Virus record (IMG/VR): IMGVR_UViG_3300050120_000152
Location: 124,001-188,000 of that record
Strand: one strand, 5' to 3'
Length of the DNA: 64,000 nucleotides
From: a virus
Shown: one piece after another, positions 1 to 64,000 of the stretch
Layout: every line of letters starts with the position of its first letter
Position numbering within the stretch: the first letter of the stretch is position 1
Translations under genes and position numbers: made by a program
The notes under the pieces: model-generated
What the model saw: only the letters and a program-made list of their open reading frames with translations
Told to the model about the DNA's origin: nothing
The model's database searches: none

Positions 1-2
1 GC

Positions 3-230
3 ATTGATATGCATTTTCATGGTGCCAATTCTTATACATTAAGTATCAATGAATATCTCAAACGATTACTCACTTACACGATTAAGCCTATTAAGATTTA
101 TGTAAATAAAGTGGCTTTAAACACTATTGAACCTAAAGCGTTACCACCAGTCATCACACCTATTGAAATTGATTTGACCAATGTGGTAGAATCAGATGAT
201 GATACACCACCATCAACAACCGAAGGATAA
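3..230 (+). CDS. C-terminal part of a hypothetical protein
   Basis: The frame is open back to the window edge, so this is probably the end of a longer gene; the first visible Met codon is at 9. The visible residues match no family I recognise. The tail is acidic and rich in Thr and Pro (ESDDDTPPSTTEG). The TAA stop lies 2 nt before the next start, which suggests translational coupling with the membrane protein that follows. Confidence 0.55.
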   Translation: MDMHFHGANSYTLSINEYLKRLLTYTIKPIKIYVNKVALNTIEPKALPPVITPIEIDLTNVVESDDDTPPSTTEG

Positions 231-232
231 TT

Positions 233-421
233 ATGAATATTGCAGGAAAGATCGCTGGGATTGTTACATATATTTTACTATTACTTACTGTCATCTATGT
301 TGATTTGACCGCTAATGTAGACCTTTTTGGTCATCTTGTATTTGCCCTCGCTATCGCATTCATTGTGGTTTGTGGTTTGGGCGTTTATAAAGGTGGCGAT
401 GCATCATCTGACCCAGAATAG
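233..421 (+). CDS. Small two-helix membrane protein
   Basis: This 62-aa protein has two hydrophobic segments, at residues about 5-24 and 33-52, and a short acidic tail, so it is probably an inner-membrane protein of unknown role. It starts right after the preceding stop. It is one of few genes here ending in TAG; an in-frame TAA follows five codons later, so suppression of the amber codon would only add a short tail. Confidence 0.7.
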   Translation: MNIAGKIAGIVTYILLLLTVIYVDLTANVDLFGHLVFALAIAFIVVCGLGVYKGGDASSDPE

Positions 422-441
422 ATCAAACAGGTCAAATAATT

Positions 442-702
442 ATGTTATTATGTAGTAACAAACCACTTAACAAATTAGTGAACAATTTTTTCAATGATAT
501 TGCAAATATTCTTCATCATGTACGAGATAGGGTATCTGATAATAAAGTGTTGAAAGAAGTTGTCTCTCTAAGAGAAACTGTAGTTGCTACTCAATTAAAA
601 TTTGATCCTGATGAAGATTATTCAGAACTTATTGAAATTATAAAATTTTTGGATATTCTTGAATATGTGGTGTTATATACCAAAGAAACGTGGGAATCTT
701 GA
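442..702 (+). CDS. Hypothetical protein
   Basis: An 86-aa protein, predicted largely alpha-helical, with no motif I recognise. It follows the membrane gene at 233 by 20 nt and is followed 1 nt later by the next start, so it sits in a compact operon running from the window edge to 1461. Confidence 0.65.
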   Translation: MLLCSNKPLNKLVNNFFNDIANILHHVRDRVSDNKVLKEVVSLRETVVATQLKFDPDEDYSELIEIIKFLDILEYVVLYTKETWES

Positions 703-703
703 T

Positions 704-1075
704 ATGTCATATTGTCGATGTGGTACTAATAGTGATATGTATGCTTATTGTAGTGGTGATACATATGAATTAATTTTTGCTGGTGCAAAGTTAAAAGAAG
801 GCTCACGTAGACGTTGGAAATATCTAAGTGATATGATGGCTAATAATAATGGTAATCCTCTTAAACAAAGCTCATTATGGGCCGAAATGAAAGAATTGTG
901 GGAACCTATCCCACTCAAATTAGATAAAGCGTCTTATATATTTGATACTCCACGAGAACTTTACAACAAAATGTTGGAAGGTCAAACGGCAGGTTACAAA
1001 GTGCCAAAATATGTTCTAAATCACGTTTTGGCTGATGCCAAATCTTATGAAAAAACAATTAAAGGAAAAATATGA
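704..1075 (+). CDS. Hypothetical protein with N-terminal Cys cluster
   Basis: I chose the ATG at 704 rather than an upstream one because it follows the previous stop by 1 nt and has a GGGA-like ribosome-binding site. The 123-aa product begins MSYCRCGTNSDMYAYCSG, a Cys cluster that could bind zinc. The rest is unrecognised. The end overlaps the next start (ATGA). Confidence 0.65.
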   Translation: MSYCRCGTNSDMYAYCSGDTYELIFAGAKLKEGSRRRWKYLSDMMANNNGNPLKQSSLWAEMKELWEPIPLKLDKASYIFDTPRELYNKMLEGQTAGYKVPKYVLNHVLADAKSYEKTIKGKI

Positions 1076-1461
1076 CTGTCGAACATTTTATTCAAGCTAT
1101 TATCGCTATTTCAAGTAGTTATAATTTTTGGCCTTATTGGGTTCCTATCATTATTTGTCTTGTTGGTTATATCTTCAAGACCGTTAAAGAATATAACGAA
1201 GATGTGAAGAATCGTGCTGATTATCTCAGTCAACCAGATTCTGCGCAAATTCAAAGGCGATATATACCAGAATTAGTAGTGGGTCATTTAGTTGGCCGAC
1301 TATTGGTATCATTCATTCCAGTCGTAAATTTTTGTATTGCCTTATTCGTATTTCTTCCAACGCTTGCTCGTGATATCATTGACGTTTGCAGTAATTGGTT
1401 AGATATTCCGCTTGTACCAAAGAAAGAGAAAGCTACTGCAGTAGAAATAAACTCATACTAA
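1072..1461 (+). CDS. Membrane protein, hypothetical
   Basis: 129 aa with hydrophobic segments near residues 17-34 and 70-98, the second probably hairpin-like. It starts inside the stop of the previous gene (ATGA overlap), so it is the last gene of the 1-1461 operon. Function unknown. Confidence 0.65.
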   Translation: MTVEHFIQAIIAISSSYNFWPYWVPIIICLVGYIFKTVKEYNEDVKNRADYLSQPDSAQIQRRYIPELVVGHLVGRLLVSFIPVVNFCIALFVFLPTLARDIIDVCSNWLDIPLVPKKEKATAVEINSY

Positions 1462-1572
1462 GATTCATATAAGATATATTGTAAATAATCATTTGCCTGT
1501 CACGGTTAATAGACAAGATGAACACACTAGTAATGGTATAATACTCCCATCATAACAACAGGAGAATCCATT

Positions 1573-1923
1573 ATGATTACTAATAAAAATAATAAGAACA
1601 AAAGTATATTATTAGGTTTGATGCTCGTTACACTTGCTACTTCAGCACTTGCCGAAGATATGATAGTACACACAACTATCCCTACAGGGAAAGAATTAGT
1701 AGGTATGTCGGCCAGTGATAGCCGAACCTATATCAACGGTATTCTTGTCAGTGATTTGCATAAGAATAAAAGTTGGACATGTTCAGAAGGGAAAAATTGG
1801 ACGATTGATGCTAGAGATGATTTGATATTGAAGAAACTCAATGATAACGCTACCGAGCAAATGAAACCTGCACCCGAAGCTATCTGGGATGTTTACAAGG
1901 ATGCATGTTCGACTCCTATGTGA
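1573..1923 (+). CDS. Secreted/periplasmic protein
   Basis: The N-terminus has a basic stretch, a hydrophobic core (residues about 12-25) and an ALA-E signal-peptidase I site, so export to the periplasm is likely. Two Cys residues in the mature part (WTCSEG and DACSTPM) could form a disulfide. It has its own promoter (-10 TATAAT near 1538), an AGGAG-type ribosome-binding site and a terminator just downstream. The layout (signal peptide, central YINGI, late Cys) is loosely like Rap1a/Tai-type immunity proteins, but this is weak. Confidence 0.75.
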   Translation: MITNKNNKNKSILLGLMLVTLATSALAEDMIVHTTIPTGKELVGMSASDSRTYINGILVSDLHKNKSWTCSEGKNWTIDARDDLILKKLNDNATEQMKPAPEAIWDVYKDACSTPM

Positions 1924-1949
1924 TATCATAGACAAGATCGAGCGCAAAA

Positions 1950-1977
1950 CAAGCCCCTTTCGGGGCTTGTTTTTATT
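1950..1977 (+). terminator. Rho-independent terminator
   Basis: AAGCCCC-TTTC-GGGGCTT hairpin followed by a T-rich tract, directly after the secreted-protein gene ending at 1923. Confidence 0.9.
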
Positions 1978-2053
1978 GTCAAAACTCTTGAATTAGAGTG
2001 ATACTCTATGTATAATACGAAAAGGTTTTTGGAACAATTCATCAGGAAAAATC

Positions 2054-2140
2054 ATGAATTTTAAATATATTTTAGTATCATTTACTCTACTATCAATGTC
2101 AACCACTAAAACTGCAACATCTTTTCAGATATACAACTGA
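2054..2140 (+). CDS. Possible 28-aa hydrophobic peptide
   Basis: A short frame with a good ribosome-binding site (AGGAAAA 4 nt before ATG). It encodes a signal-like hydrophobic peptide whose stop overlaps the start of the next membrane-protein gene (TGATGATG). It may be a real mini-protein or a leader coupling translation of the gene at 2140. Confidence 0.4.
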   Translation: MNFKYILVSFTLLSMSTTKTATSFQIYN

Positions 2141-2364
2141 TGATGAAATTACACCCAGAAAAATTAAATATTGTAGATATTCTTGCTATGCTTTATCTAG
2201 GCTTTATCTACTGGATATGTATCTATGTAGGTATAACTGCTGCATTTACCGGGCAACGGGCTATTCTATCTATGATAGGCCTGTTATTTGGTGCAACATC
2301 TCTCGCTACAGGAAACATGATTAGATATTATTTGTATGCTGGAATTATTACTCTTGACAAATGA
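2140..2364 (+). CDS. Small membrane protein
   Basis: 74 aa with two or three hydrophobic segments (about residues 11-31, 36-50 and 54-70). No family recognised. Start chosen at the first ATG, coupled to the preceding peptide. A tRNA group follows. Confidence 0.65.
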   Translation: MMKLHPEKLNIVDILAMLYLGFIYWICIYVGITAAFTGQRAILSMIGLLFGATSLATGNMIRYYLYAGIITLDK

Positions 2365-2389
2365 TATAAATAAGATATACTAGATTTAT

Positions 2390-2461
2390 GTAGAAGTCTT
2401 CTAAGCAGGATATACCCCATCGAGGGGTAAGATATTGGTATCGAATCCAAAATTCTACGCC
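2390..2461 (+). tRNA. tRNA-like, possible Arg(TCG), non-canonical
   Basis: A 72-nt element with acceptor-like ends (GTAGAA/TTCTAC), a TACCC/GGGTA anticodon stem and a T arm with an enlarged loop (TATCGAAT between TTGG and CCAA). The central loop triplet is TCG, but position 33 is A rather than the near-universal T, and the D arm is weak. No CCA is encoded. It lies just upstream of two clear tRNAs, so it is either a divergent tRNA or a relic. Confidence 0.4.
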
Positions 2462-2480
2462 TAATTATAAATAGATTTAT

Positions 2481-2569
2481 GCGTCTTTGGGTGAGTGGCT
2501 GAAACCATCAGTTTTCCAAACTGAAACCTGCGAAAGTAGGTCAAGAGTTCGAATCTCTTAGGACGCTCA
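2481..2569 (+). tRNA. tRNA-Gly(TCC)-like with long variable arm
   Basis: Acceptor GCGTCTT/AGGACGC, D arm GGT...ACC, anticodon stem TCAGT/ACTGA with loop TTTCCAA (anticodon TCC), a long variable hairpin ACCTGC-GAAA-GTAGGT, and T arm AAGAG-TTCGAAT-CTCTT. A long variable arm is the hallmark of Ser, Leu and Tyr tRNAs, yet the anticodon and the G1-C72, C2-G71, G3-C70, T73 acceptor end match glycine identity. Only CA, not CCA, follows T73. Confidence 0.85.
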
Positions 2570-2574
2570 AATAT

Positions 2575-2647
2575 GCGGGATTGGCATATTGGTTGTGTCT
2601 CAGATTTCCAATCTGATCAAAGGAGTTCGATTCTCCTATCCCGCTCA
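2575..2647 (+). tRNA. tRNA-Gly(TCC)
   Basis: Canonical 73-nt cloverleaf: acceptor GCGGGAT/ATCCCGC, anticodon stem TCAGA/TCTGA with loop TTTCCAA, T arm GGAG-TTCGATT-CTCC, discriminator T. It lies 5 nt after the long-variable-arm tRNA with the same anticodon, and the CCA end must be added after transcription. Confidence 0.93.
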
Positions 2648-2680
2648 TATGATAAATAGTATAAGTAACGGAAACGGCTT

Positions 2681-3325
2681 ATGTATACTGTTTATCAAAC
2701 AACATGTCTTGTGAACTCCAAATTTTATATTGGAGTTCACAAGACAGATGATCCAAATGATGATTATCTCGGATCAGGAAAAGTGCTAAAACGAGCTATC
2801 GAAAAATATGGTGTCTCATCTTTTAAGAAAGAAATATTGCACATATTTGATGAAGCAAGAGAAGCATTCTTGAAGGAACAAGAATTGGTTACTGAAGCTC
2901 TTATAGCAAGTGATTTATGTTATAATTTGAAGCTTGGTGGTCAAGGTGGATGGGAATATAATAATGATGGCTCGGAAGAGCATCGAGAAAGATGCAAAAT
3001 TGGTGCGCTAAAAACTAATCAGATATTAACACCAAATGCTCGCCGTGAACGTAGTCGAAAATCTGCGAACACTAAATGGAAAACCAATTATGATAAAATG
3101 GCAGATATTAATAGAAGAGTATCTAAACAATCTTTAGAATTGAAAATTGGTATATATTCCGAATTAGCTATAGAAAATCGAAAGAGAAAGTTTAAAGAAA
3201 TAAATCATCAATCAGGATCAAAAAATTCAAATTTTGGTACTATGTGGATTACTGATGGAATTTCAAATAAAAAGTTAAAGAACACTGACAACATACCAGA
3301 ATTTTGGTATAAAGGTAGAGTTTAA
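2681..3325 (+). CDS. GIY-YIG homing endonuclease (free-standing)
   Basis: 214 aa. An N-terminal GIY-YIG nuclease domain is visible: MYTVYQTT..., then KFYIGVHKT, GSGKVLKRAI and the YNLKLGGQGG motif. The C-terminal part is basic and probably binds DNA, ending in a conserved NSNFGTMWITDGISNKK block. The ends closely match the broken gene at 12226. Such enzymes in T4-like phages cut intron-less or element-less alleles and spread by repair. It sits between Gly and Ser tRNA genes. Confidence 0.9.
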   Translation: MYTVYQTTCLVNSKFYIGVHKTDDPNDDYLGSGKVLKRAIEKYGVSSFKKEILHIFDEAREAFLKEQELVTEALIASDLCYNLKLGGQGGWEYNNDGSEEHRERCKIGALKTNQILTPNARRERSRKSANTKWKTNYDKMADINRRVSKQSLELKIGIYSELAIENRKRKFKEINHQSGSKNSNFGTMWITDGISNKKLKNTDNIPEFWYKGRV

Positions 3326-3593
3326 ATTTTTCATCATATGATGCCCAAGGGTCAGGATAGTTCCGATGGTATCTAGTCTGAATGACATTATATGAGTTAG
3401 ACCATCAGTTATTATGTGGGTCGCGCTACCTTGACCGGATAGCTAGTTAGGAAATAAACCTGACGAATAAAATGGCAATTCAATAGCCATAAAAATCTCA
3501 AACTTAGAGAACACAAGTCGTCCTGACAGACGTTATCCATAATTGACATACAAGAAATTTAGTCGATTTCTTATTATGGAGTCAAAATTTTAT
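3326..3593 (+). ncRNA. Structured non-coding stretch before Ser tRNAs
   Basis: No convincing ORF. Long-range pairings are visible, for example GATGGT (3367) with ACCATC (3402) and CAAGG with CCTTG. The stretch may be a leader of the tRNA-Ser transcript or an independent RNA; no boundary can be set from the sequence. Confidence 0.35.
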
Positions 3594-3688
3594 GGAAGAA
3601 TAAGCCGAGTCGGTCTAGCGGTGGCTCATTCGAAATGAGAAGGCCCATGAAAATGGGTGTGAGAGTTCAAGTCTCTCTTCTTCCGCCA
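3594..3688 (+). tRNA. tRNA-Ser(CGA)
   Basis: Acceptor GGAAGAA/TTCTTCC with encoded GCCA, anticodon loop TTCGAAA (CGA), long variable arm CCCAT-GAAA-ATGGG, T arm AGAG-TTCAAGT-CTCT. Discriminator G fits serine. One mismatch closes the anticodon stem. Confidence 0.93.
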
Positions 3689-3716
3689 GTTTTACAATTT
3701 GTATAAATAGATTTAC

Positions 3717-3811
3717 GGAAAAGTGTCCGAGAGGCTTATGGTGATATCTTGGAAAGATATTGAGCCAGCTTAAAACTGGCTCCGTGGGTTCGAATCCCTC
3801 CTTTTCCGCCA
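3717..3811 (+). tRNA. tRNA-Ser(GGA)
   Basis: Acceptor GGAAAAG/CTTTTCC with encoded GCCA, anticodon stem ATATC/GATAT with loop TTGGAAA (GGA), long variable hairpin GAGCCAG...CTGGCTC, T arm GGG-TTCGAAT-CCC. Second of three serine tRNAs in a row. Confidence 0.95.
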
Positions 3812-3906
3812 ATTTTAAAACCCGTAGCTGGTCAGGGCTAACGCCACCATCGCTAACACTGGACAATGGGTAACCAGTAGTGTATAATAAGTATTAAATT
3901 TGTAAT

Positions 3907-3999
3907 GGAGAGCCTACCGTATTGGTGAACGGCACGGTCTTGAAAACCGTTTGATCCCTGAAAGGGGGTTTGTGAGTTCGACTCTCACGTTCTCCGCCA
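3907..3999 (+). tRNA. tRNA-Ser(TGA)
   Basis: Acceptor GGAGAGC/GTTCTCC with encoded GCCA, anticodon stem ACGGT/ACCGT with loop CTTGAAA (TGA), long variable arm, T arm GTGAG-TTCGACT-CTCAC. Together the three Ser tRNAs cover all UCN codons. Confidence 0.95.
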
Positions 4000-4261
4000 A
4001 TTATAATATGCCTGCCAGTGGCTTACGAGCCACGTTCCATCCGGAGAAGGGTGGGGTGGGCACCAATTTGATTAACATTAAAATATATTACGGACGATTA
4101 CGAAACGTCTTATATGAAAGTTGCGGATTGTACCCATGTATTGAATAATTCGGCTGTGCACAGTGTCAGAATGAGTAGATACGTATCGCGCCCATTAAAC
4201 ATGGGCAAGGTTGATTGATCATTTTCCATAACGTGGGGTTCTGTTAATCAAAATTTTATTA
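4000..4261 (+). ncRNA. Structured RNA downstream of the Ser tRNAs
   Basis: No ORF with support. Stable hairpins are visible: GTGGCT-TACG-AGCCAC, CCATCC-GGAGAA-GGGTGG, GACG...CGTC and GCCCAT-TAAAC-ATGGGC. The region ends in a clear terminator, so it is probably the 3' part of the tRNA-Ser transcript or a separate small RNA. Confidence 0.45.
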
Positions 4262-4294
4262 GCCACCATTTATGAATATGAATGGTGGTTTTTT
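4262..4294 (+). terminator. Rho-independent terminator
   Basis: CCACCATT...AATGGTGG hairpin followed by TTTTTTA; closes the 3.5-4.3 kb tRNA/RNA transcript. Confidence 0.9.
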
Positions 4295-4300
4295 ATTGAG

Positions 4301-4328
4301 TTGACACTTTAGTTATACGTGATAATAT
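4301..4328 (+). promoter_or_regulatory. Sigma70-like promoter
   Basis: TTGACA, 16 nt, TAATAT. It opens a leader of about 110 nt with a GGGT-AGAATAA-ACCC hairpin before the gene at 4450. Confidence 0.7.
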
Positions 4329-4449
4329 GACGATATGCCGGGCAATTTCCAGTATTTGCTGGTACGAATCAATAAGAGTTATCATTGCTGATACAGTGAT
4401 AGCACGTAGGGTAGAATAAACCCAACCCGGCTCCAACTAAGGAATAATA

Positions 4450-4749
4450 ATGCACATTTTTGATGTTGACACCATGCATGGTAATGTATACAATCGCTTG
4501 AACATCGCCTTGGGTGCATTAAAGCGATATGCGATTTATCATAATAAAAATGTGGTTATAAATCGGATGTATCTGTCTGGTACTGAAATCAAATTGAATA
4601 TTTCTATTAATGGTTGTATGTTTTTACTGACCATGGATCAAGATAGGATTACAATTTCTAAATTTAATGCGCAAACTTCGGTATCTACAAATTATCCAAT
4701 AACAATAGATCAAATTGACGATGGTACTTTTATGGAAAATTTAAAATGA
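4450..4749 (+). CDS. Hypothetical protein
   Basis: 99 aa, mixed alpha/beta by composition, no recognised motif. Ribosome-binding site AAGGAATAATA before ATG. The stop overlaps the LysM gene start (ATGA), so the two are coupled. Confidence 0.7.
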   Translation: MHIFDVDTMHGNVYNRLNIALGALKRYAIYHNKNVVINRMYLSGTEIKLNISINGCMFLLTMDQDRITISKFNAQTSVSTNYPITIDQIDDGTFMENLK

Positions 4750-4925
4750 AAATTTATAAAATAGAATCGGGTGACACATTAAGTCAGCTTGCAAAATACT
4801 TTGATGTTTCGTTATCTGCTATCATGTTTGTTAATCCAACATTAATCAATGCTGACAATATTATTGCAGGAGATTGGCTTTACATTCCTACTATTCTTCA
4901 TCATGCTCTTGAAAAGACGTATTGA
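4746..4925 (+). CDS. Single LysM-domain mini-protein
   Basis: 59 aa consisting almost entirely of one LysM motif: YKIESGDTLSQLAKYF...FVNPTLI...IIAGDWLYIP. LysM binds N-acetylglucosamine in peptidoglycan. There is no signal peptide and no catalytic domain, so it may assist a lysis or virion protein or bind an internal target. The start overlaps the upstream stop. Confidence 0.8.
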   Translation: MKIYKIESGDTLSQLAKYFDVSLSAIMFVNPTLINADNIIAGDWLYIPTILHHALEKTY

Positions 4926-5391
4926 CAAATAACATTAATGTGATATAATGTATATGTAATGGCGGTACACGGCGGTATGAAGAATTTGGGAATGGGCGTG
5001 GAACATCATCGGCAAATGTGTTTCTTTGGGATGCCATATCACCGCGCCTACCGTGCGGAGTCCTCTGGACATAGGCCAACTCACCGATGCCCATTATACA
5101 TATATTGACATGTAGTATAGTATCACTTAAGTTAACCAACGGCGTATAATAATATTGTATTATTGTCCGAGTTTGCTTGTTTCTCCCACCTGTAAATGGA
5201 TTATGTGTATACGCATTATTCATGATAAAGTCTTCAAGTGCCAAGGTTGGCAAATTACCGACCAAAAGTGGGAAACCGTTGGAATATTTTAAAATTTTTG
5301 TTATAGAGTAGCTATGATTGGGTAGTAAGCGAAAAGTTTGAGAAAACTTGCCATAGAAGGTTAAAGCCCTGTAGATGAATTCGAATTTCAT
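4891..5391 (-). CDS. Doubtful ORF opposite a + strand promoter
   Basis: 166-codon frame with a plausible ribosome-binding site (GGAATTCAT before ATG) but no recognisable domain. Its 3' half overlaps a strong + strand promoter (4922-4949) and GC-rich, hairpin-prone sequence typical of the non-coding RNAs in this window. It may be coding, or chance openness opposite an RNA gene. Confidence 0.3.
   Translation of the reverse strand: MKFEFIYRALTFYGKFSQTFRLLPNHSYSITKILKYSNGFPLLVGNLPTLALEDFIMNNAYTHNPFTGGRNKQTRTIIQYYYTPLVNLSDTILHVNICIMGIGELAYVQRTPHGRRGDMASQRNTFADDVPRPFPNSSYRRVPPLHIHYITLMLFVNTSFQEHDEE
4922..4949 (+). promoter_or_regulatory. Sigma70-like promoter
   Basis: TTGACA, 16 nt, TATAAT, overlapping the end of the LysM gene. 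It drives a transcript through 4950-5520, where I see no + strand gene before 5522. Confidence 0.75.
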
Positions 5392-5521
5392 ATGAATTCC
5401 ACAACCAAAGCAAATTCTAGAAATTGTGAGTAGAGTGACAGGAGCGATCTATAACAAATATTATTGTGTTGCATGTGTCAAAACGATGTGGTATTATGTT
5501 AAACATAAAGGAAAGTAATTA

Positions 5522-5698
5522 ATGAAGACTGTAAAGAAAGAATTTGTTGAGGGTGTTGAACGTAAGCATCGCCAGAATCGTAATACCTTGGCTTCTCTTT
5601 TAAAGAGTCGCGCAAAGATTTTTTGGGCAACTACCAAAGGTACGTATAGTGTTGGTAAAAATGCTGCAAAACGTGCGAAAAAGTTGAAAACAGCATAA
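5522..5698 (+). CDS. Small very basic protein
   Basis: 58 aa, rich in Lys and Arg, ending NAAKRAKKLKTA. Preceded by AAAGGAAAG, a good ribosome-binding site. It may bind nucleic acid; function unknown. Confidence 0.7.
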   Translation: MKTVKKEFVEGVERKHRQNRNTLASLLKSRAKIFWATTKGTYSVGKNAAKRAKKLKTA

Positions 5699-5721
5699 AT
5701 AGAAATACAAAATTAAATTGA

Positions 5722-5799
5722 TGCGAGTTATATTAACGGTAGATTGGATGGCTCATAACCATCATATGGATTAGGGTTCGAATCCCCCACTCGCCACCA
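5722..5799 (+). tRNA. tRNA-Met(CAT)
   Basis: Anticodon stem GATGG/CCATC with loop CTCATAA, acceptor GCGAGT/ACTCGC and encoded ACCA. Position 1-72 is an unpaired T-C, a feature reminiscent of initiator tRNAs, but the T stem is also imperfect. Initiator, elongator and Ile(CAT) roles cannot be separated. Confidence 0.8.
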
Positions 5800-5804
5800 T
5801 TAAT

Positions 5805-5836
5805 AAAGCCAAGATTATATCTTGGCTTTATTTTTA
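5805..5836 (+). terminator. Bidirectional terminator
   Basis: AAAGCCAAGA-TTATA-TCTTGGCTTT hairpin with a T run after it on the + strand. It also overlaps the 3' end of the convergent HNH gene and can end both transcripts. Confidence 0.85.
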
Positions 5837-6507
5837 CTACGATACCCTTTTGGTGGCTTAGTTATTTGTAACAATTTACACCGATGATTAATAGCATTAT
5901 CAGATACATTATAATATTTTGCTACATGAACTATTGGAAACTTCCATACTAATTGCTCTAATTCTTCTTTAGTTGGATCAAATTTTCTATGAATTATTTT
6001 TGGAGGTTTTTCTTTCTTATTATTTCTTCCACAATATGTAGAAGTCTGCGAATGACAATTTGGGCAAAGAAAACACAGGTTCTCTAATCTATTATCATTT
6101 CCGACACCATTTTTATGTTCTAGATGCAATACTAAAGGTTTTCCTTCATGGAATCCTTCATTTGGACAAGCATTGCATTTATATTCAATAATATTATGTT
6201 TTAGTATATATTTTTTAAATTTTTCTCGTTGTGCAGTAGAATTTTCTATAAACTCTTCAGCGCAATTTCTTGATTTTTTAAATTGTAATAATGGATTACG
6301 ATTCTTTAAAAAATTTTGATGATTAAGTTTAAATTGCGATAAATCTATACCTTGCTTTTCAGCAATTATTTTTATGGTTCTATAAGTTCCCCCTGTAGTA
6401 GCATTAACCTCACATTTTGTTAATATTTCATGTAAGCTGTTTGATGTATCATAAAAATCTTGTAATTGTTCTTTAGATATATCCCATATTTTTGAATAAC
6501 GTGCCAT
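5815..6507 (-). CDS. HNH endonuclease (free-standing homing type)
   Basis: 230 aa. N-terminal helix-turn-helix-like region, then a zinc-binding HNH core: YKCNACPNEG, LVLHLEHKNG, NRLENLCFLCPNCHSQT. A second winged-helix-like part follows (residues about 185-215). It is related in plan to the HNH gene at 40610 and stands alone on the - strand beside a tRNA gene, as homing endonucleases in phages often do. Confidence 0.88.
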   Translation of the reverse strand: MARYSKIWDISKEQLQDFYDTSNSLHEILTKCEVNATTGGTYRTIKIIAEKQGIDLSQFKLNHQNFLKNRNPLLQFKKSRNCAEEFIENSTAQREKFKKYILKHNIIEYKCNACPNEGFHEGKPLVLHLEHKNGVGNDNRLENLCFLCPNCHSQTSTYCGRNNKKEKPPKIIHRKFDPTKEELEQLVWKFPIVHVAKYYNVSDNAINHRCKLLQITKPPKGYRSKNKAKI

Positions 6508-6571
6508 GATTCGAACCTATTTGTTGATTCATAGTATTTATACAAGTTCGAATCAAATGTCATATACGTAC

Positions 6572-6599
6572 TTGACATGATAAATAAATCTGTTATACT
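6572..6599 (+). promoter_or_regulatory. Sigma70-like promoter with long leader
   Basis: TTGACA, 16 nt, TATACT. It produces a leader of about 350 nt before the CCLG-family gene at 6950. Confidence 0.7.
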
Positions 6600-6949
6600 T
6601 AACTCAAGACAACAAAATGTGATGTGGGCATATCCTCAACTTCATGCGCAGGGATATCATCGGGATATCATCGGGATATCATCGGGAAATCACGACCAAT
6701 TTGAAACTTCGATACTAGTCCTCCCGCGTTTTTCATGAAAACATAAGGCTTAACCGCGTGTAGTATCAACCAATTTATATTGTTATCCTCTGAAAGATTT
6801 AGCGATTTACAGCAATGTGATAAACCGTCTTGATTATGCTAGTATCTGTAGCTTGTAGACATTGCAGTGAAGAGTAATCATTAGAATAACGGCAGTGCTA
6901 GGTTCCGCCATGATAACATTTCTTTTTACTAACTTTATGAGGACATATT
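6600..6949 (+). ncRNA. Structured leader of the CCLG gene at 6950
   Basis: No ORF. A GATACTA...TAGTATC stem encloses CGCG...CGCG, and a tandem repeat sits near its start. Such length between promoter and gene suggests a regulatory leader or a processed small RNA. Confidence 0.45.
6652..6690 (+). repeat. Three tandem GGGATATCATC units
   Basis: Three near-perfect 11-nt direct repeats in the leader. Each contains the palindrome GATATC, so a protein or RNA-binding array is possible. Confidence 0.85.
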
Positions 6950-7345
6950 ATGAAAACTACGTTAGAACTTTTGAAAGCTGAGGGCTATGAGCCCATCAAA
7001 ATGCCAAAGACCATTAAAAATAAGTGGTTAAATGCTTTACGTTCTGGTGAATATGATCAAGCAACGGGAGCATTATATGATGATAATATTGATGGTGATG
7101 GGAATCCCGGTTTTTGTTGCTTAGGTGTCTTGCAACATTGTTTGACAGGTGGTGTAGAATTCGATGGTGGTATATCTGGAGCAGTTCCATCCGATGAATG
7201 GCTTGATGAATTTAATATTAAAACTAATGACTTTCAAGTCTTTTACAAAGATGATGTACAAACTTTGGCAGACCTCAATGATTGTGAAGGCTTGACCTTT
7301 AAGCAAATCGCTAATATCATTGAAAAACAGGTCGTTGGTGTTTAA
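6950..7345 (+). CDS. CCLG-family phage protein (distant copy)
   Basis: 131 aa. Shares the family plan with six genes at 33.3-36.3 kb: KMPKTIKNKWLNALRSGEY near the start, a central FCCLGVLQHCLTGGVEF, LPS/PSDEWL, and a C-terminal LNDCEGLTFKQIANIIE. The Cys pair may bind metal. Function unknown in any phage as far as I know. Long leader suggests post-transcriptional control. Confidence 0.85.
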   Translation: MKTTLELLKAEGYEPIKMPKTIKNKWLNALRSGEYDQATGALYDDNIDGDGNPGFCCLGVLQHCLTGGVEFDGGISGAVPSDEWLDEFNIKTNDFQVFYKDDVQTLADLNDCEGLTFKQIANIIEKQVVGV

Positions 7346-7355
7346 AGATTAAGTT

Positions 7356-7498
7356 GCAGTAATGACGGAATTGGTAGACGTGGCGGACTAAACCGACCTC
7401 TGAAAAGTAGAGAGGATAATCGTTAGATAATGGTGTAAATCGGCTGTCCTAGTTACTAACGTATCGAAGACGTGTAGGTTCAAATCCTACTTATTGCG
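7356..7498 (+). tRNA. tRNA (Leu-like) with about 70-nt insertion
   Basis: Acceptor GCAGTAA/TTATTGC, Leu/Ser-type D arm (GGAATTGGTAGACG), variable hairpin ACGT...ACGT and T arm GTAGG-TTCAAAT-CCTAC are clear. Between the D arm and the variable arm lies about 70 nt more than a tRNA needs, with a CCTCT...AGAGG hairpin. TAA (Leu) can be read at CTAAA, but the exact anticodon stem is unclear. No CCA encoded. Confidence 0.6.
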
Positions 7499-7507
7499 AT
7501 GTTTTAT

Positions 7508-7624
7508 ACGTACATAGCTCAGTCTGGGAGAGCAGCCCCGTAGGAGGGGTAAGTTAAATCAATTTGACGTTTAGGCGTTGCAATGCGATACTGGTCGGTG
7601 GTTCGAATCCATCTGTGCGTACCA
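7508..7624 (+). tRNA. tRNA with long insert before the T arm
   Basis: Acceptor ACGTACA/TGTGCGT, D arm GCTC...GAGC, T arm GGTGG-TTCGAAT-CCATC and encoded ACCA. The anticodon stem GCCCC/GGGGT leaves a 6-nt loop GTAGGA (AGG, Pro, is possible). About 46 nt with two small hairpins sit between it and the T arm. Confidence 0.6.
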
Positions 7625-7723
7625 AATTTAGGAGAATCCCGGTTCGATTCTGGGAGTGCCATGGGCAATGCACAGTCAACCCCGGCGCTAGATTATACGG
7701 CTAAATCGCCTTTAATAAATCAT
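7625..7723 (+). other. Orphan tRNA T-arm fragment
   Basis: A perfect T arm (CCCGG-TTCGATT-CTGGG) is followed by AGTGCCA, but no matching 5' half was found upstream or downstream. It is probably a relic of a decayed tRNA. The rest of the stretch has no ORF. Confidence 0.45.
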
Positions 7724-7802
7724 GGGAGCGTAGTTTCAACATAGGTAAAACACGATGCTGGCAGCATTGAGAACCGGGAGCATGTCCACGGCGCATCCAC
7801 CA
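7724..7802 (+). tRNA. tRNA-Ala(GGC)-like
   Basis: Acceptor GGGAGCG/CGCATCC with a G3-T70 pair, the main alanine identity element, encoded ACCA, D arm GTTT...AAAAC and anticodon stem CGATG/CATTG with loop CTGGCAG (GGC). The T arm is unusual: an 8-nt loop without TTC. Confidence 0.65.
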
Positions 7803-7874
7803 TATAATACATTGACACTCTAATGAGATTAAAGTATAATTCAAACTCATTTTACTTAGCGAGGGTTATCTGTG

Positions 7875-8429
7875 ATGGACAAGAATTTATTTTCTGATGA
7901 AGAATATGCAGAATTGTTTTCTGATGAAACTTCTGTAAAACAGCGTAAAGCTTTGCTTAAACAAGCATCATTGCGGGTTAATTACTTAGTTCATATGATC
8001 TGTACTATGTTTAGCTATAAGTTGGATTGGTGGGATTTTGATAATGAAGATAGGGATGTTGAAAAACATGGTCATTTTGATCCTGATGTTTATACCAAAT
8101 CTATTAAGGTAATTGGGGACTGGAAATCCTTTAATAAAAATAATGAACCGGCAATCAAAGCTCTTGGTGATTATCTACAAGATTATTATAATGAGTTTGA
8201 GTTTGAATATGGATATATACCTTCTGGCTGGTTGAAAGAAGATATAACTGAAGATTTGCAACAACATGTTGACACGTTTTTGAAGGTAATTTATCCGCAA
8301 CAACAGACTACTGAGGCTGCAAAAAAAGCTGCAAAGGATACACATTTGCGTGCTTTACGCAATTCTATCAAAAATAAATTAACATCCGAAGAATATGCTT
8401 TGATTACCTTTCCAAAGCATTTGTTATAA
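7875..8429 (+). CDS. Hypothetical acidic protein
   Basis: 184 aa starting at the ATG after GAGGGTTATCTGTG. Rich in Asp, Glu and Lys, helical, with no recognised domain. A promoter (TTGACACTCTAATGAG..., near 7812) precedes it. Confidence 0.75.
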   Translation: MDKNLFSDEEYAELFSDETSVKQRKALLKQASLRVNYLVHMICTMFSYKLDWWDFDNEDRDVEKHGHFDPDVYTKSIKVIGDWKSFNKNNEPAIKALGDYLQDYYNEFEFEYGYIPSGWLKEDITEDLQQHVDTFLKVIYPQQQTTEAAKKAAKDTHLRALRNSIKNKLTSEEYALITFPKHLL

Positions 8430-8434
8430 AATAT

Positions 8435-8501
8435 GGTAAGTGCTGGCTGGCTCGGGATCATGACCTGATACAAGTAGGATCGTTCCCTACGCTTACCACC
8501 A
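8435..8501 (+). tRNA. tRNA(CAT) lacking a D arm
   Basis: 67 nt: acceptor GGTAAGT/GCTTACC with encoded ACCA, anticodon stem TCGGG/CCTGA with loop ATCATGA (CAT; Met or Ile), T arm GTAGG-ATCGTTC-CCTAC. Only about 10 nt separate the acceptor from the anticodon stem, so there is no room for a D arm. The T loop keeps its length but not the TTC sequence. Confidence 0.6.
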
Positions 8502-8516
8502 ATTTAGAGAATTATC

Positions 8517-8903
8517 ATGGATTTATCAACTTCAATCGAATATCGTGAAATATTCAAAATACATTCAGAATCATTTTCTTACTTACGTAGAAAGAATGGC
8601 AGCAAAATAGCTCCAAATTATGATAGTATTCGTGGGTACGGAAGTCAATACATGCATCATTCGTTTAATTATGCAGATATGACTTATAATAATTACAAAC
8701 GATTTATGATTGCTAGAGTTAGACAATGTGAATCTATTGGCCATTATCATGGTATGATTGTAAATCGTGGTGGTCATCCTAAAACGAATACGACTGAAAC
8801 ATGTTATCGTCATTTGCGACGAATGATTAAAGATGGCGTATTACGAATGGAAAAGCGAAAGGCATATGGTAGAAACATTTTATCGGTACTGGTTGTTGTA
8901 TAA
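8517..8903 (+). CDS. Hypothetical basic protein
   Basis: 128 aa, rich in Arg, Tyr and His. The C-terminal half (HLRRMIKDGVLRMEKRKAYGRN) resembles a winged-helix wing, so DNA binding is possible but not shown. It follows the short tRNA by 15 nt with GAGAATTATC before ATG. Confidence 0.65.
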   Translation: MDLSTSIEYREIFKIHSESFSYLRRKNGSKIAPNYDSIRGYGSQYMHHSFNYADMTYNNYKRFMIARVRQCESIGHYHGMIVNRGGHPKTNTTETCYRHLRRMIKDGVLRMEKRKAYGRNILSVLVVV

Positions 8904-9083
8904 TAATAATAATTATAGAGATATGTAGTACGAGGGAGCTAGGAAACCCAACGGCACTGAAGCCGTCGCCCATAAAGAATCTTAAGAGCTTGGTCAAAAT
9001 AGGGTTAACACTGTTAGATTGAGTGATATCAGGGCTTGCCACGAGCGTTACGTGTGGTACTACACCAAATATAGAGAGTTACA
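8904..9083 (+). ncRNA. Structured leader before gene 9084
   Basis: No ORF. Hairpin ACGGC-ACTGAA-GCCGT and a CACG...CGTG pairing are visible. Probably 5' untranslated RNA of the next gene. Confidence 0.35.
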
Positions 9084-9476
9084 ATGGATCAAATCATACT
9101 ACATACTGGCAATTATTCTAAAATTCCTAGAAATACAAAAATTTTGGGAAGTATTATCTTTACAGAACAGGAAATGTCCGATATCGGTTATCAGTTAGGA
9201 TGTGATGATTACGCAGTAAGTACAGAAGTCTTTACAAATTCTGAACATGTATTTAATGGTCTACGTTTAGCTATTTTAGATGGTAAAATGCCTTTTGATG
9301 GTGTTACTATTGTTAATCATTATGGTTCAGACGAACATTCAATATATTTAAGATTTGATAAATTTGCGAATGTAGTAGGAACTGATAGTTATCATATATT
9401 CAATCAATCCATTGATGATGTGTCTAAAATATTATTGAAACAATCGAATAAACGCAAGCTTGACAAAATGATTTAA
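9084..9476 (+). CDS. Hypothetical protein
   Basis: 130 aa with GAGAGTTACA before the ATG. No recognised domain. Confidence 0.7.
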   Translation: MDQIILHTGNYSKIPRNTKILGSIIFTEQEMSDIGYQLGCDDYAVSTEVFTNSEHVFNGLRLAILDGKMPFDGVTIVNHYGSDEHSIYLRFDKFANVVGTDSYHIFNQSIDDVSKILLKQSNKRKLDKMI

Positions 9477-9510
9477 AGTGGTAATATACATACATCAAAG
9501 CGCAACGTAC

Positions 9511-9636
9511 ATGGTAAACATTACATTATTACTTAATATACTCATACCGTTGTTACTGATTGCGCTTAGTTTTTTGTTTGGTTGGACTATATTAGGATTC
9601 ATATTAATAGGTGGACCATTTATCATTTTTGTTTAA
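9511..9636 (+). CDS. 41-aa membrane peptide
   Basis: Almost wholly hydrophobic (two segments joined by GW), so it would insert in the membrane. The ribosome-binding site is weak, so coding status is moderate. Confidence 0.5.
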   Translation: MVNITLLLNILIPLLLIALSFLFGWTILGFILIGGPFIIFV

Positions 9637-9661
9637 TGTTACAAGTGTTTTAAATTTTTAT

Positions 9662-9944
9662 GGCTCGTGGCTGATACACTGCAATCATCGGCAGCAAGGC
9701 ATCCCTTAAAGACTTGAGGGGGAGTACGAGAGGTAAGGAAGGTTATTGTCACTGTGATGCAGAAGGATCAAGTTAAGTCTGCGGAGGGGTGGATCGTTAG
9801 TAACAAATGAGCTAGATGGCGACGATCTGTGAGTAAAATCTCACTAGAATATTGACGAAAAGAAGATCACTTTTCCGAGTTCTATGACAGAATAAACCGA
9901 CTTTATAAGTAGTTGGAGCGGTTAGCATCGCTCCCGAGCCACCA
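9662..9944 (+). ncRNA. 283-nt RNA with tRNA-like acceptor end
   Basis: The ends pair as GGCTCG/CGAGCC and the 3' strand runs directly into ACCA, as in a tRNA or tmRNA. A T-arm-like hairpin GAGCG-GTTAGCAT-CGCTC stands just before it, but its loop lacks TTC. The interior has further hairpins and no ORF. It may be a tRNA with a very large insertion or a novel RNA; I see no tag peptide or G3-T70 pair as in tmRNA. Confidence 0.4.
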
Positions 9945-10147
9945 GTTTTACAGATGAGTAATCAAAGTGGGAAATGTTATTGAGGGTTCGAAACCAAGAT
10001 AACCAAAACTTTGGTGGAAGTTGGTTAGAGGCACGACTGAAACTGTGCAGAGAAATCAATGTCCCTTGGATTCTCTACTATTAAAATCCCTATACAAGCG
10101 TATCAAGGGTGCGGGTGATAATAGACAAACCATTAATTAGGAAAAGT
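9945..10147 (+). ncRNA. Structured leader with tRNA-like hairpins
   Basis: Hairpins GTTAT...ATAAC enclosing GGGTTCGAAACC, ACCAAA-AC-TTTGGT and AGAGAA...TTCTCT precede the gene at 10148. A D-loop-like AGTTGGTTAGAG is present but no full cloverleaf could be assembled. Confidence 0.35.
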
Positions 10148-10468
10148 ATGTTAGACAAATTAAAATTGTGGAATTACGTATCATTATTGAGCAGTCAATG
10201 TCAATATTATAACAATAAAAATTTCGAAAAGTCGGAATTTTTGCTTAACGTGTTAGATAACTTGTTTAATGTATTTTCTAATGAAGAATTAGATTGGTTA
10301 GCTGATAACGTATTTAATGCTCAAATTGATTGGGAATACCCAATTAAAGCTGCAAGTGTCACTATTGATCTGATCCAGAACATCGACAAGCCTATCATCC
10401 AATATGATAGTATGTCTGGACAATTAAGTCTTGAATATACGTATAAGATAGATAACAAAATATGCTGA
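10148..10468 (+). CDS. Hypothetical protein
   Basis: 106 aa. I placed the start at the ATG with AGGAAAAGT in front, not at the upstream GTG in the same frame. Helical, acidic, no domain recognised. Confidence 0.65.
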   Translation: MLDKLKLWNYVSLLSSQCQYYNNKNFEKSEFLLNVLDNLFNVFSNEELDWLADNVFNAQIDWEYPIKAASVTIDLIQNIDKPIIQYDSMSGQLSLEYTYKIDNKIC

Positions 10469-10576
10469 ATTGATATATTTCATAAAGCTAAAGTAGATAG
10501 GCTGATTAACTATAAAGGCATCCCGTGTGGTAACCACTGTAATTTTATGAAAAGAAATTCGTTATGCTGATGACCC

Positions 10577-10601
10577 AAAAAGCCCTTTCGGGCTTTTTTA
10601 T
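10577..10601 (+). terminator. Rho-independent terminator
   Basis: AAAGCCC-TTTC-GGGCTTT plus T run; about 110 nt of hairpin-prone non-coding RNA separates it from the upstream gene. Confidence 0.9.
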
Positions 10602-10653
10602 TGTCTATTAATGTGTTATACTGACCATCTATTAACTCATCTGGGATGAAGTC

Positions 10654-10926
10654 ATGCAAGTCTTGTTTATTGTACTAATGTTTGTATTGATAATTATTAT
10701 TTCAGCATGTAATTACACCTACAATCCTAATATCGGTGAAGGCATCATGATTCGCTTCATGTCTACACTATGTTTATTGATGTGCAGTCTGTTTTGCTTC
10801 GGATATACTCGGATTACCCCTACCCAGACCACCCAAGAGATTATTAGGGACATTGCTGTATGCAAAGCCGCTACTGTTCCCACACCAACATGTAACAATG
10901 GTTACATTACTATTGAAGTAAAATAA
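10654..10926 (+). CDS. Membrane/exported protein
   Basis: 90 aa with two hydrophobic segments (residues about 3-20 and 32-50) and a polar C-terminal region with two Cys. Ribosome-binding site weak; preceded by a TTATACT -10 box at 10616. First gene of an operon reaching 11799. Confidence 0.65.
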   Translation: MQVLFIVLMFVLIIIISACNYTYNPNIGEGIMIRFMSTLCLLMCSLFCFGYTRITPTQTTQEIIRDIAVCKAATVPTPTCNNGYITIEVK

Positions 10927-10928
10927 TT

Positions 10929-11174
10929 ATGACAACATGTAAAACAAAATGTGAATGCGATGTTTGTAAATATTCCGAGGAAGTAGCAGTTAACCTTGAG
11001 TTTGTTCATGAAGATCATCGTGAATTTTTCGAAGACCTTTATATGCGATATTGTGCAGAAGCTATGGATGCTGATGTTAATATGTGCATTATTGAAGGTT
11101 CATGGCCTACTGCTAATGAATATATCATTTCTGCACGCAAACGCACTGGAATTCCGTTACCAATCATAGAGTAA
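10929..11174 (+). CDS. Cys-rich, possible zinc-binding protein
   Basis: 81 aa starting MTTCKTKCECDVCKYS, a dense Cys cluster likely to bind zinc, followed by an acidic helical part. It is 2 nt after the preceding gene. Confidence 0.7.
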   Translation: MTTCKTKCECDVCKYSEEVAVNLEFVHEDHREFFEDLYMRYCAEAMDADVNMCIIEGSWPTANEYIISARKRTGIPLPIIE

Positions 11175-11177
11175 TTT

Positions 11178-11339
11178 ATGCAAGAACATATGCGAGAAAA
11201 TGGATTAAGTCAAGGTTATTACTGTATGCGCTGCGGTGGTGTATGCAATCTATTAGCAACCGGCCATGGCGTCTATCAATGCCAACCCAACCCAGAACTA
11301 GTAGCTAAGCTTAATGAATTAAATAAGGATATTAAATGA
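11178..11339 (+). CDS. Small zinc-ribbon-like protein
   Basis: 53 aa with CMRCGGVC...CQP, half of a zinc ribbon. Overlaps the next start by ATGA; same operon. Confidence 0.65.
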   Translation: MQEHMRENGLSQGYYCMRCGGVCNLLATGHGVYQCQPNPELVAKLNELNKDIK

Positions 11340-11566
11340 AATATTTACTTTTGTGTGGCATCATTGTATTATTGTCTGGTTGTTATCGTCAACCTTTGTA
11401 TGCCATGGCCGATTATACTTTAGTATACGATTACAATGGTTGTGCATTTTTTGTACGTCCAGTACCACATGCATTTTTTCAAAATGATAAAAGTTATGTA
11501 GAGCGCTATTATCCGGGTGATAAAGATGCGTGCGTCAACCATTCACTTAATAAGGATGCGAAATGA
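11336..11566 (+). CDS. Lipoprotein, paralogue of the next gene
   Basis: 76 aa with a lipoprotein signal (LLSGC lipobox, Cys at about residue 16). The mature part has a YDYNGCAFF motif and ends KDACVNHSLNKDAK. The next gene has the same layout, so the pair arose by tandem duplication. Probably anchored to the envelope; role unknown. Confidence 0.75.
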   Translation: MKYLLLCGIIVLLSGCYRQPLYAMADYTLVYDYNGCAFFVRPVPHAFFQNDKSYVERYYPGDKDACVNHSLNKDAK

Positions 11567-11799
11567 AGAAATTAATTTTACTGTTGCTTATTGTATCAAC
11601 TTTGGTTGGCTGCTCTTATAGAAATATCTATGTTATGTATGACAATAGAGGCTGTGCATTTTCTGTAATCCGTAATACAGCAAGGGATACAAGGGATGAT
11701 ACATGGGATACATCCGGGGGATCAGCTTATCAAGCAACTCTACAGCGTTTGAGTACAGAAGATAAGGCAACTTGCCCACTTTCAAAAGAAGCAAAATAA
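11563..11799 (+). CDS. Lipoprotein, paralogue of the previous gene
   Basis: 78 aa with lipobox LVGC, then YDNRGCAFSV and a C-terminal DKATCPLSKEAK that mirrors the previous gene. The two overlap by ATGA. A lysis (spanin) role is possible from size and lipobox but nothing proves it. Confidence 0.75.
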   Translation: MKKLILLLLIVSTLVGCSYRNIYVMYDNRGCAFSVIRNTARDTRDDTWDTSGGSAYQATLQRLSTEDKATCPLSKEAK

Positions 11800-11844
11800 A
11801 AGTTTGACAAACTTGTATAAATAGATTATGATATACAATCATTA

Positions 11845-11923
11845 CGGGGTGTAACTCAGTCTGGTCTAGAGTGCGAGGTTTGGAACTTCGAAGCCGCTGG
11901 TTCAAATCCAGCCGTCCCGACCA
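11845..11923 (+). tRNA. tRNA-Pro(TGG)
   Basis: Acceptor CGGGGTG/CGTCCCG with ACCA, anticodon stem CGAGG/CTTCG with loop TTTGGAA, T arm GCTGG-TTCAAAT-CCAGC. C1-G72 and A73 fit proline. First of three Pro tRNAs. Confidence 0.94.
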
Positions 11924-11967
11924 ATTTTAATATTCATAGTTTCCCAATCTATGTCTTAGATTCATAT

Positions 11968-12044
11968 CGGAATGTAGCTCAGTTTGGTAGAGCGTACCGT
12001 TCGGGACGGTAAAGTCGCAAGTTCAACTCTTGTCATTCCGACCA
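11968..12044 (+). tRNA. tRNA-Pro(CGG)
   Basis: Acceptor CGGAATG/CATTCCG with ACCA, anticodon stem TACCG/CGGTA with loop TTCGGGA, T arm GCAAG-TTCAACT-CTTGT. Confidence 0.94.
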
Positions 12045-12057
12045 TTTTAAATAGTTA

Positions 12058-12133
12058 CAGAGTGTAATATCAATTGGTAGATGGCGAGCTTTGGAAGCTT
12101 GAGGTTGCTGGTTCAAGTCCAGTCACTCTGACA
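12058..12133 (+). tRNA. tRNA-Pro(TGG), second copy
   Basis: Acceptor CAGAGTG/CACTCTG, anticodon stem CGAGC/GCTTG with loop TTTGGAA, T arm GCTGG-TTCAAGT-CCAGT. The 3' end reads ACA instead of ACCA, so the end must be repaired, and the D arm (TATCAATTGGTAGATGG) is divergent. Confidence 0.85.
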
Positions 12134-12136
12134 TTA

Positions 12137-12167
12137 AATAAAGCGCCCAATGGGCGCTTTATTTTTG
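12137..12167 (+). terminator. Rho-independent terminator
   Basis: AAAGCGCCCA-ATGGGCGCTTT with T tract; ends the Pro tRNA transcript. Confidence 0.92.
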
Positions 12168-12225
12168 TTTTAATAGTTCATATCTAATGATTCTGACATA
12201 AATACATAGAATAAAGAAATTATCT

Positions 12226-12845
12226 ATGTATATTGTATATAAAACAACAAACATCACCAATAAAAAATTTTATATTGGTGTACACAAAACCTCAAATTTA
12301 GATGATGGATATATTGGCTCAGGTAAGATTTTAAAGCGTGCTATAAAAAATATGGAATACAAAACTTTTATAGACAGATACTTTTCATTTTTGATAATTC
12401 CAATGACGCGTTTTCAAAAGAATTGGAATTAGTAAATGAAACTATGTTACTTGATCCTCTGTGCTATAATTTAAAAATTGGCGGTGAAGGTGGCTTCGAT
12501 TTGATCAATCGAAAAGGTCTTGCAGTTCAACATATTACAAAAGAGAATCAGGCTGAAATATATAAAAAAGCCAAAGCAGTTATACAATATAAATTAAAAA
12601 ACGATGATGATTATAGAAAAAAATGGTCAAACAATTCTAAACAAAAAATGCTAGGTAACCAGAATTGGTTAGGTAAAGAACATTCTGAAGAAACTAAACA
12701 GAAAATGAAAATTAGTCACAAAGGTCAACATAATGGCACCAAAAATTCACAATATGGTACAATGTGGATAACAAATGGATTGATTAATAAGAAAATTGAT
12801 AAAACTGCTGATATACCCGATGGATTTATAAAAGGCCGAGTCTGA
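12226..12845 (+). pseudogene. Frameshifted GIY-YIG endonuclease gene
   Basis: The first frame (12226-12432) encodes MYIVYKTTN...FYIGVHKT...GSGKILKRAI, and the second (12423-12845) supplies ELVNETMLLDPLCYNLKIGGEGG to the C-terminus, as in the intact gene at 2681. Adding one A to the A-run near 12343 restores a continuous frame (RAIKKYGIQNFYRQILFIFD). So it is a 1-nt deletion, a sequencing error in a homopolymer, or less likely a programmed shift. Confidence 0.88.
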
Positions 12846-12851
12846 AATATA

Positions 12852-12879
12852 TTGACACCATGCTATAACATGTTATACT
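12852..12879 (+). promoter_or_regulatory. Sigma70-like promoter
   Basis: TTGACA, 16 nt, TATACT. It is followed by a leader of about 190 nt before the gene at 13073. Confidence 0.7.
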
Positions 12880-13072
12880 TCTCTACGGTTGATGGCAGTC
12901 TGATGAAAGCAGGAATCGAATGAATTTGGATAGATTCCGGTGTTGAATGACTATAGGGTAGTCCAAGACCTTGTATAGCCAGAATCCCCCTGTTGGGGTA
13001 CACAAATTGGTAATGAAAGGTTAGCGCCAGACAAAATCCAATTCATCAAACCTTACTAATTTAGGATTTATT
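12880..13072 (+). ncRNA. Structured leader before gene 13073
   Basis: No ORF; a CCCC-TGTT-GGGG hairpin and other short pairings. Function unknown. Confidence 0.35.
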
Positions 13073-13336
13073 ATGAATGATAATTTGAATGATAGGGTAA
13101 GAACCATTCTTATCGAAGAATATAATATTGAAATTGGAGCCTTGGATATCTTTCCCGGCACCAACCCTGACGCAACTCCCGAAGATGTTGCGAAGGAAAT
13201 TATAAAAGCAATGGAAAGCATTGCAGCAGGCGACTGTGAAGAGTTTGACTTCAGTGATGAAGATAAAGCAGAATATAAATCATTTTTCTTGCATGGTGAT
13301 ATGTTACCATTGCAAACTGAAATTGGAACGGTATAG
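13073..13336 (+). CDS. Small acidic protein
   Basis: 87 aa, strongly acidic. The first half (VRTILIEEYNIE...FPGTNPDATPEDVAKEIIKAMESI) resembles an acyl-carrier-like helix bundle in composition, but the DSL serine motif is absent, so I do not call it one. Ends in TAG with a second TAG three codons on. Confidence 0.65.
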   Translation: MNDNLNDRVRTILIEEYNIEIGALDIFPGTNPDATPEDVAKEIIKAMESIAAGDCEEFDFSDEDKAEYKSFFLHGDMLPLQTEIGTV

Positions 13337-13453
13337 CACTCATAGTAAAGAGTAGCGCAGGATTCAGCGTAATAAATCGGGATTGCCATGTTATGGTGGA
13401 CGAAAGTAAACCAACCCTTTGAATTTTCCAACTATTTTTAATGGATAGTAGCA

Positions 13454-13564
13454 ATGAAATTATTTGAAATTCTACTTTTAATTGGTATCATAGTTGTCAT
13501 TGTACGTATTTGTGTGTTAAAATACCGTAAGTACCTCAATAGTAATAACGATGATATCAAATAG
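13454..13564 (+). CDS. 36-aa membrane peptide
   Basis: One hydrophobic helix (residues 4-20) followed by a basic and then acidic tail. Stop TAG followed by GAT TAA. It sits directly upstream of the paired genes at 13573 and 13953. Confidence 0.55.
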   Translation: MKLFEILLLIGIIVVIVRICVLKYRKYLNSNNDDIK

Positions 13565-13572
13565 GATTAATC

Positions 13573-13950
13573 ATGACACAATATATTCTTAAAACATTAG
13601 ATGAGGATTACTATTCATCTTGGACTTACCAAGGATTTGTAAGTCATTTAACCCCTGAAACTATTGTGAAAATGATTAAAGAACGTATTGTCAATCTTAA
13701 AGATATAGATACCAAGATCACTGAAGTATCGAATGATAATTATAATAACTTTCCTGATGCCATTTATGATAATGATTTGCCTGACGGCACATTAAATGAA
13801 GTTAATCAGTTATGCGAGACACGCACCGTAATGAGTTGGATGGAATTTGGATCAAAAACATATATTCGGGTTGATACGGGAATAATGGATCATACTATTG
13901 AAATATTGGCTCTTTCTGATTATTTTGCTTCTATTTGCAAGGTACCATAA
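13573..13950 (+). CDS. Hypothetical protein, paralogue of 13953
   Basis: 125 aa. The first 50 residues align with the following gene (YILKTLDEDYYSSWTY..F...L versus YVLSVMGNDYYATCDYHTF...L, then a VIKxxIVxLK helix), and both end with an IELFTL-like strand and a short helix. The two arose by tandem duplication. Function unknown. Confidence 0.75.
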   Translation: MTQYILKTLDEDYYSSWTYQGFVSHLTPETIVKMIKERIVNLKDIDTKITEVSNDNYNNFPDAIYDNDLPDGTLNEVNQLCETRTVMSWMEFGSKTYIRVDTGIMDHTIEILALSDYFASICKVP

Positions 13951-13952
13951 GT

Positions 13953-14348
13953 ATGACTATGTATGTTTTGAGTGTGATGGGAAATGATTATTATGCCACT
14001 TGCGATTATCATACATTTGCGTGCGAGTTATCTAAAGATGAAGTCTTAGATGTTATCAAAGCTCAGATAGTAATCCTTAAAAAATTTGAAGATGAGAATT
14101 ATCCTGAGCTACCAAACTATATCAATTTCAGTAAAGATGGTTGTCTTGACCAGACCGCGTGGAAAACTGCCAAGGACGTGTCTCATGATAAAATATTGCA
14201 ATATCAAAGATTACAACCACAATTTGCTGAAGCCCATTTAGGTAATTACGTTTTTCGTGTGAATACATATTATCTTGAAGACAATATTATTGAGTTATTC
14301 ACCTTGAATGAATGGTTCATCCAGCAATCATTACAATTACAATCATGA
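13953..14348 (+). CDS. Hypothetical protein, paralogue of 13573
   Basis: 131 aa from the ATG at 13953, 2 nt after the preceding stop. Same layout as its neighbour. Located just before the large conserved gene at 14364. Confidence 0.75.
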   Translation: MTMYVLSVMGNDYYATCDYHTFACELSKDEVLDVIKAQIVILKKFEDENYPELPNYINFSKDGCLDQTAWKTAKDVSHDKILQYQRLQPQFAEAHLGNYVFRVNTYYLEDNIIELFTLNEWFIQQSLQLQS

Positions 14349-14363
14349 TAGAGATTATTATAC

Positions 14364-15542
14364 ATGGCTAATATGTTTATTCCATCCAAGATTCGTGTAG
14401 GTTTCCAGAATCGTTCTGATACATTTACAGGCAAATTAGCCTACGTCATTTATTATGATGAAAAAGGTAAAATTCGCAAAGAAACATCATGGAAATCATG
14501 GTGCGATTCTAAAATTGAAGTTCTTGAATTGGACAATGCTCCCCACAATAATTATGTATTCAACAAGGGTGTTAAGCGCGATGGGCATTGGGGGTCGGGT
14601 CGATCTGTGATCCGTGTCCACGATCCGCGAAATTTTGAATTTGAAATTAGTGTGGATAATCTTATTGGATTGCTTATGCATTCTGATGTGTCCAAGCGTG
14701 ATATTGTTGAAGAATGCGTGTTTGCATGGCTTGGTGCCGAATTGATTTTACTTCCTGTAAATTCTGAAGAATATCAGAAGTCTGTAGATTATACAGATAA
14801 GCAATCTCAGAAAATTTCAGCTAAGGAATTAGTTGCTGGTCATACTTATTCCATGAAAAAGAATGACACTCATTTGACTTATCTTGGTTATTATCCATGG
14901 TACGATTATGGGTATAATCGAATTAATGATAATTATCAGTATGGACAAGCTGCTAAGGGAAAGAAACATGTGTTTCACGATGGGGAGCAATTCGTTGTGC
15001 CATCACCATCCACATTAGCATCTGTAATTTCATCTGAAGTTAATCCAGAAACATATGCTACTCTTGTTGATAAGTTCCATAAATCCAAGCATGCTTATCG
15101 TTATATTGAATTAATTCTTGGTAAATCTGCACTAAAACATGATGCTTCCGCATCATATAGAAATATTAATGGATATAAATCTACAACGAAAGTCGGCGAA
15201 TATTGTCATGTGAATGTTATTCAATACGGTAATGGTATGAATGGTATGAATGGTGTTAAGTTTGCTTATTTTGATGTGGTCAAAATTAAAGACCAGATTA
15301 CCATCATTCCCGTAACAAACAAGGGTGGAGTAACCTATAATTCATTTAGTTATGGTTACAATCGCGCCCTAGCTCATACCGAAGAATATTCAGAATTGGC
15401 AAGATATCTGAATGAAATTCAACCAGATGGGGCCAAAACAGCAAAAATTGATATTATCATACAGGCATTGACTGCATTAGGATATGTTGGTAACATGAGT
15501 TTCATCACCGAAAAGGGCAACCATGTGCCCTGTCAACCATAA
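14364..15542 (+). CDS. Conserved phage protein, 392 aa
   Basis: The N-terminus (MFIPSKIRVGFQNRSDTFTGKL...) is of a kind I recall from large tailed phages, where it is annotated only as hypothetical. A tandem NGMNGMNGV stretch occurs near residue 295. Composition suggests a mixed beta-rich protein. No catalytic motif seen. Probably in one operon with 13573-16003. Confidence 0.85.
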   Translation: MANMFIPSKIRVGFQNRSDTFTGKLAYVIYYDEKGKIRKETSWKSWCDSKIEVLELDNAPHNNYVFNKGVKRDGHWGSGRSVIRVHDPRNFEFEISVDNLIGLLMHSDVSKRDIVEECVFAWLGAELILLPVNSEEYQKSVDYTDKQSQKISAKELVAGHTYSMKKNDTHLTYLGYYPWYDYGYNRINDNYQYGQAAKGKKHVFHDGEQFVVPSPSTLASVISSEVNPETYATLVDKFHKSKHAYRYIELILGKSALKHDASASYRNINGYKSTTKVGEYCHVNVIQYGNGMNGMNGVKFAYFDVVKIKDQITIIPVTNKGGVTYNSFSYGYNRALAHTEEYSELARYLNEIQPDGAKTAKIDIIIQALTALGYVGNMSFITEKGNHVPCQP

Positions 15543-15553
15543 TAGGAATTAAC

Positions 15554-16003
15554 ATGACAAAGAATAAAGAAAGTATTGACGATCAGATTAGTGAAATGTT
15601 TATTGTTCTTGGACAGCAGAAAGAAGCTGTCGAACGCAGTAAACGCGAGATTAACCGTGGATGGGTTACCAACGGCTCATTGCAGATTACGGGTCTTCAA
15701 CCTATTAACATTTTGACCGCAAGTGAGGAAACATTAGTATTTGCAGTAGCCCAAATTCTTATGCAGGAATCATTTGCCATAATGGCAGCTGAAGAATTGG
15801 GGTTGAAGCATAATCATAAGATTAGTGGTTATAATCATTCGGCATGGATTGAAGATTGTAAGAAACGTATTGCATCTATCCAAATCATCGGACAGAAAGC
15901 TAAGCTTGCCGCATTGGAAGCACGTTTGAACTCAATTATCTCACCAGAACAGCGTCGTGAATTGGAATTGAATGCTATCCGTAAGGAACTTGGTGACGCT
16001 TGA
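15554..16003 (+). CDS. Hypothetical helical protein
   Basis: 149 aa, predicted almost all alpha-helical, ending with a charged coiled-coil-like segment (LAALEARLNSIISPEQRREL). 11 nt after the preceding gene. Confidence 0.75.
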   Translation: MTKNKESIDDQISEMFIVLGQQKEAVERSKREINRGWVTNGSLQITGLQPINILTASEETLVFAVAQILMQESFAIMAAEELGLKHNHKISGYNHSAWIEDCKKRIASIQIIGQKAKLAALEARLNSIISPEQRRELELNAIRKELGDA

Positions 16004-16055
16004 CAAATAAAGATACCATGATAAGATGGCATCTCTTTCAAAACTGGAAACGAAA

Positions 16056-16328
16056 ATGTCAACGACCATTGTAATTTACGATACATTGGGTGAAAATCCA
16101 CTACGGTTTATTGTTGTTGATCGTGATGTAAGTCACCTGAATAACAAATATGTGAATACCATTGATATTTCTGAAAGCGAAACTGATGAAATCAATGAAA
16201 TTTTGTTTTATCCTGAAGGACATGAACGTGCTTGGGATTATCGAGATGGTATTTTTCATGATACTTTTCCATACCATGAAATGCATGTCGAGACAACAAA
16301 GGTAATTACTTTCGGATTTCCGCCTTAA
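16056..16328 (+). CDS. Hypothetical protein
   Basis: 90 aa; start chosen at the ATG after GGAAACGAAA. A promoter (TTGACA at 16002, -10 ATAAGA) precedes it, so it is transcribed apart from the genes upstream. No domain recognised. Confidence 0.65.
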   Translation: MSTTIVIYDTLGENPLRFIVVDRDVSHLNNKYVNTIDISESETDEINEILFYPEGHERAWDYRDGIFHDTFPYHEMHVETTKVITFGFPP

Positions 16329-16331
16329 TCA

Positions 16332-16591
16332 TTGACAACTGTATAAGATTAATGTAGTATAGATTTACTGTCGGGAGACAGCGAAGAGTAAACGGCAGTG
16401 GAGTGCGCTGCGACGTGGATTTGATTGTTCATGCACATCCAATAGTTACGTTTCGACGTACACATTGGACAGGAACATATACAGGAATGTAGACTGTTCG
16501 GATGATAAAGATACTTTATTAGGATATGGTTATCATCAAAAATAAATCCTTCTTTATTTAAAAACCTACCTTTTTGGTAGGTTTTTTATTT
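16332..16591 (+). ncRNA. Stand-alone small structured RNA
   Basis: A TTGACA/TAGTAT promoter at 16332-16360 opens a stretch of about 200 nt without an ORF, with hairpins CTGTC-GGGA-GACAG and ACGTTTCGACGT, closed by a strong terminator (ACCTACC-TTTTT-GGTAGGT, T run, 16563-16591). Promoter plus terminator with no gene between argues for a discrete RNA of about 220 nt. Confidence 0.65.
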
Positions 16592-16690
16592 TAAAAGATG
16601 CATTATTATTGATCTAGATCAATGAATTTATTTTTAAATTGTTCTATAATAGTATGTGATATATCACACATTATAACAAAAGGAAAAATA

Positions 16691-18568
16691 ATGCTAAACG
16701 ATTATGAAACATATATCCATTTATCAAGATACTCTAAATGGATAGAATCAGAGAATAGAAGAGAAAATTATGAAGAAACAATAGAACGATATATTACATT
16801 TTTTAAAAATAGATTTGATATATTTCCAGATAATGATATTCGAATAGCATTATTGAAAAAAGAAATCATGCCATCTATGCGAACATTGAGAAGCGCAGGA
16901 AAAGCTCTGGAAAGAGATGAAGTTGCCGGATATAATTGTTCTTATTTACCTATTGATGATCTACGTGCTTTTGATGAGTTGATGTATATTCTTATGTGTG
17001 GAACTGGTGTTGGATTTTCTGTAGAAGAAAAATATATTAATAAATTAGATATTATTAATATTGAAGTACAAAATGAGGGTACGAACATTGTTGTCCCAGA
17101 TTCTAAAATTGGATGGGCAACATCTTTTAGACAATTATTGTGCTTGCTGTATGCAGGTATTACTCCAACTATTGATTACAGTAGAATAAGAAAATCTGGA
17201 GAAAAATTAAAAACTTTTGGTGGCACTGCATCTGGCCCTGATCCATTAAAAGATTTGTTTAATTTTTGCATATTATTGATAAGAAATGCTGCTGGTAGAA
17301 GACTTAAAAGTATTGAAGTTCATGATATAATCAATAAAATAGCAGAAATAGTTATTGTTGGTGGTGTTAGACGAAGTGCCTTAATTTCGTTATCTGATAT
17401 TGATGATATTGAATTAAGAGAGGCAAAATCTGGTATGTGGTGGAAAGAAAATCCGCATCGCGCGTTATCAAATAATTCTGCAGTCTATGAAACCAAACCT
17501 GATATTGATACTTTTAAAAGGGAATGGAAAGCATTATATGAATCAAAATCAGGTGAACGTGGAATATTCAATCGTTTCTCATTAAAAGAAAAAATGAAAA
17601 AACATGGTAGGAGAGATTATTCTTATGATTTTGGAACAAATCCATGCGGTGAAATAGGTTTACGACCCAATAGCTTTTGTAATTTAAGTGAGGTTGTTGT
17701 TAGAGATTACGATGATTTAACTTCCTTGAAGAAAAAAGTGGAATTGGCTACCATTTTGGGAACATTTCAATCAACTCTTACTAATTTTAGATATTTAAGA
17801 CCAATTTGGAAAATAAATGGGGAAGATGAACGCTTATTGGGTGTTTCATTAACCGGAATAATGGATAACAGATTATTATCTGGTAAAGAAAATCTAGCAT
17901 TGACAGCATATATTTTAAATGAATTAAGAGAACATTCTATAGCAATTAACCAGAAATGGGCTAAAAAATTAGGAATAAATTGTTCCATGGCAATTGGAAC
18001 TGTAAAACCGAGTGGTACTGTATCACAATTAGTAAATTCTTCTTCAGGAATTCATCCTCGATATAGTAATTATTATATACGAACAGTTAGAAGCAGTATA
18101 AATGATCCATTATCACAGTTTCTTATAAGTCAAGGCGTGCCTAATGAATTGGATAATATGAAACCTAATGATACTATTATTTTTAAATTTCCAATAAAAT
18201 CTCCAACAAATTCTATTTTTCGAAATGATATGGGAGCTATTGAACAATTAGATCATTATATAGTAGTCCGGGACTCATGGTGCGAGCATAATCCATCAAT
18301 TACCGTATATGTTAAAGAAGAAGAATGGGATGTGGTAGGCGAATATGTTTATAATAATTTCGATAAGATAGGGGGAGTAAGTTTTCTTCCTTATAGTGAT
18401 CATATCTATGAACAAGCACCTTATCAAGAAATTGATGAAGATACGTTTAATGTGTTACTAAATGAATTCCCTAAAATCGACTGGAGCAAATTGACAGATT
18501 ATGATATTGATGATACAATTACTTCAAATCAAGAATTAGCCTGTGTTGCAGGGGGGTGTGACTTTTAA
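16691..18568 (+). CDS. nrdJ: Adenosylcobalamin-dependent ribonucleotide reductase (class II)
   Basis: 625 aa from the ATG preceded by AGGAAAAATA (an upstream in-frame start at 16622 lacks a site). Motifs of the monomeric B12-dependent ribonucleoside-triphosphate reductase are present: SMRTLRSAG, MCGTGVGFSVE, GGVRRSALISLSD, NPCGEIGLRPNSFCNLSEV, and a C-terminal CVAGGC (C-x4-C) redox pair. It reduces ribonucleotides to deoxyribonucleotides without oxygen, given host-supplied B12. It stands alone between two RNA genes with its own -10 box at 16645. Confidence 0.93.
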   Translation: MLNDYETYIHLSRYSKWIESENRRENYEETIERYITFFKNRFDIFPDNDIRIALLKKEIMPSMRTLRSAGKALERDEVAGYNCSYLPIDDLRAFDELMYILMCGTGVGFSVEEKYINKLDIINIEVQNEGTNIVVPDSKIGWATSFRQLLCLLYAGITPTIDYSRIRKSGEKLKTFGGTASGPDPLKDLFNFCILLIRNAAGRRLKSIEVHDIINKIAEIVIVGGVRRSALISLSDIDDIELREAKSGMWWKENPHRALSNNSAVYETKPDIDTFKREWKALYESKSGERGIFNRFSLKEKMKKHGRRDYSYDFGTNPCGEIGLRPNSFCNLSEVVVRDYDDLTSLKKKVELATILGTFQSTLTNFRYLRPIWKINGEDERLLGVSLTGIMDNRLLSGKENLALTAYILNELREHSIAINQKWAKKLGINCSMAIGTVKPSGTVSQLVNSSSGIHPRYSNYYIRTVRSSINDPLSQFLISQGVPNELDNMKPNDTIIFKFPIKSPTNSIFRNDMGAIEQLDHYIVVRDSWCEHNPSITVYVKEEEWDVVGEYVYNNFDKIGGVSFLPYSDHIYEQAPYQEIDEDTFNVLLNEFPKIDWSKLTDYDIDDTITSNQELACVAGGCDF

Positions 18569-18658
18569 TTATCATATTATTAAAATATAAAAAGTTTGTA
18601 CACGGTTTTATATAAATTTATTAATTGCAAGTACATGATTATTAAAATATAAAAAAGG

Positions 18659-19058
18659 TTGACATAAAATATTTTCATGTTAGTATAAATACTCTAACAC
18701 GTTCTCCATATACCAGTATGCAAAAAAGAAAAGCGTTCTCACTTTCAATGAGAATTTGTGCCGGGGCAGGGCCGGTCTGGTATACCAATTAAGGTTTACA
18801 ACGCTTCAAGTCCAGCGTGCAGTGTCACGGGATTGAAGAAGGTCGAGGAACCAAGAATTTTGAGTCAAAGAGACTCTATTCATCACATCATAAACAATAA
18901 TGCGGCAATATCCTCTATTTGTAATCAGACTATGCGTTTCTCCTTGAATTGTGTTTCCAGCTGACCAAATACGGTATTCGGTATTGACTCTTACAGGAGT
19001 TTGAGTTAATATCGCTATGAAGTAGAACATACGGTTGGTTAAATCTACAAAAGTTAAG
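18659..19058 (+). ncRNA. Long structured RNA/leader before 19132
   Basis: A promoter (TTGACA, then TAGTATAAAT) is followed by about 370 nt without a supported ORF. Pairings include ATACCAG/CTGGTAT, TTCTCA/TGAGAA, GCCGG/CCGGT and an ACGCT-TCAAGTCC-AGCGT hairpin with a T-loop-like sequence. It ends at a strong terminator before the hydrolase gene, so it is probably a discrete RNA. Confidence 0.55.
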
Positions 19059-19093
19059 GCCAGTCTAAGGTTAAACTTAGACTGGCTTTTTTT
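19059..19093 (+). terminator. Strong Rho-independent terminator
   Basis: Perfect 11-bp stem GCCAGTCTAAG/CTTAGACTGGC plus seven T; ends the preceding RNA. Confidence 0.95.
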
Positions 19094-19131
19094 ATTTACA
19101 CCACAAAAACTTAAAACTGAGGATGAGAACG

Positions 19132-19725
19132 ATGAGACAATACACCGCCGCAATCGTTGCAATCTGCTTACTAATAAGTAGTTGTAGCGCAGAAAAGATA
19201 AAACCCGTGTTGGAACCAATGATTCCAACTACTACAATAACAGTAGTGCAAGACTTACATATCGAGCCTGTAAAAATTCAGTCGATAAGAGTAGCAATAG
19301 CCACCCCACAGGATACCAATTGTTTGGCTAAGGTAATCTATTATGAAGCTAGAGGCGAACCTTTGGCTGGGCAGATTGGCGTAGGATATGTAGTCCTTAA
19401 TAGAACAAAAGACAGCTACTACCCTAATACTGTATGTGGCGTAGTCAAACAAATTACCATAATCAAGCATAAAAAATTCTGTCAGTTCTCATGGTATTGC
19501 AAAGGGGGCGATTCTAAATTGAATACTATCATTGATAACATAAGTTACGCTTTTTGTTATGTAACTGCTGAAGCTATATTAACGGGTATGGTTGACAACC
19601 CCATCGGTAATGCCGTATCATTCCACATACGCCAGATCAATACTGGTTGGGCCAATCATGGCATGAAACTTACGGCCACAATTGGAAATCATAAATTTTA
19701 TGAGAGAAAGCATTCTAATGGATAA
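19132..19725 (+). CDS. SleB/CwlJ-type cell-wall hydrolase, lipoprotein
   Basis: 197 aa from the ATG with GAGG upstream. An N-terminal lipoprotein signal (LLISSC) precedes a Hydrolase_2-like domain: CLAKVIYYEARGEP, GQIGVGYVVLNR, YPNTVCGVV, QFSWYC. The Glu in YYEARGE is the expected catalytic acid. It would cleave peptidoglycan in the periplasm, in superinfection exclusion or lysis. A related gene is at 44720. Confidence 0.88.
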   Translation: MRQYTAAIVAICLLISSCSAEKIKPVLEPMIPTTTITVVQDLHIEPVKIQSIRVAIATPQDTNCLAKVIYYEARGEPLAGQIGVGYVVLNRTKDSYYPNTVCGVVKQITIIKHKKFCQFSWYCKGGDSKLNTIIDNISYAFCYVTAEAILTGMVDNPIGNAVSFHIRQINTGWANHGMKLTATIGNHKFYERKHSNG

Positions 19726-19918
19726 GTATCTGGTACTCGTTTCTAAAGCAAATTCTACTATCTCCAACGTAACCAAAACCTTTACGGATGAGGTTGCTTT
19801 GGGAAAATATATTGATCTTAAGACAAAGGCTGGTTTCGCTTGTCATCAGTTCAATTACGACAAGAGCTTCCATTTAGGAAGCCAATTAATTTCAACCAAT
19901 GTATCAAAGGACGCATGA
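19718..19918 (+). CDS. Hypothetical protein
   Basis: 66 aa from MDKYLVLVSKANSTIS. It overlaps the end of the hydrolase gene by 8 nt, so it is translationally coupled to it. Function unknown. Confidence 0.65.
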   Translation: MDKYLVLVSKANSTISNVTKTFTDEVALGKYIDLKTKAGFACHQFNYDKSFHLGSQLISTNVSKDA

Positions 19919-19921
19919 ACT

Positions 19922-20176
19922 ATGTATTACAGTTTTCATAATAGCGGTACAGTGTATTTTTTTAAACCAGACAAAGATGCATATGATGTTCGTAGTGGAA
20001 CAAAGCAATCATCTTTAGTATTTCACAGCAAACTTGTGAATGAAGCAAACCGTTTAGATGTTTTTATTTGTGACAATTATGGTAATATAATTGTGAAAAG
20101 TAAACGGAATCCAACCCATGTTCCCATGGCCGAATGGAAACGATTAAAAGCGAGCAATAAAAAGAAATACGCATAA
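19922..20176 (+). CDS. Hypothetical basic protein
   Basis: 84 aa with a basic C-terminus (WKRLKASNKKKYA). It is 3 nt after the preceding stop in the hydrolase operon. Confidence 0.65.
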   Translation: MYYSFHNSGTVYFFKPDKDAYDVRSGTKQSSLVFHSKLVNEANRLDVFICDNYGNIIVKSKRNPTHVPMAEWKRLKASNKKKYA

Positions 20177-20207
20177 ATAGTTCACCATATTTAATCGGAG
20201 AGTATTC

Positions 20208-20393
20208 ATGCAACTCAGCAACTGTATTCTTAGTGAACTCGATATTGATTCAACTGAATTCTTTTTTGGAAAGCGTGTAAATCTTTACACAGAAGATGAT
20301 GAGAATCCATATGGAACAGTCACTCTCGATGATGGTCACTATCATTTAACCGTAGGTGATTTACCAGCGTTTGGTGATCCGATTAAAAAATGA
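20208..20393 (+). CDS. Hypothetical protein
   Basis: 61 aa with GGAGAGTATTC before the ATG. The end overlaps the next start (ATGA). Confidence 0.65.
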   Translation: MQLSNCILSELDIDSTEFFFGKRVNLYTEDDENPYGTVTLDDGHYHLTVGDLPAFGDPIKK

Positions 20394-20563
20394 CTTATCC
20401 AGTACTACCCATTGGTAAGTTATTGAAAGTTAAGGAAGGTCGCTTCATAAGAATTGAAGCGATTCTTTCTGGGCCTATGGAAACGTTTTACCTTATTCGC
20501 TGGACAGATACTAATGAAATCTTTTGCGAATTTCCTGACAAAATTAACGAATTATTGAGATAA
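20390..20563 (+). CDS. Hypothetical small protein
   Basis: 57 aa, beta-rich by composition, coupled to the upstream gene by a 4-nt overlap. No domain recognised. Confidence 0.65.
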   Translation: MTYPVLPIGKLLKVKEGRFIRIEAILSGPMETFYLIRWTDTNEIFCEFPDKINELLR

Positions 20564-20567
20564 TACT

Positions 20568-20864
20568 ATGACTGTCGTAAACGTAAACCCACCAATTACT
20601 ACAACTGTTTCTAAAGTAAACAATACTTTAGAATTCATCTGGAAAGCCGCTATTATCATAATTTTATTGTTTGCTCTTGCAACCTTTTCTTGGTTGTCCA
20701 TTTTGAATCATCGCTGTGAGGCATTCTGGGGCGAACAGTGTACCATTGTTGCTGCACCAGCATCTATCAAACCTATGTTTGGTAAAAAATATTATGATGC
20801 ATACAATGAAATTATTCCGGCAGCAACTGCTGAAGCACCAGCAACACCATCCACTGTAAAATAA
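20568..20864 (+). CDS. Single-pass membrane protein
   Basis: 98 aa with a transmembrane helix at residues about 27-47 and an Ala/Pro/Thr-rich tail. Followed at once by a terminator, so it is the last gene of the 19132-20864 operon. Confidence 0.7.
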   Translation: MTVVNVNPPITTTVSKVNNTLEFIWKAAIIIILLFALATFSWLSILNHRCEAFWGEQCTIVAAPASIKPMFGKKYYDAYNEIIPAATAEAPATPSTVK

Positions 20865-20865
20865 T

Positions 20866-20889
20866 AAAAGCCCCTTCCGGGGCTTTCTT
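20866..20889 (+). terminator. Rho-independent terminator
   Basis: AAAGCCCC-TTCC-GGGGCTTT plus T-rich tract. Confidence 0.9.
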
Positions 20890-20893
20890 ATTA

Positions 20894-20914
20894 CTTACGC
20901 ATGCGTTAGGACTA
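20894..20914 (-). repeat. 3'-end tag element, copy 1
   Basis: ACGCATGCGTTAGGACTA lies immediately after the stop codon of the - strand gene at 20915. Similar elements occur at 38425, 38481, 47764 and 51002. Confidence 0.7.
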
Positions 20915-21208
20915 TTATGCATCATGTATAACAGCTTTCATGCTCTTTTTAATATAAGACTTGGCTTGATGTAATGTCTTAACCGAACACGGCAACTGAT
21001 AGGTATTATGTGATGTGATAGCCATATAATAATTTCTTTTATAATGATGTTCAGTGTCATCATTTGGCATATCACTTTCCCTTCCATCTGTTGAATGAAT
21101 GGGAAGTTCTCGTTTACGCTTGATAAGATCAAATTGAACCATAAGTCCGTTGATTTTGCCAACCCAGTGTGCTTTTTGATGAGTATAAAAACTAGAATAT
21201 TGTTTCAT
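20915..21208 (-). CDS. Hypothetical basic protein
   Basis: 97 aa, isolated on the - strand among + strand genes. AAGGAAGAATTAATT precedes the ATG. The C-terminal helix (LHQAKSYIKKSMKAVI) is basic. A palindromic operator-like site lies upstream. Confidence 0.65.
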   Translation of the reverse strand: MKQYSSFYTHQKAHWVGKINGLMVQFDLIKRKRELPIHSTDGRESDMPNDDTEHHYKRNYYMAITSHNTYQLPCSVKTLHQAKSYIKKSMKAVIHDA

Positions 21209-21265
21209 AATTAATTCTTCCTTATTATGAATGTTATTCTATTCGTTAAAACATGATGATTTTGT

Positions 21266-21308
21266 GAATGTTAAATTAACATATTAAAAACATGTTAAAT
21301 TAACATTC
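21266..21308. promoter_or_regulatory. Nested palindromic operator-like site
   Basis: Two copies of the palindrome TGTTAA-A-TTAACA lie 13 nt apart, and the whole 43 nt is itself nearly palindromic. It lies between the divergent genes at 20915 (-) and 21408 (+), a typical place for a repressor-binding site. Confidence 0.7.
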
Positions 21309-21407
21309 AATGCATGAGTTGTGCCAAGACGCAAGTATGGCATCCTTGACGGAATTAAACAAACCTGTTATCACAAAAATAAATACCTATGATATAACGG
21401 AATCAAC

Positions 21408-21914
21408 ATGGCTACAGATGTTCAACAACAAGTCAACAACAAAATTAATGAGTGTCTAAAGCGCGGCCGACAACTATTCAAGGCCAAGGTCATCCTAGAT
21501 CACATCATTCCCTCAGACTCTTTTACGAAGTCTAGTGGTTCAGCAGGTTGGAACAAGCAGCTTGGATGGTATATTAAACTTTCAAAGAAAGATTTGACAC
21601 ACCATTTGGATTATATGTTGAATGAAATCATTCCCCATGAAGTTGCCCATGTCATCTGTATGTGGCTACACGTCAACCACATGCCCATGGGAGATGACGG
21701 GCATGGCGAGGCATGGACTAAGGTTGCGAAGGCTTTAGGAAGCTCTGGTGAGGCTAAGCCGTTGGCACCCCAATTCAAGCATTCTTATAAGACCAGTAAG
21801 GGGAATATGGTCAAGGTCAATGATGAGCAGCACGAGGATATGCAGAAGCGTTATAAACGCTATACAGCTAAGGATGGTGGAGTTATCACTGCCGCAGGCT
21901 ATCAAGGAAAATAA
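21408..21914 (+). CDS. SprT-like zinc metalloprotease
   Basis: 168 aa. HEVAH (residues about 78-82) and a downstream HGEAWTKVAKALG give the HExxH...H zinc site of SprT/Spartan-like proteins. The usual C-terminal zinc ribbon is not obvious. Host SprT-like proteins act on DNA-bound proteins; the phage role is unknown. A second member is at 39443. Terminator follows. Confidence 0.85.
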   Translation: MATDVQQQVNNKINECLKRGRQLFKAKVILDHIIPSDSFTKSSGSAGWNKQLGWYIKLSKKDLTHHLDYMLNEIIPHEVAHVICMWLHVNHMPMGDDGHGEAWTKVAKALGSSGEAKPLAPQFKHSYKTSKGNMVKVNDEQHEDMQKRYKRYTAKDGGVITAAGYQGK

Positions 21915-21941
21915 TAAAAGCCCCTTTCGGGGCTTTTATTT
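21915..21941. terminator. Bidirectional terminator
   Basis: AAAAGCCCC-TTTC-GGGGCTTTT between convergent genes; T tracts on both strands. Confidence 0.9.
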
Positions 21942-22207
21942 TACCAATCTTGTTCATCAGTACTTGAATGTTGGTTGGACAATTCATCCAACTCTTCTTC
22001 GCAATCGGCAATTTCGTTTTCAATATCACCAATTTTTTCTTCCAGAGCATCAATTTCTGTGCGAAATCCATCTGCCAATCCGAAATCATCATCGTATGAT
22101 AATGTATTATCTAAATCGTCTTGAACTTGCGCTAGTTGGTGACGCGCATTTAGCAATTCTTGTCCAAGCTTGGACAAATGTGCCGTAAGATTCATTACGT
22201 TACTCAT
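21941..22207 (-). CDS. Coiled-coil acidic protein
   Basis: 88 aa from MSNVMNLT. Heptad pattern throughout (LEEKIGDIENEIADCEEELDEL), so an extended coiled coil that probably dimerises. Function unknown. First gene of the - strand half. Confidence 0.75.
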   Translation of the reverse strand: MSNVMNLTAHLSKLGQELLNARHQLAQVQDDLDNTLSYDDDFGLADGFRTEIDALEEKIGDIENEIADCEEELDELSNQHSSTDEQDW

Positions 22208-22265
22208 GACTATCAATTTACCTGTATGTTGTTGGGTTGTGAGAGGCTATAAGTTAACAAATTAG

Positions 22266-23435
22266 TTACAGCCTGTCAAGACTTTTCTTCTTCATTACGA
22301 TTTTTAAATTTATATCTTCGAATACTTGTAATACAGCGTTTAACTGATCAGGTGATGCTATAAAACATTCAGTATACCCACCACTAAAACTAATACAAGA
22401 AGGTTTGGTATATTTGTTGACAATGTTTTGGAGTATATATTGTTCAACCAAAAACATATCATATAAAATTCCAGAAAAAATCTTAATAGGATTAATAATT
22501 AGTTGTCTATATTCTTTAGCTTTAAATCGTTTCTTTATGGTAGAAACAGTAACGCCAATTTTATAATAACTTTGATTGCCATCTATAATTTTTATTAAAT
22601 ACAAAATTGCTAATTTATTTTTAAGGTTTGGTTCTTCTAAGAATCTATTGATACAATAACCACCTTTACTTTTAGTATTAGCACATTTTTTACAACCACA
22701 TCCGGAAAGATGTGATGCTGCCTCTTGTTCGAAATCTCCATGGATGGGACACGTTATAATAACTTTACTACAACTATTTACGTATATGGATTTATTATAA
22801 TTATAAAAATTATTATGCTTAGTACATGCTTTTGTTATAAAATCATCTGTTGTATATAAACAATTCCCATAACATTTAGAACAACCATAGCCTTGTAAAT
22901 GGGAACCAGCATTTTGCTCAAATTTTCCATGATCTGGACATATAATGTTAACTTTATCTCTGTAAGAAGTATAGTATGAACTACTATAATCATATTTAAA
23001 ATTATGAATAGCATTCGCTTCTATGATAAATTGATCAGTAACTTTTTTAAAATTGCCGGCACAAATTCGGCACTGTTTGCCTTGGAGATGATCACTTGCA
23101 GTTTGTAAAAACTCTCCATGAATTGGGCATATTATGATACTCTTAACATGATTATTTACATATATGAATTTATCATAATTATAAAAATTATTATGGGTTT
23201 TTGTAGCTTCTTTAACAAATTGTCCCGAAGTTTTCTTTATTTTACCCGAACATGATGGGCAACCTATACCATAAATATGATGAGCGGCACGTTGCGAAAA
23301 TTCACCATGTATAGGACATATTACTATAATTTTTGTTGTAGAATTTACATATTTAACTTTACTGTAATCATACTTGTCATTATGTTTATGATTGCATCGT
23401 AGAATAAATTCATTAGTTGTTGTTTTCTTTGTCAT
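22266..23435 (-). CDS. Treble-clef repeat protein with GIY-YIG-like C-terminus
   Basis: 389 aa. Four repeats of about 55 residues, each with the pattern HGEF-Q-A--H--G-GC--C (DUF723-like zinc knuckles), bind DNA in related proteins. The C-terminal 120 residues (AILYLIKI...SYYKIGVTVSTIKKRF...) resemble a T5orf172/GIY-YIG nuclease domain. Probably a homing-type or DNA-modifying nuclease. It begins the - strand block. Confidence 0.8.
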   Translation of the reverse strand: MTKKTTTNEFILRCNHKHNDKYDYSKVKYVNSTTKIIVICPIHGEFSQRAAHHIYGIGCPSCSGKIKKTSGQFVKEATKTHNNFYNYDKFIYVNNHVKSIIICPIHGEFLQTASDHLQGKQCRICAGNFKKVTDQFIIEANAIHNFKYDYSSSYYTSYRDKVNIICPDHGKFEQNAGSHLQGYGCSKCYGNCLYTTDDFITKACTKHNNFYNYNKSIYVNSCSKVIITCPIHGDFEQEAASHLSGCGCKKCANTKSKGGYCINRFLEEPNLKNKLAILYLIKIIDGNQSYYKIGVTVSTIKKRFKAKEYRQLIINPIKIFSGILYDMFLVEQYILQNIVNKYTKPSCISFSGGYTECFIASPDQLNAVLQVFEDINLKIVMKKKSLDRL

Positions 23436-23450
23436 TACAATATAATTATT

Positions 23451-23651
23451 TTATTTACAATTATGTAACCGTTCGTCCGAAACTATTAAGAGTAAAATAC
23501 TAATAGCTAACCAAAAAATACTAGCAACTATTTTCCATTTACCTTTCTTATGCTCTTTGTAGGAGTGCCAGAATGTCCATGCACCACCAAGAGAAGCGAC
23601 AAGATGATAACCAAAATGGATGACTAACAATATGCTAAATAAAATTTGCAT
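23451..23651 (-). CDS. Small membrane protein
   Basis: 66 aa, two hydrophobic segments (about 1-25 and 43-58). Its start overlaps the previous gene's stop by 1 nt. Confidence 0.65.
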   Translation of the reverse strand: MQILFSILLVIHFGYHLVASLGGAWTFWHSYKEHKKGKWKIVASIFWLAISILLLIVSDERLHNCK

Positions 23652-23908
23652 TACATTTCCATTGGTTTGGCTTGCACATCATTAACCATCAACTCATATT
23701 TCACACATTCAGCTTCTATTTTACGAACTTTCCTGTAATTAAACCAGATAAATCCCAAGAATATTAGTGCATCTAGTTTAATATCTAAATCATCTGGATT
23801 TTGAAACCAATAGATTACCACAGCAGCTAATGCCCAACATACCACGTAATGATAAAAGCTTCTATAATGTTCTAACAACGATTCTAATCTTGTAATATTA
23901 ATTTTCAT
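23651..23908 (-). CDS. Small membrane protein
   Basis: 85 aa with two hydrophobic segments (about residues 20-35 and 45-57). Coupled with the next membrane gene. Confidence 0.65.
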   Translation of the reverse strand: MKINITRLESLLEHYRSFYHYVVCWALAAVVIYWFQNPDDLDIKLDALIFLGFIWFNYRKVRKIEAECVKYELMVNDVQAKPMEM

Positions 23909-23934
23909 TTAATTTCCTAAAATTTAACATAAAA

Positions 23935-23963
23935 ATTAGGGAGCATTATGCTCCCTAATTTTT
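23935..23963. terminator. Bidirectional terminator
   Basis: AATTAGGGAGCAT-TATGCTCCCTAATT with A and T tracts on both sides; separates 23964 from the membrane genes. Confidence 0.92.
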
Positions 23964-24185
23964 TTACTTCTTCTTTTTCTTCGGCTCTGGCGGCATATCA
24001 GGATCGCGCTTCTTACGCTTCTCAATCTTGATACCATTCTTGAACTTGTGAAACGCTTCACCGTTCAGCAAATCTCGCCACACGGTACGTTCAGCTGCAG
24101 TAACCGCAGTGCGTAAATAATGGCGCACAATCTTGATCGACAGCGGGTATTCGTATGCAGTACGTACTTCTAAATCTCGTGCCAT
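23964..24185 (-). CDS. Basic protein with Lys-rich tail
   Basis: 73 aa; the second half is very basic (KIEKRKKRDPDMPPEPKKKKK) and may bind nucleic acid. Own promoter at 24211-24245 and terminator downstream: a single-gene unit. Confidence 0.75.
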   Translation of the reverse strand: MARDLEVRTAYEYPLSIKIVRHYLRTAVTAAERTVWRDLLNGEAFHKFKNGIKIEKRKKRDPDMPPEPKKKKK

Positions 24186-24210
24186 TGTAGTATTCCTAAT
24201 TGTTGTGAGT

Positions 24211-24245
24211 AAAGGTATATGTTATTTGCTATTGTATTATATGTC
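24211..24245 (-). promoter_or_regulatory. Sigma70-like promoter (- strand)
   Basis: TTGACATATAATACAATAGC on the - strand, directly upstream of the gene ending at 24185. Confidence 0.65.
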
Positions 24246-24293
24246 AAGTGTTAATTAGCATTTAATGTTTTAGATAATTTAATAATCAGTATA

Positions 24294-24638
24294 TCAGGTA
24301 AACATTTGAAAGCTATCATCTTCCCAGCGTACACCACAGCGAGAAAGATCAATAAGGTAAGTTTCATCAACATGCTTTGCCATTTCTACAATATCTACAC
24401 TGAAATAAATGCAATCATGTTCACTTGCAGCTAGTATACTACCCTTGGAATACGGTTGCAACATCAACATGGCATTGATAGTGGCATCAGTGTTTAAGGG
24501 ATTTTCAATATGTTCAAATTGTAGGAAAATATCAGAATTATCAAAAAATTCTTCCAATTTTCCTGTAATCATATCCCGAATATCGTATTTGTCATGTTCA
24601 GAAGTAATGTTAAGTGATTCATAGATAGTCTTGTTCAT
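24294..24638 (-). CDS. Hypothetical protein
   Basis: 114 aa, acidic, mixed structure, no recognised domain. Downstream of 24859 by 8 nt in a - strand operon that begins near 27038. Confidence 0.7.
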   Translation of the reverse strand: MNKTIYESLNITSEHDKYDIRDMITGKLEEFFDNSDIFLQFEHIENPLNTDATINAMLMLQPYSKGSILAASEHDCIYFSVDIVEMAKHVDETYLIDLSRCGVRWEDDSFQMFT

Positions 24639-24646
24639 AAAATTCT

Positions 24647-24859
24647 CTAGTTAAAATAATCGCCCTTGTCGATATAAACACGGATATCATTGTTACCATC
24701 TTTAATAATGCCGTCTAGCAGAATAATATAAGCATTGCCAGATTGTAAAACAGGATTGATACCCCATCTGCCAATGTTTAATGATAGAACTTTACTAAAA
24801 AATGCATCAGAAAACTCAAGTCTTGGAATACCGTTTTTATCTCGTAATGTCATAAACAT
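24647..24859 (-). CDS. Hypothetical protein
   Basis: 70 aa; start chosen at the ATG preceded by GGATAATAATT. No recognised domain. Confidence 0.6.
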   Translation of the reverse strand: MFMTLRDKNGIPRLEFSDAFFSKVLSLNIGRWGINPVLQSGNAYIILLDGIIKDGNNDIRVYIDKGDYFN

Positions 24860-24957
24860 AATTATTATCCAAATTTCCAATAAGATTTATGATAACCGCA
24901 AACTTTACATGTTTGTGATAAAGAATGTTTTACGCCAGCAATTTTAAAAAATGTACT

Positions 24958-26109
24958 TCAGTCCGTTGAAGCACATTCGTCTGAAATGTTAAAATCTTTA
25001 TAATGCTTAATAAGCCAAGCTTTGTCATCAAATGGTTTACCAGTATAGTAACTCATAGCTACATTGAACATCATAGGTTCTAGTTCATCTTTAGCCTTCA
25101 AAGCAAATTCTTTGCGCGATAATAAGGAATTATCATGAAAAAATTTAATAGGTGCGTCAAGCTTTTTATATAATTTTCTAACAATTAATTCCATTTCATC
25201 AATACGATTAAGTAAATATATATCATGACTAAAATGAGCCCTTACATCATCACTTAATTCATTAACCACGCACTCAAATAAGTTACGTGGATGAGTTACA
25301 TTGTCTTTCAGTGAATGTAGATTTTTGTACCAGTCACATTTTACTTTAATGTTCATACCATCAACATTGATAACATATCCTTCAATATCTTTCATATTTG
25401 GAATATTGTCTACGAATTCGATCAATTTAACTGGATCAATATCATAAAAATGGTCTTTCACCAAATGCTGAACACAACCAAATTCCTCCATGTCAGATTG
25501 TAACATACTATATGGATAATCCATACCATTCGTCAAATCTCGTGCCGAAAAAATGGTTAAATTGGTTTTTTGATACGGTAAAACAATTCTAAATTTTGCA
25601 TCAGTAAATTCCATACTTACAGAATATCCCTTATGCATCATGTACATGAGGAAATTATGCAACGTTGAGTTTTCTTCCAGCTGAAGAAATTCATTTGCAG
25701 CAATAGCTTGGTCGGATTGTAATGCAGTCTTAGACTTCAAATAAACCATGTCAGCAATAGGAAGTTTATAAGTAGTCATAATACTACCATCCATCTTGTC
25801 CATGATAGATCGAGTCTTGCTGAAATCCAAATTCATTGCCATTTGATTTTCGTTCAAATTAAAAAATTTGCGAGGGGTAAGTGCTGCCAACGATTCATAC
25901 TTATCATCTTTAGTAATGAAAGTAATTCCACGGCATTCCAAAGCCGATGGCTTCAAAAAATCAGTATAGGATGCAAGACGATAAGTGAACACACGGAATT
26001 GAGTACCGTTGAACAGATGGTCAACATAATAAAATGGGCTTTCGTCAGATTCGCATAATGCCATCAAATCTTGATAAAGATCACGGCCATATTGAGTTTG
26101 AACAGTCAT
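24958..26109 (-). CDS. rnlA: RNA ligase, T4 Rnl1 family
   Basis: 383 aa, close to the 374 aa of T4 Rnl1. Nucleotidyltransferase motifs are visible: KMDGSI (motif I, AMP-bound Lys, near residue 105), ECRGI and PRKFFNLNE upstream of it, SMEFT (motif III), IEGYVI (motif IV) and IKVKCDWY (motif V). T4 Rnl1 seals 3'-OH/5'-phosphate breaks in tRNA anticodon loops after host anticodon nucleases cut. Its 5' end overlaps the DUF488 gene. The unusual tRNAs in this window are possible substrates (inference). In the same frame, 32 open codons with a CKVCG motif follow its TGA stop. Confidence 0.92.
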   Translation of the reverse strand: MTVQTQYGRDLYQDLMALCESDESPFYYVDHLFNGTQFRVFTYRLASYTDFLKPSALECRGITFITKDDKYESLAALTPRKFFNLNENQMAMNLDFSKTRSIMDKMDGSIMTTYKLPIADMVYLKSKTALQSDQAIAANEFLQLEENSTLHNFLMYMMHKGYSVSMEFTDAKFRIVLPYQKTNLTIFSARDLTNGMDYPYSMLQSDMEEFGCVQHLVKDHFYDIDPVKLIEFVDNIPNMKDIEGYVINVDGMNIKVKCDWYKNLHSLKDNVTHPRNLFECVVNELSDDVRAHFSHDIYLLNRIDEMELIVRKLYKKLDAPIKFFHDNSLLSRKEFALKAKDELEPMMFNVAMSYYTGKPFDDKAWLIKHYKDFNISDECASTD

Positions 26110-26650
26110 TGCAATTTCCGATTGTATTAGGGTAAATGAGTTTTTCGTTTTCTATTATAGCATGCTCATGTAACTTATTGTCAAGTGTCTTGGTAGGACT
26201 GATGATATGGGTTACTTTCCATTTATGAATAGCTTCCATATAATCTGATACAATACCACGATGGCATGACCATGGCACGGCTTCGCTACACATATAGGCT
26301 ACTTTATTATCAGTAGCATAACTTTTTAATAATTCGATAGCATGTGCGAATGCTGGATCGTGATAGGCATAATCGGCATAATTACGGAATGCCGGTAATC
26401 GCCATGCTGCATTGTTTCCTGTAGACTTGGGATGTTTCTTACGAAATCCACCAAGTTCTGGCATATGAATGTAGTCAATACCCATCAAAGGTAAAGTATA
26501 TTCAAAATAATCTTTATTAAAATGTGGGAATTTTTTGGAACTTGGAAATGTACGCACGTCAACTAGCATATCAATACGATATGCACTCAACATCTTAACA
26601 AAGGTTCTAAAATCTTTATCAGAGTGGCCTATGGAAAAAATTTCTGGCAT
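26081..26650 (-). CDS. DUF488 family protein
   Basis: 189 aa. Family signature: FSIGHSDKDFRTFV, VDVRTFP, MGIDYIHMPELGG and the conserved CSEAVPWSCHRG. The domain is found in bacteria and phages; its biochemical role is not established. It overlaps the RNA ligase start by 29 nt, which implies a shared transcript. Confidence 0.88.
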   Translation of the reverse strand: MPEIFSIGHSDKDFRTFVKMLSAYRIDMLVDVRTFPSSKKFPHFNKDYFEYTLPLMGIDYIHMPELGGFRKKHPKSTGNNAAWRLPAFRNYADYAYHDPAFAHAIELLKSYATDNKVAYMCSEAVPWSCHRGIVSDYMEAIHKWKVTHIISPTKTLDNKLHEHAIIENEKLIYPNTIGNCNDCSNSIWP

Positions 26651-26652
26651 GA

Positions 26653-26919
26653 TTAATTTTGTGCAGAGTTATCTACACTATTGGCGAACCATGAAGTAAT
26701 AAAATCTTGTAATGGATTACCAAAATTGTGACTTTCATCGGTCAAGCTGAAAGTATACGATGTAGGATCAAGGCGAGCATAATGTTCCATAATGGTTCTG
26801 CAATGCTTTAAACGCTTTTCTAAGCGTTCTACCATAATTTGTGGAGTATTACCGTTACGTAAGGTACGAAAAATCTTTGCGTGCTGTTTCTGAATATAAG
26901 GAAGCATGTAAACAATCAT
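26653..26919 (-). CDS. Hypothetical protein
   Basis: 88 aa, basic helical first half. It is 2 nt upstream of the DUF488 gene and overlaps the membrane peptide gene by ATGA. Confidence 0.65.
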   Translation of the reverse strand: MIVYMLPYIQKQHAKIFRTLRNGNTPQIMVERLEKRLKHCRTIMEHYARLDPTSYTFSLTDESHNFGNPLQDFITSWFANSVDNSAQN

Positions 26920-27038
26920 AATTGAAAAGCACCTTTAATGAGTAAATATAGCGGGCCAATAAAACAAATAGCAAATATTGAGCCAATAAATGCTAATAAC
27001 ACATATGTTATTATCCTAAGCTGTTTATCTTCCATCAT
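26916..27038 (-). CDS. 40-aa membrane peptide
   Basis: MMEDKQLR then one long hydrophobic helix. Coupled by ATGA to the next gene, which supports its being translated. Confidence 0.6.
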   Translation of the reverse strand: MMEDKQLRIITYVLLAFIGSIFAICFIGPLYLLIKGAFQL

Positions 27039-27060
27039 ACACCTAATCATCTCAGGGTAT

Positions 27061-27300
27061 TTATTTCTTCTGGCCGAGCTTTTCCCAAGAATGTTCCATG
27101 ATAAACGAATAATCGTGTTCAGTAATCTTGGATTCGTATTTGAAAATTTTGAATTTCCAGATCATAACCCTAACACGCTTGGAAAGCGTATAAATCTGAA
27201 AATAAGGTTCGTCAACCCATGAACCATTGTAGTGAGTATGGATGTTAAGAATTTTGAATTTCTTAATTTTCTTGACTGAGCTAGTGTTATGGATTTTCAT
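27061..27300 (-). CDS. Hypothetical basic protein
   Basis: 79 aa from MKIHNTSSVKK, rich in Lys, Ile and Phe. A terminator for the gene upstream lies just before it, so it starts a new transcript. Confidence 0.65.
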   Translation of the reverse strand: MKIHNTSSVKKIKKFKILNIHTHYNGSWVDEPYFQIYTLSKRVRVMIWKFKIFKYESKITEHDYSFIMEHSWEKLGQKK

Positions 27301-27326
27301 GGTGCCATTATACAATACGTTTCAAT

Positions 27327-27356
27327 AAAAGAAAAGCCCCTTTCGGGGCTTTTGAT
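27327..27356 (-). terminator. Rho-independent terminator
   Basis: AAAAGCCCC-GAAA-GGGGCTTTT followed by CTTTTATT on the - strand, after the gene at 27356. Confidence 0.9.
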
Positions 27357-27961
27357 TAGAACATGTTGCAGATACATAACGCAGATGCACCAGCGTAAGT
27401 CAATGAAGTTAATGCCAGTACACCATAGTTACCATCTTCAAAATCTTCTAGACTTTTGTAAGTAGTGTTGAGGGCTTTTTTGCGCTGCCATAAACCGAAC
27501 AGCACCGGAGTAATCGTGTATTCTACTTTGTAGTCAAAAACTCGCCTAACAATCCAAACGTAAAGCTTTGTAAAAACCAGCCAGATCAATCCCAAACAAA
27601 TGAACTGAATGATAGCTCCACCAAACATCTTGGCAACGATAATGGATACCGTAATGATACCCGCTGGACTTTTAATAAAATCATTTGCAGCAACATTAAG
27701 TTGCTTGGCGGTTTCACCAATTGCCAGACCAATACCTTCACCAATTGCCTTTACTTTATCAGTGAACACAGCACTGGCCGTGATTTCACCAGCTTTGTTA
27801 CATTGATCTTGTAACTTATTGGTCTGATCTTGGGTAAGATTAAGCGTCTTAGCAGCCTGTCCCACATCAGCACAATAATTAGGTGAAGCAGATGGTGAAG
27901 TCTGACCGAATGCCAGCGTAGATACCATCATGAGCAACATAAACACAAACATCTTTTTCAT
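27356..27961 (-). CDS. Exported membrane protein
   Basis: 201 aa. Signal peptide (residues 1-19, cleavage after AFG), a periplasmic part with two Cys, then two hydrophobic helices near residues 100-145 and a Gly/Ala-rich hydrophobic C-terminus. Ribosome-binding site AAGGATTAACA. Function unknown. Confidence 0.75.
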   Translation of the reverse strand: MKKMFVFMLLMMVSTLAFGQTSPSASPNYCADVGQAAKTLNLTQDQTNKLQDQCNKAGEITASAVFTDKVKAIGEGIGLAIGETAKQLNVAANDFIKSPAGIITVSIIVAKMFGGAIIQFICLGLIWLVFTKLYVWIVRRVFDYKVEYTITPVLFGLWQRKKALNTTYKSLEDFEDGNYGVLALTSLTYAGASALCICNMF

Positions 27962-27963
27962 TG

Positions 27964-28029
27964 TTAATCCTTAAAAATAAAGGGTCGGCCAATCCAACCC
28001 TTTGAATAGCGCCGCCAGAAGAACAGCAT
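27964..28029 (-). CDS. Possible 21-aa leader peptide
   Basis: AAAGGAG 9 nt before ATG, 22 codons ending just before the gene at 27961. The frame runs through a terminator hairpin, an arrangement that could give attenuation. Coding status uncertain. Confidence 0.3.
   Translation of the reverse strand: MLFFWRRYSKGWIGRPFIFKD
27972..28003 (-). terminator. Hairpin with T tract inside the leader
   Basis: AAAGGGT...ACCCTTT followed by ATTTTT on the - strand, upstream of the gene at 27961. It may end the upstream transcript or act as an attenuator. Confidence 0.6.
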
Positions 28030-28075
28030 CGGGTAATTACTCCTTTGTTTGTATCTTCTGACTTCGGCTAATTTT

Positions 28076-28147
28076 CATAATACTGAGGAATCGAACCTCC
28101 CTTCCCGCTCCATATGCTGGCGTGCTTCCTATACACTTGGGTATTAC
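28076..28147 (-). tRNA. tRNA-like, isotype unclear
   Basis: Reading the - strand: acceptor GTAATAC/GTATTAT (one G-T), D arm GTG-TATAGGAAG-CAC, anticodon arm CCAGC-ATATGGA-GCGGG (one mismatch; central triplet ATG), T arm GAGG-TTCGATT-CCTC. No CCA. Its loop resembles that at 41789 (CATATG). It is a weak or divergent tRNA. Confidence 0.45.
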
Positions 28148-28163
28148 TACTGTTTTCACCGCA

Positions 28164-28349
28164 TTAATTCAATTTATTTTCGCGTGCTGCCAAACCTTGA
28201 GTATACAAAATATACTCTAAAACTGCGCTTCGTGCAACACTTTTAGCATCTGTATAAAATCCATTCTCTGCAATGAAGGCACCGGCTATTTTCTTAGCAT
28301 CTTCAATTTGCTCTGGCGTAGCCAGTGTAAGTTTATTTTTGTACACCAT
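28164..28349 (-). CDS. Hypothetical small protein
   Basis: 61 aa, helical (TPEQIEDAKKIAGAFIAENG). Directly downstream of a 19-codon frame. Unknown function. Confidence 0.65.
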   Translation of the reverse strand: MVYKNKLTLATPEQIEDAKKIAGAFIAENGFYTDAKSVARSAVLEYILYTQGLAARENKLN

Positions 28350-28354
28350 TAGTA

Positions 28355-28414
28355 TTATCCTTCAAAACGGGCAGACAGTAAGCATAGAATCAGAATTGCA
28401 AATAATTTTTTCAT
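28355..28414 (-). CDS. 19-aa hydrophobic peptide
   Basis: MKKLFAILILCLLSARFEG, a signal-like peptide directly under a good - strand promoter and 5 nt before the next gene. Possibly a leader or a membrane-active mini-protein. Confidence 0.4.
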   Translation of the reverse strand: MKKLFAILILCLLSARFEG

Positions 28415-28420
28415 AATTTC

Positions 28421-28448
28421 ATTATAACATGTAATGGATTAAAGTCAA
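28421..28448 (-). promoter_or_regulatory. Sigma70-like promoter (- strand)
   Basis: TTGACT, 16 nt, TATAAT reading leftwards from the end of the suppressor tRNA gene. Confidence 0.75.
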
Positions 28449-28450
28449 TT

Positions 28451-28540
28451 TGGCGGGAGTAGTGGGAGTCGAACCCACGACGTTTAACATTAAATGCATG
28501 GATTTAGAATCCACCGCTCTGACCACTGAGCTATACTCCC
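28451..28540 (-). tRNA. Amber suppressor tRNA (CTA), Ser-like
   Basis: Acceptor GGGAGTA/TACTCCC with G73 and encoded CCA, D arm GCTC...GAGC, anticodon stem GTGGA/TCCAT with loop TTCTAAA (anticodon CTA, reads UAG), a 19-nt variable arm and T arm GTGGG-TTCGACT-CCCAC. The long variable arm with G73 points to serine charging. Confidence 0.9.
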
Positions 28541-28552
28541 GTATTTTATTAT

Positions 28553-28795
28553 TTAGACTTTTGCAATGCGCCTACGTTCATCAGCAAGAGTATCAATAAA
28601 ACCATTATAAAACTCTTCTGAGGTATCTTCGGGGCCATCAGCATCAAGCTTACCGCCTGTTGCGATCCACCATTTACCCAATGCACATCCACGCTCATAA
28701 GGTGGCTTATTGCTATTGATATCGCCCATACGATTTTTTCCCTGATAAGTGGATGCTGAAAATATTACCAGTTCGCCACGCCTAAGTCCATTCAT
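28553..28795 (-). CDS. Hypothetical protein
   Basis: 80 aa; no recognised domain. Last gene of a - strand operon from about 30664. Confidence 0.7.
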   Translation of the reverse strand: MNGLRRGELVIFSASTYQGKNRMGDINSNKPPYERGCALGKWWIATGGKLDADGPEDTSEEFYNGFIDTLADERRRIAKV

Positions 28796-28801
28796 TTCTA
28801 T

Positions 28802-29143
28802 TCACCATAAATCTTCAGAATATAGGGCTGGGCCATGTTGTAATTTTTGAATTTGTCCACATTGGATAGCAATTATACCAGCTTCTACACGATTAACATA
28901 GCGTCCTGTACTTGTAAGAAAACCTTGTTCCACCTGTTCGAAATTATTAGGTGTTGGTACGTCAGTGAGTTTATCATATCGACCAACCATCCACCAAATG
29001 ACATGATGGTGCCTCGCAGGCGATGACATATAATGAATTTTTCCATCAATATCTTTAATAGCAGCAGCTACAATGGTTTCTGTCGATTTACCAATAAATG
29101 GATCAATTCTGGGGGAAGGTTCATTAGGTTTTGACCAAAGCAT
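28802..29143 (-). CDS. Conserved phage protein
   Basis: 113 aa with AAAIKDIDGKIH, PARHHHVIWWMVG, EQGFLTSTGRYVNR and a C-terminal LYSEDLW. I recall this pattern from many phage and plasmid hypothetical proteins; the role is unknown. Confidence 0.8.
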   Translation of the reverse strand: MLWSKPNEPSPRIDPFIGKSTETIVAAAIKDIDGKIHYMSSPARHHHVIWWMVGRYDKLTDVPTPNNFEQVEQGFLTSTGRYVNRVEAGIIAIQCGQIQKLQHGPALYSEDLW

Positions 29144-29145
29144 AA

Positions 29146-29496
29146 TTATATCTTCAACATTTCGGCTACGGATTCAAGCGTATCAGCAAGAATAATAGAA
29201 TATTCACGATGATCCGCCACAAGTTGTTTTTGGGATTCATAAATGCTCAATGACATATTAGTGAATCCAATGTGATGTTTATATAGCGTGTAGGTAGAGC
29301 CACTTTGAGTTTTCAGATGATAACATTTATCATCTTCAGTATAATCTACGATATCAGATGATAGACGCCAGCTATCACCACCAAGATAACTACCATGCCA
29401 ACCAGACAAAATTTTGGCAACAGTATCAATACCGTTTGATATGGTGAGCAACACCCATTTATCGGGCGATTGACCGTCTTGCGCCTGTAAATCCAT
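29146..29496 (-). CDS. Hypothetical protein
   Basis: 116 aa, beta-rich first part and helical end. It is 2 nt from its neighbour in the operon. Confidence 0.7.
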   Translation of the reverse strand: MDLQAQDGQSPDKWVLLTISNGIDTVAKILSGWHGSYLGGDSWRLSSDIVDYTEDDKCYHLKTQSGSTYTLYKHHIGFTNMSLSIYESQKQLVADHREYSIILADTLESVAEMLKI

Positions 29497-29540
29497 ACAA
29501 TTATCCTCTAAATTCCATTATACGCCGAAATAGATTAAAG

Positions 29541-29831
29541 TCAATTGACCGTAGGTTTCTTGGCATAGCCATGTTCAGCCATTTCAGCCAACATTTCCTT
29601 ACCATACATAGCTTCAAAAATTTGTGTGGTAACCTGATGAACCAATGGCATATAATATTTACGCTCATTACAATGATTAAGAAAACGATCTAACGTTACC
29701 TCATCGTCCAACATATGAGCATTCTCTTCTATAAATTTAACAATGTCTTTTACAACAAGGTCAATTTCAGTTGCTGTCATATGTTCAGGTGTTTGAAGAT
29801 CAAATTGAACATCAAAAATGGTGTTTTCCAT
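29541..29831 (-). CDS. Hypothetical acidic protein
   Basis: 96 aa from MENTIFDVQFD (upstream Met rejected because it lies inside the previous gene). Acidic and helical. Confidence 0.7.
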   Translation of the reverse strand: MENTIFDVQFDLQTPEHMTATEIDLVVKDIVKFIEENAHMLDDEVTLDRFLNHCNERKYYMPLVHQVTTQIFEAMYGKEMLAEMAEHGYAKKPTVN

Positions 29832-29832
29832 A

Positions 29833-30081
29833 TTATAGAATATCTTCAAAAGGTTGATTTGTAATGGGATCAATATATAGTCCATTAATTCTTGGAATTA
29901 TCTCATCCAATGTAATATTGAGCCAATATTGTTTTAATTTTTTAGGACAATAAGCATCAGCGGCCCAAATATTAAATTTTCTTACGTAACGCATCATGCG
30001 AATATCAATAAGTTCTACTGGAATTAATCCAAGATAAAAAGGATTAATTCTAATTAATTCTAAGGCGTCATTGTAATTCAT
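29833..30081 (-). CDS. Hypothetical protein
   Basis: 82 aa; overlaps the end of the upstream gene by 4 nt. No domain recognised. Confidence 0.65.
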   Translation of the reverse strand: MNYNDALELIRINPFYLGLIPVELIDIRMMRYVRKFNIWAADAYCPKKLKQYWLNITLDEIIPRINGLYIDPITNQPFEDIL

Positions 30082-30335
30082 ATAATAGTCTTATAAAATA
30101 ATACCGAATTAAATCGTTCGTTGGGAAATTCGGTCAAATATACATTGGTATGTGATTGCCCCACGTCCGTATGGTTTACAGTATAAATCTGACCAATATT
30201 TAAATACGTATTACCATGAACTCTATCACTATCATATCCATTAAAGCCGCCATAAACAACTTCCGTTCCTTCTTTAGCATAAATATTCATGCATTCTAGC
30301 ATTTTATAATCTTCTTGCTCAGTAGGGAAAAGCAT
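30078..30335 (-). CDS. Hypothetical protein
   Basis: 85 aa with GGFNGYDSDRVHG...NIGQIYTV, a pattern suggestive of a small beta-barrel. Function unknown. Confidence 0.7.
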   Translation of the reverse strand: MLFPTEQEDYKMLECMNIYAKEGTEVVYGGFNGYDSDRVHGNTYLNIGQIYTVNHTDVGQSHTNVYLTEFPNERFNSVLFYKTII

Positions 30336-30349
30336 ATTAATCTCCTTAA

Positions 30350-30664
30350 TTATTGATGTAACAAATGATGATTTTTAATTTTGGTTTGATCATATTTTTC
30401 AATAACCCATTTTGGGTGATTGATCTTAAATCCATCTTCGCCTAGTAACATAATCAAGCGTAATTTATGGTCAGAATCCATAAGATACATGGATGTTGGA
30501 TTCATGCCACCAATATCAAACAAATTCAATGGGAATTTAATTGGCCCAATGATCAAATTGTCATTATCTACCGTAATGGTTTTGAAAATTTCACCATCTA
30601 CGCTAACCGATTTTGCGGTTTTGATATGATCCAAGACTTGATTAGTTGAAATATGTGTTGCCAT
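30350..30664 (-). CDS. Hypothetical protein
   Basis: 104 aa, mixed alpha/beta. The overlapping + strand frames are shadows because neighbours on both sides are - strand. Confidence 0.7.
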   Translation of the reverse strand: MATHISTNQVLDHIKTAKSVSVDGEIFKTITVDNDNLIIGPIKFPLNLFDIGGMNPTSMYLMDSDHKLRLIMLLGEDGFKINHPKWVIEKYDQTKIKNHHLLHQ

Positions 30665-30704
30665 GATATTAATTTCCGTTTCTTTTATTTATCGTCACGT
30701 TGTT

Positions 30705-31031
30705 CTACGGAATATCAATCAATGGATATTTCTTAATGTCGATAAACATAAGTTTATCAATTTGTTTTGCATAATCCACATAAACTTCTGTAGCGGAAAA
30801 TGGCAATTCTACATAGAATTGATCGAAATGTCTACCACCGAGACGAACGTAGCCACCAGAATCAACATTAGAATCACCGTCGATGTAGCAACCCGTGCTT
30901 TCTACCATAGGTTCAGTCTCAGTCGCTGCAGTGCCATTATCATAGCACTTACAGCAGTTCCAATCATGTCTAGCACGACTGATAATAACCGATTTACACA
31001 GCTGGCAGCGAATGGCGAGATACTTGGTCAT
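30705..31031 (-). CDS. Zinc-ribbon-like protein
   Basis: 108 aa. CQLCKS...WNCCKC at residues 9-30 is a likely zinc-binding finger; the rest is beta-rich. Overlaps the previous gene by 4 nt. Confidence 0.7.
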   Translation of the reverse strand: MTKYLAIRCQLCKSVIISRARHDWNCCKCYDNGTAATETEPMVESTGCYIDGDSNVDSGGYVRLGGRHFDQFYVELPFSATEVYVDYAKQIDKLMFIDIKKYPLIDIP

Positions 31032-31441
31032 GGTTTATTACCCCTAAATAAAGATTTCCAAAAAGATGGTTTATTAGATTTTTGCGATTTAGGTTCGTAA
31101 TCTGCCTTCAAACAGGAGCCAGCATAATTAAATTCCAGCCGCATTAGAGATATTGTATAATTAAATAATTCAAATTCATGATTTAAATATTTTTCAAAAT
31201 ATTCCAAATTTTCATCTACAAAATTATTCGAAATGAGCGATGCGCTGTCAAACAAATCATTAGTTTTCAATGAAAAATAAAGTTCGCCCGCATTTAATGG
31301 AGTTTTAGCAACTAATAATAAATGTTCAGAAAATTGTTTTCTCAGCAATGAACAAACACGTTCTTTATTAGATAAATCAATATCATTCAATAATTCTTTC
31401 TTTTGCTTGAATAATTCATTAGCGTCAATATAATCATTCAT
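31028..31441 (-). CDS. Hypothetical protein
   Basis: 137 aa, helical, with a basic tail (QKSNKPSFWKSLFRGNKP) similar in kind to the tail of the gene at 36673 (SKKKPWWKNIFDF). Unknown. Confidence 0.7.
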   Translation of the reverse strand: MNDYIDANELFKQKKELLNDIDLSNKERVCSLLRKQFSEHLLLVAKTPLNAGELYFSLKTNDLFDSASLISNNFVDENLEYFEKYLNHEFELFNYTISLMRLEFNYAGSCLKADYEPKSQKSNKPSFWKSLFRGNKP

Positions 31442-31446
31442 AATTA

Positions 31447-31890
31447 TTATCCAATTTTATTCCATTGACCTGTGACGTGATAATACATTTCTTTTAATGC
31501 TGTTTTCCATTGAGTTTTCAACGTTGAAATAGGCCCAAAAGTAACACCTACAGCAGCGCTTCCCATATTAGTTTTTGGTGAGCAAATATTCTTAATTTTA
31601 AAGCCATATGGCTTCATCTGTTTATTCATCAAAGATTTGATACGCAATAATAGTGGATAAGTGTAAAAATCTGCCGTTTTTACATTATTGGTACGCAAGT
31701 TAAGCACCCGAAATTCCATATGAGTCGGATTAACATCACTGGAATCTTCGGCAGTAATCACATAATTGATTCTCGCCAATACAGATGCAGTCATAATCTC
31801 ACTGATGGCACGACTGTCATTATCATAGGCATTTTTTTCTGCTAATTTAATTGCCTTCAATTTATTTGAATATTCAAGCACATTGTTCAT
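31447..31890 (-). CDS. Hypothetical protein, relative of 36673/37131
   Basis: 147 aa. A central LRIKSLMNKQMKPYGFKIKNI segment resembles INTKLKPFGYKLVEV in the gene at 36673 and INPKLLQYGLHVADL at 37131, suggesting one dispersed family. Coupled to the HAD-like gene. Confidence 0.65.
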   Translation of the reverse strand: MNNVLEYSNKLKAIKLAEKNAYDNDSRAISEIMTASVLARINYVITAEDSSDVNPTHMEFRVLNLRTNNVKTADFYTYPLLLRIKSLMNKQMKPYGFKIKNICSPKTNMGSAAVGVTFGPISTLKTQWKTALKEMYYHVTGQWNKIG

Positions 31891-32393
31891 ATAAAATCTC
31901 GTTTAATTATCGTCCAAGGATCAACCAGTTCTAAACTGTTATTATGTACATCAGTACGATGCATTACAATATTGGGAACCGTATCATCAAATAGTATCAC
32001 TTTTGTATCAGGTTCGTCAAATTTATGCAGCCATAATTCTTCTGCCATATGTCGTTTTTTAACAAAATCGAAAAAATCAGATTGTGTAAGAAATGGCATT
32101 TTAAACCATTCGCGAGCCATGACTATACAATCTTCCAACGTAAAAATTAGTTCATCATCAAATTTAAAATGATGAGTTAGTTCTATATCATTGCGGATGC
32201 CATTTTCATTAAATTCTTTTAAATCTTTGGGATTCCATACAGCCCATGATAATAAACCCACACGAGTATTATTACCCAGTTGTGACATTACCCATTCTTT
32301 CAAGATTGGAAAACGAGAACACATCAGCCGAGAATTGGTTTCCCAATCCCAGATGATGGTGTTTTCTAAATCTAATAAAAGTATAGTGTTCAT
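31887..32393 (-). CDS. HAD-like phosphatase fold protein
   Basis: 168 aa. LLLDLENTII (motif I position, with D and E), GLLSWA (motif II-like) and VILFDDTVPN (motif IV, paired Asp) follow the HAD superfamily order. Motif I lacks the usual DxD, having DLE, so activity is uncertain. It lies 6 kb from the RNA ligase. HAD phosphatases form the 3'-end-healing half of T4 Pnkp, but no kinase P-loop is present here. Confidence 0.6.
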   Translation of the reverse strand: MNTILLLDLENTIIWDWETNSRLMCSRFPILKEWVMSQLGNNTRVGLLSWAVWNPKDLKEFNENGIRNDIELTHHFKFDDELIFTLEDCIVMAREWFKMPFLTQSDFFDFVKKRHMAEELWLHKFDEPDTKVILFDDTVPNIVMHRTDVHNNSLELVDPWTIIKRDFI

Positions 32394-32444
32394 AGTAATG
32401 CAATTATATCACATCAACATGAATAAACCATAAATGCTATTTAA

Positions 32445-33134
32445 TTATTCACAATTAACTGTATAATCAACATGAACAATAAGGTTAATAAATTCTGATC
32501 GCTTGACTTTGGTAAAATTATAACCCAAATTATTGAAGTTGGAGCTTAATACATTTAATACTTCTAAATCAAATAATTTATCATCTCGTAATTTTTCTAA
32601 AGCAGTTCTGTCATCACCAAAATCAACATCATACATACTCCAAAAACCCAATGTGCCTGCAGCATTGGCGCAGCTACGCAAATGATCTTTAAACCCTTCA
32701 ACCACGGCAATTAAATAGTTTATTTTAATTAGCTGTTGCTTCGATTCTATCTGCTTAATAGCACGACTATTTTCAGCACAAATATGTTGTGCTGAAAAAT
32801 TTTCAGATTCTATCTTTTTATTTTTAGTAAAAAACCCATAATTATTCCCTAAATCCGTATCATTATCAATTAATTCTTTTACATAGGCTAATGCGGCTGA
32901 ATTACCGTAAACATCGCCATACGGTGTCGCAACATGGTGTTCATACATCATTTCCTGAAGATCATTGATATGATCCATGATCATCCACGAAGCTGGTGAT
33001 TCTTTTGGATAATATTTTTGACGAGCATTCCATTTTGACATTATACCATCAAAAGGGGTGGGTAAAATATCCATAGCAACTTTGCTAAAGTCAACAATGT
33101 TCTTTGATGATGTATGATCTACTTTATTATTCAT
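32445..33134 (-). CDS. Hypothetical protein
   Basis: 229 aa from MNNKVDHTSSK (a GTG start 18 nt upstream would overlap the previous gene). Helical middle part, no domain recognised. Confidence 0.7.
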   Translation of the reverse strand: MNNKVDHTSSKNIVDFSKVAMDILPTPFDGIMSKWNARQKYYPKESPASWMIMDHINDLQEMMYEHHVATPYGDVYGNSAALAYVKELIDNDTDLGNNYGFFTKNKKIESENFSAQHICAENSRAIKQIESKQQLIKINYLIAVVEGFKDHLRSCANAAGTLGFWSMYDVDFGDDRTALEKLRDDKLFDLEVLNVLSSNFNNLGYNFTKVKRSEFINLIVHVDYTVNCE

Positions 33135-33148
33135 AATTTTTATTCTTT

Positions 33149-33283
33149 TCACTTTTTATTCTTTTCTACAACAGCCGAAAGTTCCATTAGAGCTTTTTGT
33201 TTTGCATATGAAGCGGGTACTGTTACCTTAACCTTTACAGGTTGCTGAACCTTTTTTGTGATAATTTTTCCTAATAATTTCAT
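33149..33283 (-). CDS. Small basic protein
   Basis: 44 aa: MKLLGKIITKKVQQPVKVKV..., rich in Lys. Short but precedes 33134 closely with no terminator. Confidence 0.55.
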   Translation of the reverse strand: MKLLGKIITKKVQQPVKVKVTVPASYAKQKALMELSAVVEKNKK

Positions 33284-33360
33284 ATCATCACCTATATTAT
33301 TCCTAATACATGTTTCAATGAATTATATGTTATATACCATTAATAGATGCTTAACATATT

Positions 33361-33762
33361 TTAAATCAATGAACAATGTCCTTCAAGTAGATCAGCAATT
33401 TCAGAAAATGTATAATTTTGTTCAAGACAAGCATCTGTAGCGTAGAGGATACCATCATTTACATCAGTAATTGGAATAAGTTCATCATTAATATAAACAA
33501 ATGGCATTCTCATCCCAGCATCAACAACATTATTTTCAAAATTTACATTATTCTTTTTTAACCATTCATAAGATGGAACAGTTAATGATTCACATTTACC
33601 ATCAGCTACCATTTGAAGCACTCCTAAACAACAGAAGCGTGTAGGATTCTCCACCGTGTCACATAATGTGCTTGTGCCTTTATTATAATCTCCTGAACGC
33701 AATGCTGCGAACCAAGCCTTACCGAGGGCTTCTGGCATGCTGAAAGTTTTATTAATTTTCAT
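33361..33762 (-). CDS. CCLG-family protein, array copy 6
   Basis: 133 aa. Family features: SMPEALGKAWFAALRSGDY near the start, FCCLGVLQMV at residues about 49-58, VPSYEWLKK and a C-terminal FSEIADLLE. Last member of the tandem array on the - strand. Function unknown. Confidence 0.85.
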   Translation of the reverse strand: MKINKTFSMPEALGKAWFAALRSGDYNKGTSTLCDTVENPTRFCCLGVLQMVADGKCESLTVPSYEWLKKNNVNFENNVVDAGMRMPFVYINDELIPITDVNDGILYATDACLEQNYTFSEIADLLEGHCSLI

Positions 33763-33764
33763 GA

Positions 33765-34145
33765 TTAGAATGTTTCCATATTGGTTTCGATGATATCTGC
33801 AATTTGCTTAAAATTTAATCCCATCCCATCATTCATTACTGATAGAAAGCACTGTTGACCGTCTATCATGATAGGAGGATTATTGGTAATAGTACCGGCA
33901 ATATTAATAAAATTAATATTGTGGTCAACTAACCATTGAGTAGTAGGCAATCCACAAGAACGATAACCTTCTCCAGAATTTTTAAGTTTTTCCACAGTAT
34001 TATCACAAACCATCTGTAAAACTCCAAGACAACAATAACCGCCATGTTGATCTTGGAGTGATCCTTTACCCTGTTTATAGTCACCAGAGCGCAAAGCGGT
34101 TAACCACTTGTCAGCATGCTCTTTTGACATTTTAATAGGCTTCAT
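33765..34145 (-). CDS. CCLG-family protein, array copy 5
   Basis: 126 aa from MKPIKMSKEHADKWL, just after the stop of the next copy. YCCLGVLQMV and FKQIADIIE identify the family. Confidence 0.85.
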   Translation of the reverse strand: MKPIKMSKEHADKWLTALRSGDYKQGKGSLQDQHGGYCCLGVLQMVCDNTVEKLKNSGEGYRSCGLPTTQWLVDHNINFINIAGTITNNPPIMIDGQQCFLSVMNDGMGLNFKQIADIIETNMETF

Positions 34146-34146
34146 A

Positions 34147-34551
34147 TCAAGTACCCACAAAGTTCTTTTCGATGTAGTTGGCAATCTTCTTGAATGAATA
34201 TTCTGGGGAAATGCTATCATTCAAATCAGATAATGGCAGGATTTTACCATTACCCATTTTAACATCGGCATCGAAATAGTCTTGAGTTAAGCCTGAACTG
34301 CGAAAATGAATATCATATTCTTTCAGCCATTCTCGCGATGGGAAAGTTCTTGCTTCACCACTGTTTTCAAATTCTACACCACCAGTCAAACAATGCTGTA
34401 GAACACCCAAACAACAAAATTTAGGGTTATTGCCAGCATCACCATCATCATACAGTCGAGATTTACCACGCTTATATTCACCAGAACGTAAAGCAGCTAA
34501 CCATTTTGCCAAAATTTTCTTGGGCATCTTACTTTTTTCAAAATTGCTCAT
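34147..34551 (-). CDS. CCLG-family protein, array copy 4
   Basis: 134 aa. KMPKKILAKWLAALRSGEY, FCCLGVLQHCLTGGVEF and FKKIANYIE. This copy is closest to the isolated gene at 6950, sharing the HCLTGGVEF extension. Confidence 0.88.
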   Translation of the reverse strand: MSNFEKSKMPKKILAKWLAALRSGEYKRGKSRLYDDGDAGNNPKFCCLGVLQHCLTGGVEFENSGEARTFPSREWLKEYDIHFRSSGLTQDYFDADVKMGNGKILPLSDLNDSISPEYSFKKIANYIEKNFVGT

Positions 34552-34561
34552 GATGGTTTCC

Positions 34562-34960
34562 TTATTTTTGAATTAATTTAACTTTTGAACCCTTTTTCAG
34601 GGATTGTGATAATTGTTTCAACCGATTGACTGCCAATTGTTTCTCAGTCATGCTTTTTTCATTTTGTTCACGAGGCTTCCAAATAGCAAAAACATGCTGA
34701 TAGGCATCCTCACCGAACACATGATTTGCAGGAAAGATAGCTGTATAAGGACTATGCACATCTTCATGAACAATTTTCATATTCTTGAATTGTAAACCAC
34801 CCACACCAACAGATGTAGCCCATCCTAATGCACAAGATGAGCTACTATCTTCCAATACAGCTGGCGTCTGAACCAATTGATCGTACTTTTTGTTGGGCAA
34901 CTTGTCAAGAAATGCAATTAATGCATCACAATGATCAGCTTGTTCAACTTTAGTAAACAT
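34562..34960 (-). CDS. Distant relative of the CCLG family
   Basis: 132 aa inside the array. ALIAFLDKLPNKKYDQ...SCALGWATSVG follows the same order (helix, then Cys-x-LG-W core) as a separate phage family with a CxxGW motif. Lacks the CC pair and the C-terminal IADIIE helix. Confidence 0.6.
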   Translation of the reverse strand: MFTKVEQADHCDALIAFLDKLPNKKYDQLVQTPAVLEDSSSSCALGWATSVGVGGLQFKNMKIVHEDVHSPYTAIFPANHVFGEDAYQHVFAIWKPREQNEKSMTEKQLAVNRLKQLSQSLKKGSKVKLIQK

Positions 34961-34963
34961 AAA

Positions 34964-35431
34964 TTAAAATCCTTCTACCTGTTCCTCGACCAAATCTGCA
35001 ATTTGTGCAAACGAATAAGCGTACACATCGTTAAGATTAGATGCACAAAAAAATCCATTACCTTCATCACAATCTTTAGAAGAATCAAATCCTTTAGGAC
35101 GGCTACTTTCTGGAAGGAAAAAATAAAAATCATTACAGGGTTTGATATCTTTATAGGATGTTCCCTTTGTTGACGTAATATTATGGTCATCTAACCAATC
35201 AAACGATGGCAGCTGAACCGAAGGAGTATCAGTTGAACCAGCATATCTTTCAATCTTATGATCTAATGCATGCTCAAGCACACCCAAGCAACAATGTTGT
35301 CCTACATCATCGCACAACCAGCCACCATAACCTTGACGATACTCACCAGATCGCAATGCTGCCAGCCATTTGGCTTTAACTTCCATCGGCATTCTGGTTT
35401 TATAATGGGATGGATCGTAAGCAATACTCAT
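34964..35431 (-). CDS. CCLG-family protein, array copy 3
   Basis: 155 aa, the longest copy. RMPMEVKAKWLAALRSGEY, HCCLGVLEHAL, LPSFDWLDDHNI, FAQIADLVEEQVEGF. Its last 10 residues nearly match copy 1. Overlaps the next copy by 1 nt. Confidence 0.88.
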   Translation of the reverse strand: MSIAYDPSHYKTRMPMEVKAKWLAALRSGEYRQGYGGWLCDDVGQHCCLGVLEHALDHKIERYAGSTDTPSVQLPSFDWLDDHNITSTKGTSYKDIKPCNDFYFFLPESSRPKGFDSSKDCDEGNGFFCASNLNDVYAYSFAQIADLVEEQVEGF

Positions 35432-35847
35432 TATACACCTACCACATGATTTTCGATGATAAGAGCAATCTGCTTGAAGGTCTTACATGATCCATCATTC
35501 AATTCGGAAGCAGAATAATATTCACCATTTTTAAATTTAAAAGTTGGCTGTGTATCCAATGCACCAAAATCCGATTCATCAACAAACTTAATATTCCAAT
35601 CCTTCAACCACTGTTCCGTAGGTAAAGCTTCGGCTTCAGCATCATTGGCATAAAATTCTACACCACCAGTCAAACAATGCTGTAGAACACCAAGGCAACA
35701 GAAACGAGGAATATCATCTTCAACACCATCAAGATTTTCTGTGGTATAAAGCTTGTACTGACCCTGTTCATATTCACCAGAACGTAAAGCCCTTAACCAC
35801 TTGTTCAAGATAGCTTTCGGCATGGTACTAAAAAATTTCTTATCCAT
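35431..35847 (-). CDS. CCLG-family protein, array copy 2
   Basis: 138 aa. TMPKAILNKWLRALRSGEY, FCCLGVLQHCLTGGVEF, LPTEQWLKDWNIKF, LNDGSCKTFKQIALIIE. Confidence 0.88.
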   Translation of the reverse strand: MDKKFFSTMPKAILNKWLRALRSGEYEQGQYKLYTTENLDGVEDDIPRFCCLGVLQHCLTGGVEFYANDAEAEALPTEQWLKDWNIKFVDESDFGALDTQPTFKFKNGEYYSASELNDGSCKTFKQIALIIENHVVGV

Positions 35848-35849
35848 AA

Positions 35850-36305
35850 TTAAAATCCTTCTACCTGTTCCTCGATAATGTCTGCGATCTGTGCAAACGA
35901 ATAATTCATATTATCATTTAATTCTGTAGCATCATAGATACGACCATCCACAAGGAAGGAAGCCCCACAGCGAAAAGGACTATTATGGAATGAGATATTA
36001 TGACTTTCATTCCATTCACCCGATGGAAGCAATGCACTCTCCATCCCACCGGCTTTATATTCTACACGACCATCACAAACCATCTGTAACACACCAAGGC
36101 AACAATATTGCTTGATCAATGTATCATTCTTATACGTAACATGTTCCAACTTACCTTTACCCTGCTCATACGTGGGTTCCCACGATGTTACTCCATCACG
36201 AGTAACATCCTCACCAGAACGCAATGCTGCCACCCATAAGTCTTTAATCTCTTTAGGCATTTTGGTGTTAGGTGGAAGTGTATCAGGGTAATAAGGTATT
36301 GACAT
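35850..36305 (-). CDS. CCLG-family protein, array copy 1
   Basis: 151 aa, first in transcription order. KMPKEIKDLWVAALRSGED, YCCLGVLQMVCDG, LPSGEWNESHNISF, FAQIADIIEEQVEGF. An insertion (VTRDGVTSWEPTYEQ) separates the helix from the Cys core. Confidence 0.88.
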   Translation of the reverse strand: MSIPYYPDTLPPNTKMPKEIKDLWVAALRSGEDVTRDGVTSWEPTYEQGKGKLEHVTYKNDTLIKQYCCLGVLQMVCDGRVEYKAGGMESALLPSGEWNESHNISFHNSPFRCGASFLVDGRIYDATELNDNMNYSFAQIADIIEEQVEGF

Positions 36306-36379
36306 GTATTTGATATCCTTTTTAAGAAAAATGTACGAATTGATAACTCAATTCGTATATTATAATACTTTATATACAA

Positions 36380-36672
36380 TTAATTATAAGAACCTAGTCT
36401 CAAACTATGAGAATAATAGGTTCAGGTGAGTGCATACTGTAGCCTATAGAATGGCTTGAAACAAGGTTTTATGAATTGTTGAGTTAATTTGTGTTAATTA
36501 ATGGGGTAGGGTGGAATATTGTGGGAAAATGATATCAAAATGATATCATTTTAAGATAGTTTTATATTATATGTATAATTAACCTTAAGGGTACTTTGTA
36601 TGCTTATGGTGCAAAAAAGTTTTATAATAATATGTTTTTAAGCATTTTGCACCATTATGGTGCAAACTATGT
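36380..36672. promoter_or_regulatory. Intergenic region with GGTGCAAA motifs
   Basis: No gene. Three copies of GGTGCAAA or its complement lie at 36609, 36646 and 36657, two of them as an inverted pair, and two ATGATATCA boxes lie near 36530-36550. These may be operators for the CCLG array to the left. Confidence 0.5.
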
Positions 36673-37134
36673 TCATCCTAATACTGAGTTAAAATCGAAA
36701 ATATTCTTCCACCAAGGTTTCTTTTTACTAGGGACACCTGCCCATTCATCCATGAGCATTGAAGAAGGTGGTTCAGGTTTTTCTAAGGATATCTTATCCA
36801 TTATTCTAAACTTTACTTTCAATCGTGAAAAAGAAGATGATGATTCATATACAGTAACTTCAACCAGCTTATAGCCAAAGGGTTTCAGTTTAGTATTAAT
36901 GGTGTTGAATGCATACTTACTATCCGCAGCAAAATCATCAGAATGACCGTGACCTATTACTTCCAATTCATGATCATGGGTAAGTTCAGCAACGCCAGCT
37001 TTCTTATAGAGCCATATTACTTTATCTTCCATATGTTTCCATATATCTGCGATCATATCATCCAACCATGGACGACTACGATCTTCAGTAATACGGGTAG
37101 CTAAAGCTTGTTTAACATCATCAGAATGGATCAT
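36673..37134 (-). CDS. Hypothetical protein, relative of 31447
   Basis: 153 aa. Helical first half, INTKLKPFGYKLVEV core and a tail with SKKKPWWKNIFDF. Coupled to 37131 by ATGA overlap; the start region is nearly identical to that of 37131. Confidence 0.7.
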   Translation of the reverse strand: MIHSDDVKQALATRITEDRSRPWLDDMIADIWKHMEDKVIWLYKKAGVAELTHDHELEVIGHGHSDDFAADSKYAFNTINTKLKPFGYKLVEVTVYESSSSFSRLKVKFRIMDKISLEKPEPPSSMLMDEWAGVPSKKKPWWKNIFDFNSVLG

Positions 37135-37160
37135 GGTGTATTTTTCTCTAGGGGAGCAAG
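37131..37160 (-). repeat. Duplicated start region, copy A
   Basis: CCCTAGAGAAAAATACACC then ATG on the - strand; nearly identical to 37493-37521. Confidence 0.85.
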
Positions 37161-37496
37161 CGATTTAACAGTCATGCCATAAAGTGGCCTACCATCACCA
37201 AATCCAAATTTGATATCATCAGCATTAAATTTTGATTCTGATACGTCAAGATCAGCAACATGTAATCCATATTGCAATAGCTTAGGATTAATATAAGCTT
37301 TGATATCAGCACGATTGACCTTAGCAATATGATAGAATGTTACCCTAAGATCACTCCAGCTGCATAAAGCGGTTGAATCGAATACTTCACTAAGCTTTTT
37401 TTCGAATGAAGTAAACAGAGCATCACCAATGACGGCAATGCTATCTGTCTTATTCTGTTGTAACCGTTGGACTATTTCATCAATATTCTTAATCAT
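37131..37496 (-). CDS. Hypothetical protein, relative of 36673
   Basis: 121 aa. INPKLLQYGLHVADLDVSESKF parallels the neighbouring gene. Its translation start region (about 28 nt) is duplicated at its own 3' end. Confidence 0.7.
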   Translation of the reverse strand: MIKNIDEIVQRLQQNKTDSIAVIGDALFTSFEKKLSEVFDSTALCSWSDLRVTFYHIAKVNRADIKAYINPKLLQYGLHVADLDVSESKFNADDIKFGFGDGRPLYGMTVKSLAPLEKNTP

Positions 37497-37521
37497 GGTG
37501 TATTTTTCTCTAGGGGGAGCA
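37493..37521 (-). repeat. Duplicated start region, copy B
   Basis: Same sequence with one extra C, in front of the gene ending at 37496. Marks a tandem duplication junction. Confidence 0.85.
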
Positions 37522-37529
37522 AAGGATTT

Positions 37530-38396
37530 TTAATGAAAAACGAAGATAATACGAGTAGAAGCTTGATTAATATAAACATCATACCCTTTACTGGTATAAT
37601 CTTGAACAACTCTATTAAGGAAGTATACATGATCAGGATGAGTATTCAATTGTAGCTGAAGATACGTCACACCATCTTCTACACTATGTGCCTTGATAGA
37701 TTCGGCAAGTGTATTATTAATTTCTGCACAATATTCTGCATAGGTAAAGTTATCATCAGGAAACATTTCCTCAACAGGGCTACTATTAGGATAATTAAGG
37801 AAATCATGAGGATCAAGAGCATAATTAACATAAGGTTCAGCATCAGTATTACCATAACTTACATCAACAACGGATTCAGCCTTCTCACAATGGGTACAAC
37901 CTTCATGGTTAAAGTTATCATCATAAGGTTCTGCATCAGTATTATAGTCTACGGTATCATAAACTTTAAGAAGTTCATCAGGGGCTTCAGTACGTTCAGG
38001 CATACCAGAAATATTACGAACATTATCAAGAATATCATTAACAAAAGCACATTGTTTTAGAGTATTATATTGAATGTATCGATATAGTTTAGCACGAGCA
38101 TCATCGAATGTAAGACTGCCATTATAAAAGATGCTCATAAATTCATCACCAAAAGTAATATTGAGAGCATCATGACCAAACTCATTCTCAGTATCTAGCA
38201 TAGGTAAATGTCGAGCTAGAACAATTTGATTGTCACAATATAGACCACCGATACCTTCATTAGCAGCAAAGCCACCAATGGATGTATACCAAAACATATA
38301 GGAATAACCATGGGGACTATACTTGGTAAATGCATCATGGGTAAAACGACGATAGAGTTCTTTAAGATTTGCCAATTGTGTATTACTTAAATTCAT
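37530..38396 (-). CDS. Hypothetical protein with internal repeat
   Basis: 288 aa. A central acidic region holds two copies of a TDAEPY-(D/V) unit around a GCTHCEK Cys pair. The C-terminal 60 residues (AHSVEDGVTYLQLQL...IIFVFH) look like a separate small domain. Unknown. Confidence 0.75.
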   Translation of the reverse strand: MNLSNTQLANLKELYRRFTHDAFTKYSPHGYSYMFWYTSIGGFAANEGIGGLYCDNQIVLARHLPMLDTENEFGHDALNITFGDEFMSIFYNGSLTFDDARAKLYRYIQYNTLKQCAFVNDILDNVRNISGMPERTEAPDELLKVYDTVDYNTDAEPYDDNFNHEGCTHCEKAESVVDVSYGNTDAEPYVNYALDPHDFLNYPNSSPVEEMFPDDNFTYAEYCAEINNTLAESIKAHSVEDGVTYLQLQLNTHPDHVYFLNRVVQDYTSKGYDVYINQASTRIIFVFH

Positions 38397-38424
38397 TTTA
38401 TTATTCTCTTAGGTTATGTGTTTA

Positions 38425-38448
38425 GCTTACGCAAGCGTTAGGACTTAA
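38425..38448 (-). repeat. 3'-end tag element, copy 2
   Basis: CTTACGCAAGCGTTAGGACT; part of the element seen also at 20894, 38481, 47764 and 51002. Confidence 0.75.
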
Positions 38449-38480
38449 TTTCAATGATGTATTGTACACTATGGCGGTAT

Positions 38481-38504
38481 ACTTACGCAAGCGTTAGGAC
38501 TTAA
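38481..38504 (-). repeat. 3'-end tag element, copy 3
   Basis: Overlaps the stop codon of the acetyltransferase-like gene at 38501. Reads CTTACGCAAGCGTTAGGACT. Confidence 0.8.
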
Positions 38505-38899
38505 TTTTCATCCCATGGAATTTCATAGAGATAGTTCTTGTTAACCATAGGGATACCTGCTCGTTGAAATAAGGTAGATTCACTTATATGAGCTTTGGTA
38601 TCAGGGTATTTGGTAATGGCCCAGAGTGCTAATTGTGTACCTAACCCTTGACCTCGTGCAGATTTTCTAGTATAGATGTATTGGATTCGTTGTTGATCTA
38701 CTTTAAAAACTAATGTCCATGACAGTATCTTACCATCATATTCAAAGTAGGCAACTTCACCTTCTTGGAATGCTGGGTTTCCCATTTTACATTCTTTTAA
38801 CACTTTTAACATCTGTCCTTGCTTTCTCAGGTTCAGGTAGCTGAACTGAAGATAAATTTTTGGATTAAGATGCTGAACGAAACCTGAACGTGGAACCAT
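38501..38899 (-). CDS. GNAT-like acetyltransferase
   Basis: 132 aa from MVPRSGFVQ. AYFEYDGKILSW strand pair, then YTRKSARGQGLGTQLALWAI, which carries the R/QxxGxG/A acetyl-CoA-binding pattern. Substrate unknown. A second GNAT-like gene at 47791 has the same 3' tag element. Confidence 0.72.
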   Translation of the reverse strand: MVPRSGFVQHLNPKIYLQFSYLNLRKQGQMLKVLKECKMGNPAFQEGEVAYFEYDGKILSWTLVFKVDQQRIQYIYTRKSARGQGLGTQLALWAITKYPDTKAHISESTLFQRAGIPMVNKNYLYEIPWDEN

Positions 38900-39133
38900 A
38901 AGCACAAACCTTTATTATAGCACAACTTTTTGATTCTGTCAATGCATTTAACAAAATCTTAACATCCTTGTTTACCTTACATTCAGGTTGATGAACATTG
39001 TTAAGAATACGCATAAACCATGCCACATTCCTAATAATGTACCAATCCCTGAAGTTCGTATAGTATGCCATTAACAGATGAACAGCAACTAAATGTTAAC
39101 GAAGAAAGATAAAATATTCAGCAACGGTTCAGG

Positions 39134-39170
39134 TTGGTTATGATAAAATAGGGATGTGGATGGGAAGCAT
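39134..39170 (+). promoter_or_regulatory. Repeated TAAAAT-GTGGATGGGAAG element
   Basis: GATAAAATAGGGATGTGGA followed by TGGGAAGCA; one of eight copies of a promoter/leader element in the window. Confidence 0.65.
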
Positions 39171-39201
39171 GGCTCTTATATTTGATTAAAGCAAAACGGG
39201 T

Positions 39202-39231
39202 TGACACCTGTACAATATTAATGTATTATAT
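39202..39231 (+). promoter_or_regulatory. Sigma70-like promoter
   Basis: TTGACA, 17 nt, TATTAT, in front of the mini-gene at 39256. Confidence 0.7.
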
Positions 39232-39255
39232 CCATACTGAAAAAGGTGTGCCAAA

Positions 39256-39381
39256 ATGCCAGATAGAAAGATTGATCATACTTTTCATGTTGACTATGGT
39301 TGCTTACCTATTCTGGTAGCATTATGGTTATTGTGTGATGGTCACCCATGGTGGGCATTGCTTATATTCTGGATATTCTGA
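39256..39381 (+). CDS. 41-aa membrane peptide
   Basis: MPDRKIDHTFHVDYG then a Trp/Leu-rich hydrophobic segment. Placed correctly under a strong promoter. Confidence 0.6.
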   Translation: MPDRKIDHTFHVDYGCLPILVALWLLCDGHPWWALLIFWIF

Positions 39382-39442
39382 TAGGTTGTAATCCATTACA
39401 ATCTCTGTTAGAATAGCATCATACCAAACATAGAGATTGAAC

Positions 39443-40006
39443 ATGCTTACCGCAAATCAGTTGGCTATCCAGTGTAAAGTTGCTGAAGTCTTAGCACAAG
39501 CTAAGAAACTATATCCAGCATGTACAGGGCTGGAAATTGATCGTATTGTATGGAAAGAAAAAGGTCGTGCCGTAGGTATGGCATCATTTGATGGTAAGAA
39601 ATTTTTCTTAACCTTTACTAAAGAATCATCGCAGGATGGTATCTTTTTTGATGATACCATGAAGGATACGGTAGCCCATGAAGTGGCTCATCTTGTTGTC
39701 ATGTTTTTCATCGCATGTCGTTTGTATGGTAATCGAAAGATTCAGCCACATGGTAAGGAATGGAGACACATTGCAATCACTCTAGGGTGTAATGGTAAAC
39801 GTTGTCACAATCTGCCTGTTACTGCGGCAAGGGCTCATACAAAATATCTGTATCGCCTTGATAGTGGACTTGAATTGATAATGGGCAAAAAGTATCATAT
39901 GAAAATCATGAATGGTCTGCGAGTATGGACAAAGAAAACCCATGAAGTAATCACATCAGCTCATTATGTGAGTGCTACCAAAAATGGTATAAATCTGGTT
40001 GCATGA
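39443..40006 (+). CDS. SprT-like zinc metalloprotease, second copy
   Basis: 187 aa from the ATG at 39443 (an in-frame TTG lies 6 nt upstream). HEVAHLVVMFF with HGKEWRHIAITLGC downstream forms the HExxH...H site. Longer than the copy at 21408 and not closely similar outside the site, so the two are old paralogues or separate acquisitions. Confidence 0.85.
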   Translation: MLTANQLAIQCKVAEVLAQAKKLYPACTGLEIDRIVWKEKGRAVGMASFDGKKFFLTFTKESSQDGIFFDDTMKDTVAHEVAHLVVMFFIACRLYGNRKIQPHGKEWRHIAITLGCNGKRCHNLPVTAARAHTKYLYRLDSGLELIMGKKYHMKIMNGLRVWTKKTHEVITSAHYVSATKNGINLVA

Positions 40007-40060
40007 TGCAATACATTGTAGTAGAATAGTGTTATTCAAACATCACATAGGAATACGATC

Positions 40061-40480
40061 ATGGGCACTCGTGCAATTGTAGGTATGAAGACTGACAAGG
40101 GTAAGTATACCAGTGTTTACACACATTGGGATGGTAATCCGAATCACCATCTGAGCATTCTCGTCAATTGTTACAATACAGCAAAAAAAGTAAAGACATT
40201 GCTGTCACATGGTGATATTTCGTCATTGAGGATTCATGATGAAGGTGCAGCAGGACATACGTTCAATACTCCTGTAGAAGATCAGACTGTATACTATGGT
40301 CGTGATCGTGGTGATGAGGGTACGAAAGCTAAAAACCATACTTCAATGGCACGATTCACTCAAGAAGAGTATGGTTATCTGTTTCAGGATGGACAGTGGT
40401 TTGTTGTCTTTCCGGGAGAGTTGGTTAATCATTCTGAATTTTTGAAAAATGATGAATATCAGGATGAACGTCAAGATTAA
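40061..40480 (+). CDS. Conserved phage protein (MGTRAIVG type)
   Basis: 139 aa. MGTRAIVGMKTDKGKYTSVYTHWDGNPNHHLSIL then a V-x-LLSHGDISSL helix: a pattern I recall from many phage genomes, annotated as hypothetical. Function unknown. Confidence 0.85.
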   Translation: MGTRAIVGMKTDKGKYTSVYTHWDGNPNHHLSILVNCYNTAKKVKTLLSHGDISSLRIHDEGAAGHTFNTPVEDQTVYYGRDRGDEGTKAKNHTSMARFTQEEYGYLFQDGQWFVVFPGELVNHSEFLKNDEYQDERQD

Positions 40481-40523
40481 AAAGATTTGACGCCAGCACT
40501 AAATAAAGATATTATATTCATAT

Positions 40524-40608
40524 GGCCTCTTGGCGAAACTGGCATACGCGCTTTCCTTAAGAGTAAGTACCTTCGGGTATGCGGGTTCGACTCCCGCAGA
40601 GGCCACCA
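40524..40608 (+). tRNA. tRNA-Leu(TAA)
   Basis: Acceptor GGCCTCT/AGAGGCC with ACCA, anticodon loop CTTAAGA (TAA), variable hairpin TACC-TTCG-GGTA, T arm GCGGG-TTCGACT-CCCGC. One mismatch in the anticodon stem. Confidence 0.94.
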
Positions 40609-40609
40609 A

Positions 40610-41080
40610 TTATTTGTTTTTATTTTTACCTCTATATGTCAAAGTTTTTGTATGACAATTTGGACATAATAAAGTTAAATTTTCAAGTTTATTATTAGCA
40701 TGATTACCATCAATATGTTCTAATTCTAATGGTATGGGATCACCAAGCCATTCAGTTAAATTACAATTGTAACATTTATGCTGGAAAATTCCTTCAGATA
40801 TAAGTCGTAGTCTAAGACGATTACTATTTACATATTGAACATTTCCTGACAGAATATCAGTCATAGCTATTACAGGTCTTGGAGGATAAGTTTTTCCTTT
40901 AGCATAACCTTGACCTGTGAAATGTGATATATCAATATCATGTTCCTTAAATCGTTTTTGTATGGTAGAATAGTTGCTTCCGTATGGATTCAATTCAAGT
41001 TTTCGTAATACTTCAGCAATAGAAAAAGAATCTTTGACAGCTTCACGCAATTGTTCTGGGGTATGTTTAAAGTTTGACAT
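40610..41080 (-). CDS. HNH endonuclease (free-standing homing type)
   Basis: 156 aa from MSNFKHTPEQLREAV. N-terminal helix-turn-helix-like region (residues about 10-50), then CYNCNLTEWLG, PLELEHIDGNHANNKLENLTLLCPNCHTKT, the zinc-supported HNH core. Same plan as 5815. It is inserted between two Leu tRNA genes, on the opposite strand. Confidence 0.88.
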   Translation of the reverse strand: MSNFKHTPEQLREAVKDSFSIAEVLRKLELNPYGSNYSTIQKRFKEHDIDISHFTGQGYAKGKTYPPRPVIAMTDILSGNVQYVNSNRLRLRLISEGIFQHKCYNCNLTEWLGDPIPLELEHIDGNHANNKLENLTLLCPNCHTKTLTYRGKNKNK

Positions 41081-41179
41081 AGTAACACTCTCTGTAATAT
41101 ACCTATTTATATGTATTACAAAGTTATGAATAAAAAGATTGACAAGTGATATAAATAACAAATATAATTACTACCTTGT

Positions 41180-41321
41180 GGGCGTATGGGGGAATTGGTA
41201 GACCCGGCAGACTCATTGAAGTCTTCTAGAAATAGAAGATTTTGTAAAATAAATTTAATAGTTTATTTTACAAAATCTGCTTCCGAAAGGAGTCCCGGTT
41301 CAAGTCCGGGTATGCCTACCA
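41180..41321 (+). tRNA. tRNA-Leu(CAA) with 57-nt anticodon-loop insertion
   Basis: Complete Leu cloverleaf: acceptor GGGCGTA/TATGCCT with ACCA, D arm GGG...CCC, anticodon stem GCAGA/TCTGC, variable hairpin TCC-GAAA-GGA, T arm CCCGG-TTCAAGT-CCGGG. The anticodon loop (41212-41275) is 64 nt. Taking out 57 nt leaves CTCAAAA, the standard Leu(CAA) loop. The insert folds into two hairpins, one with a perfect 14-16-bp stem around 41240-41277. Confidence 0.88.
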
Positions 41322-41371
41322 AACAAATTCATGGTCTTCCCAAACCATGTCTTATGATGTAAGATATACAT

Positions 41372-41449
41372 CGGAGTGTAGCTCAGTCTGGCTAGAGCAT
41401 CGCGTTTGGGACGCGAGGGTCGCAGGTTCGAATCCTGTCTCTCCGACCA
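41372..41449 (+). tRNA. tRNA-Pro(TGG), third copy
   Basis: Acceptor CGGAGTG/CTCTCCG (one mismatch) with ACCA, anticodon stem TCGCG/CGCGA with loop TTTGGGA, T arm GCAGG-TTCGAAT-CCTGT. Confidence 0.94.
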
Positions 41450-41463
41450 ATTCAAATTAAATG

Positions 41464-41491
41464 TTGACAATGACGTTTAATAATGTATAAT
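41464..41491 (+). promoter_or_regulatory. Sigma70-like promoter of the permuted tRNA
   Basis: TTGACA, 16 nt, TATAAT. No ORF follows; the transcript covers the permuted tRNA and the two-hairpin motif. Confidence 0.8.
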
Positions 41492-41549
41492 TAGCTACAT
41501 GTAGTGGAACTCGTGACTCTGGTCACGTAAAGGATTGAAGCGAGAGCTT

Positions 41550-41629
41550 CTAAGGACTTGGAAATAGGGTATCGAATCCCTGCACCCCATGAGGGGGTGT
41601 TCGTCTAAGATAGGACACCAAGATTGCAT
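41550..41629 (+). tRNA. Circularly permuted tRNA candidate
   Basis: The 3' half comes first: CTTGG (41557), variable AAAT, T arm AGGG-TATCGAAT-CCCT, acceptor GCACCCC (41582) and A73. After 4 nt the 5' half follows: acceptor GGGGTGT (41594), TC, D arm GTC-TAAGATAG-GAC, A, CCAAG (41618). Acceptor (7 bp) and anticodon stem (CCAAG/CTTGG, 5 bp) both match. Beyond the anticodon stem a further 7-bp helix (TTAGAAG 41628 with CTTCTAA 41547) extends it, leaving a small internal loop as in precursor permuted tRNAs. TGC (Ala) or TGG (Pro) can be read, depending on the joint. Confidence 0.62.
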
Positions 41630-41632
41630 TAG

Positions 41633-41695
41633 AAGGTAGCCATTCTGGATGAATGGAGAAAATAACACGAGGCGTCAACTGTACACGCCTACTCG
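41633..41695 (+). ncRNA. Two-hairpin RNA motif, copy 1
   Basis: AAGGTAG, hairpin CCATTC...GAATGG, linker AGAAAATAACA, then hairpin CGAGGCGT...ACGCC-TACTCG. The sequence recurs at 58593 with the loops changed but stems kept. Confidence 0.75.
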
Positions 41696-41788
41696 CAAAG
41701 CTAGACATTAGTAAAAATGCACTCGCAAAGTTTTAAAAGTGTTGACAAAGAATAGAAACATGGTATTCTAGTTAACTCAGCAAGACAC

Positions 41789-41863
41789 GGGGAAGTACCT
41801 CAGAGACTAGAGGACTGGCATATGAGCCAGAAGTCGTAGGTTCAATCCCTACCTTCCCCACCA
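41789..41863 (+). tRNA. tRNA, isotype uncertain
   Basis: Acceptor GGGGAAG/CTTCCCC with ACCA, D arm CCTC...GAGG, anticodon stem CTGGC/GCCAG with a 6-nt loop ATATGA, T arm GTAGG-TTCAATC-CCTAC. Apart from the short loop it is a good tRNA; ATG (His) is read if the loop lacks position 38. Confidence 0.8.
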
Positions 41864-42576
41864 AATTAAGATGGTGTAAAATCAGCGCAGAGTTGATCAC
41901 CTAGATGATAAGGGCTTACAGAACTGTTATAGGTTCTACACATATCATCCATCTTATAATAAAGCATGTGGATGAGTTTCCCGAAAGGGTTGTGAGTCGC
42001 CAGTCCAGAATTACGAATGGGCCGTTATACTAGACTAACGGAATTACCACTGACGATAATCGTTTGCTACGATTTGAAACATTCTTAGGAATGTATGGTA
42101 TAGCACCTTGAAGGCGAAAGTTTTCATGGTCAGGATAAGGTATCGCAAGATGCTAAAAGGGTTTGCGCCCACAAGCGCCCCACCATAGTAATATGGCCCA
42201 ACTATACAAGCTGGTAGGACACTAAGCGGAATGCTTAGGATTCATCATATGGTGGATATAGATCAGCACTCAATGGTAACGAAAACCACATTAGAGCCAA
42301 TCGGTGAAATGTGAGAGGTTTAGCAGCCTCTAGTTACATGCAACATTGGCCTGAAGTATGTTAAACCGGTAGTGGTTCCAGTATGAGGGTTTGCGCCTAA
42401 ATGCGAAGCTGCAATGTTAATGGGTGCGAACGCTCATGAAACATACTGTGAATGTATCCTTAGCGGGAGAAAAGCAGAGAAGGTCGGGTTTGAAGCTGTC
42501 GGGATGGAGAAAGTTTCATTAATAGCATTTCGCTACACATCCTTTTAGATAAATACATATATCTAGGAGATTGTGA
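41864..42576 (+). ncRNA. Large structured RNA, 5' part (about 710 nt)
   Basis: No ORF, yet pairings are dense: TAAGATGG/CCATCTTA around AGAAC...GTTCT, CCGTTA-TACTAGAC-TAACGG, a three-way junction TACCA/TGGTA holding AATCG...CGATT and ACATTC-TTAG-GAATGT, CCACCATA/TATGGTGG, CTAAGC-GGAAT-GCTTAG, AACATTG/CAATGTT. The size, phage setting and tRNA neighbourhood are like those of the giant ornate RNAs (GOLLD, ROOL), but I cannot confirm homology. Confidence 0.6.
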
Positions 42577-43275
42577 ATGAATTTTTGTCATTACGGTTGT
42601 GGAAAAGAAGGTCTGTTCTATTCTGAATCATCAAAGCGTTGGAGATGTTGCAAAAATCCAGCATTATGTGATGGTAGGAAACGTGAAGTCAGTACAATGA
42701 ATATAAATGGAGAGTCCCATAAAAGACTCAAAATGAAGTATAAAAATTGTCCTGAATGTGGGTTGAAGGTATCTGCACCAACATTAGCAGCACATGTACG
42801 TAAATGTACACGAAAACTTACTTGCATAGTATGTGGCAGTGAACATAAGCGTGATCAGGCAATAACATGTTCTGATAAATGTCGTAGTATATTAACTTCT
42901 GAAACAATAAGAGGACAATATGCTGATGGTAGTAGATCACCTAGAAAAGCCAAGAAAACGTCTGTAATATATGACGAACACGTTTTTGATAATGATGTAG
43001 AAGTTCTAGCATACAAATTGTTAGTTTCAATGAAAGTTGACAACTTGCAGCATGAAAGTGTTAGAATTCCATATGTCTATGAAGGATTAGACCATACATA
43101 TTTTCCTGATTTTACTTACGATGATGGTAACCAAAAATGTTTGGTTGAAATCAAAGCTGGTGGTAGAATGAACATGAGCAATTATGCTAAACTGCGCGCC
43201 GCTGAATCGTTAGGATATAAAATCATACTGTGGGATAGAAATGTTATTAAGAAGCTTTCTTCTAATAAAGACTGA
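42577..43275 (+). CDS. Zinc-finger endonuclease-like protein
   Basis: 232 aa. N-terminal Cys/His clusters (CHYGCGKEG, CPECGLKV...HVRKC, CIVCGSEH...CSDKC) form two or three zinc fingers. The C-terminal part (YFPDFTYDD...KCLVEIKAGG) has the D...ExK order of a PD-(D/E)xK/VSR-like nuclease. Dense RNA structure on both sides suggests a homing-type insertion into an RNA gene. Confidence 0.75.
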   Translation: MNFCHYGCGKEGLFYSESSKRWRCCKNPALCDGRKREVSTMNINGESHKRLKMKYKNCPECGLKVSAPTLAAHVRKCTRKLTCIVCGSEHKRDQAITCSDKCRSILTSETIRGQYADGSRSPRKAKKTSVIYDEHVFDNDVEVLAYKLLVSMKVDNLQHESVRIPYVYEGLDHTYFPDFTYDDGNQKCLVEIKAGGRMNMSNYAKLRAAESLGYKIILWDRNVIKKLSSNKD

Positions 43276-43713
43276 TGGACAAACGAACCTGCTCGACCTT
43301 AGTGGGTAAACTAGCCTTGATTGGCACTTTGAATATTATCAAAATAACGAAAAATGCAAAGTCAGGTTCGGTTACAGTTGAAAATAGCATAATGCTCCAC
43401 CGAAAGGAATGGAGTCATGCAAAAGCTCGCAAGGCTAATGTATGTTGGTAAAGAACTGCAAGTATGGGTGTAGCCACCCTTAGCTGCTCGCAAGGCAGGC
43501 TGAATGGGAAATGCCGAATAGACTGTAGCGACAATGGAAACGCCACCATTTAAAATAAGGCTGCTATGATGATGTACATATTTGTGGTCGAAAGACTAGA
43601 GTATGTGGACAAGTCGGGAAAAGGCTCGCAAAGCCCTATAATCCGCACGAAAGCATTATCACGAAGAGTGTAATCTCAACTCGACATATTTTTATAGACA
43701 AGTGCATCCAGAA
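43276..43713 (+). ncRNA. Large structured RNA, 3' part
   Basis: No ORF. CGAACCTG/CAGGTTCG closes a 90-nt domain; further hairpins are CTCCA...TGGAG, GGGTG-TAGC-CACCC and three with a TCGCAA loop (AGC-TCGCAA-GGCT, CTGC-TCGCAA-GGCAG, GGC-TCGCAA-AGCC). The same CTCGCAAAG loop occurs at 41691 and 41721, linking both parts of the region. Confidence 0.55.
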
Positions 43714-43753
43714 AGGTTATAATTGATTACAAGATCACTTATAGCCTTTTTTC
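43714..43753 (+). terminator. Rho-independent terminator
   Basis: AGGTTATAA...TTATAGCCT followed by TTTTTT; ends the large RNA region. Confidence 0.8.
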
Positions 43754-43779
43754 TTTACAAAATTCTTTAAGGAATACTC

Positions 43780-44151
43780 ATGTCAAATGCTGATAATCAT
43801 TTTGCAGAACTGGTCAAGAATTTGAAATCGGATGGGGGTGTCCTCCATTTTAAATTTATTACTAAATGGTATAACAAGTATTATGTTACAGTGAATGCTG
43901 TTACGGTGCATAATTACATTTCTTCATTAGTTGAAGTTATTGGTATATATGTAGACGATAATAAATTCATGTCCATGGGTCAACTGATGAATGCATTATG
44001 CCTACATGGGTATCAAGAAGCCTATCGTCAAAAATTCAAAGATTTATCTGATGAAATGAACGATAGGATGCACTATCGTATTCTGGCTGAATTGTGTGGT
44101 AAACTAGTGTGGACTGAATGGGAGAAAATACCCGGCCATGATACAGTATAA
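43780..44151 (+). CDS. Hypothetical protein
   Basis: 123 aa with AAGGAATACTC before ATG. Helical, no domain recognised. Overlaps 44138. Confidence 0.75.
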   Translation: MSNADNHFAELVKNLKSDGGVLHFKFITKWYNKYYVTVNAVTVHNYISSLVEVIGIYVDDNKFMSMGQLMNALCLHGYQEAYRQKFKDLSDEMNDRMHYRILAELCGKLVWTEWEKIPGHDTV

Positions 44152-44386
44152 GGAAAATCCTCCACGGTTGACAAAGGATAAAGAATTTGTCGATGAAATG
44201 ACTAACCTACTCACAGAAGCGATCTGTGAGCGGGAAAAGTTACTTGAAACTATCATCATGACAGAGTATCTTAATCCTACGACAGATACTAGGAATGTCA
44301 TGGAAGAGGCATATAGTCTCCTTGAAGAAACGGATATTAATCTGGGTCAACTTGCCGAAGCATTCAAAATCAAAATAATCTACTGA
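44138..44386 (+). CDS. Hypothetical acidic protein
   Basis: 82 aa, helical and acidic, overlapping the previous gene by 14 nt in another frame. Confidence 0.65.
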   Translation: MIQYKENPPRLTKDKEFVDEMTNLLTEAICEREKLLETIIMTEYLNPTTDTRNVMEEAYSLLEETDINLGQLAEAFKIKIIY

Positions 44387-44396
44387 GAGAGTAAAC

Positions 44397-44663
44397 ATGT
44401 CGAACATCATAGATTTTACCGCTGTAGTGAAAGATCGTCAGAAATATAAAGATGATATGCTGAATGATATTGGTAACAAAGTTATTGAACTTTTTGGAAA
44501 ACTTCCCACTGTACCATCCACAGATGACGAAGTTATTGAACTTTTTGATACTATTGACACCATTCATGCCTATATCCGTAAACAAGGCTATGACTTTACA
44601 TCCGGTCAAGCATTGGTCGGCCAATTGCTGGAAGCTATGGAAAAGAAAGAACTGAGCTGTTGA
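44397..44663 (+). CDS. Hypothetical acidic protein
   Basis: 88 aa, two similar halves around KVIELFGKLPTVPSTDDEVIELFD. Last gene of a three-gene operon from 43780. Confidence 0.7.
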   Translation: MSNIIDFTAVVKDRQKYKDDMLNDIGNKVIELFGKLPTVPSTDDEVIELFDTIDTIHAYIRKQGYDFTSGQALVGQLLEAMEKKELSC

Positions 44664-44688
44664 CAATTAGTTATATGTAATGTATTAT
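44660..44688 (+). promoter_or_regulatory. Sigma70-like promoter
   Basis: TTGACA overlapping the stop of 44397, 17 nt, TATTAT; drives the hydrolase at 44720. Confidence 0.75.
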
Positions 44689-44719
44689 ATGTCTTTGCTA
44701 ATCACTAAGGCATATCTAC

Positions 44720-45346
44720 ATGAAGCGTTTATGTAATATTGCGGCAGTCCTAAGCCTACTCCTGTTTACATGGCTTGTTGGATCAGCTGTGTTCGATCTA
44801 TTCTTTGTGTTGCCGCGTGTGTCCATTCCATTGGCAATTCCTGCTGCTATTCCCATGGTGCATGAGGATGGTAAACAATTGGATTGCATGGCTCAAAATA
44901 TCTATTGGGAAGCTCAAGGTGAAAAAGCTTTGGGTAAAATCTTTGTAGGTATGGTGGTTATGGAACGGTTGCACTCGCCCCATTTCCCTAGTACAGTGTG
45001 TGGGGTAGTATTCCAAGGCAATCGTGATGCCCATGGCAAATCTATCCGTCATATGTGTTCATTTTCATGGACTTGTGATGGTGCAGATCATGATATAAAC
45101 TTTAACAATATCATTGATCGTCGTGAATGGTTGCTATCCTATTCAATTGCTAAACAGGTATTAGCTGGTAAGGCTCATGTTCCTATTGACATGGTTGGTG
45201 TGACTCACTACCATGCTGATTATGCAAAGCCATTCTGGTCTAAGGATCATAAAGATTATAAACTAGTGGCTACGATAGGTCACCATCTATTCTATCGTTG
45301 GAAAAAAGCCATGATTTCATCAAATGCTACAGTAGCGATGAGGTAA
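44720..45346 (+). CDS. SleB/CwlJ-type cell-wall hydrolase, membrane-anchored
   Basis: 208 aa. One N-terminal transmembrane or signal helix (residues about 7-30), then CMAQNIYWEAQGEKALGKIFVGMVVMER, FPSTVCGVV, CSFSWTCDG and THYHADY, the Hydrolase_2 pattern with Glu in YWEAQGE. Paralogue of 19132 but anchored by a helix rather than lipid. Confidence 0.87.
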   Translation: MKRLCNIAAVLSLLLFTWLVGSAVFDLFFVLPRVSIPLAIPAAIPMVHEDGKQLDCMAQNIYWEAQGEKALGKIFVGMVVMERLHSPHFPSTVCGVVFQGNRDAHGKSIRHMCSFSWTCDGADHDINFNNIIDRREWLLSYSIAKQVLAGKAHVPIDMVGVTHYHADYAKPFWSKDHKDYKLVATIGHHLFYRWKKAMISSNATVAMR

Positions 45347-45347
45347 T

Positions 45348-45641
45348 ATGATGACAAGCAAAATTCGCAGAAAATTTCTTTATATTCGGCGTAAGGCCAT
45401 TGCCGAGGGTTTGACTTCCGTGGAATGGTGCTGGCCGAAGGATCATCGTACATTCGTTGTTAGGCTTGGTAAGCAGCACATTGCAGTTTTCTATAATGAG
45501 GCAGAAAGTGAATCAGATGGTGATACCATAAGTGCCATGGATTATACGATGTCAATCATGGTCGAGGTATATTCTTTGAAAAATATCAAGAATTATAATG
45601 CTCTGGCTGCTGCTTATATAAAAGATCATAAAAAAGCTTGA
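45348..45641 (+). CDS. Hypothetical protein
   Basis: 97 aa, 1 nt after the hydrolase stop and so co-transcribed with it. Basic first third. Unknown. Confidence 0.7.
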   Translation: MMTSKIRRKFLYIRRKAIAEGLTSVEWCWPKDHRTFVVRLGKQHIAVFYNEAESESDGDTISAMDYTMSIMVEVYSLKNIKNYNALAAAYIKDHKKA

Positions 45642-45689
45642 CATTCTCCTAATCTAAGATATAATGTATTACATATAGAGAATTACACA

Positions 45690-46043
45690 ATGTCTAACAA
45701 ACTGATTAACACACTGTTTAACGTTCTGATTACTGGTATGATCGAACGATTCGATGATGTAAGTAATGATGCTTACAGTCTGAGTCGATTTGCTGCTGCT
45801 GGCCCCACCTATGATGATCTGTTGAAGTTGATGGAATCCATTGCCGAAAATGCAAATGGTGAAGTGTATGAAGGTTACAGTGGCCGTGGTATGTATGGCG
45901 ATAAATGCTGGGGTATTACTGGTGATGCTGCCAAGATCATTGAAATCGCTGGCGCGCATGGGGTGTTCGGCGCAAATATGGACAGCATGGGTCGTGACAG
46001 TATTGTTTATTGGCCTGCCCTGAAGTATACTGAACAAGATTAA
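45690..46043 (+). CDS. Hypothetical protein
   Basis: 117 aa. TTGACA/TATAAT promoter just upstream (45639-45666) and a GAGAATTACACA leader. A Gly-rich central part (VYEGYSGRGMYGDKCWG). The structured RNA after it is probably on the same transcript. Confidence 0.75.
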   Translation: MSNKLINTLFNVLITGMIERFDDVSNDAYSLSRFAAAGPTYDDLLKLMESIAENANGEVYEGYSGRGMYGDKCWGITGDAAKIIEIAGAHGVFGANMDSMGRDSIVYWPALKYTEQD

Positions 46044-46330
46044 AGAATGCGAAACCAAGTGGCTCGACGCCACGCGGATATCCGTCCTTGTGGGTAGGTT
46101 TCGAAGTCAATCGTTAAAAGATGCCTTGTGGTCGCTACATGAGGGATTACCGTTACACAATAGCGGTTGAAAGTCGATTAACGATTGGCGGTACTATAAG
46201 GTCAGATGATAGGTCATCTGACAACTATTGAAGTAGTTGCATGGTTCAGTGCCATGTAATGGGATTGCGGCAGAGAACGGTGAATCCCACATTTGTTGCA
46301 CTTGACCCTGCTTGCAGGGTCTTTTTTATC
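46044..46330 (+). ncRNA. Highly structured RNA with terminator
   Basis: Successive domains: CGAAACC/GGTTTCG enclosing GTGGC-TCGAC-GCCAC and CGGATATCCG; CAATCGTTAA/TTAACGATTG (10 bp) enclosing about 75 nt; GTCAGATGA-TAGG-TCATCTGAC; and a terminator GACCCTG-CTT-GCAGGGTC plus T run (46303-46327). No ORF. A processed 3'-UTR RNA or a separate RNA. Confidence 0.75.
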
Positions 46331-46362
46331 CACTATTCAGCTAACTCTGATATAATAATCCC

Positions 46363-46722
46363 ATGATTGTATATCGTGTAGAAAATAATAAAGGTTGTGG
46401 GCCATTCTTTGAAGTATGGAATATCGTGGACAAAAGCATCTATGATGAGCTTTATAAGTATTCAAGATATTTGACCACTCTCCCTTGCCCAACCAAAGCT
46501 ATGGCTCAAGGTAAACATTTTGCTTGTCGATCCTTGGAAGAATTAAGTAAATGGTTTATGTGTGATGAACATTGTGATCTGTTGACTTCTAATGGATTTC
46601 ATATTAGCATATACAATGTAAAAACTGTCCTACGTGGACAAATGCAAATCAGCTTTGTAAAAAAGAATGCAAAGCTGGTTGACACACTTCCCCTCACATC
46701 ACTCCAAGGATTATTACAATGA
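46363..46722 (+). CDS. Hypothetical protein (leaderless)
   Basis: 119 aa. The -10 box TATAAT (46351) is only 6 nt before the ATG, so the transcript probably begins at the start codon with no ribosome-binding site. Overlaps 46719 by ATGA. Confidence 0.75.
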   Translation: MIVYRVENNKGCGPFFEVWNIVDKSIYDELYKYSRYLTTLPCPTKAMAQGKHFACRSLEELSKWFMCDEHCDLLTSNGFHISIYNVKTVLRGQMQISFVKKNAKLVDTLPLTSLQGLLQ

Positions 46723-47303
46723 GCATTGTTTCTGATTTTGTTAAGTGTCTGAATGCTGCACAGAAAAAGAATTGGGTTACTCTGATTGCACATATTCGTA
46801 AGGGCGAATATATTTACAATCATGATAATTATGAAATTGACAAAGCTTATAATAGTAGCCGTTGTGCATTGTCTTTTGCCTATACCTATGACATTCTCCA
46901 TGGTGCCGATGATAGTTCGTTTAATCAGACCATTGAGGAAAGCAGCGAAGCTATTGATGAATTCTTTGGTGAGGATGCCGTGGCTATCGTATTCGAAGGT
47001 GGTAGCACTTTTGGTGAATATCTGAATGAACATACGAATGAAGGTGAAGGCGCTGACCTTGATGGTGAGCATGCTGCCAAATTGCTTTCCGATTTTCTTG
47101 GGTTTGGTGCTGAACACGGCGATGCCAAGTTCGTTACGATTCACTGGAAAAGCAACCAGACTGACAATTTCGAAAGTGTGGAAGCCTTGCAGTCTTTCCT
47201 TGATCTGAACCCCAAACGTGCACAGGGTTATCGTAAGATTACGGTGACGAAGCTTGTACCGCGAACCGTGTATGATGAAGTGGTGGAAACCATCACACTA
47301 TAA
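46719..47303 (+). CDS. Hypothetical acidic protein
   Basis: 194 aa, Glu/Asp-rich, helical N-terminal half and a beta-rich end. Coupled with 46363; terminator follows. Confidence 0.75.
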   Translation: MSIVSDFVKCLNAAQKKNWVTLIAHIRKGEYIYNHDNYEIDKAYNSSRCALSFAYTYDILHGADDSSFNQTIEESSEAIDEFFGEDAVAIVFEGGSTFGEYLNEHTNEGEGADLDGEHAAKLLSDFLGFGAEHGDAKFVTIHWKSNQTDNFESVEALQSFLDLNPKRAQGYRKITVTKLVPRTVYDEVVETITL

Positions 47304-47310
47304 AATAAAA

Positions 47311-47333
47311 TGGGGCTTCGGCCCCGTTTTCTA
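47311..47333 (+). terminator. Rho-independent terminator
   Basis: GGGGC-TTCG-GCCCC with GTTTTC after it. Confidence 0.85.
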
Positions 47334-47369
47334 TTGCATTATACATATTCTTTGGTATATACTCATTCC

Positions 47370-47741
47370 ATGGTCATTCTTAAACCAGTCCTGCGTTCGC
47401 AGCAGATAACATCCATTCGCAATATGTCTTTTGAGGCATTGCTGAAGGCACAAGGTCATCTGTGCTTTTATTGCAATCATCATATGCCATTGGATGGTAT
47501 CACTAAAGATCATATGTTTCCTAAATGCCATGGTTTCCATTTGCGTGGTAACATGGTACTGGCACACAAGCGATGCAATGGTAAGAAAGGTAGCCGTTAT
47601 CCCACTACAGCAGAGTTGTTGAAGTGGGTGGCATTGTATACCAACAAGCCTAAGAAGCACTTGATAATCCGTACCAAAAATAATAAACCACGATTCAAGT
47701 TAAAAATTACCGCAGAACTGATCCATGATTTCCTATCGTAA
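47370..47741 (+). CDS. HNH nuclease
   Basis: 123 aa from the ATG at 47370; a TATATA -10 box lies 8-13 nt upstream, so it may also be leaderless. CFYCNHHM, ITKDHMFPKCHG, NMVLAHKRCNGKKGSR give the HNH fold with two CxxC-type zinc pairs. Short, with a basic C-terminus. It may be a homing or DNA-degrading nuclease. Confidence 0.85.
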   Translation: MVILKPVLRSQQITSIRNMSFEALLKAQGHLCFYCNHHMPLDGITKDHMFPKCHGFHLRGNMVLAHKRCNGKKGSRYPTTAELLKWVALYTNKPKKHLIIRTKNNKPRFKLKITAELIHDFLS

Positions 47742-47763
47742 AACGATAGGAGCGAATGCTACC

Positions 47764-47790
47764 TGTCCTACCGCAAGCGTTAGGACTTAA
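47764..47790 (-). repeat. 3'-end tag element, copy 4
   Basis: GTCCTACCGCAAGCGTTAGG forms a near-perfect hairpin (GTCCTA/TAGGAC outer pairs) right after the - strand gene at 47791. Confidence 0.8.
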
Positions 47791-48186
47791 TCAGGTAATG
47801 CGGAATCGTTTAAAAATGGTGGAATTTAGTCTCTCACCATACATTCTCTTATTCGGATAGACTTCACGAATAACTTGAGCTATGCACGATGCATAGCCTT
47901 TCTTTCTTTCAGACTTTTTAGTATAGAAATCGACAATGGTATCCCATTTGCCTTTCCATCCCTGATTTTTATAGACCATAGCCCATGATGCCACTCTACC
48001 ATCGGGTGAACATGCATAAAATACTATGGCATCTTTGAGATAGCAATCTTCAGGGTCTGCATAGTTTAGCAGATTCTCTAACATACGACCATTCCACCGA
48101 TTGTTAAGTTTCAGTAACTGATTGCGAATTACTGAACTAATATCGTTCAACGGTGTATAAAACACATTAACAATTTCTTTACTCAT
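47791..48186 (-). CDS. GNAT-like acetyltransferase
   Basis: 131 aa from MSKEIVNVF, the only - strand gene in this block. AIVFYACSPDGRVASWAMVY strand pair, then DFYTKKSERKKGYASCIAQVI as the acetyl-CoA loop (weak match to RxxGxG). Similar plan to 38501, and both carry the same 3' tag. Confidence 0.65.
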   Translation of the reverse strand: MSKEIVNVFYTPLNDISSVIRNQLLKLNNRWNGRMLENLLNYADPEDCYLKDAIVFYACSPDGRVASWAMVYKNQGWKGKWDTIVDFYTKKSERKKGYASCIAQVIREVYPNKRMYGERLNSTIFKRFRIT

Positions 48187-48345
48187 GGATACTTTCACAT
48201 TACCTTATCATGATGACAGCCCATCCATTATTTGTCAAGCATCATTTAATTATGAATCAATCCCTAATATGTTACATGTAATGCTTGACATTCTAGTTCC
48301 ATATTCTATAATTCATCTATCGAATCACACAAGGCAACGCCTACT

Positions 48346-49098
48346 ATGTTTTCACCTGTCCAAAACATTCTCTCTGTCGGCAAGGACGCAAAAACCATCA
48401 AAGGAACTAAAAAGGGTGTTATGACAGGCATTCTGTATCTTGCGCCACACCTTTTGTCTGGTTATCAAGTATGCCCGAAAGCTAGTGAAGGTTGCAAGCT
48501 GGCCTGTCTGTATACGGCTGGGCGTGGCGTATATAGCCGTACTCAAAACGGTCGGATCAATAAGACCAAATGGTTTTTTGAGGATCGTGAATCATTCATG
48601 GAAACGTTGGTCAATAACATGGAAGCCTTGATCCGCAAGGCTAACCGCGAAAATATGATCCCTGCTGCGCGATTGAATGGCACCAGTGATATTGCATGGG
48701 AAAAGATTGCTTGTGTGAAGAATGGCATCAAATATGCATCTATCATGGAGGCATATCCCGAAGTCCGCTTTTATGATTATTCTAAAGTGCTTGGTCGTTC
48801 TAAGGCTTTGAAACTCAAGAATTATCATTTGACGTTTTCGTTGTCTGAATCGAATGACAATGATGCTCAAAAAGCTCTTGCACAAGGCTATAACCTTGCA
48901 GTAGTATTACGTCTTGGCAGAACTGAAAAGAAACCTAAAAGGTGGTCAGGTTATCCTGTCGTGAATGGGGATGAAACTGATGTACGGTTCCTTGATCCAA
49001 AACATGGTCATATCATTGCACTGTTTCCGAAAGGTCGTGGTCGAAAGGATACCAGTGGTTTTGTCCGTGAAGTTAACTCAACCCTAAAGGCAGCATAA
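48346..49098 (+). CDS. Phage gp88-like protein
   Basis: 250 aa. LSVGKDAKTIKGTKKGVMTGILYLAP...GYQVCPKASEGCKLACLYTAGRG is the N-terminal signature of a family named after mycobacteriophage gene product 88; the CPxxxxGCxxxC Cys set may bind metal. Function not established. Promoter TTGACA/TATAAT at 48283-48310. Confidence 0.85.
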   Translation: MFSPVQNILSVGKDAKTIKGTKKGVMTGILYLAPHLLSGYQVCPKASEGCKLACLYTAGRGVYSRTQNGRINKTKWFFEDRESFMETLVNNMEALIRKANRENMIPAARLNGTSDIAWEKIACVKNGIKYASIMEAYPEVRFYDYSKVLGRSKALKLKNYHLTFSLSESNDNDAQKALAQGYNLAVVLRLGRTEKKPKRWSGYPVVNGDETDVRFLDPKHGHIIALFPKGRGRKDTSGFVREVNSTLKAA

Positions 49099-49100
49099 TC

Positions 49101-49352
49101 ATGGCTCATAATTTTCGTTATACAGTGCGGCATGAATTTAGCTATGGAGAGGAACAGTATATCTTCGATTCCCCCATTTTGTTGTTAAGGTATTATGATG
49201 ACTTGGAACAGCAATTGGCACTGGCGAAAGTTCTAGGCATCAATTATGAACCAAATCGCGGGGAATACTTGATTATCGAACTGCAACCTAACATTGTGGA
49301 AAAAGTATTGACATTGGATGAAGTCAATACTATTCTTGATGCTGGTCAATAA
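49101..49352 (+). CDS. Hypothetical protein
   Basis: 83 aa, 2 nt after the gp88-like gene. No domain recognised. Confidence 0.7.
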   Translation: MAHNFRYTVRHEFSYGEEQYIFDSPILLLRYYDDLEQQLALAKVLGINYEPNRGEYLIIELQPNIVEKVLTLDEVNTILDAGQ

Positions 49353-49388
49353 TTTTAACAATCACTAAAACTAAGGAAAAACTATATC

Positions 49389-49676
49389 ATGGCAATCAAA
49401 GCAGTTACTCGTTACCAATCCGAAGATGGAAAGCTTCATGATGATATTGTGGAAGCTCGCTCGTATGATTCCGTTCAACGCGCTTTGACAGGCGTAAAAG
49501 CAGCCATTCTGACCGCATCACCGAATCATATGCTGGGCAATCTCCCGCTTGATCTGGTGAACAATCCGAAGCATGCTGAACTGCTGCGTGATGCTCTGAA
49601 TGCTGTACTGAATAGTCACCGCCACTATGGCAAACTGCGTAAGAATAAGCCTGCGCAGACTGCTACAAAAGTCTGA
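49389..49676 (+). CDS. Hypothetical protein
   Basis: 95 aa with AAGGAAAAAC before ATG. Helical, basic C-terminus. Confidence 0.72.
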   Translation: MAIKAVTRYQSEDGKLHDDIVEARSYDSVQRALTGVKAAILTASPNHMLGNLPLDLVNNPKHAELLRDALNAVLNSHRHYGKLRKNKPAQTATKV

Positions 49677-49739
49677 AATACTGCTTGACAAGCATTAATT
49701 GTTGGAATAAACTTTAAATATCATCATAAAGGCAATCAA

Positions 49740-50333
49740 ATGCACGATTCCACAAATTCTGATTCTATCACCGACTATGCTTCCAATTCGGTAGCAGCTA
49801 CACTTATTTCATCCAAAAATCAAATCCGTCGAATGTATCCCACGGTTTTGCTGGATGAGCATCCTGATGCTATTCTGCCGATCATTTTGGATCGCACCGT
49901 ACATAGCATGATTCATCTGGATCAGAAATTTGATATGAATTCGATTTTCGATCAAGATCATTTCAACAAGATGAAAGCTGAAGCATTTATCCATCTGGCA
50001 TGGCTTAATACGCCGGATAATACGCCATATCCAGAATCATTGAAATACTCCTCCACCAGTGTTTCATCTGATGAAGATGATGAAACCGTTGTAGTAGTTC
50101 CCAAGGTGGCTCCAGCAGCAAAAGTCACAACCGTTGCCGATGTTGCCAAAAATCGCATAATCAGCAAAAATTCAAAGTTCCAAAAAGCATTGCTTATCTA
50201 TACAGAAGATCAGGCCAGCCATGCCAATCGTGCAGCAACATTGCGCCGCATGATTACAGAACTGGAGATGAATCCAAGTACAGCAAATGTGTACTATAGT
50301 AAGTTCAAGAATCCAGTATCACTCCAGAAGTAA
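49740..50333 (+). CDS. Hypothetical protein
   Basis: 197 aa. Helical N-terminal half, acidic Ser/Thr linker (SSTSVSSDEDDETVV) near residue 105 and a basic helical end. Own promoter near 49684. Confidence 0.72.
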   Translation: MHDSTNSDSITDYASNSVAATLISSKNQIRRMYPTVLLDEHPDAILPIILDRTVHSMIHLDQKFDMNSIFDQDHFNKMKAEAFIHLAWLNTPDNTPYPESLKYSSTSVSSDEDDETVVVVPKVAPAAKVTTVADVAKNRIISKNSKFQKALLIYTEDQASHANRAATLRRMITELEMNPSTANVYYSKFKNPVSLQK

Positions 50334-50482
50334 AGCTGAAGATAGGCTGAATCAAGTTAAGATTAACTGCACCATCCGAAAATAAGTCTTGCAATTCGTA
50401 ACAAAGCGTGTAGAATGTAAAACACTGGAACGATCCAGTATCACCTAACCCAACACCAACTCACAACAAAGGAAATACGATC

Positions 50483-50767
50483 ATGGCAAAGCGCGAACCT
50501 GCGGTAACTTTCAAGGGCACGATGGCCGAACTGACCAGCAAGCTCACCCTCAACGGCAAGAAGCTCTCCCAGCCGTTTCTCTCCCAGCTTGTCACCTACG
50601 GCTTGTCGGCGTCTGTCGTTGCCAAGCAGCCCAACTCGGTTGGCAAGGGCAAGCCGACCAATATCGTGGAAGTCACCAGCGGCAAGGGTCACATCTTCGC
50701 TGAAATCGTGGCGGATGCGGCGGCTGAGCATGTCGATGCTTCTGCTTCGACCGAAGTGACCGCGTAA
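50483..50767 (+). CDS. Hypothetical Lys/Ala-rich protein
   Basis: 94 aa, clearly higher in G+C than the genes before it. FKGTMAELTSKLTLNGKKLSQPFLSQLVTYGLSASV could form a helical bundle. Single-gene unit with its own terminator. Confidence 0.75.
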   Translation: MAKREPAVTFKGTMAELTSKLTLNGKKLSQPFLSQLVTYGLSASVVAKQPNSVGKGKPTNIVEVTSGKGHIFAEIVADAAAEHVDASASTEVTA

Positions 50768-50790
50768 TACATCTGCTGCAAGAATATCAG

Positions 50791-50823
50791 AAAGCCCTAG
50801 CCATAGTCTAGGGCTTTCTTTTT
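50791..50823 (+). terminator. Rho-independent terminator
   Basis: AAAGCCCTAG-CCATAGT-CTAGGGCTTT plus T run. Confidence 0.92.
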
Positions 50824-50851
50824 GATAAATATATTTCAACGGAGATAGTCT

Positions 50852-51046
50852 ATGTGCCTTGTACGCCTTGATAACCATGTTGAAAGTGTGAACCAGATTA
50901 TTGCAGGGTTGGAAGCGGGAACCCGAACTCTAACCAGTCTGCAAGTCGCTATGCTGCTGCGTGAGCTTGACGAAGCGTTACAGGCATGTCAGGGTAGCCC
51001 TATCCTTACGCATGCGTTAGGACTTAATCCAAGCATGGTAAGCTAA
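50852..51046 (+). CDS. Hypothetical small protein
   Basis: 64 aa; GGAGATAGTCT before ATG. The C-terminal ILTHALGLNP is encoded by the 3'-end tag element, so the element has inserted in, or become part of, this gene. Confidence 0.65.
   Translation: MCLVRLDNHVESVNQIIAGLEAGTRTLTSLQVAMLLRELDEALQACQGSPILTHALGLNPSMVS
51002..51028 (+). repeat. 3'-end tag element, copy 5
   Basis: TCCTTACGCATGCGTTAGGA hairpin (one mismatch) within the end of the 50852 gene. Confidence 0.75.
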
Positions 51047-51132
51047 CCATAAAGAATATGCATCATTCTGTTACTTTGCTTATTGCAAAGATTTCCTAAA
51101 AGGAATATAATGATTGCACTAGAGGATTCACC

Positions 51133-51420
51133 ATGATTAACCTACTTGTCAAACATGATACTGCCCACAAAGTATGGCACAAGCTCAGTGTAGGCTTTCC
51201 TGACCGTGCTGCATTACCTGATAACATGGAAGGTCTAGCAGGATCATGCTGGCAGTTTGCCATGCAATACGCTATTGACCATCAAATGAACCGTGACCTC
51301 ATTGCATTCCGTATCGTTGACAAGAATGATTCTGTCATCTATGAATACGTTTCAAATGCAACCATGAATGCCGACACTACTGGCATCAAAACCTATCAGC
51401 GTTTCTTAACATCTGTTTAA
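51133..51420 (+). CDS. Hypothetical protein
   Basis: 95 aa, starts MINLLVKHDTAHKVWHKL. No domain recognised. Confidence 0.7.
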   Translation: MINLLVKHDTAHKVWHKLSVGFPDRAALPDNMEGLAGSCWQFAMQYAIDHQMNRDLIAFRIVDKNDSVIYEYVSNATMNADTTGIKTYQRFLTSV

Positions 51421-51488
51421 CCTTCCCTTAACAATTCGTAAGGTCACCAGTCCCAACACCATACCATGAAAATCTTTGTTGTCAACAC

Positions 51489-51537
51489 TTGACAATCCAT
51501 TATATATAATGTAAAATAGGGTTGTGGATGGGAAGCA
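51489..51537 (+). promoter_or_regulatory. Repeated TAAAAT-GTGGATGGGAAG element
   Basis: TTGACA, 17 nt, TAAAAT, then AGGGTTGTGGATGGGAAGCA. The most complete forward copy: a promoter plus a leader that can fold as GTGGAT...ATCCAC. Confidence 0.75.
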
Positions 51538-51633
51538 ATCCACTCCATGATGAAAAAGAAATTTGAAAATAATGCTTGACGCTATCCCTGTAATCGCTTA
51601 TAATACTTCCACACCAACCAACGGAGCAAAACA

Positions 51634-52362
51634 ATGCTTGTCAAGATCACAAACAATGGCGAATCCTTCCTTTGCAGCCCGCGTCAGGCTGGCGTGCTGG
51701 AATTGCTGCTTGATAGTAATGCAGGTGGGTTTGCATCGGTCAAGGGCTATGTATCCAGTGAAACGGGCGAAGTGGCAGATTATACCTTCATCAGCCGTTT
51801 CAGCGTAGGCAACATGTATGAGCGTGCTATGGCAGCTCTGGAAACCTTCACAGTGGCTGATATTATCGACAGCATTCGTGACAATCTGAAAGTCAAGGCT
51901 CTGACCACGGATGAACTTTACGAAGCGTTCGATGCTCGCCGTGCGGCTGAAATTGCCAGCAAGGTGCAAACCCTTGAAGGTGACCGCAGTGATGCACGTC
52001 GCCAGTCGCATGATCGTAATTATCATGTGTTGGATCATGGCGTGAAGGTTCATTACGTCACGGAAAAGGTTGACAAGCTGACTTATCCAGTGCTGGAATC
52101 CTATGGCAATGAACGTCTGCCAGTGGTCAAAAGCATCATGTTGAACATTTTGGAAGTGAAAAAGACCGTGACCACGGCAGGCACGTACAAAACCGTGAAC
52201 AGTGGTGTTCCTGTCATCATCGGCAATGCTTTGAACAAGCTGCTGCCGAAAACGGCCAAAATGAAAGTGTTGTCGTTCAAGGATGACAATTTCGATTCTC
52301 TGGCTCTGGCTGGCGTCCAGTACATCCCCGAAGATTTCAAGGGCTTGTATAGCGCAAGCTGA
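51634..52362 (+). CDS. Hypothetical protein, 242 aa
   Basis: Promoter TTGACG/TATAAT (51576-51603) and CGGAGCAAAACA before ATG support this strand over the equally long frame opposite. N-terminal beta-rich part, central charged helix (RSDARRQSHDRNYH), no family recognised. Terminator follows. Confidence 0.78.
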   Translation: MLVKITNNGESFLCSPRQAGVLELLLDSNAGGFASVKGYVSSETGEVADYTFISRFSVGNMYERAMAALETFTVADIIDSIRDNLKVKALTTDELYEAFDARRAAEIASKVQTLEGDRSDARRQSHDRNYHVLDHGVKVHYVTEKVDKLTYPVLESYGNERLPVVKSIMLNILEVKKTVTTAGTYKTVNSGVPVIIGNALNKLLPKTAKMKVLSFKDDNFDSLALAGVQYIPEDFKGLYSAS

Positions 52363-52375
52363 ACCTGAAAAATAA

Positions 52376-52407
52376 TCCCCATAGGCTAACACTTATGGGG
52401 ATTTTTC
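52376..52407 (+). terminator. Rho-independent terminator
   Basis: CCCCATA...TATGGGG followed by ATTTTTC. Confidence 0.88.
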
Positions 52408-52461
52408 TGCTATTGGGAACATGTACCTGCGATGAAATTCCGTTCAAGCCTTATCTAATCA

Positions 52462-52540
52462 ATGGGCAGGGAAACCTGCCCATTCAGCTTACGTTCATAA
52501 TGCATATGGTAAAATAGGGTCGTGGATGGGAAGCATTGCC
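52462..52540 (+). promoter_or_regulatory. Repeated element with hairpin prefix
   Basis: A GGGCAGG-GAAA-CCTGCCC hairpin, then CAGCTTACGTTCATAATG and TAAAATAGGG-GTGGATGGGAAG. The same block, with a different hairpin, occurs at 61128-61206. Confidence 0.75.
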
Positions 52541-52627
52541 ACGATAAAGTATGTCATGAGATACCTTAAAATGATGCTTGACAATGATTCTAATAATGAT
52601 ACTTTTCTTTATAAGAAAAGACTTGTA

Positions 52628-52879
52628 ATGGATAATTCATTACAGTATGATACTGGCATATCCTACTGGAATATCACGATGAACAGTTCGCATGCTACCA
52701 TCAAGATTCGCATTGGCAACAATGTAATGTTGGATTATAATCCTACCTTCTGCCGTTGGTATCATAGCGACGATGGCTTGACATGGTGGGCATTGCCGAT
52801 CAAGATCAAGCGTGTTGAAACGGCTATTGCATACGTAGCGAATCATTATTATATACTGGCCGAAAACCTGTACAAGTAA
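52628..52879 (+). CDS. Hypothetical protein
   Basis: 83 aa from MDNSLQYDTG. I prefer this start over an in-frame Met at 52526 because a promoter (TTGACA at 52578) lies between them. Beta-rich, Trp-containing. Confidence 0.65.
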   Translation: MDNSLQYDTGISYWNITMNSSHATIKIRIGNNVMLDYNPTFCRWYHSDDGLTWWALPIKIKRVETAIAYVANHYYILAENLYK

Positions 52880-52938
52880 TGCTTGACAGCCTGCCATAGT
52901 TCTATTAGAATACTTGCATCAACCAAGGGAACGTCAGC

Positions 52939-53034
52939 ATGAACATCAACCATCGCGACAATACCATCATCATCATTTTCGCCCTGCTGGTGCTGGCTGG
53001 CATCTATTTTGAAACCTATCGCTGGTTCAATTGA
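52939..53034 (+). CDS. 31-aa membrane peptide
   Basis: MNINHRDNT then one hydrophobic helix and a basic-aromatic tail. Promoter TTGACA/TAGAAT at 52882 and AAGGGAACGTCAGC support translation. Confidence 0.65.
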   Translation: MNINHRDNTIIIIFALLVLAGIYFETYRWFN

Positions 53035-53106
53035 TACTGCTTGACTTTCATGCGAGCTATGTTACAATACTCCCATCATGAAACCCAACGTCGAGATTGA
53101 CTGAAT

Positions 53107-53337
53107 ATGTTAATATCAATCGAATCATTTGATATGGTTTCCGCGTTGTATACCGTGAACATTTTCGGTAATCTTTATTATCTTGGGTTTGCCAAGTATG
53201 ACGAGAATGATGTAGAGATTTATGATTATGCCGCTATAAAGTATCAGCCTGATATTAGCAGGGCTATTAGTAGTCAAGCTGAAAACCTTCATGAACAATT
53301 GGATCAAAACAAAAAAGAAATATTGCTTGACTGTTGA
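53107..53337 (+). CDS. Hypothetical protein
   Basis: 76 aa; promoter TTGACT/TACAAT at 53041. No domain recognised. Confidence 0.68.
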   Translation: MLISIESFDMVSALYTVNIFGNLYYLGFAKYDENDVEIYDYAAIKYQPDISRAISSQAENLHEQLDQNKKEILLDC

Positions 53338-53361
53338 ACCGATCATCGTTATAATACTCCC

Positions 53362-53484
53362 ATGAAAACGAAAATCAACAATCCGGTAGCGAAGCATTCT
53401 GGCAAATTCAACAAGCCTGCGGTTCATCGTGATCGCAAGAATGATTATCGTCGCCGCGAAAAACATTCAAATAGGGTTGCATAA
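53362..53484 (+). CDS. 40-aa very basic peptide (leaderless)
   Basis: MKTKINNPVAKHSGKFNK..., about 40% Lys/Arg/His, probably nucleic-acid binding. The -10 box TATAAT is followed by only 8 nt before ATG, so the mRNA likely lacks a leader. Overlaps 53484. Confidence 0.65.
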   Translation: MKTKINNPVAKHSGKFNKPAVHRDRKNDYRRREKHSNRVA

Positions 53485-53684
53485 TGATTCATAATTCCCG
53501 CAAGTTGCTCAAGAATGAATTACTGAAAAACTATATCAGCATGGTTTCCTATGATCGCGGCCATAGTGCTGGTGAACAGGAAGTAGAAAGTATTGCTAAT
53601 GAAATGGCATATGATCTGCAAAAGGTCGATGATTATATCACAGGTCTGGAACAGCAGTGCTTTCGGTTTCATTGTGCTGGCTGA
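53484..53684 (+). CDS. Hypothetical protein
   Basis: 66 aa, coupled to the basic peptide (TAATG). About 300 nt without an ORF follow (53685-53993), in which I see nothing definite. Confidence 0.65.
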   Translation: MIHNSRKLLKNELLKNYISMVSYDRGHSAGEQEVESIANEMAYDLQKVDDYITGLEQQCFRFHCAG

Positions 53685-53993
53685 TAATACGGTGAAGAAA
53701 GCTCGAATTTAGCCTTGACAGCTATGGTTTCAAAGAGTAATCTGTAATCTGTTTCGTGAAGTATGATTGTTAAGGATTGGATTAAAAGAGCTACAGAACA
53801 GCCTGCGGGTGTAGCCAACCAATTATGGGCATGAATAGGAATACGGCTATGTAACACTGTCACCCTTGCTATGGGAAGCATTTACTTATAGACTGATAAA
53901 ATTAGAATGCGGTACGTCTGGGCTGTAATCAGACGAAAATCCTCCCGCCAGCTAGGATAAGCCCTTAGCTGGCTCAATTTCAGGAACGCCATC

Positions 53994-54218
53994 ATGATCA
54001 ATCGTCACGAGCAGCAAGGTTATACCATTCTGGAACTGGGCTGGCTGCTTTATGCGGCTTGCTGGATCGTCGGCATCATCGGATGGATTGCCAACATCGT
54101 GGCTTTGTGCCATATGACAATGCCTGTTGACCTCGGTCATGCCAGCATTCTGTTCATTTTGCGCATCATCGGCATTCCAGTCGCACCATTGGGTGCAGTG
54201 TTGGGATTGTTTTTCTAA
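53994..54218 (+). CDS. Membrane protein
   Basis: 74 aa with two long hydrophobic helices (about residues 13-35 and 48-73). Unknown role. Confidence 0.7.
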   Translation: MINRHEQQGYTILELGWLLYAACWIVGIIGWIANIVALCHMTMPVDLGHASILFILRIIGIPVAPLGAVLGLFF

Positions 54219-54282
54219 AAATCCCTTGCAATATGATGCCATTCTGATATAATACCCTTATCAACCACGATAGGGGATTATC

Positions 54283-54501
54283 ATGCGCTACACTCTTCAC
54301 GATGCAAACGGTAACAAGCTGGGTGAATCTGAGACTGCGCAAGGCATCGGCAATATTGCCACACATGGCACGTTTTCATTTGATTCAAATCCGAACCGTT
54401 TTTATCCGTTCACAGTCTATGAACAGGAAAATGGTCATATTGTTGGTCACAATTATGAGTGTGAAACTCATATGACAGAAGCATTGCGTAAGCTAAAATA
54501 A
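54283..54501 (+). CDS. Hypothetical protein
   Basis: 72 aa; promoter TTGCAA/TATAAT at 54225. Beta-rich. Confidence 0.7.
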   Translation: MRYTLHDANGNKLGESETAQGIGNIATHGTFSFDSNPNRFYPFTVYEQENGHIVGHNYECETHMTEALRKLK

Positions 54502-54563
54502 AGCTTGCACTACCAGACAATTCTGTTATAATACTCTCACACCAAATGAAACGGAGTAAAATC

Positions 54564-54830
54564 ATGGCAACTGCAACTCCCACTCCCACCACTGTCCGTC
54601 CACTGTTCACCATCGCTGCGGAGATTCGCAAGGATTGGGGCGCAAAGGTCAGTCCACATGCAAAGCCTTATTTGGATGCTATGGATTCTCTGAACAGAAT
54701 CGGAGACAACTATTATTGTGATACTGGTGTAAGTGTTGTCCTATATTTTCTCGGCAATGCGCAAGGTTGGAGGGGAGAATCTGCCAAGCGTATCAAGGCC
54801 GAACTCAGGGCAATGGCTGACATCAAGTAA
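54564..54830 (+). CDS. Hypothetical protein
   Basis: 88 aa from MATATPTPTTV, with CGGAGTAAAATC upstream. WGAKVSPHAKPYLDAMDSL...YYCDTGVSVVLYFLGNAQGW: helical; conserved-looking but unnamed. Own promoter and terminator. Confidence 0.75.
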   Translation: MATATPTPTTVRPLFTIAAEIRKDWGAKVSPHAKPYLDAMDSLNRIGDNYYCDTGVSVVLYFLGNAQGWRGESAKRIKAELRAMADIK

Positions 54831-54864
54831 CAATTTCAGAAAGGTTGTCTCTTGGAACAGGCGT

Positions 54865-54898
54865 AAAAGCCAGCCGACAAGGTGGCTTTTCCTTTTTG
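54865..54898 (+). terminator. Rho-independent terminator
   Basis: AAAAGCCA...TGGCTTTT with T-rich tail. Confidence 0.85.
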
Positions 54899-54910
54899 GA
54901 TATTACTGTG

Positions 54911-54957
54911 CTTCCCATCCACAACCCTATTTTACATTACATATAATGGATTGTCAA
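54911..54957 (-). promoter_or_regulatory. Repeated element, leftward copy
   Basis: On the - strand: TTGACA, 17 nt, TAAAAT, AGGGTTGTGGATGGGAAGCA. It would drive transcription leftward, antisense to the gene at 54564. Confidence 0.75.
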
Positions 54958-55063
54958 TAGATATTTTATAAAATAATTGGTGTAATTTACTAAAATATGG
55001 TACTTTGCTATTGCAAAGATGGGCTAAAGCTATTATAATACTTTCATCCCATCGGAGATAGTC

Positions 55064-55402
55064 ATGGCTAAGCGTGTCGATTCCGTTACGATCAATGGCA
55101 AGGTTCATACCAAGGCCAGCATTCGTGCCATGCTTGAGTGCAACGATCAGTGGCTATATCGTGCCATTGTGGCTATCAATGCTTCACAGACTGCCAATGA
55201 GCTTGCTCATGGTGGAACCATCGAAGATAATGGTATTGGCTTCAATGGGGCAGACGGATACATTCTTATGAGCTTTGCGGCACAGTTGAATCGTTGCGGC
55301 CATCTTTCACCAAAGCAGACTATCATTGCTAGAAAAAAGATGGTAAAGTATGCATCACAGTTACTTACCATTGCCCGCGAAAAGGAATCGAAAATCCAAT
55401 GA
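55064..55402 (+). CDS. Conserved phage protein
   Basis: 112 aa. DQWLYRAIVAINASQT...NGIGFNGADGYILMSFAAQL...LSPKQTIIARKKMVKYASQL is a pattern I recall from many phage and plasmid hypothetical proteins. GGAGATAGTC before ATG. Function unknown. Confidence 0.85.
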   Translation: MAKRVDSVTINGKVHTKASIRAMLECNDQWLYRAIVAINASQTANELAHGGTIEDNGIGFNGADGYILMSFAAQLNRCGHLSPKQTIIARKKMVKYASQLLTIAREKESKIQ

Positions 55403-55644
55403 AACAGCTAGTACTAAATACAGATCAAGGTGTTTTTACTTTTCATACGCATAATAGTGGTGCTTGCACGTTGCATGTCTATCCTGCACTTCAAGCAGAT
55501 GGCGATGATAATGGATTCAGGGCAGCTATGGATGGCGTTGAAAGTTTGTTACTTGCCATGTATTCCGCTGGCATCAATCTGAATACGCCTGAAATAGCTG
55601 AAGCAATCGACACGGCAATTTCCGCCATCGAAAATAATTACTGA
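55399..55644 (+). CDS. Hypothetical protein
   Basis: 81 aa, coupled to 55064 by ATGA overlap. No domain recognised. Confidence 0.7.
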   Translation: MKQLVLNTDQGVFTFHTHNSGACTLHVYPALQADGDDNGFRAAMDGVESLLLAMYSAGINLNTPEIAEAIDTAISAIENNY

Positions 55645-55707
55645 AATGGTTGACAGCGCAATTCTATTGCATTAGAATAATCATACAGCAATCAAACAGG
55701 ATTCATT

Positions 55708-55974
55708 GTGAATACTCTCCCGTCTCTGAAAGCTTTTCAACTTGCCATGATATTCAACCGTTTTGTTATTGACGGTGACACTTATCCGACTGATGCCGAG
55801 TATATCAATGACGAGGATGGTGAACGCATCGTGGTCAGCAATGATTCCGATGAACTGACCTTTATCAAGATCGTTTCCAAGGATGACAGCAATGTATTTG
55901 TGGTCAGCAATGGTTCCGATGACTATACCGTTCAGTTTTTGAGTAGTCAGGCAATCAATCCATTTTCGGAGTAA
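55708..55974 (+). CDS. Hypothetical protein (GTG start)
   Basis: 88 aa starting at GTG with CAGGATTCATT upstream; promoter TTGACA/TAGAAT at 55650. Acidic, with two copies of VVSN-(D/G)-S-D. Confidence 0.7.
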   Translation: MNTLPSLKAFQLAMIFNRFVIDGDTYPTDAEYINDEDGERIVVSNDSDELTFIKIVSKDDSNVFVVSNGSDDYTVQFLSSQAINPFSE

Positions 55975-55977
55975 GTT

Positions 55978-56136
55978 ATGCCATCGTCCAATGTTGCTAT
56001 TTTCATTCTGCTTTCCACCATCCTTTTCGGCGGTTTGTTCCTTGTATGGCAAAAAAGTGATTGGCTGAATTTCGTCATCAAGGCTGGACTTTTCGGCATG
56101 ATGGTGTATGGTATCGTCATTTTGATTACCAAGTAA
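55978..56136 (+). CDS. Small membrane protein
   Basis: 52 aa, two hydrophobic helices (about 5-23 and 31-51). Between genes 55708 and 56138 with 1-4 nt gaps. Confidence 0.7.
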   Translation: MPSSNVAIFILLSTILFGGLFLVWQKSDWLNFVIKAGLFGMMVYGIVILITK

Positions 56137-56137
56137 T

Positions 56138-56407
56138 ATGAAACTGTTATTTTGTAATGTCTGTCACGATGTTGTCAAATTGACTTTTGATGGCAGATAT
56201 TGTGCATGTAAAAAATCATGGGGGAAATATCTCCCTGATGGATTATACGCTCAAATCAGTGGAGAAGCTATTCCCATAGGGTTTGCCAATAATACGTTAC
56301 TGGAAGCCTTGTGCAAGCGTCCACAAGCTGGTGATGGATCACGGTTCACGGCCTTTGTCATTCCTCATGTTTGCCCTACTATCGAAACGGTTGAACATAA
56401 AAACTAA
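56138..56407 (+). CDS. Conserved phage zinc-ribbon protein
   Basis: 89 aa. LFCNVCHDVVKL...YCACKKSWG is a zinc ribbon; AIPIGFANNTLLEAL and FTAFVIPHVCPT complete a pattern I recall from phage hypothetical proteins. Confidence 0.8.
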   Translation: MKLLFCNVCHDVVKLTFDGRYCACKKSWGKYLPDGLYAQISGEAIPIGFANNTLLEALCKRPQAGDGSRFTAFVIPHVCPTIETVEHKN

Positions 56408-56415
56408 AATAATAG

Positions 56416-56443
56416 TTGACACCCTGAAACATTCTGTTATAAT
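56416..56443 (+). promoter_or_regulatory. Sigma70-like promoter
   Basis: TTGACA, 16 nt, TATAAT; then CTCACACCAACCAACAAGGG as leader with ribosome-binding site. Confidence 0.85.
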
Positions 56444-56473
56444 TACCTCACACCAACCAACAAGGGCAACATC

Positions 56474-56716
56474 ATGAGCAAGTTCGCAGCTTCCATCGTC
56501 AAGGGTACTGGTTTCGTGCTGAATCGTGATGAAGGTCAGCCGTTCTATACGATTTCCAAGACTGGCGCACTGGAAGGAAAGCAGTCGCCGAACATGGGTT
56601 TCGTGTACAAGAATGCCGAGACTGGCGAGTATTCCGTTCATCTGGGTCTGAAGCGTACCGTGGTCGCGGATTTCAACGCTGTCAAAGGTTTCGTCAAGGA
56701 ATCGCTGGCCGCGTAA
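56474..56716 (+). CDS. Hypothetical protein
   Basis: 80 aa, GC-rich, basic; QSPNMGFVYKNAETGEYSVHLG suggests a beta-sheet protein. Unknown. Confidence 0.75.
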   Translation: MSKFAASIVKGTGFVLNRDEGQPFYTISKTGALEGKQSPNMGFVYKNAETGEYSVHLGLKRTVVADFNAVKGFVKESLAA

Positions 56717-56720
56717 CGCT

Positions 56721-56757
56721 TGACAGCGTTGCGAGCATTGTATTAGAATGCTCGCAA
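56721..56757 (+). promoter_or_regulatory. Promoter embedded in an 11-bp palindrome
   Basis: TTGACA is followed by TTGCGAGCATT-GTATTAG-AATGCTCGCAA. The inverted repeat surrounds the -10 region (TATTAGAAT) and could be an operator or a terminator-like hairpin of the gene upstream. Confidence 0.65.
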
Positions 56758-56775
56758 CAAAGAGTTTTGATTGGG

Positions 56776-56890
56776 TTTGTACGCAGATGGCATAGCGGCT
56801 GTACAGTAAGGCCAGTGTGGCAACATTGTTGCCGATTATTATCGAGTTGATCGGTTCTAATCTTCGTGGGTTCGAATCCCTCCCTGCCCA
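56776..56890 (+). tRNA. tRNA-like transcript with inserts
   Basis: A good T arm (GTGGG-TTCGAAT-CCCTC) is followed by CCTGCCCA; GATTA/TAATC could be the anticodon stem around a 19-nt loop, and GGCAAC-ATT-GTTGCC is a further hairpin. The 5' acceptor match (GGGT near 56775) is poor. Probably a tRNA with insertions, unresolved. Confidence 0.35.
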
Positions 56891-56934
56891 TTCAAAATGC
56901 TTGACATGCACCATTCAAGTTGTATAATAATCAC

Positions 56935-57132
56935 ATGGAAAACGAAACCAAACTTGTGATGTGCGATGTGGGCAGCTGCCGTAATGAGTTGCCAATCGAA
57001 CAGATGAACAGTGAATCCAGCAATGGTGAAACATGGTATGCTTGCCCTGATTGTGTGGACAAGGTTCAGAACAGGTCTGGTTATTGTTCGCTCCAATGTC
57101 AATACACGGGATTCTGTGACGATAGTTGCTGA
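56935..57132 (+). CDS. Cys-rich zinc-binding protein (leaderless)
   Basis: 65 aa with ten Cys (CDVGSC, CPDC, CSLQCQYTGFCDDSC), probably two zinc sites. -10 TATAAT ends 7 nt before ATG, so the mRNA is likely leaderless. TTGACA at 56900. Confidence 0.7.
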   Translation: MENETKLVMCDVGSCRNELPIEQMNSESSNGETWYACPDCVDKVQNRSGYCSLQCQYTGFCDDSC

Positions 57133-57140
57133 AGTAATGA

Positions 57141-57352
57141 GTTAATAATGGCGAGTTCTCTGGTGCGAAACCTGTACCAACTAGCCTAGCTGTAGGGCCA
57201 TGCAGGGAATGACTGATCGGGTATGGTAACCCGAACATAGGATAAATGTTAAATAGAAACGGCAGAGTCTTGGGGATTCTGATACGCCTATTGAAGCATC
57301 CTTTAAAAGCATTGATCCCAACATACAGTCAGAGAATTCGACCATTATTAAC
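57141..57352 (+). ncRNA. Stem-closed RNA, about 210 nt
   Basis: A 20-bp stem with one bulged A closes it: GTTAATAATGG-CGAGTTCTC at 57141 pairs with GAGAATTCG-A-CCATTATTAAC at 57332. Inside are CGGGT-ATGGT-AACCCG and other pairings; no ORF. The transcript probably starts with the gene at 56935 or upstream. Confidence 0.7.
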
Positions 57353-57380
57353 TTGACAATACTGTTTCATGTTGTATAAT
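57353..57380 (+). promoter_or_regulatory. Sigma70-like promoter
   Basis: TTGACA, 16 nt, TATAAT, between two structured RNAs. Confidence 0.85.
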
Positions 57381-57384
57381 GTAT

Positions 57385-57660
57385 TACAACCCCAGAAACT
57401 TTCGGTGGATAATGGGGCAATAAACCGGGCTACTAAGCTGAGTGGTAATTGATAGATCAGGATAAACCTTGCCCTTTGGGCCTGACCGTTGGTTACGAAA
57501 CCGAATATTCACATAGTGAAGCATTCTTAAACGATACTTACACCTATACAAAACAGAACTGTAGGCGACAAGGATAAGCGTTTCCTATCACACGTATGGG
57601 ATTAGAATGTTAGGATAGCGCCTAGCACGTTTGGTAAGCTAGAATGCTTCACTATGTAAA
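57385..57660 (+). ncRNA. Stem-closed RNA with 17-bp perfect helix
   Basis: From the promoter at 57353 there is no ORF. ACATAGTGAAGCATTCT (57511) pairs perfectly with AGAATGCTTCACTATGT (57641), enclosing 113 nt with TAGGCG/CGCCTA and AAACG/CGTTT helices. An upstream hairpin CCCC...GGGG lies near 57393. Confidence 0.75.
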
Positions 57661-57666
57661 TAATGA

Positions 57667-57694
57667 TTGACAGTACCGTTCCAAGCTGTATAAT
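57667..57694 (+). promoter_or_regulatory. Promoter of the Lys tRNA
   Basis: TTGACA, 16 nt, TATAAT; the tRNA begins 10 nt downstream. Confidence 0.88.
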
Positions 57695-57703
57695 GTAATT
57701 CAT

Positions 57704-57809
57704 GGGTCGGTAGCTCAGTTGGTAGAGCAGGAGACTTATTCAAGTATCTTCAATGAGGATACTTCTATTAATCTCTTGGTCGCGGGTTCGAACCCCGCCC
57801 GACCCACCA
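57704..57809 (+). tRNA. tRNA-Lys(TTT) with 30-nt anticodon-loop insertion
   Basis: Full Lys cloverleaf very close to E. coli tRNA-Lys: acceptor GGGTCGG/CCGACCC with ACCA, D arm GCTCAGTTGGTAGAGC, anticodon stem GGAGA/TCTCT, T arm GCGGG-TTCGAAC-CCCGC. The loop (57737-57773) is 37 nt: a 7-nt bulge, a 7-bp hairpin AAGTATC...GATACTT, a 7-nt bulge. Removing 30 nt gives CTTTTAA, the standard Lys loop; another joint would give TAT (Ile). Confidence 0.9.
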
Positions 57810-57922
57810 TTTCAACCGGCTACAATGTACCTCTGCTGCAAGATACCTCTGCGTAAGCAAGTATGGCGCTTAATTTGCAAGTGTGGCGTGCTGGTCTCTA
57901 TTCCATCAACAATGAGGTTACC

Positions 57923-58183
57923 ATGAAAAAGCTGCTGATCTTCACCATCGTCGCATTTGCTACACTGACCACGCTGGTAGGCTGTACCGATGCGGAAAAG
58001 GCATCGTGGGGTGCGCTGGGTGATGCTGGGCATATCGTCTGCTACTCTGGCGGCAAGGTGATTTATGAGGGTGATTCTACGGGCAAGATCGCCACGGTGG
58101 ATCATTCCGATGGCTGGGAGTTCAAGGATGCAAACTCGGGCAAGTTTGTCCGCGTATCCGGTCAATGTCTCATCACGAACTGA
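57923..58183 (+). CDS. Lipoprotein
   Basis: 86 aa from MKKLLIFTIV. Lipobox LVGC with Cys near residue 20. The mature part has a second Cys pair (IVCYSGG...GQCLITN) that may form a disulfide. GAGGTTACC upstream. Envelope-located, role unknown. Confidence 0.78.
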   Translation: MKKLLIFTIVAFATLTTLVGCTDAEKASWGALGDAGHIVCYSGGKVIYEGDSTGKIATVDHSDGWEFKDANSGKFVRVSGQCLITN

Positions 58184-58347
58184 CAAGGTTTCATCCCTGA
58201 TACAACAACCGGGAATGTAAGGATACTATAATTTTCGGAATATGTCAAGATGCTCATACCATCCGCTGACGTAAGTTATCAGGACTTTTTGTGATATACC
58301 CTTGTGAAGCCGTGGTGTACTGGTTTAGGGTATATTGCAAAAAGGTG
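58184..58347 (+). ncRNA. Non-coding stretch with long hairpin
   Basis: ATATACCCT/AGGGTATAT (9 bp) at 58293-58335 encloses 24 nt. No ORF; function unknown. Confidence 0.4.
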
Positions 58348-58375
58348 TTGACAAGCTGCAATGGTGTTGTATAAT
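58348..58375 (+). promoter_or_regulatory. Promoter of the His-like tRNA
   Basis: TTGACA, 16 nt, TATAAT. Confidence 0.85.
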
Positions 58376-58419
58376 ACAATTACACAATCGAGAGCTTTAG
58401 CGGTAACAGAATCGACTGT

Positions 58420-58586
58420 GGGGATGTGCACGGAGCGGCAACGTGTTCACGTTGTGATGTGATAAGGATATAGGACAGTAGGATAACAGAATAAACCCTG
58501 ATTGATTCGCGAGTCAACATGAATAAACCTGTTAGAGTATTGTTACAATCTGAATCATATTGTGGGTTCGAATCCCACCATCCTCC
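58420..58586 (+). tRNA. tRNA-His(GTG)-like with about 95-nt insert
   Basis: Acceptor GGGGATG/CATCCTC, D arm CACG-GAGCGGCAA-CGTG, anticodon arm TCAC-GTTGTGAT-GTGA (GTG with one extra loop nucleotide), T arm GTGGG-TTCGAAT-CCCAC and C73, which fits histidine; G-1 is absent. About 95 nt with hairpins separate the anticodon arm from the T arm. No CCA. Followed by the second two-hairpin motif. Confidence 0.6.
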
Positions 58587-58592
58587 TCGCTA

Positions 58593-58651
58593 AAGGTAGC
58601 CATTCTGATGAATGGAGAAAATAACACGAGGCACATATGCGCGCCTACTCG
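58593..58651 (+). ncRNA. Two-hairpin RNA motif, copy 2
   Basis: AAGGTAG-CCATTC-TGAT-GAATGG-AGAAAATAACA, then CGAGGC...GCGCC-TACTCG. Matches 41633-41695 except in the loops. Both copies follow tRNA-like sequences under strong promoters. Confidence 0.78.
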
Positions 58652-58676
58652 ATTAACCATCATTTGGCAAAAAGAG

Positions 58677-58705
58677 TTGACAGCCTGCTGACGTTCCATT
58701 ATAAT
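58677..58705 (+). promoter_or_regulatory. Strong promoter, twin A
   Basis: TTGACAGCCTGCTGACGTTC then CATTATAAT; nearly identical to 58929-58957. Confidence 0.9.
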
Positions 58706-58733
58706 ACTTGCATCAACCAAGAGAACGCCATTA

Positions 58734-58943
58734 ATGTCTGATGAATCATTCCCCATTGGCACTCGCGTACAAACTGTTAAGTATGGTGCTGGAACTGTAG
58801 TTGACGAGGAAGTATGTCACGACATTTTTGGTGGTGTTCCTAGAGCAATTTCTACTGGTAGGCGTGGTGTTATGTTGGATAACCCTACCATATTGAGTCC
58901 TAGTCCAGCATATTTTTGGCAAAACGAGTTGACAGTCTGCTGA
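58734..58943 (+). CDS. Hypothetical protein
   Basis: 69 aa. MSDESFPIGTRVQTVKYGAGTVVDEEV...RGVMLDNP has the look of a small SH3-like barrel (GTRV...GxGTV...V.LD). Its 3' end overlaps the next promoter. Confidence 0.75.
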   Translation: MSDESFPIGTRVQTVKYGAGTVVDEEVCHDIFGGVPRAISTGRRGVMLDNPTILSPSPAYFWQNELTVC

Positions 58944-58957
58944 CGTTCCATTATAAT
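58929..58957 (+). promoter_or_regulatory. Strong promoter, twin B
   Basis: TTGACAGTCTGCTGACGTTC, then CATTATAATACTCCCATC; inside the end of the upstream gene. Confidence 0.9.
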
Positions 58958-58985
58958 ACTCCCATCATCACAAAGGGATAAGATC

Positions 58986-59291
58986 ATGGCTCGCATTTAT
59001 CATCCTGAAGTAGCTCGCGGTGGCAATAGCTATGCGCAAGTTGCGGCACCGAACGATGCTCGCTATATGGGTCTGTATCACTGGTGCGGATATTGGGCAC
59101 AGTGGGATAAGATCATCGGGGTGGATGGTATGTGGTGGATCGTGCAAGGTGTGGATGTAAATGGTGAGCCATTGGCTGGCTCAGATGGTCGAGTGCGCAA
59201 GCATTGCACCAGCATGGAAGCAAGCCATTTTGCTGATAAACCGTTTCAGGTTCGCAGTCGATATGGCAAGGATTCAATGCTTGACAGCTGA
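58986..59291 (+). CDS. Hypothetical protein
   Basis: 101 aa, Trp/Gly-rich, with HWCGYWAQWDKI and FQVRSRYGKDS. AAGGGATAAGATC before ATG. Unknown. Confidence 0.75.
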   Translation: MARIYHPEVARGGNSYAQVAAPNDARYMGLYHWCGYWAQWDKIIGVDGMWWIVQGVDVNGEPLAGSDGRVRKHCTSMEASHFADKPFQVRSRYGKDSMLDS

Positions 59292-59308
59292 TACAATTCT
59301 GTTATAAT
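59281..59308 (+). promoter_or_regulatory. Sigma70-like promoter
   Basis: TTGACA, 16 nt, TATAAT, inside the 3' end of 58986; leader ACTCCCATCATCAAGGGAAA. Confidence 0.88.
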
Positions 59309-59335
59309 ACTCCCATCATCAAGGGAAACGCCAAT

Positions 59336-59707
59336 ATGTCCGAACAGCAAGCCAATATCTGCACCGCCTTCAACATCATGGTACGGTATGCATTCCCTGA
59401 TTCTATGGTATATGCTCGCGTTGCCAACATTCTTGGCGAAACCATCGTCATCACATTCACTCAAAAAACCCAGTATTCAAACAACATCGCCGAAAATGAT
59501 CCCGCATTCATGAAGTTCCTTGTTCATGTTGGCAAAGATGGCTCCGCTGAAATTAACGCACCTGCCATGCATAGCAATGCTACCAAGGATGCAGGCGTAA
59601 AATTTCGCAAGATCAAAGCAGCCAGTGAAGGCGATGCTATGCAAAAGCTTGCACACTGGTTCATCAAAAACCATGATGGTATCATGGCCGCAAAGAATAA
59701 ATGGTAA
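59336..59707 (+). CDS. Hypothetical protein
   Basis: 123 aa, mixed alpha/beta with a C-terminal helix and WFIKNHDG. Unknown. Confidence 0.75.
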   Translation: MSEQQANICTAFNIMVRYAFPDSMVYARVANILGETIVITFTQKTQYSNNIAENDPAFMKFLVHVGKDGSAEINAPAMHSNATKDAGVKFRKIKAASEGDAMQKLAHWFIKNHDGIMAAKNKW

Positions 59708-59792
59708 AACGTCCATCGGGTGGAGTGAGTAGGTATTAACGGGTTATGCCGAATGTCGATCTTGCTTCACCTTTTTGTTGCGTAGGGTATTG

Positions 59793-59840
59793 TTCTCCAT
59801 CCGCCATACTATTTTACATTACATATAATACAATTGTCAA
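59793..59840 (-). promoter_or_regulatory. Repeated element, leftward copy
   Basis: - strand TTGACA, 17 nt, TAAAAT, then AGTATGGCGGATGGAGAA. Faces leftward, antisense to 59336. Confidence 0.7.
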
Positions 59841-59967
59841 CAAGTATTTCCGAAAAATGGTGAAATATATTGGTTGACGGCTAAGGTACAAAGGCGTAAT
59901 ATACACACATCGGCTAGGCAACCTAGCGATTAGAAAATCTTTCTTCCAAGCCAAAGAGGGTAATATC

Positions 59968-60804
59968 ATGAGTGGTCGTCTTGCAACCCGTATGCGCTCT
60001 TTTTCCACCATCCGCAGTAATGACAACAATCCACTGACCGTCGATCAGATGATGCGCGTAGCACCGTCTATTTTCGCAGTCGTGCCACATCATACGCGCA
60101 GCGAACGCTATGCCTATATTCCGACCAGTCAAGTACTGGCAGCATTGCAGCATGAAGGATTTCAGCCCTTCTCGGTTTCGCAGTCGCGTACCCGTATCGC
60201 AGATCGCCATGACTATACCCGTCATTTGATTCGTCTGCGTCATGTGAATGATATTTCCAATCCCGAAGCTGCGCACGAAATTGCAGTGTTGAATAGCCAT
60301 GATGGCACGTCATCCTATCAGATTCTTGGCGGCATGTTTCGCTATGTCTGCGCGAACGGTCTGGTCTGTGGAGACATTGAAAAGGATATTCGTATCCGTC
60401 ACAAAGGTAACATCATGGATGATGTTGTCGAGGGTGTTTACAGTGTTATGGAACGTCAAAAGGACGTGACTGCGCTTGTTGACAGCATGCGCAGCTTGAC
60501 ACTGGGTGTGGAGGAACGTATGATTCTGGCTGAAGGTGCGCTTGCCTTGCGGTTTGGTGAAGATGCCAGCCCGATCACTACGGCACAGGTATTGCAAGCT
60601 CGCCGCAATGAAGATGCTGGCAATAGCTTGTGGCAGGTGTTCAATCGGGTTCAGGAAAACGTGATTCAGGGTGGTATGGACGGTCGCGGCAAGACTGGCA
60701 AGATTCGTAAGGTTCGTGAAATCACGGGCATGGATCAGGATACGAAATTGAATCGCGCACTCTGGACGCTTACTGCAAAAATGGCTGAACTCAAGGCCGC
60801 ATGA
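59968..60804 (+). CDS. DUF932 family protein
   Basis: 278 aa. RYAYIPTSQVLAALQHEGFQPFSVSQSRTR, HLIRLRH, EIAVLNSHDGTSSYQILGGMFRYVCANGLVCGD are the features of DUF932, common on plasmids and phages (YfjQ-like). Its function is not established. Promoter near 59871 and terminator after it: a single-gene unit. Confidence 0.88.
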   Translation: MSGRLATRMRSFSTIRSNDNNPLTVDQMMRVAPSIFAVVPHHTRSERYAYIPTSQVLAALQHEGFQPFSVSQSRTRIADRHDYTRHLIRLRHVNDISNPEAAHEIAVLNSHDGTSSYQILGGMFRYVCANGLVCGDIEKDIRIRHKGNIMDDVVEGVYSVMERQKDVTALVDSMRSLTLGVEERMILAEGALALRFGEDASPITTAQVLQARRNEDAGNSLWQVFNRVQENVIQGGMDGRGKTGKIRKVREITGMDQDTKLNRALWTLTAKMAELKAA

Positions 60805-60812
60805 TTCATCAA

Positions 60813-60840
60813 GAAAAGCCCTTTTCAGGGCTTTTCTTTT
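60813..60840 (+). terminator. Rho-independent terminator
   Basis: AAAAGCCC-TTTTCA-GGGCTTTT plus CTTTT. Confidence 0.92.
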
Positions 60841-60888
60841 GTATTATACTTTGTTATAATAGCACTATCATTCTTGTACAGGGTTGCC

Positions 60889-61089
60889 ATGAACTTCGCT
60901 CCGCTCAGTCCTATCAATGAATCTAATACGCCAGCGTATAACATTCTGGTGCATTGTGTTGAATGCAGGCGATCAGTTACATATGCAACGGCTGTATTCA
61001 ATGATTGGAAAATCGACATTGATGGTATCCCATTCACTGCGATATACTGTCCGGTATGCTTTCACAAGCTCACGGCTGGAAAAGAATGA
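60889..61089 (+). CDS. Zinc-ribbon protein
   Basis: 66 aa from MNFAPLSPIN. CVEC...CPVC pairs (residues about 23 and 56) make a zinc ribbon. A 16-codon frame overlaps its stop (ATGA, ends 61135) and may be translated. Confidence 0.72.
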   Translation: MNFAPLSPINESNTPAYNILVHCVECRRSVTYATAVFNDWKIDIDGIPFTAIYCPVCFHKLTAGKE

Positions 61090-61127
61090 AGATGGAAACC
61101 TACCAGACGATCAAGAAAGTCAAGCAT

Positions 61128-61206
61128 AATCAATAGGGAGCTATAGGCTCCCATTCAGCTTACGTTCATAATGGATATGATAAAATAGGGTCGTGGATGG
61201 GGAACC
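61128..61206 (+). promoter_or_regulatory. Repeated element with hairpin prefix
   Basis: GGGAGCT-ATA-GGCTCCC hairpin, CAGCTTACGTTCATAATG, TAAAATAGGG-GTGGATGGG; second copy of the block at 52462. Confidence 0.75.
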
Positions 61207-61288
61207 AACCCTGCTAAGTATCGTAAAAATACTGCTTGCAATTCTGATTCACTGTGATAGAATAGAATCTCTGAACAGGATTACTACC

Positions 61289-61393
61289 ATGCCTCCTCAT
61301 AATGAACATCATTATTCATGGTCACCAGTTATTTTTCACTCAAAACATCGCAAAGCTCGTATCTATCGTGCTAAGCATAAAGTGCGTCGATGA
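61289..61393 (+). CDS. 34-aa basic peptide
   Basis: His- and Arg-rich, ending HRKARIYRAKHKVRR. Promoter TTGCAA/TAGAAT at 61235 and CAGGATTACTACC upstream. Similar in kind to the basic peptide at 53362. Confidence 0.6.
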   Translation: MPPHNEHHYSWSPVIFHSKHRKARIYRAKHKVRR

Positions 61394-61397
61394 ATTC

Positions 61398-61425
61398 TTG
61401 ACAAGCAGATAAGTTCTGTTATAAT
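61398..61425 (+). promoter_or_regulatory. Sigma70-like promoter
   Basis: TTGACA, 16 nt, TATAAT, then ACTCCCACACCAACCGAAAC leader. Confidence 0.88.
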
Positions 61426-61456
61426 ACTCCCACACCAACCGAAACGGAGAATTCCC

Positions 61457-61897
61457 ATGCTGTACTTTCTGATCAATGATGGTAAAATCCTGATCAATCA
61501 TGGCAAAGTGGTTGACGTGAAGGACGTTCACCAGACTGACAATGCATACCAGTCTCGTTGGGATTGGAATTCGTTTGCAGAAGTGCAGGCCATCGCAGAC
61601 AGCGCCAATGCGTTGAACAATGGCAATCACTATCTGGCGGTCGATGGTGGTGAATGGCTATCCCCGCGCTTTGATGTTACCATTGCTCCAAAGATTGGTG
61701 CCAAAGTATCATACGGCTTCAATGGCGACTATTACCCTGATGGCACCATCGTCAGCATGAGCGAGTCATTCAAGCGAGTTGTGACCTCTACTGGCAACGT
61801 GTACTATCGTCGCAAGCTGAGCGCATCATGGAAGCGTACAGGCGGAACATGGTCAATGGTACAGGGTCATATTGACGAACGTAATCCCAGCTTCTAA
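61457..61897 (+). CDS. Hypothetical protein
   Basis: 146 aa; CGGAGAATTCCC before ATG. Helix (FAEVQAIADSANALN) followed by a beta-rich part with KVSYGFNGDYYPDGTIVSMS, suggestive of an SH3-like barrel. Unknown. Confidence 0.78.
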   Translation: MLYFLINDGKILINHGKVVDVKDVHQTDNAYQSRWDWNSFAEVQAIADSANALNNGNHYLAVDGGEWLSPRFDVTIAPKIGAKVSYGFNGDYYPDGTIVSMSESFKRVVTSTGNVYYRRKLSASWKRTGGTWSMVQGHIDERNPSF

Positions 61898-61904
61898 CAC
61901 AATA

Positions 61905-61939
61905 AATCCCAGACTGGCAACGGTCTGGGATTTTCTTTT
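61905..61939 (+). terminator. Rho-independent terminator
   Basis: AATCCCAGAC-TGGCAAC-GGTCTGGGATT plus TTCTTTT. Confidence 0.93.
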
Positions 61940-61967
61940 GCATCATCAATAAAAATTTAACAGTATT

Positions 61968-62014
61968 ATCCCATCCTGCCATACTATTTTACATTACATA
62001 TAATGGATTGTCAA
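61968..62014 (-). promoter_or_regulatory. Repeated element, leftward copy
   Basis: - strand TTGACA, 17 nt, TAAAAT, then AGTATGGCAGGATGGGA. Leftward, just right of a terminator. Confidence 0.7.
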
Positions 62015-62090
62015 CTACTATATTTTAAGAATACTCCTTGCAAAGATTGCCCAAAAGGAATATAATGCATTACCAAAGAGGAAAATCGTC

Positions 62091-62249
62091 ATGATTACCA
62101 TTCGTCGGTTGCATATTTTTGCATTCATTCTGGGATTTGTGCAGATGTGGCATTTTGGTGATGCAGTGGGTTGTCCTACTGCTGATGATAAAATCTGGAA
62201 TGATGCATACGAAAATGGTGCTGACATAGCACAACGCTTGCACCATTGA
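62091..62249 (+). CDS. Small exported or membrane protein
   Basis: 52 aa with an N-terminal hydrophobic segment (LHIFAFILGFVQMWHF) and a short polar tail. Unknown. Confidence 0.65.
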   Translation: MITIRRLHIFAFILGFVQMWHFGDAVGCPTADDKIWNDAYENGADIAQRLHH

Positions 62250-62290
62250 TTCAATTCTGTTATAATACACGCATCAAAAGGAGATTCATC

Positions 62291-62452
62291 ATGCCGAATT
62301 TTGTAATCCAACATGAATTTGACTTTGAACCGACATATATTGTCAATAAAGATGATGAAGATCAATACATCAAACTCGATGTGAATATTCCGTGGAAAAA
62401 TCGGTTGACTGCTGCGGAAAAGATTGCCAAAATTCTTAATGAATTGGAGTAA
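62291..62452 (+). CDS. Hypothetical protein
   Basis: 53 aa from MPNFVIQHEF. TATAAT at 62260 and AAGGAGATTCATC before ATG. Acidic. Confidence 0.68.
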   Translation: MPNFVIQHEFDFEPTYIVNKDDEDQYIKLDVNIPWKNRLTAAEKIAKILNELE

Positions 62453-62457
62453 TAATC

Positions 62458-62628
62458 ATGGTCATTCAACTTGCCGAGTATTGTGACAAACGTGCTGAAC
62501 TGACGTTTGAAATCCTTGCAAACTCTGCTAACGGCATGTTGGAACCGCAGCGTAGCAGACTGGTGCGTATTCTCAAGCATTGTCAAAAGGTCAAACGGTT
62601 TCAGCGTAAACTGACAAAAGTTGCTTGA
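62458..62628 (+). CDS. Hypothetical basic helical protein
   Basis: 56 aa, ends HCQKVKRFQRKLTKVA, a basic helix. 5 nt after its neighbour. Confidence 0.68.
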   Translation: MVIQLAEYCDKRAELTFEILANSANGMLEPQRSRLVRILKHCQKVKRFQRKLTKVA

Positions 62629-62673
62629 CAATCTGAAATATTGTAGGATATAAATCAACCAAGGAACATTAGC

Positions 62674-62835
62674 ATGGACAACATTCTTCCCGAAATCAAG
62701 TATCGTGGATTGTCCTATACGCTGGACAAAGTTGAAAATGGTGTAGTATACTGGACTTGTCTCTATTCACGCCATACGGATCAATGTTCGGTGGATACGT
62801 GGAAGTCTGGCTCCCCCTATGAGGAACGCACCTGA
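62674..62835 (+). CDS. Hypothetical protein
   Basis: 53 aa; AAGGAACATTAGC before ATG; two Cys. Overlaps the next start (TGATG). Confidence 0.68.
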   Translation: MDNILPEIKYRGLSYTLDKVENGVVYWTCLYSRHTDQCSVDTWKSGSPYEERT

Positions 62836-63110
62836 TGAAGCCAAAGACCCTGATTTTCATGCTGCTGATGCTATGCATGGGCATAGCTCATGCGGCACAA
62901 TCACACGCATCCTTTTCCATATCGGTTATGGTTGTGGACGCATGTGATACGCATGTATCGAATAGTGGCAAGATTGTTGCGCAGTGTTCGGGAAAGAATA
63001 CCGCAGCGCAGCAGGTTATCACGGTCACACCACCAACACCTGAACAGCTGGCGATGTATGGTGTAAGCTATACATCACAGAATGTGAAAGTCGTTACAAT
63101 AACCTACTAA
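62835..63110 (+). CDS. Secreted protein
   Basis: 91 aa with a signal peptide (MKPKTLIFMLLMLCMGIAHA-A) and two Cys (DACDTHV, AQCSGK) in the mature part. Probably periplasmic. Confidence 0.75.
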   Translation: MKPKTLIFMLLMLCMGIAHAAQSHASFSISVMVVDACDTHVSNSGKIVAQCSGKNTAAQQVITVTPPTPEQLAMYGVSYTSQNVKVVTITY

Positions 63111-63172
63111 AAAGCTTGCTACTAGCATGTGACAATGTTATAATAATCCCATCATTCAAGGGAAACCCCATC

Positions 63173-63430
63173 ATGTCGAAAGCATACCGTTTTGAAGTGA
63201 TCCCCCATATGGTTTGGAAACATGCCCTTACTGGTGCACAGGCTTCTATCTATGGTGCGTCTCCGCAGGGTGATGATTGGTCTATTGTGGAAGATGGTTT
63301 TACCTTCCGTGACAATCGTTACAATACGGTGGGCAGCTATGGTGTTCGTGATCGGCGCACTGTCGAGGAAATCGAAGGATACCTTACCACGCAATATGGT
63401 TTCGATTGGCGCTTGCAGCATGCACAGTGA
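63173..63430 (+). CDS. Hypothetical protein
   Basis: 85 aa from MSKAYRFEVI; promoter TTGCTA/TATAAT and AAGGGAAACCCC leader. Beta-rich first half. Unknown. Confidence 0.7.
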   Translation: MSKAYRFEVIPHMVWKHALTGAQASIYGASPQGDDWSIVEDGFTFRDNRYNTVGSYGVRDRRTVEEIEGYLTTQYGFDWRLQHAQ

Positions 63431-63447
63431 TAGGGTATAATAATACC

Positions 63448-63663
63448 ATGAAAACACTCATTGCCATTCTGCTCTATCTAGTTCTCTTTGCTGTCATGGC
63501 TCAGAGTGGTATGATTACCTTCACTGGTAGAATTTTGGCAAGCAATGGCCCTAGCATCACGACACAATCTGTCGTAACATCCTCAAATATTCCGCTGGTG
63601 AGTTATGCACTGAGTCGTGTACAAGGTAGCTCAGTCCTCATCAAAACCATTACATATCAGTAA
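63448..63663 (+). CDS. Exported or membrane protein (leaderless)
   Basis: 71 aa with an N-terminal hydrophobic helix. TATAAT ends 7 nt before ATG, so a leaderless mRNA is likely. Confidence 0.68.
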   Translation: MKTLIAILLYLVLFAVMAQSGMITFTGRILASNGPSITTQSVVTSSNIPLVSYALSRVQGSSVLIKTITYQ

Positions 63664-63789
63664 AGCTAAAGTCTTGTGCGAGCCTACCTCTTAAAGGATA
63701 GGACAAAGGTGAATTAACACCTGACGGCTACTCAATGCCGTGCTATCTCCAAAGGGTAGCAGCCTGAATTAACAGGTCGCCATCCATTG

Positions 63790-63836
63790 CTTCCCATCCA
63801 CATCCCTATTTTACATTACATATAATACAATTGTCA
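63790..63836 (-). promoter_or_regulatory. Repeated element, leftward copy
   Basis: - strand TTGACA, 17 nt, TAAAAT, AGGGATGTGGATGGGAAGCA. The region 63664-63905 holds no gene that I can support. Confidence 0.75.
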
Positions 63837-63905
63837 ATAGATATTATAATAAAATAGTTCTTGCATTACGGTACATACTTGTTTATAATGGCTCATCATT
63901 TAATC

Positions 63906-64000
63906 ATGGACACCAGCATGACTCGCAATGAATTACATAAGCTGCTCATCAAATTGCGCACTATGGTTAAGGCTGGTAACTATCCTTCTAACTATAGGAC
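63906..64000 (+). CDS. Hypothetical protein, cut by the window end
   Basis: Open frame MDTSMTRNELHKLLIKLRTM... runs off the window. Promoter-like TTGCAT/TATAAT upstream (63861-63890). Confidence 0.6.
   Translation, partial: MDTSMTRNELHKLLIKLRTMVKAGNYPSNYR

What the first reader, a model, noticed from the sequence alone, without database searches (positions are those of the whole stretch)
41464..41629. Circularly permuted tRNA gene in a phage
Seen: the 3' half of a tRNA (anticodon 3' strand, variable, T arm, acceptor 3' strand) lies directly upstream of a 5' half (acceptor, Glu/Asp-like D arm, anticodon 5' strand). Three helices join them: 7-bp acceptor, 5-bp anticodon stem and a 7-bp extension beyond it. 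This is the precursor plan of permuted tRNAs known from red and green algae and some archaea. I know of no phage example.
Basis: partly seen in the sequence, partly recalled or inferred. Interest (0 to 1): 0.92.

Follow-up and report, generated by a model that had tools for sequence, protein, structure and literature searches.

The report
Permuted tRNA-like domain in phage RNA
The permuted tRNA fold is really there, but it is most likely not a tRNA gene: it is a tRNA-mimicking head on a small RNA whose body, absent from Rfam, is shared by many phages that usually carry a normally ordered tRNA-like head at the same spot.

Summary
The three helices exist as described and are the minimum-energy fold (-55.1 kcal/mol, 0/200 shuffles as good). 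The same core (P0, 8-bp P1, hairpins P2 and P3, AAnUAACACGA junction) occurs in dozens of phages; P0 and P1 covary strongly (111 double changes in 30 sequences). No Rfam 15 family matches it. In relatives the P1 loop is empty, holds a non-tRNA insert, or most often holds a tRNA-like domain in ordinary order. The same phage has a second copy (58386-58655) with an ordinary-order domain. A prophage variant carries the tRNA-like domain outside the core. Only the window copy is permuted: its tRNA-like fold hangs by the anticodon stem, with the acceptor closed by AUGAG. That topology matches the tRNA-mimic head of bacterial Y RNA YrlA, but neither YrlA sequence nor Ro60 is present. Evidence against a decoding tRNA: no bulge-helix-bulge motif, an 8-nt T loop, no GG in the D loop, no ARAGORN call after rejoining, and an ordinary tRNA-Ala(UGC) elsewhere in the genome. 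Best reading: a non-decoding tRNA-mimic module on a new phage RNA family; its function is inferred.

The parts
41464..41491 (+). sigma-70-type promoter (TTGACA, 16 nt, TATAAT)
   Evidence: 12 of 12 consensus matches; function inferred
41540..41544 (+). P0, 5' strand (GCGAG)
   Evidence: fold; P0 covaries in 30 relatives
41547..41554 (+).
   Evidence: fold; P1 covaries, 99.2% of cells paired
41557..41622 (+). circularly permuted tRNA-like domain as a whole (anticodon-type stem, T arm, closed acceptor hairpin, D arm)
   Evidence: permuted-tRNA model 24.8 bits; MFE fold
41557..41561 (+). anticodon-type stem, 3'-half strand CTTGG (pairs with 41618-41622)
41566..41581 (+). T-type arm, 8-nt loop TATCGAAT
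   Evidence: the same kind of 8-nt loop occurs in L104 and L043 tRNA-like domains
41582..41600 (+). acceptor-type hairpin GCACCCC-ATGAG-GGGGTGT (discriminator-like A 41589, spacer TGAG 41590-41593)
41603..41616 (+). D-type arm (GTCT-AAGATA-GGAC)
   Evidence: sequence similarity to tRNAs not above random
41618..41622 (+). anticodon-type stem, 5'-half strand CCAAG
41629..41635 (+). P1, 3' strand (TTAGAAG)
41640..41656 (+). P2 hairpin after GGTAGC
   Evidence: fold; near-identical in the 58-kb copy
41657..41691 (+). conserved junction AAAATAACACGA, P3 GGCG(41671-41674)/CGCC(41686-41689) and TA
   Evidence: alignment A3; P3 and this junction were partly fixed by the search pattern
41692..41696 (+). 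P0, 3' strand (CTCGC)
58348..58375 (+). promoter of the second copy
   Evidence: 12 of 12 consensus matches
58386..58655 (+). second copy of the RNA family, P1 insert in ordinary tRNA order (acceptor GGGGATG 58420-58426 / CATCCTC 58579-58585)
   Evidence: core model 32.5 bits; sequence and fold

Best explanation
Window 41540-41696 encodes a small structured phage RNA with its own consensus promoter. It belongs to a phage RNA family that Rfam does not hold: a junction of P0, P1, P2 and P3 with a conserved AAnUAACACGA strand. The loop of P1 is a site where tRNA-derived domains are carried. In this copy the domain is attached by its anticodon stem instead of its acceptor stem, so the fold is permuted and the acceptor stem ends in a closed AUGAG loop. 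It most likely works as a tRNA mimic: the tRNA-shaped head is presented on P1 to tRNA-binding proteins (processing or modifying enzymes, or a nuclease), much as the head of YrlA does, and no mature decoding tRNA is released. Shown: fold, P0/P1 conservation, ordinary-order relatives, second copy, YrlA-like topology. Inferred: transcription, protein binding, mimic function.
For: P0 and P1 covary: 99.3% of cells paired, 111 double-change cells against 30.5 shuffled, score 0.561 against 0.122 shuffled and at most 0.103 slid. In nearly all full copies P1 is exactly 8 bp while its loop varies from about 8 to 191 nt. Most inserts are tRNA-like in ordinary order, several with anticodon arms that cannot decode (UUCG in L012; 4-nt loop in L010). 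Some inserts match the tRNA model or the tRNA-like mascRNA model weakly to well. The same phage has a second copy with an ordinary-order insert and a nearly identical 3' core. A variant carries a covarying tRNA-like domain outside the core. The Rfam YrlA consensus has the same order: basal stem, T arm, closed acceptor hairpin, D arm. Both copies follow 12/12 promoters. The 8-nt T loop recurs in two other members' tRNA-like domains.
Against: The permuted insert is a single case, so its own helices cannot be tested by covariation. Similarity of its 5' half to tRNAs is not above random. The D loop lacks GG, so the standard elbow contacts may not form. No expression or binding data exist.
Confidence: 0.7

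Rival explanations
1. A true permuted tRNA gene: the junction is cut and sealed to a circle, RNase P and 3' enzymes remove TGAG, and a tRNA with loop AUUGCAU (Ala UGC-like) results.
For: Correct cyclic order of all four helices; permuted-tRNA model 24.8 bits; the phage encodes a T4 Rnl1-type RNA ligase.
Against: No BHB at the junction (GGA/AUUGCA internal loop), against the definition in PMC3978253; rejoined molecule not called by ARAGORN; 8-nt T loop and D loop without GG; ordinary tRNA-Ala(tgc) in the genome; outer helix explained by the conserved core; no RtcB.
Confidence: 0.06
2. A decaying relic: a tRNA-like insert that was duplicated in tandem, lost its outer halves and now has no role, while the core RNA still functions.
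For: Weak 5'-half similarity, T-loop and D-loop departures, P1 one pair shorter than in relatives, geometry alone not rare by chance.
Against: Acceptor- and anticodon-type stems are fully paired; the 8-nt T loop also occurs in two other tRNA-like domains of the family.
Confidence: 0.15
3. A two-piece RNA: RNase P and 3' processing open the closed acceptor at TGAG, giving an acceptor end that can receive CCA while P0, P1 and the anticodon-type stem hold the pieces together, as in permuted tmRNA.
For: The acceptor-plus-T-arm stack, recognised by RNase P in real tRNAs, is present with A73 and a 4-nt spacer.
Against: The stack is 11 bp, not 12; ordinary-order relatives would be cut away from their core by the same step; no data.
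Confidence: 0.09

Closest known systems
YrlA (bacterial Y RNA, Rfam RF02553), tRNA-like effector module
   Same: Basal stem, then T arm, closed acceptor-type hairpin, D arm, back to basal stem: the same permuted tRNA topology. Y RNAs are reported in phages.
   Different: RF02553 does not match the window insert; no TROVE/Ro60 gene in this phage or in ten phages with the core; the body is the P0-P3 core, and most relatives are not permuted.
Circularly permuted tRNA genes of red and green algae and archaea
   Same: 3' half before 5' half with a short spacer between acceptor strands.
   Different: No BHB motif, not callable as a tRNA after rejoining, third helix belongs to another RNA.
tmRNA, including permuted two-piece tmRNA
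   Same: A tRNA-like domain combined with a larger structured RNA; the prophage variant carries it at the RNA's ends.
   Different: No tmRNA gene or model match at the locus; no tag reading frame identified; the variant's tRNA-like domain has a real D arm.
MALAT1 mascRNA/MEN beta tRNA-like RNA (RF01684)
   Same: tRNA-like structure embedded in a longer noncoding RNA; weak model matches to inserts in L010, L041 and L059.
   Different: Ordinary order, eukaryotic, all matches below the curated cut-off.

Membership tests
Circularly permuted tRNA gene | 3' half upstream of 5' half, all cloverleaf helices formable | tested here: met
Circularly permuted tRNA gene | BHB (strict or relaxed) at the junction of the halves | tested here: not met
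   junction is a 3x6 internal loop GGA/AUUGCA; definition from PMC3978253
Circularly permuted tRNA gene | rejoined sequence is a recognisable tRNA | tested here: not met
   ARAGORN finds no tRNA in five rejoinings; 8-nt T loop, D loop without GG
Circularly permuted tRNA gene | circular intermediate and mature aminoacylated tRNA | not testable with these tools
   needs RNA from infected cells
YrlA / bacterial Y RNA | permuted tRNA-like head with closed acceptor hairpin | tested here: met
   order compared with the RF02553 consensus
YrlA / bacterial Y RNA | match to the RF02553 model | tested here: not met
   no match at E up to 10; genome search gives other places only, below cut-off
YrlA / bacterial Y RNA | Ro60/Rsr (TROVE) partner gene | tested here: not met
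   none in this record; a host partner cannot be excluded
Phage P0-P3 core RNA (unnamed, this work) | P0 and 8-bp P1 with the conserved 3' core | tested here: met
   core model 35.1 bits (the window copy was in the model's alignment); P1 has 7 pairs plus a G-A mismatch in the window copy
tmRNA | tmRNA model match / tag reading frame | tested here: not met
   no ARAGORN or Rfam tmRNA match at the locus

The most novel reading that the evidence does not exclude
The core is an unrecognised, widespread class of phage noncoding RNA, present in lytic phages of many hosts, often beside tRNA genes, and as a variant between Q and holin in P22-like coliphages. It displays exchangeable tRNA-like modules in three arrangements: inside P1 in ordinary order, inside P1 permuted as in YrlA, and outside P0. 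It would be convergent with Y RNA and tmRNA and serve phage infection by tRNA mimicry, for example as decoy or adapter for host tRNA-acting enzymes.
Probability: 0.45. Interest if true: 0.85.

Novelty: new variant of a known kind. Interest (0 to 1): 0.62.

Why it matters
If right, phages widely carry a structured RNA that Rfam lacks and that repeatedly acquires tRNA-like heads, in at least one case a permuted one like that of Y RNA. That gives a defined sequence to test for tRNA mimicry in model phages, including an E. coli variant between Q and the holin gene. It also warns that permuted-tRNA scans will flag Y-RNA-like and core-RNA heads that are not tRNA genes.

Tried and rejected
Permuted group I intron-exon arrangement: no Rfam intron match near the locus, and only about 55 nt between promoter and insert. 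Known Rfam family: none at the locus or over the core in the related loci scanned. Close relatives of this phage: four weak hits (at most 38% identity) with the neighbouring cell-wall hydrolase; no near nucleotide match for window 1-25000 among phage records. Permuted-tRNA model on the other loci: many hits, apparently junctions of tandem ordinary tRNAs, so bit score alone is no proof. A shorter search pattern returned mostly unrelated DNA. Three Y RNA papers were not held.

Full report
CHECK OF THE OBSERVATION. The sequence holds the reported order: anticodon-type strand CTTGG (41557), T-type arm (41566-41581), GCACCCC-A-TGAG-GGGGTGT (41582-41600), D-type arm (41603-41616), CCAAG (41618-41622) and an outer 7-bp helix CTTCTAA/TTAGAAG. 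Folding 41536-41704 gives exactly these helices as both MFE and centroid: -55.1 kcal/mol, z -3.3, none of 200 shuffles as stable. A covariance model built from 34 phage tRNAs that I permuted at the anticodon loop scores 41557-41622 at 24.8 bits, E 1.7e-8 for 601 nt with filters off; the default-filter search of the window missed it. Three cautions apply. The four-helix geometry alone arises about 0.5 times per 64-kb strand in random sequence. Apparent junctions of tandem ordinary tRNAs often score higher on this model. Pairwise similarity to 541 tRNAs is above random for the 3' half (36; random 95% point 29) but not for the 'Glu/Asp-like' 5' half (26; 30).

THE FEATURE IS PART OF A LARGER RNA. 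Reading them showed a shared motif: P0, AG, P1, an insert, P1', GGUAGC, hairpin P2, GGAGnAAnUAACACGA, hairpin P3 GGCG..CGCC, UA, P0'. Pattern scans found it in about 35-40 IMG/VR stretches and one GTDB species genome. In 30 non-redundant cores P0, P1 and P3 form standard pairs in 99.3% of cells, with 111 double-change cells (30.5 in shuffles) and a covariation score of 0.561 (0.122 shuffled, at most 0.103 when slid). P3 and part of P0 were fixed by the search pattern, so the evidence rests on P1 and outer P0. Rfam 15 has no match at the locus at gathering score or at E up to 10, and none over the core in the related loci scanned.

WHAT SITS IN THE P1 LOOP. P1 is 8 bp in almost every full copy while its loop runs from about 8 nt (L022, L027) to 191 nt (L063). 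Most inserts are tRNA-like in ordinary order, usually with a small hairpin before the acceptor, a T arm near the 3' end and a G before P1'. Several cannot decode: the anticodon arm is capped by UUCG in L012 or has a 4-nt loop in L010. Some pass the tRNA model, such as L014 1401-1473 at 50.2 bits; others match the mascRNA tRNA-like model weakly. Some are not tRNA-like (L018, L040). The window insert is the only one I saw in permuted order: it hangs from P1 by its anticodon-type stem and its acceptor stem is closed by AUGAG.

SECOND COPY AND OUTER VARIANT. The core model finds a second copy in the same phage at 58386-58655, with a nearly identical P2 and junction and an ordinary-order insert with acceptor GGGGAUG/CAUCCUC and T arm GUGGGUUCGAAUCCCAC. 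Both copies follow consensus promoters (12/12). A variant (AGUAAAACGAGGCG..CGCCUAUC) occurs in 68 IMG/VR stretches, in Pseudomonas phage D6, and in P22-like coliphages between Q and holin; 118 of 5426 complete E. coli genomes carry the coliphage form. In 11 non-redundant prophage sequences this variant is wrapped by a tRNA-like domain with 6-7 bp acceptor, D arm and T arm at its outer ends. In eight of these the acceptor, P0 and T-arm helices covary (score 0.752, 0.234 shuffled). The 8-nt T loop of the window insert recurs in L104 and L043, which argues against simple decay.

WHAT IT RESEMBLES. The Rfam YrlA consensus, seen in an alignment, runs basal stem, T arm, closed acceptor hairpin, D arm, basal stem: the same permuted topology. 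YrlA is a tRNA mimic that is modified by DusA and TruB and tethers PNPase to Rsr (PMC8394870). The window insert is not matched by RF02553, and neither this phage nor ten phages with the core encode a TROVE protein. It therefore works like a YrlA head in shape but is not shown to be a Y RNA. Klebsiella phage KP13-26 carries, about 1 kb from its core RNA, two permuted tRNA-like domains that score 51.4 and 36.8 bits on the permuted model and 40.1 and 32.5 on YrlA (below its cut-off of 69), conserved in related Klebsiella phages.

WHY NOT A PERMUTED tRNA GENE. [quoted passage not shown] Here the junction is a 3x6 internal loop. Five rejoined versions are not recognised by ARAGORN. The T loop has 8 nt and the D loop no GG. 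An ordinary tRNA-Ala(UGC), the only decoding the loop would suggest, is present elsewhere. The phage has a T4 Rnl1-type ligase but no RtcB, so sealing is not impossible; this keeps the rival alive at low probability.

MECHANISM AND VERDICT. Shown: fold, conserved core, exchangeable insert, second copy, YrlA-like order. Inferred: a stable RNA from its own promoter, whose tRNA-shaped head is offered to tRNA-binding proteins and is not released as a tRNA. The permuted insert is one case without homologues, so its selection cannot be shown yet.

Noticed in passing
window 43267-43682 (and about 41870-43266): GOLLD RNA 3' domain (149.7 bits, cut-off 150, E 4e-41); the ORF-poor stretch 41870-42570 may be its variable 5' domain, with a 232-aa ORF (42577-43275, no Pfam or PDB match) between the two.
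   Followed up: partly
L060 399-548 and about 567-671 (Klebsiella phage KP13-26): Two YrlA-like RNAs with permuted tRNA-like domains and no TROVE gene in the phage; conserved in related Klebsiella phages.
   Followed up: partly
window 57704-57809, 41186-41325, 7355-7501, 7508-7624; L265 2536-2661: tRNA-like genes with insertions of roughly 25-70 nt in the anticodon or variable region, intron-like in position; similar long tRNA matches in other large phages (L052, L053, L054).
   Followed up: partly
window 25327-25938 (-): T4 RNA ligase 1 family protein (PF09511, 70.4 bits) in an open frame of 397 aa.
   Followed up: no
window 28451-28540 (-): tRNA with CTA anticodon, called tRNA-Pyl by ARAGORN (66 bits on the tRNA model); possibly an amber suppressor.
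   Followed up: no
window 41789-41863: tRNA with a 6-nt anticodon loop (CUGGC-AUAUGA-GCCAG), anticodon not assignable.
   Followed up: no
window 33361-36305 (-): Tandem array of related small proteins sharing a WLAALRSGEY..CCLGVLQ motif.
   Followed up: no
L057 2972-3062 (phage CUS-3); 118 of 5426 complete E. coli genomes: Variant of the core RNA in the Q-to-holin interval of P22-like prophages, unannotated in the E. coli record viewed.
   Followed up: partly
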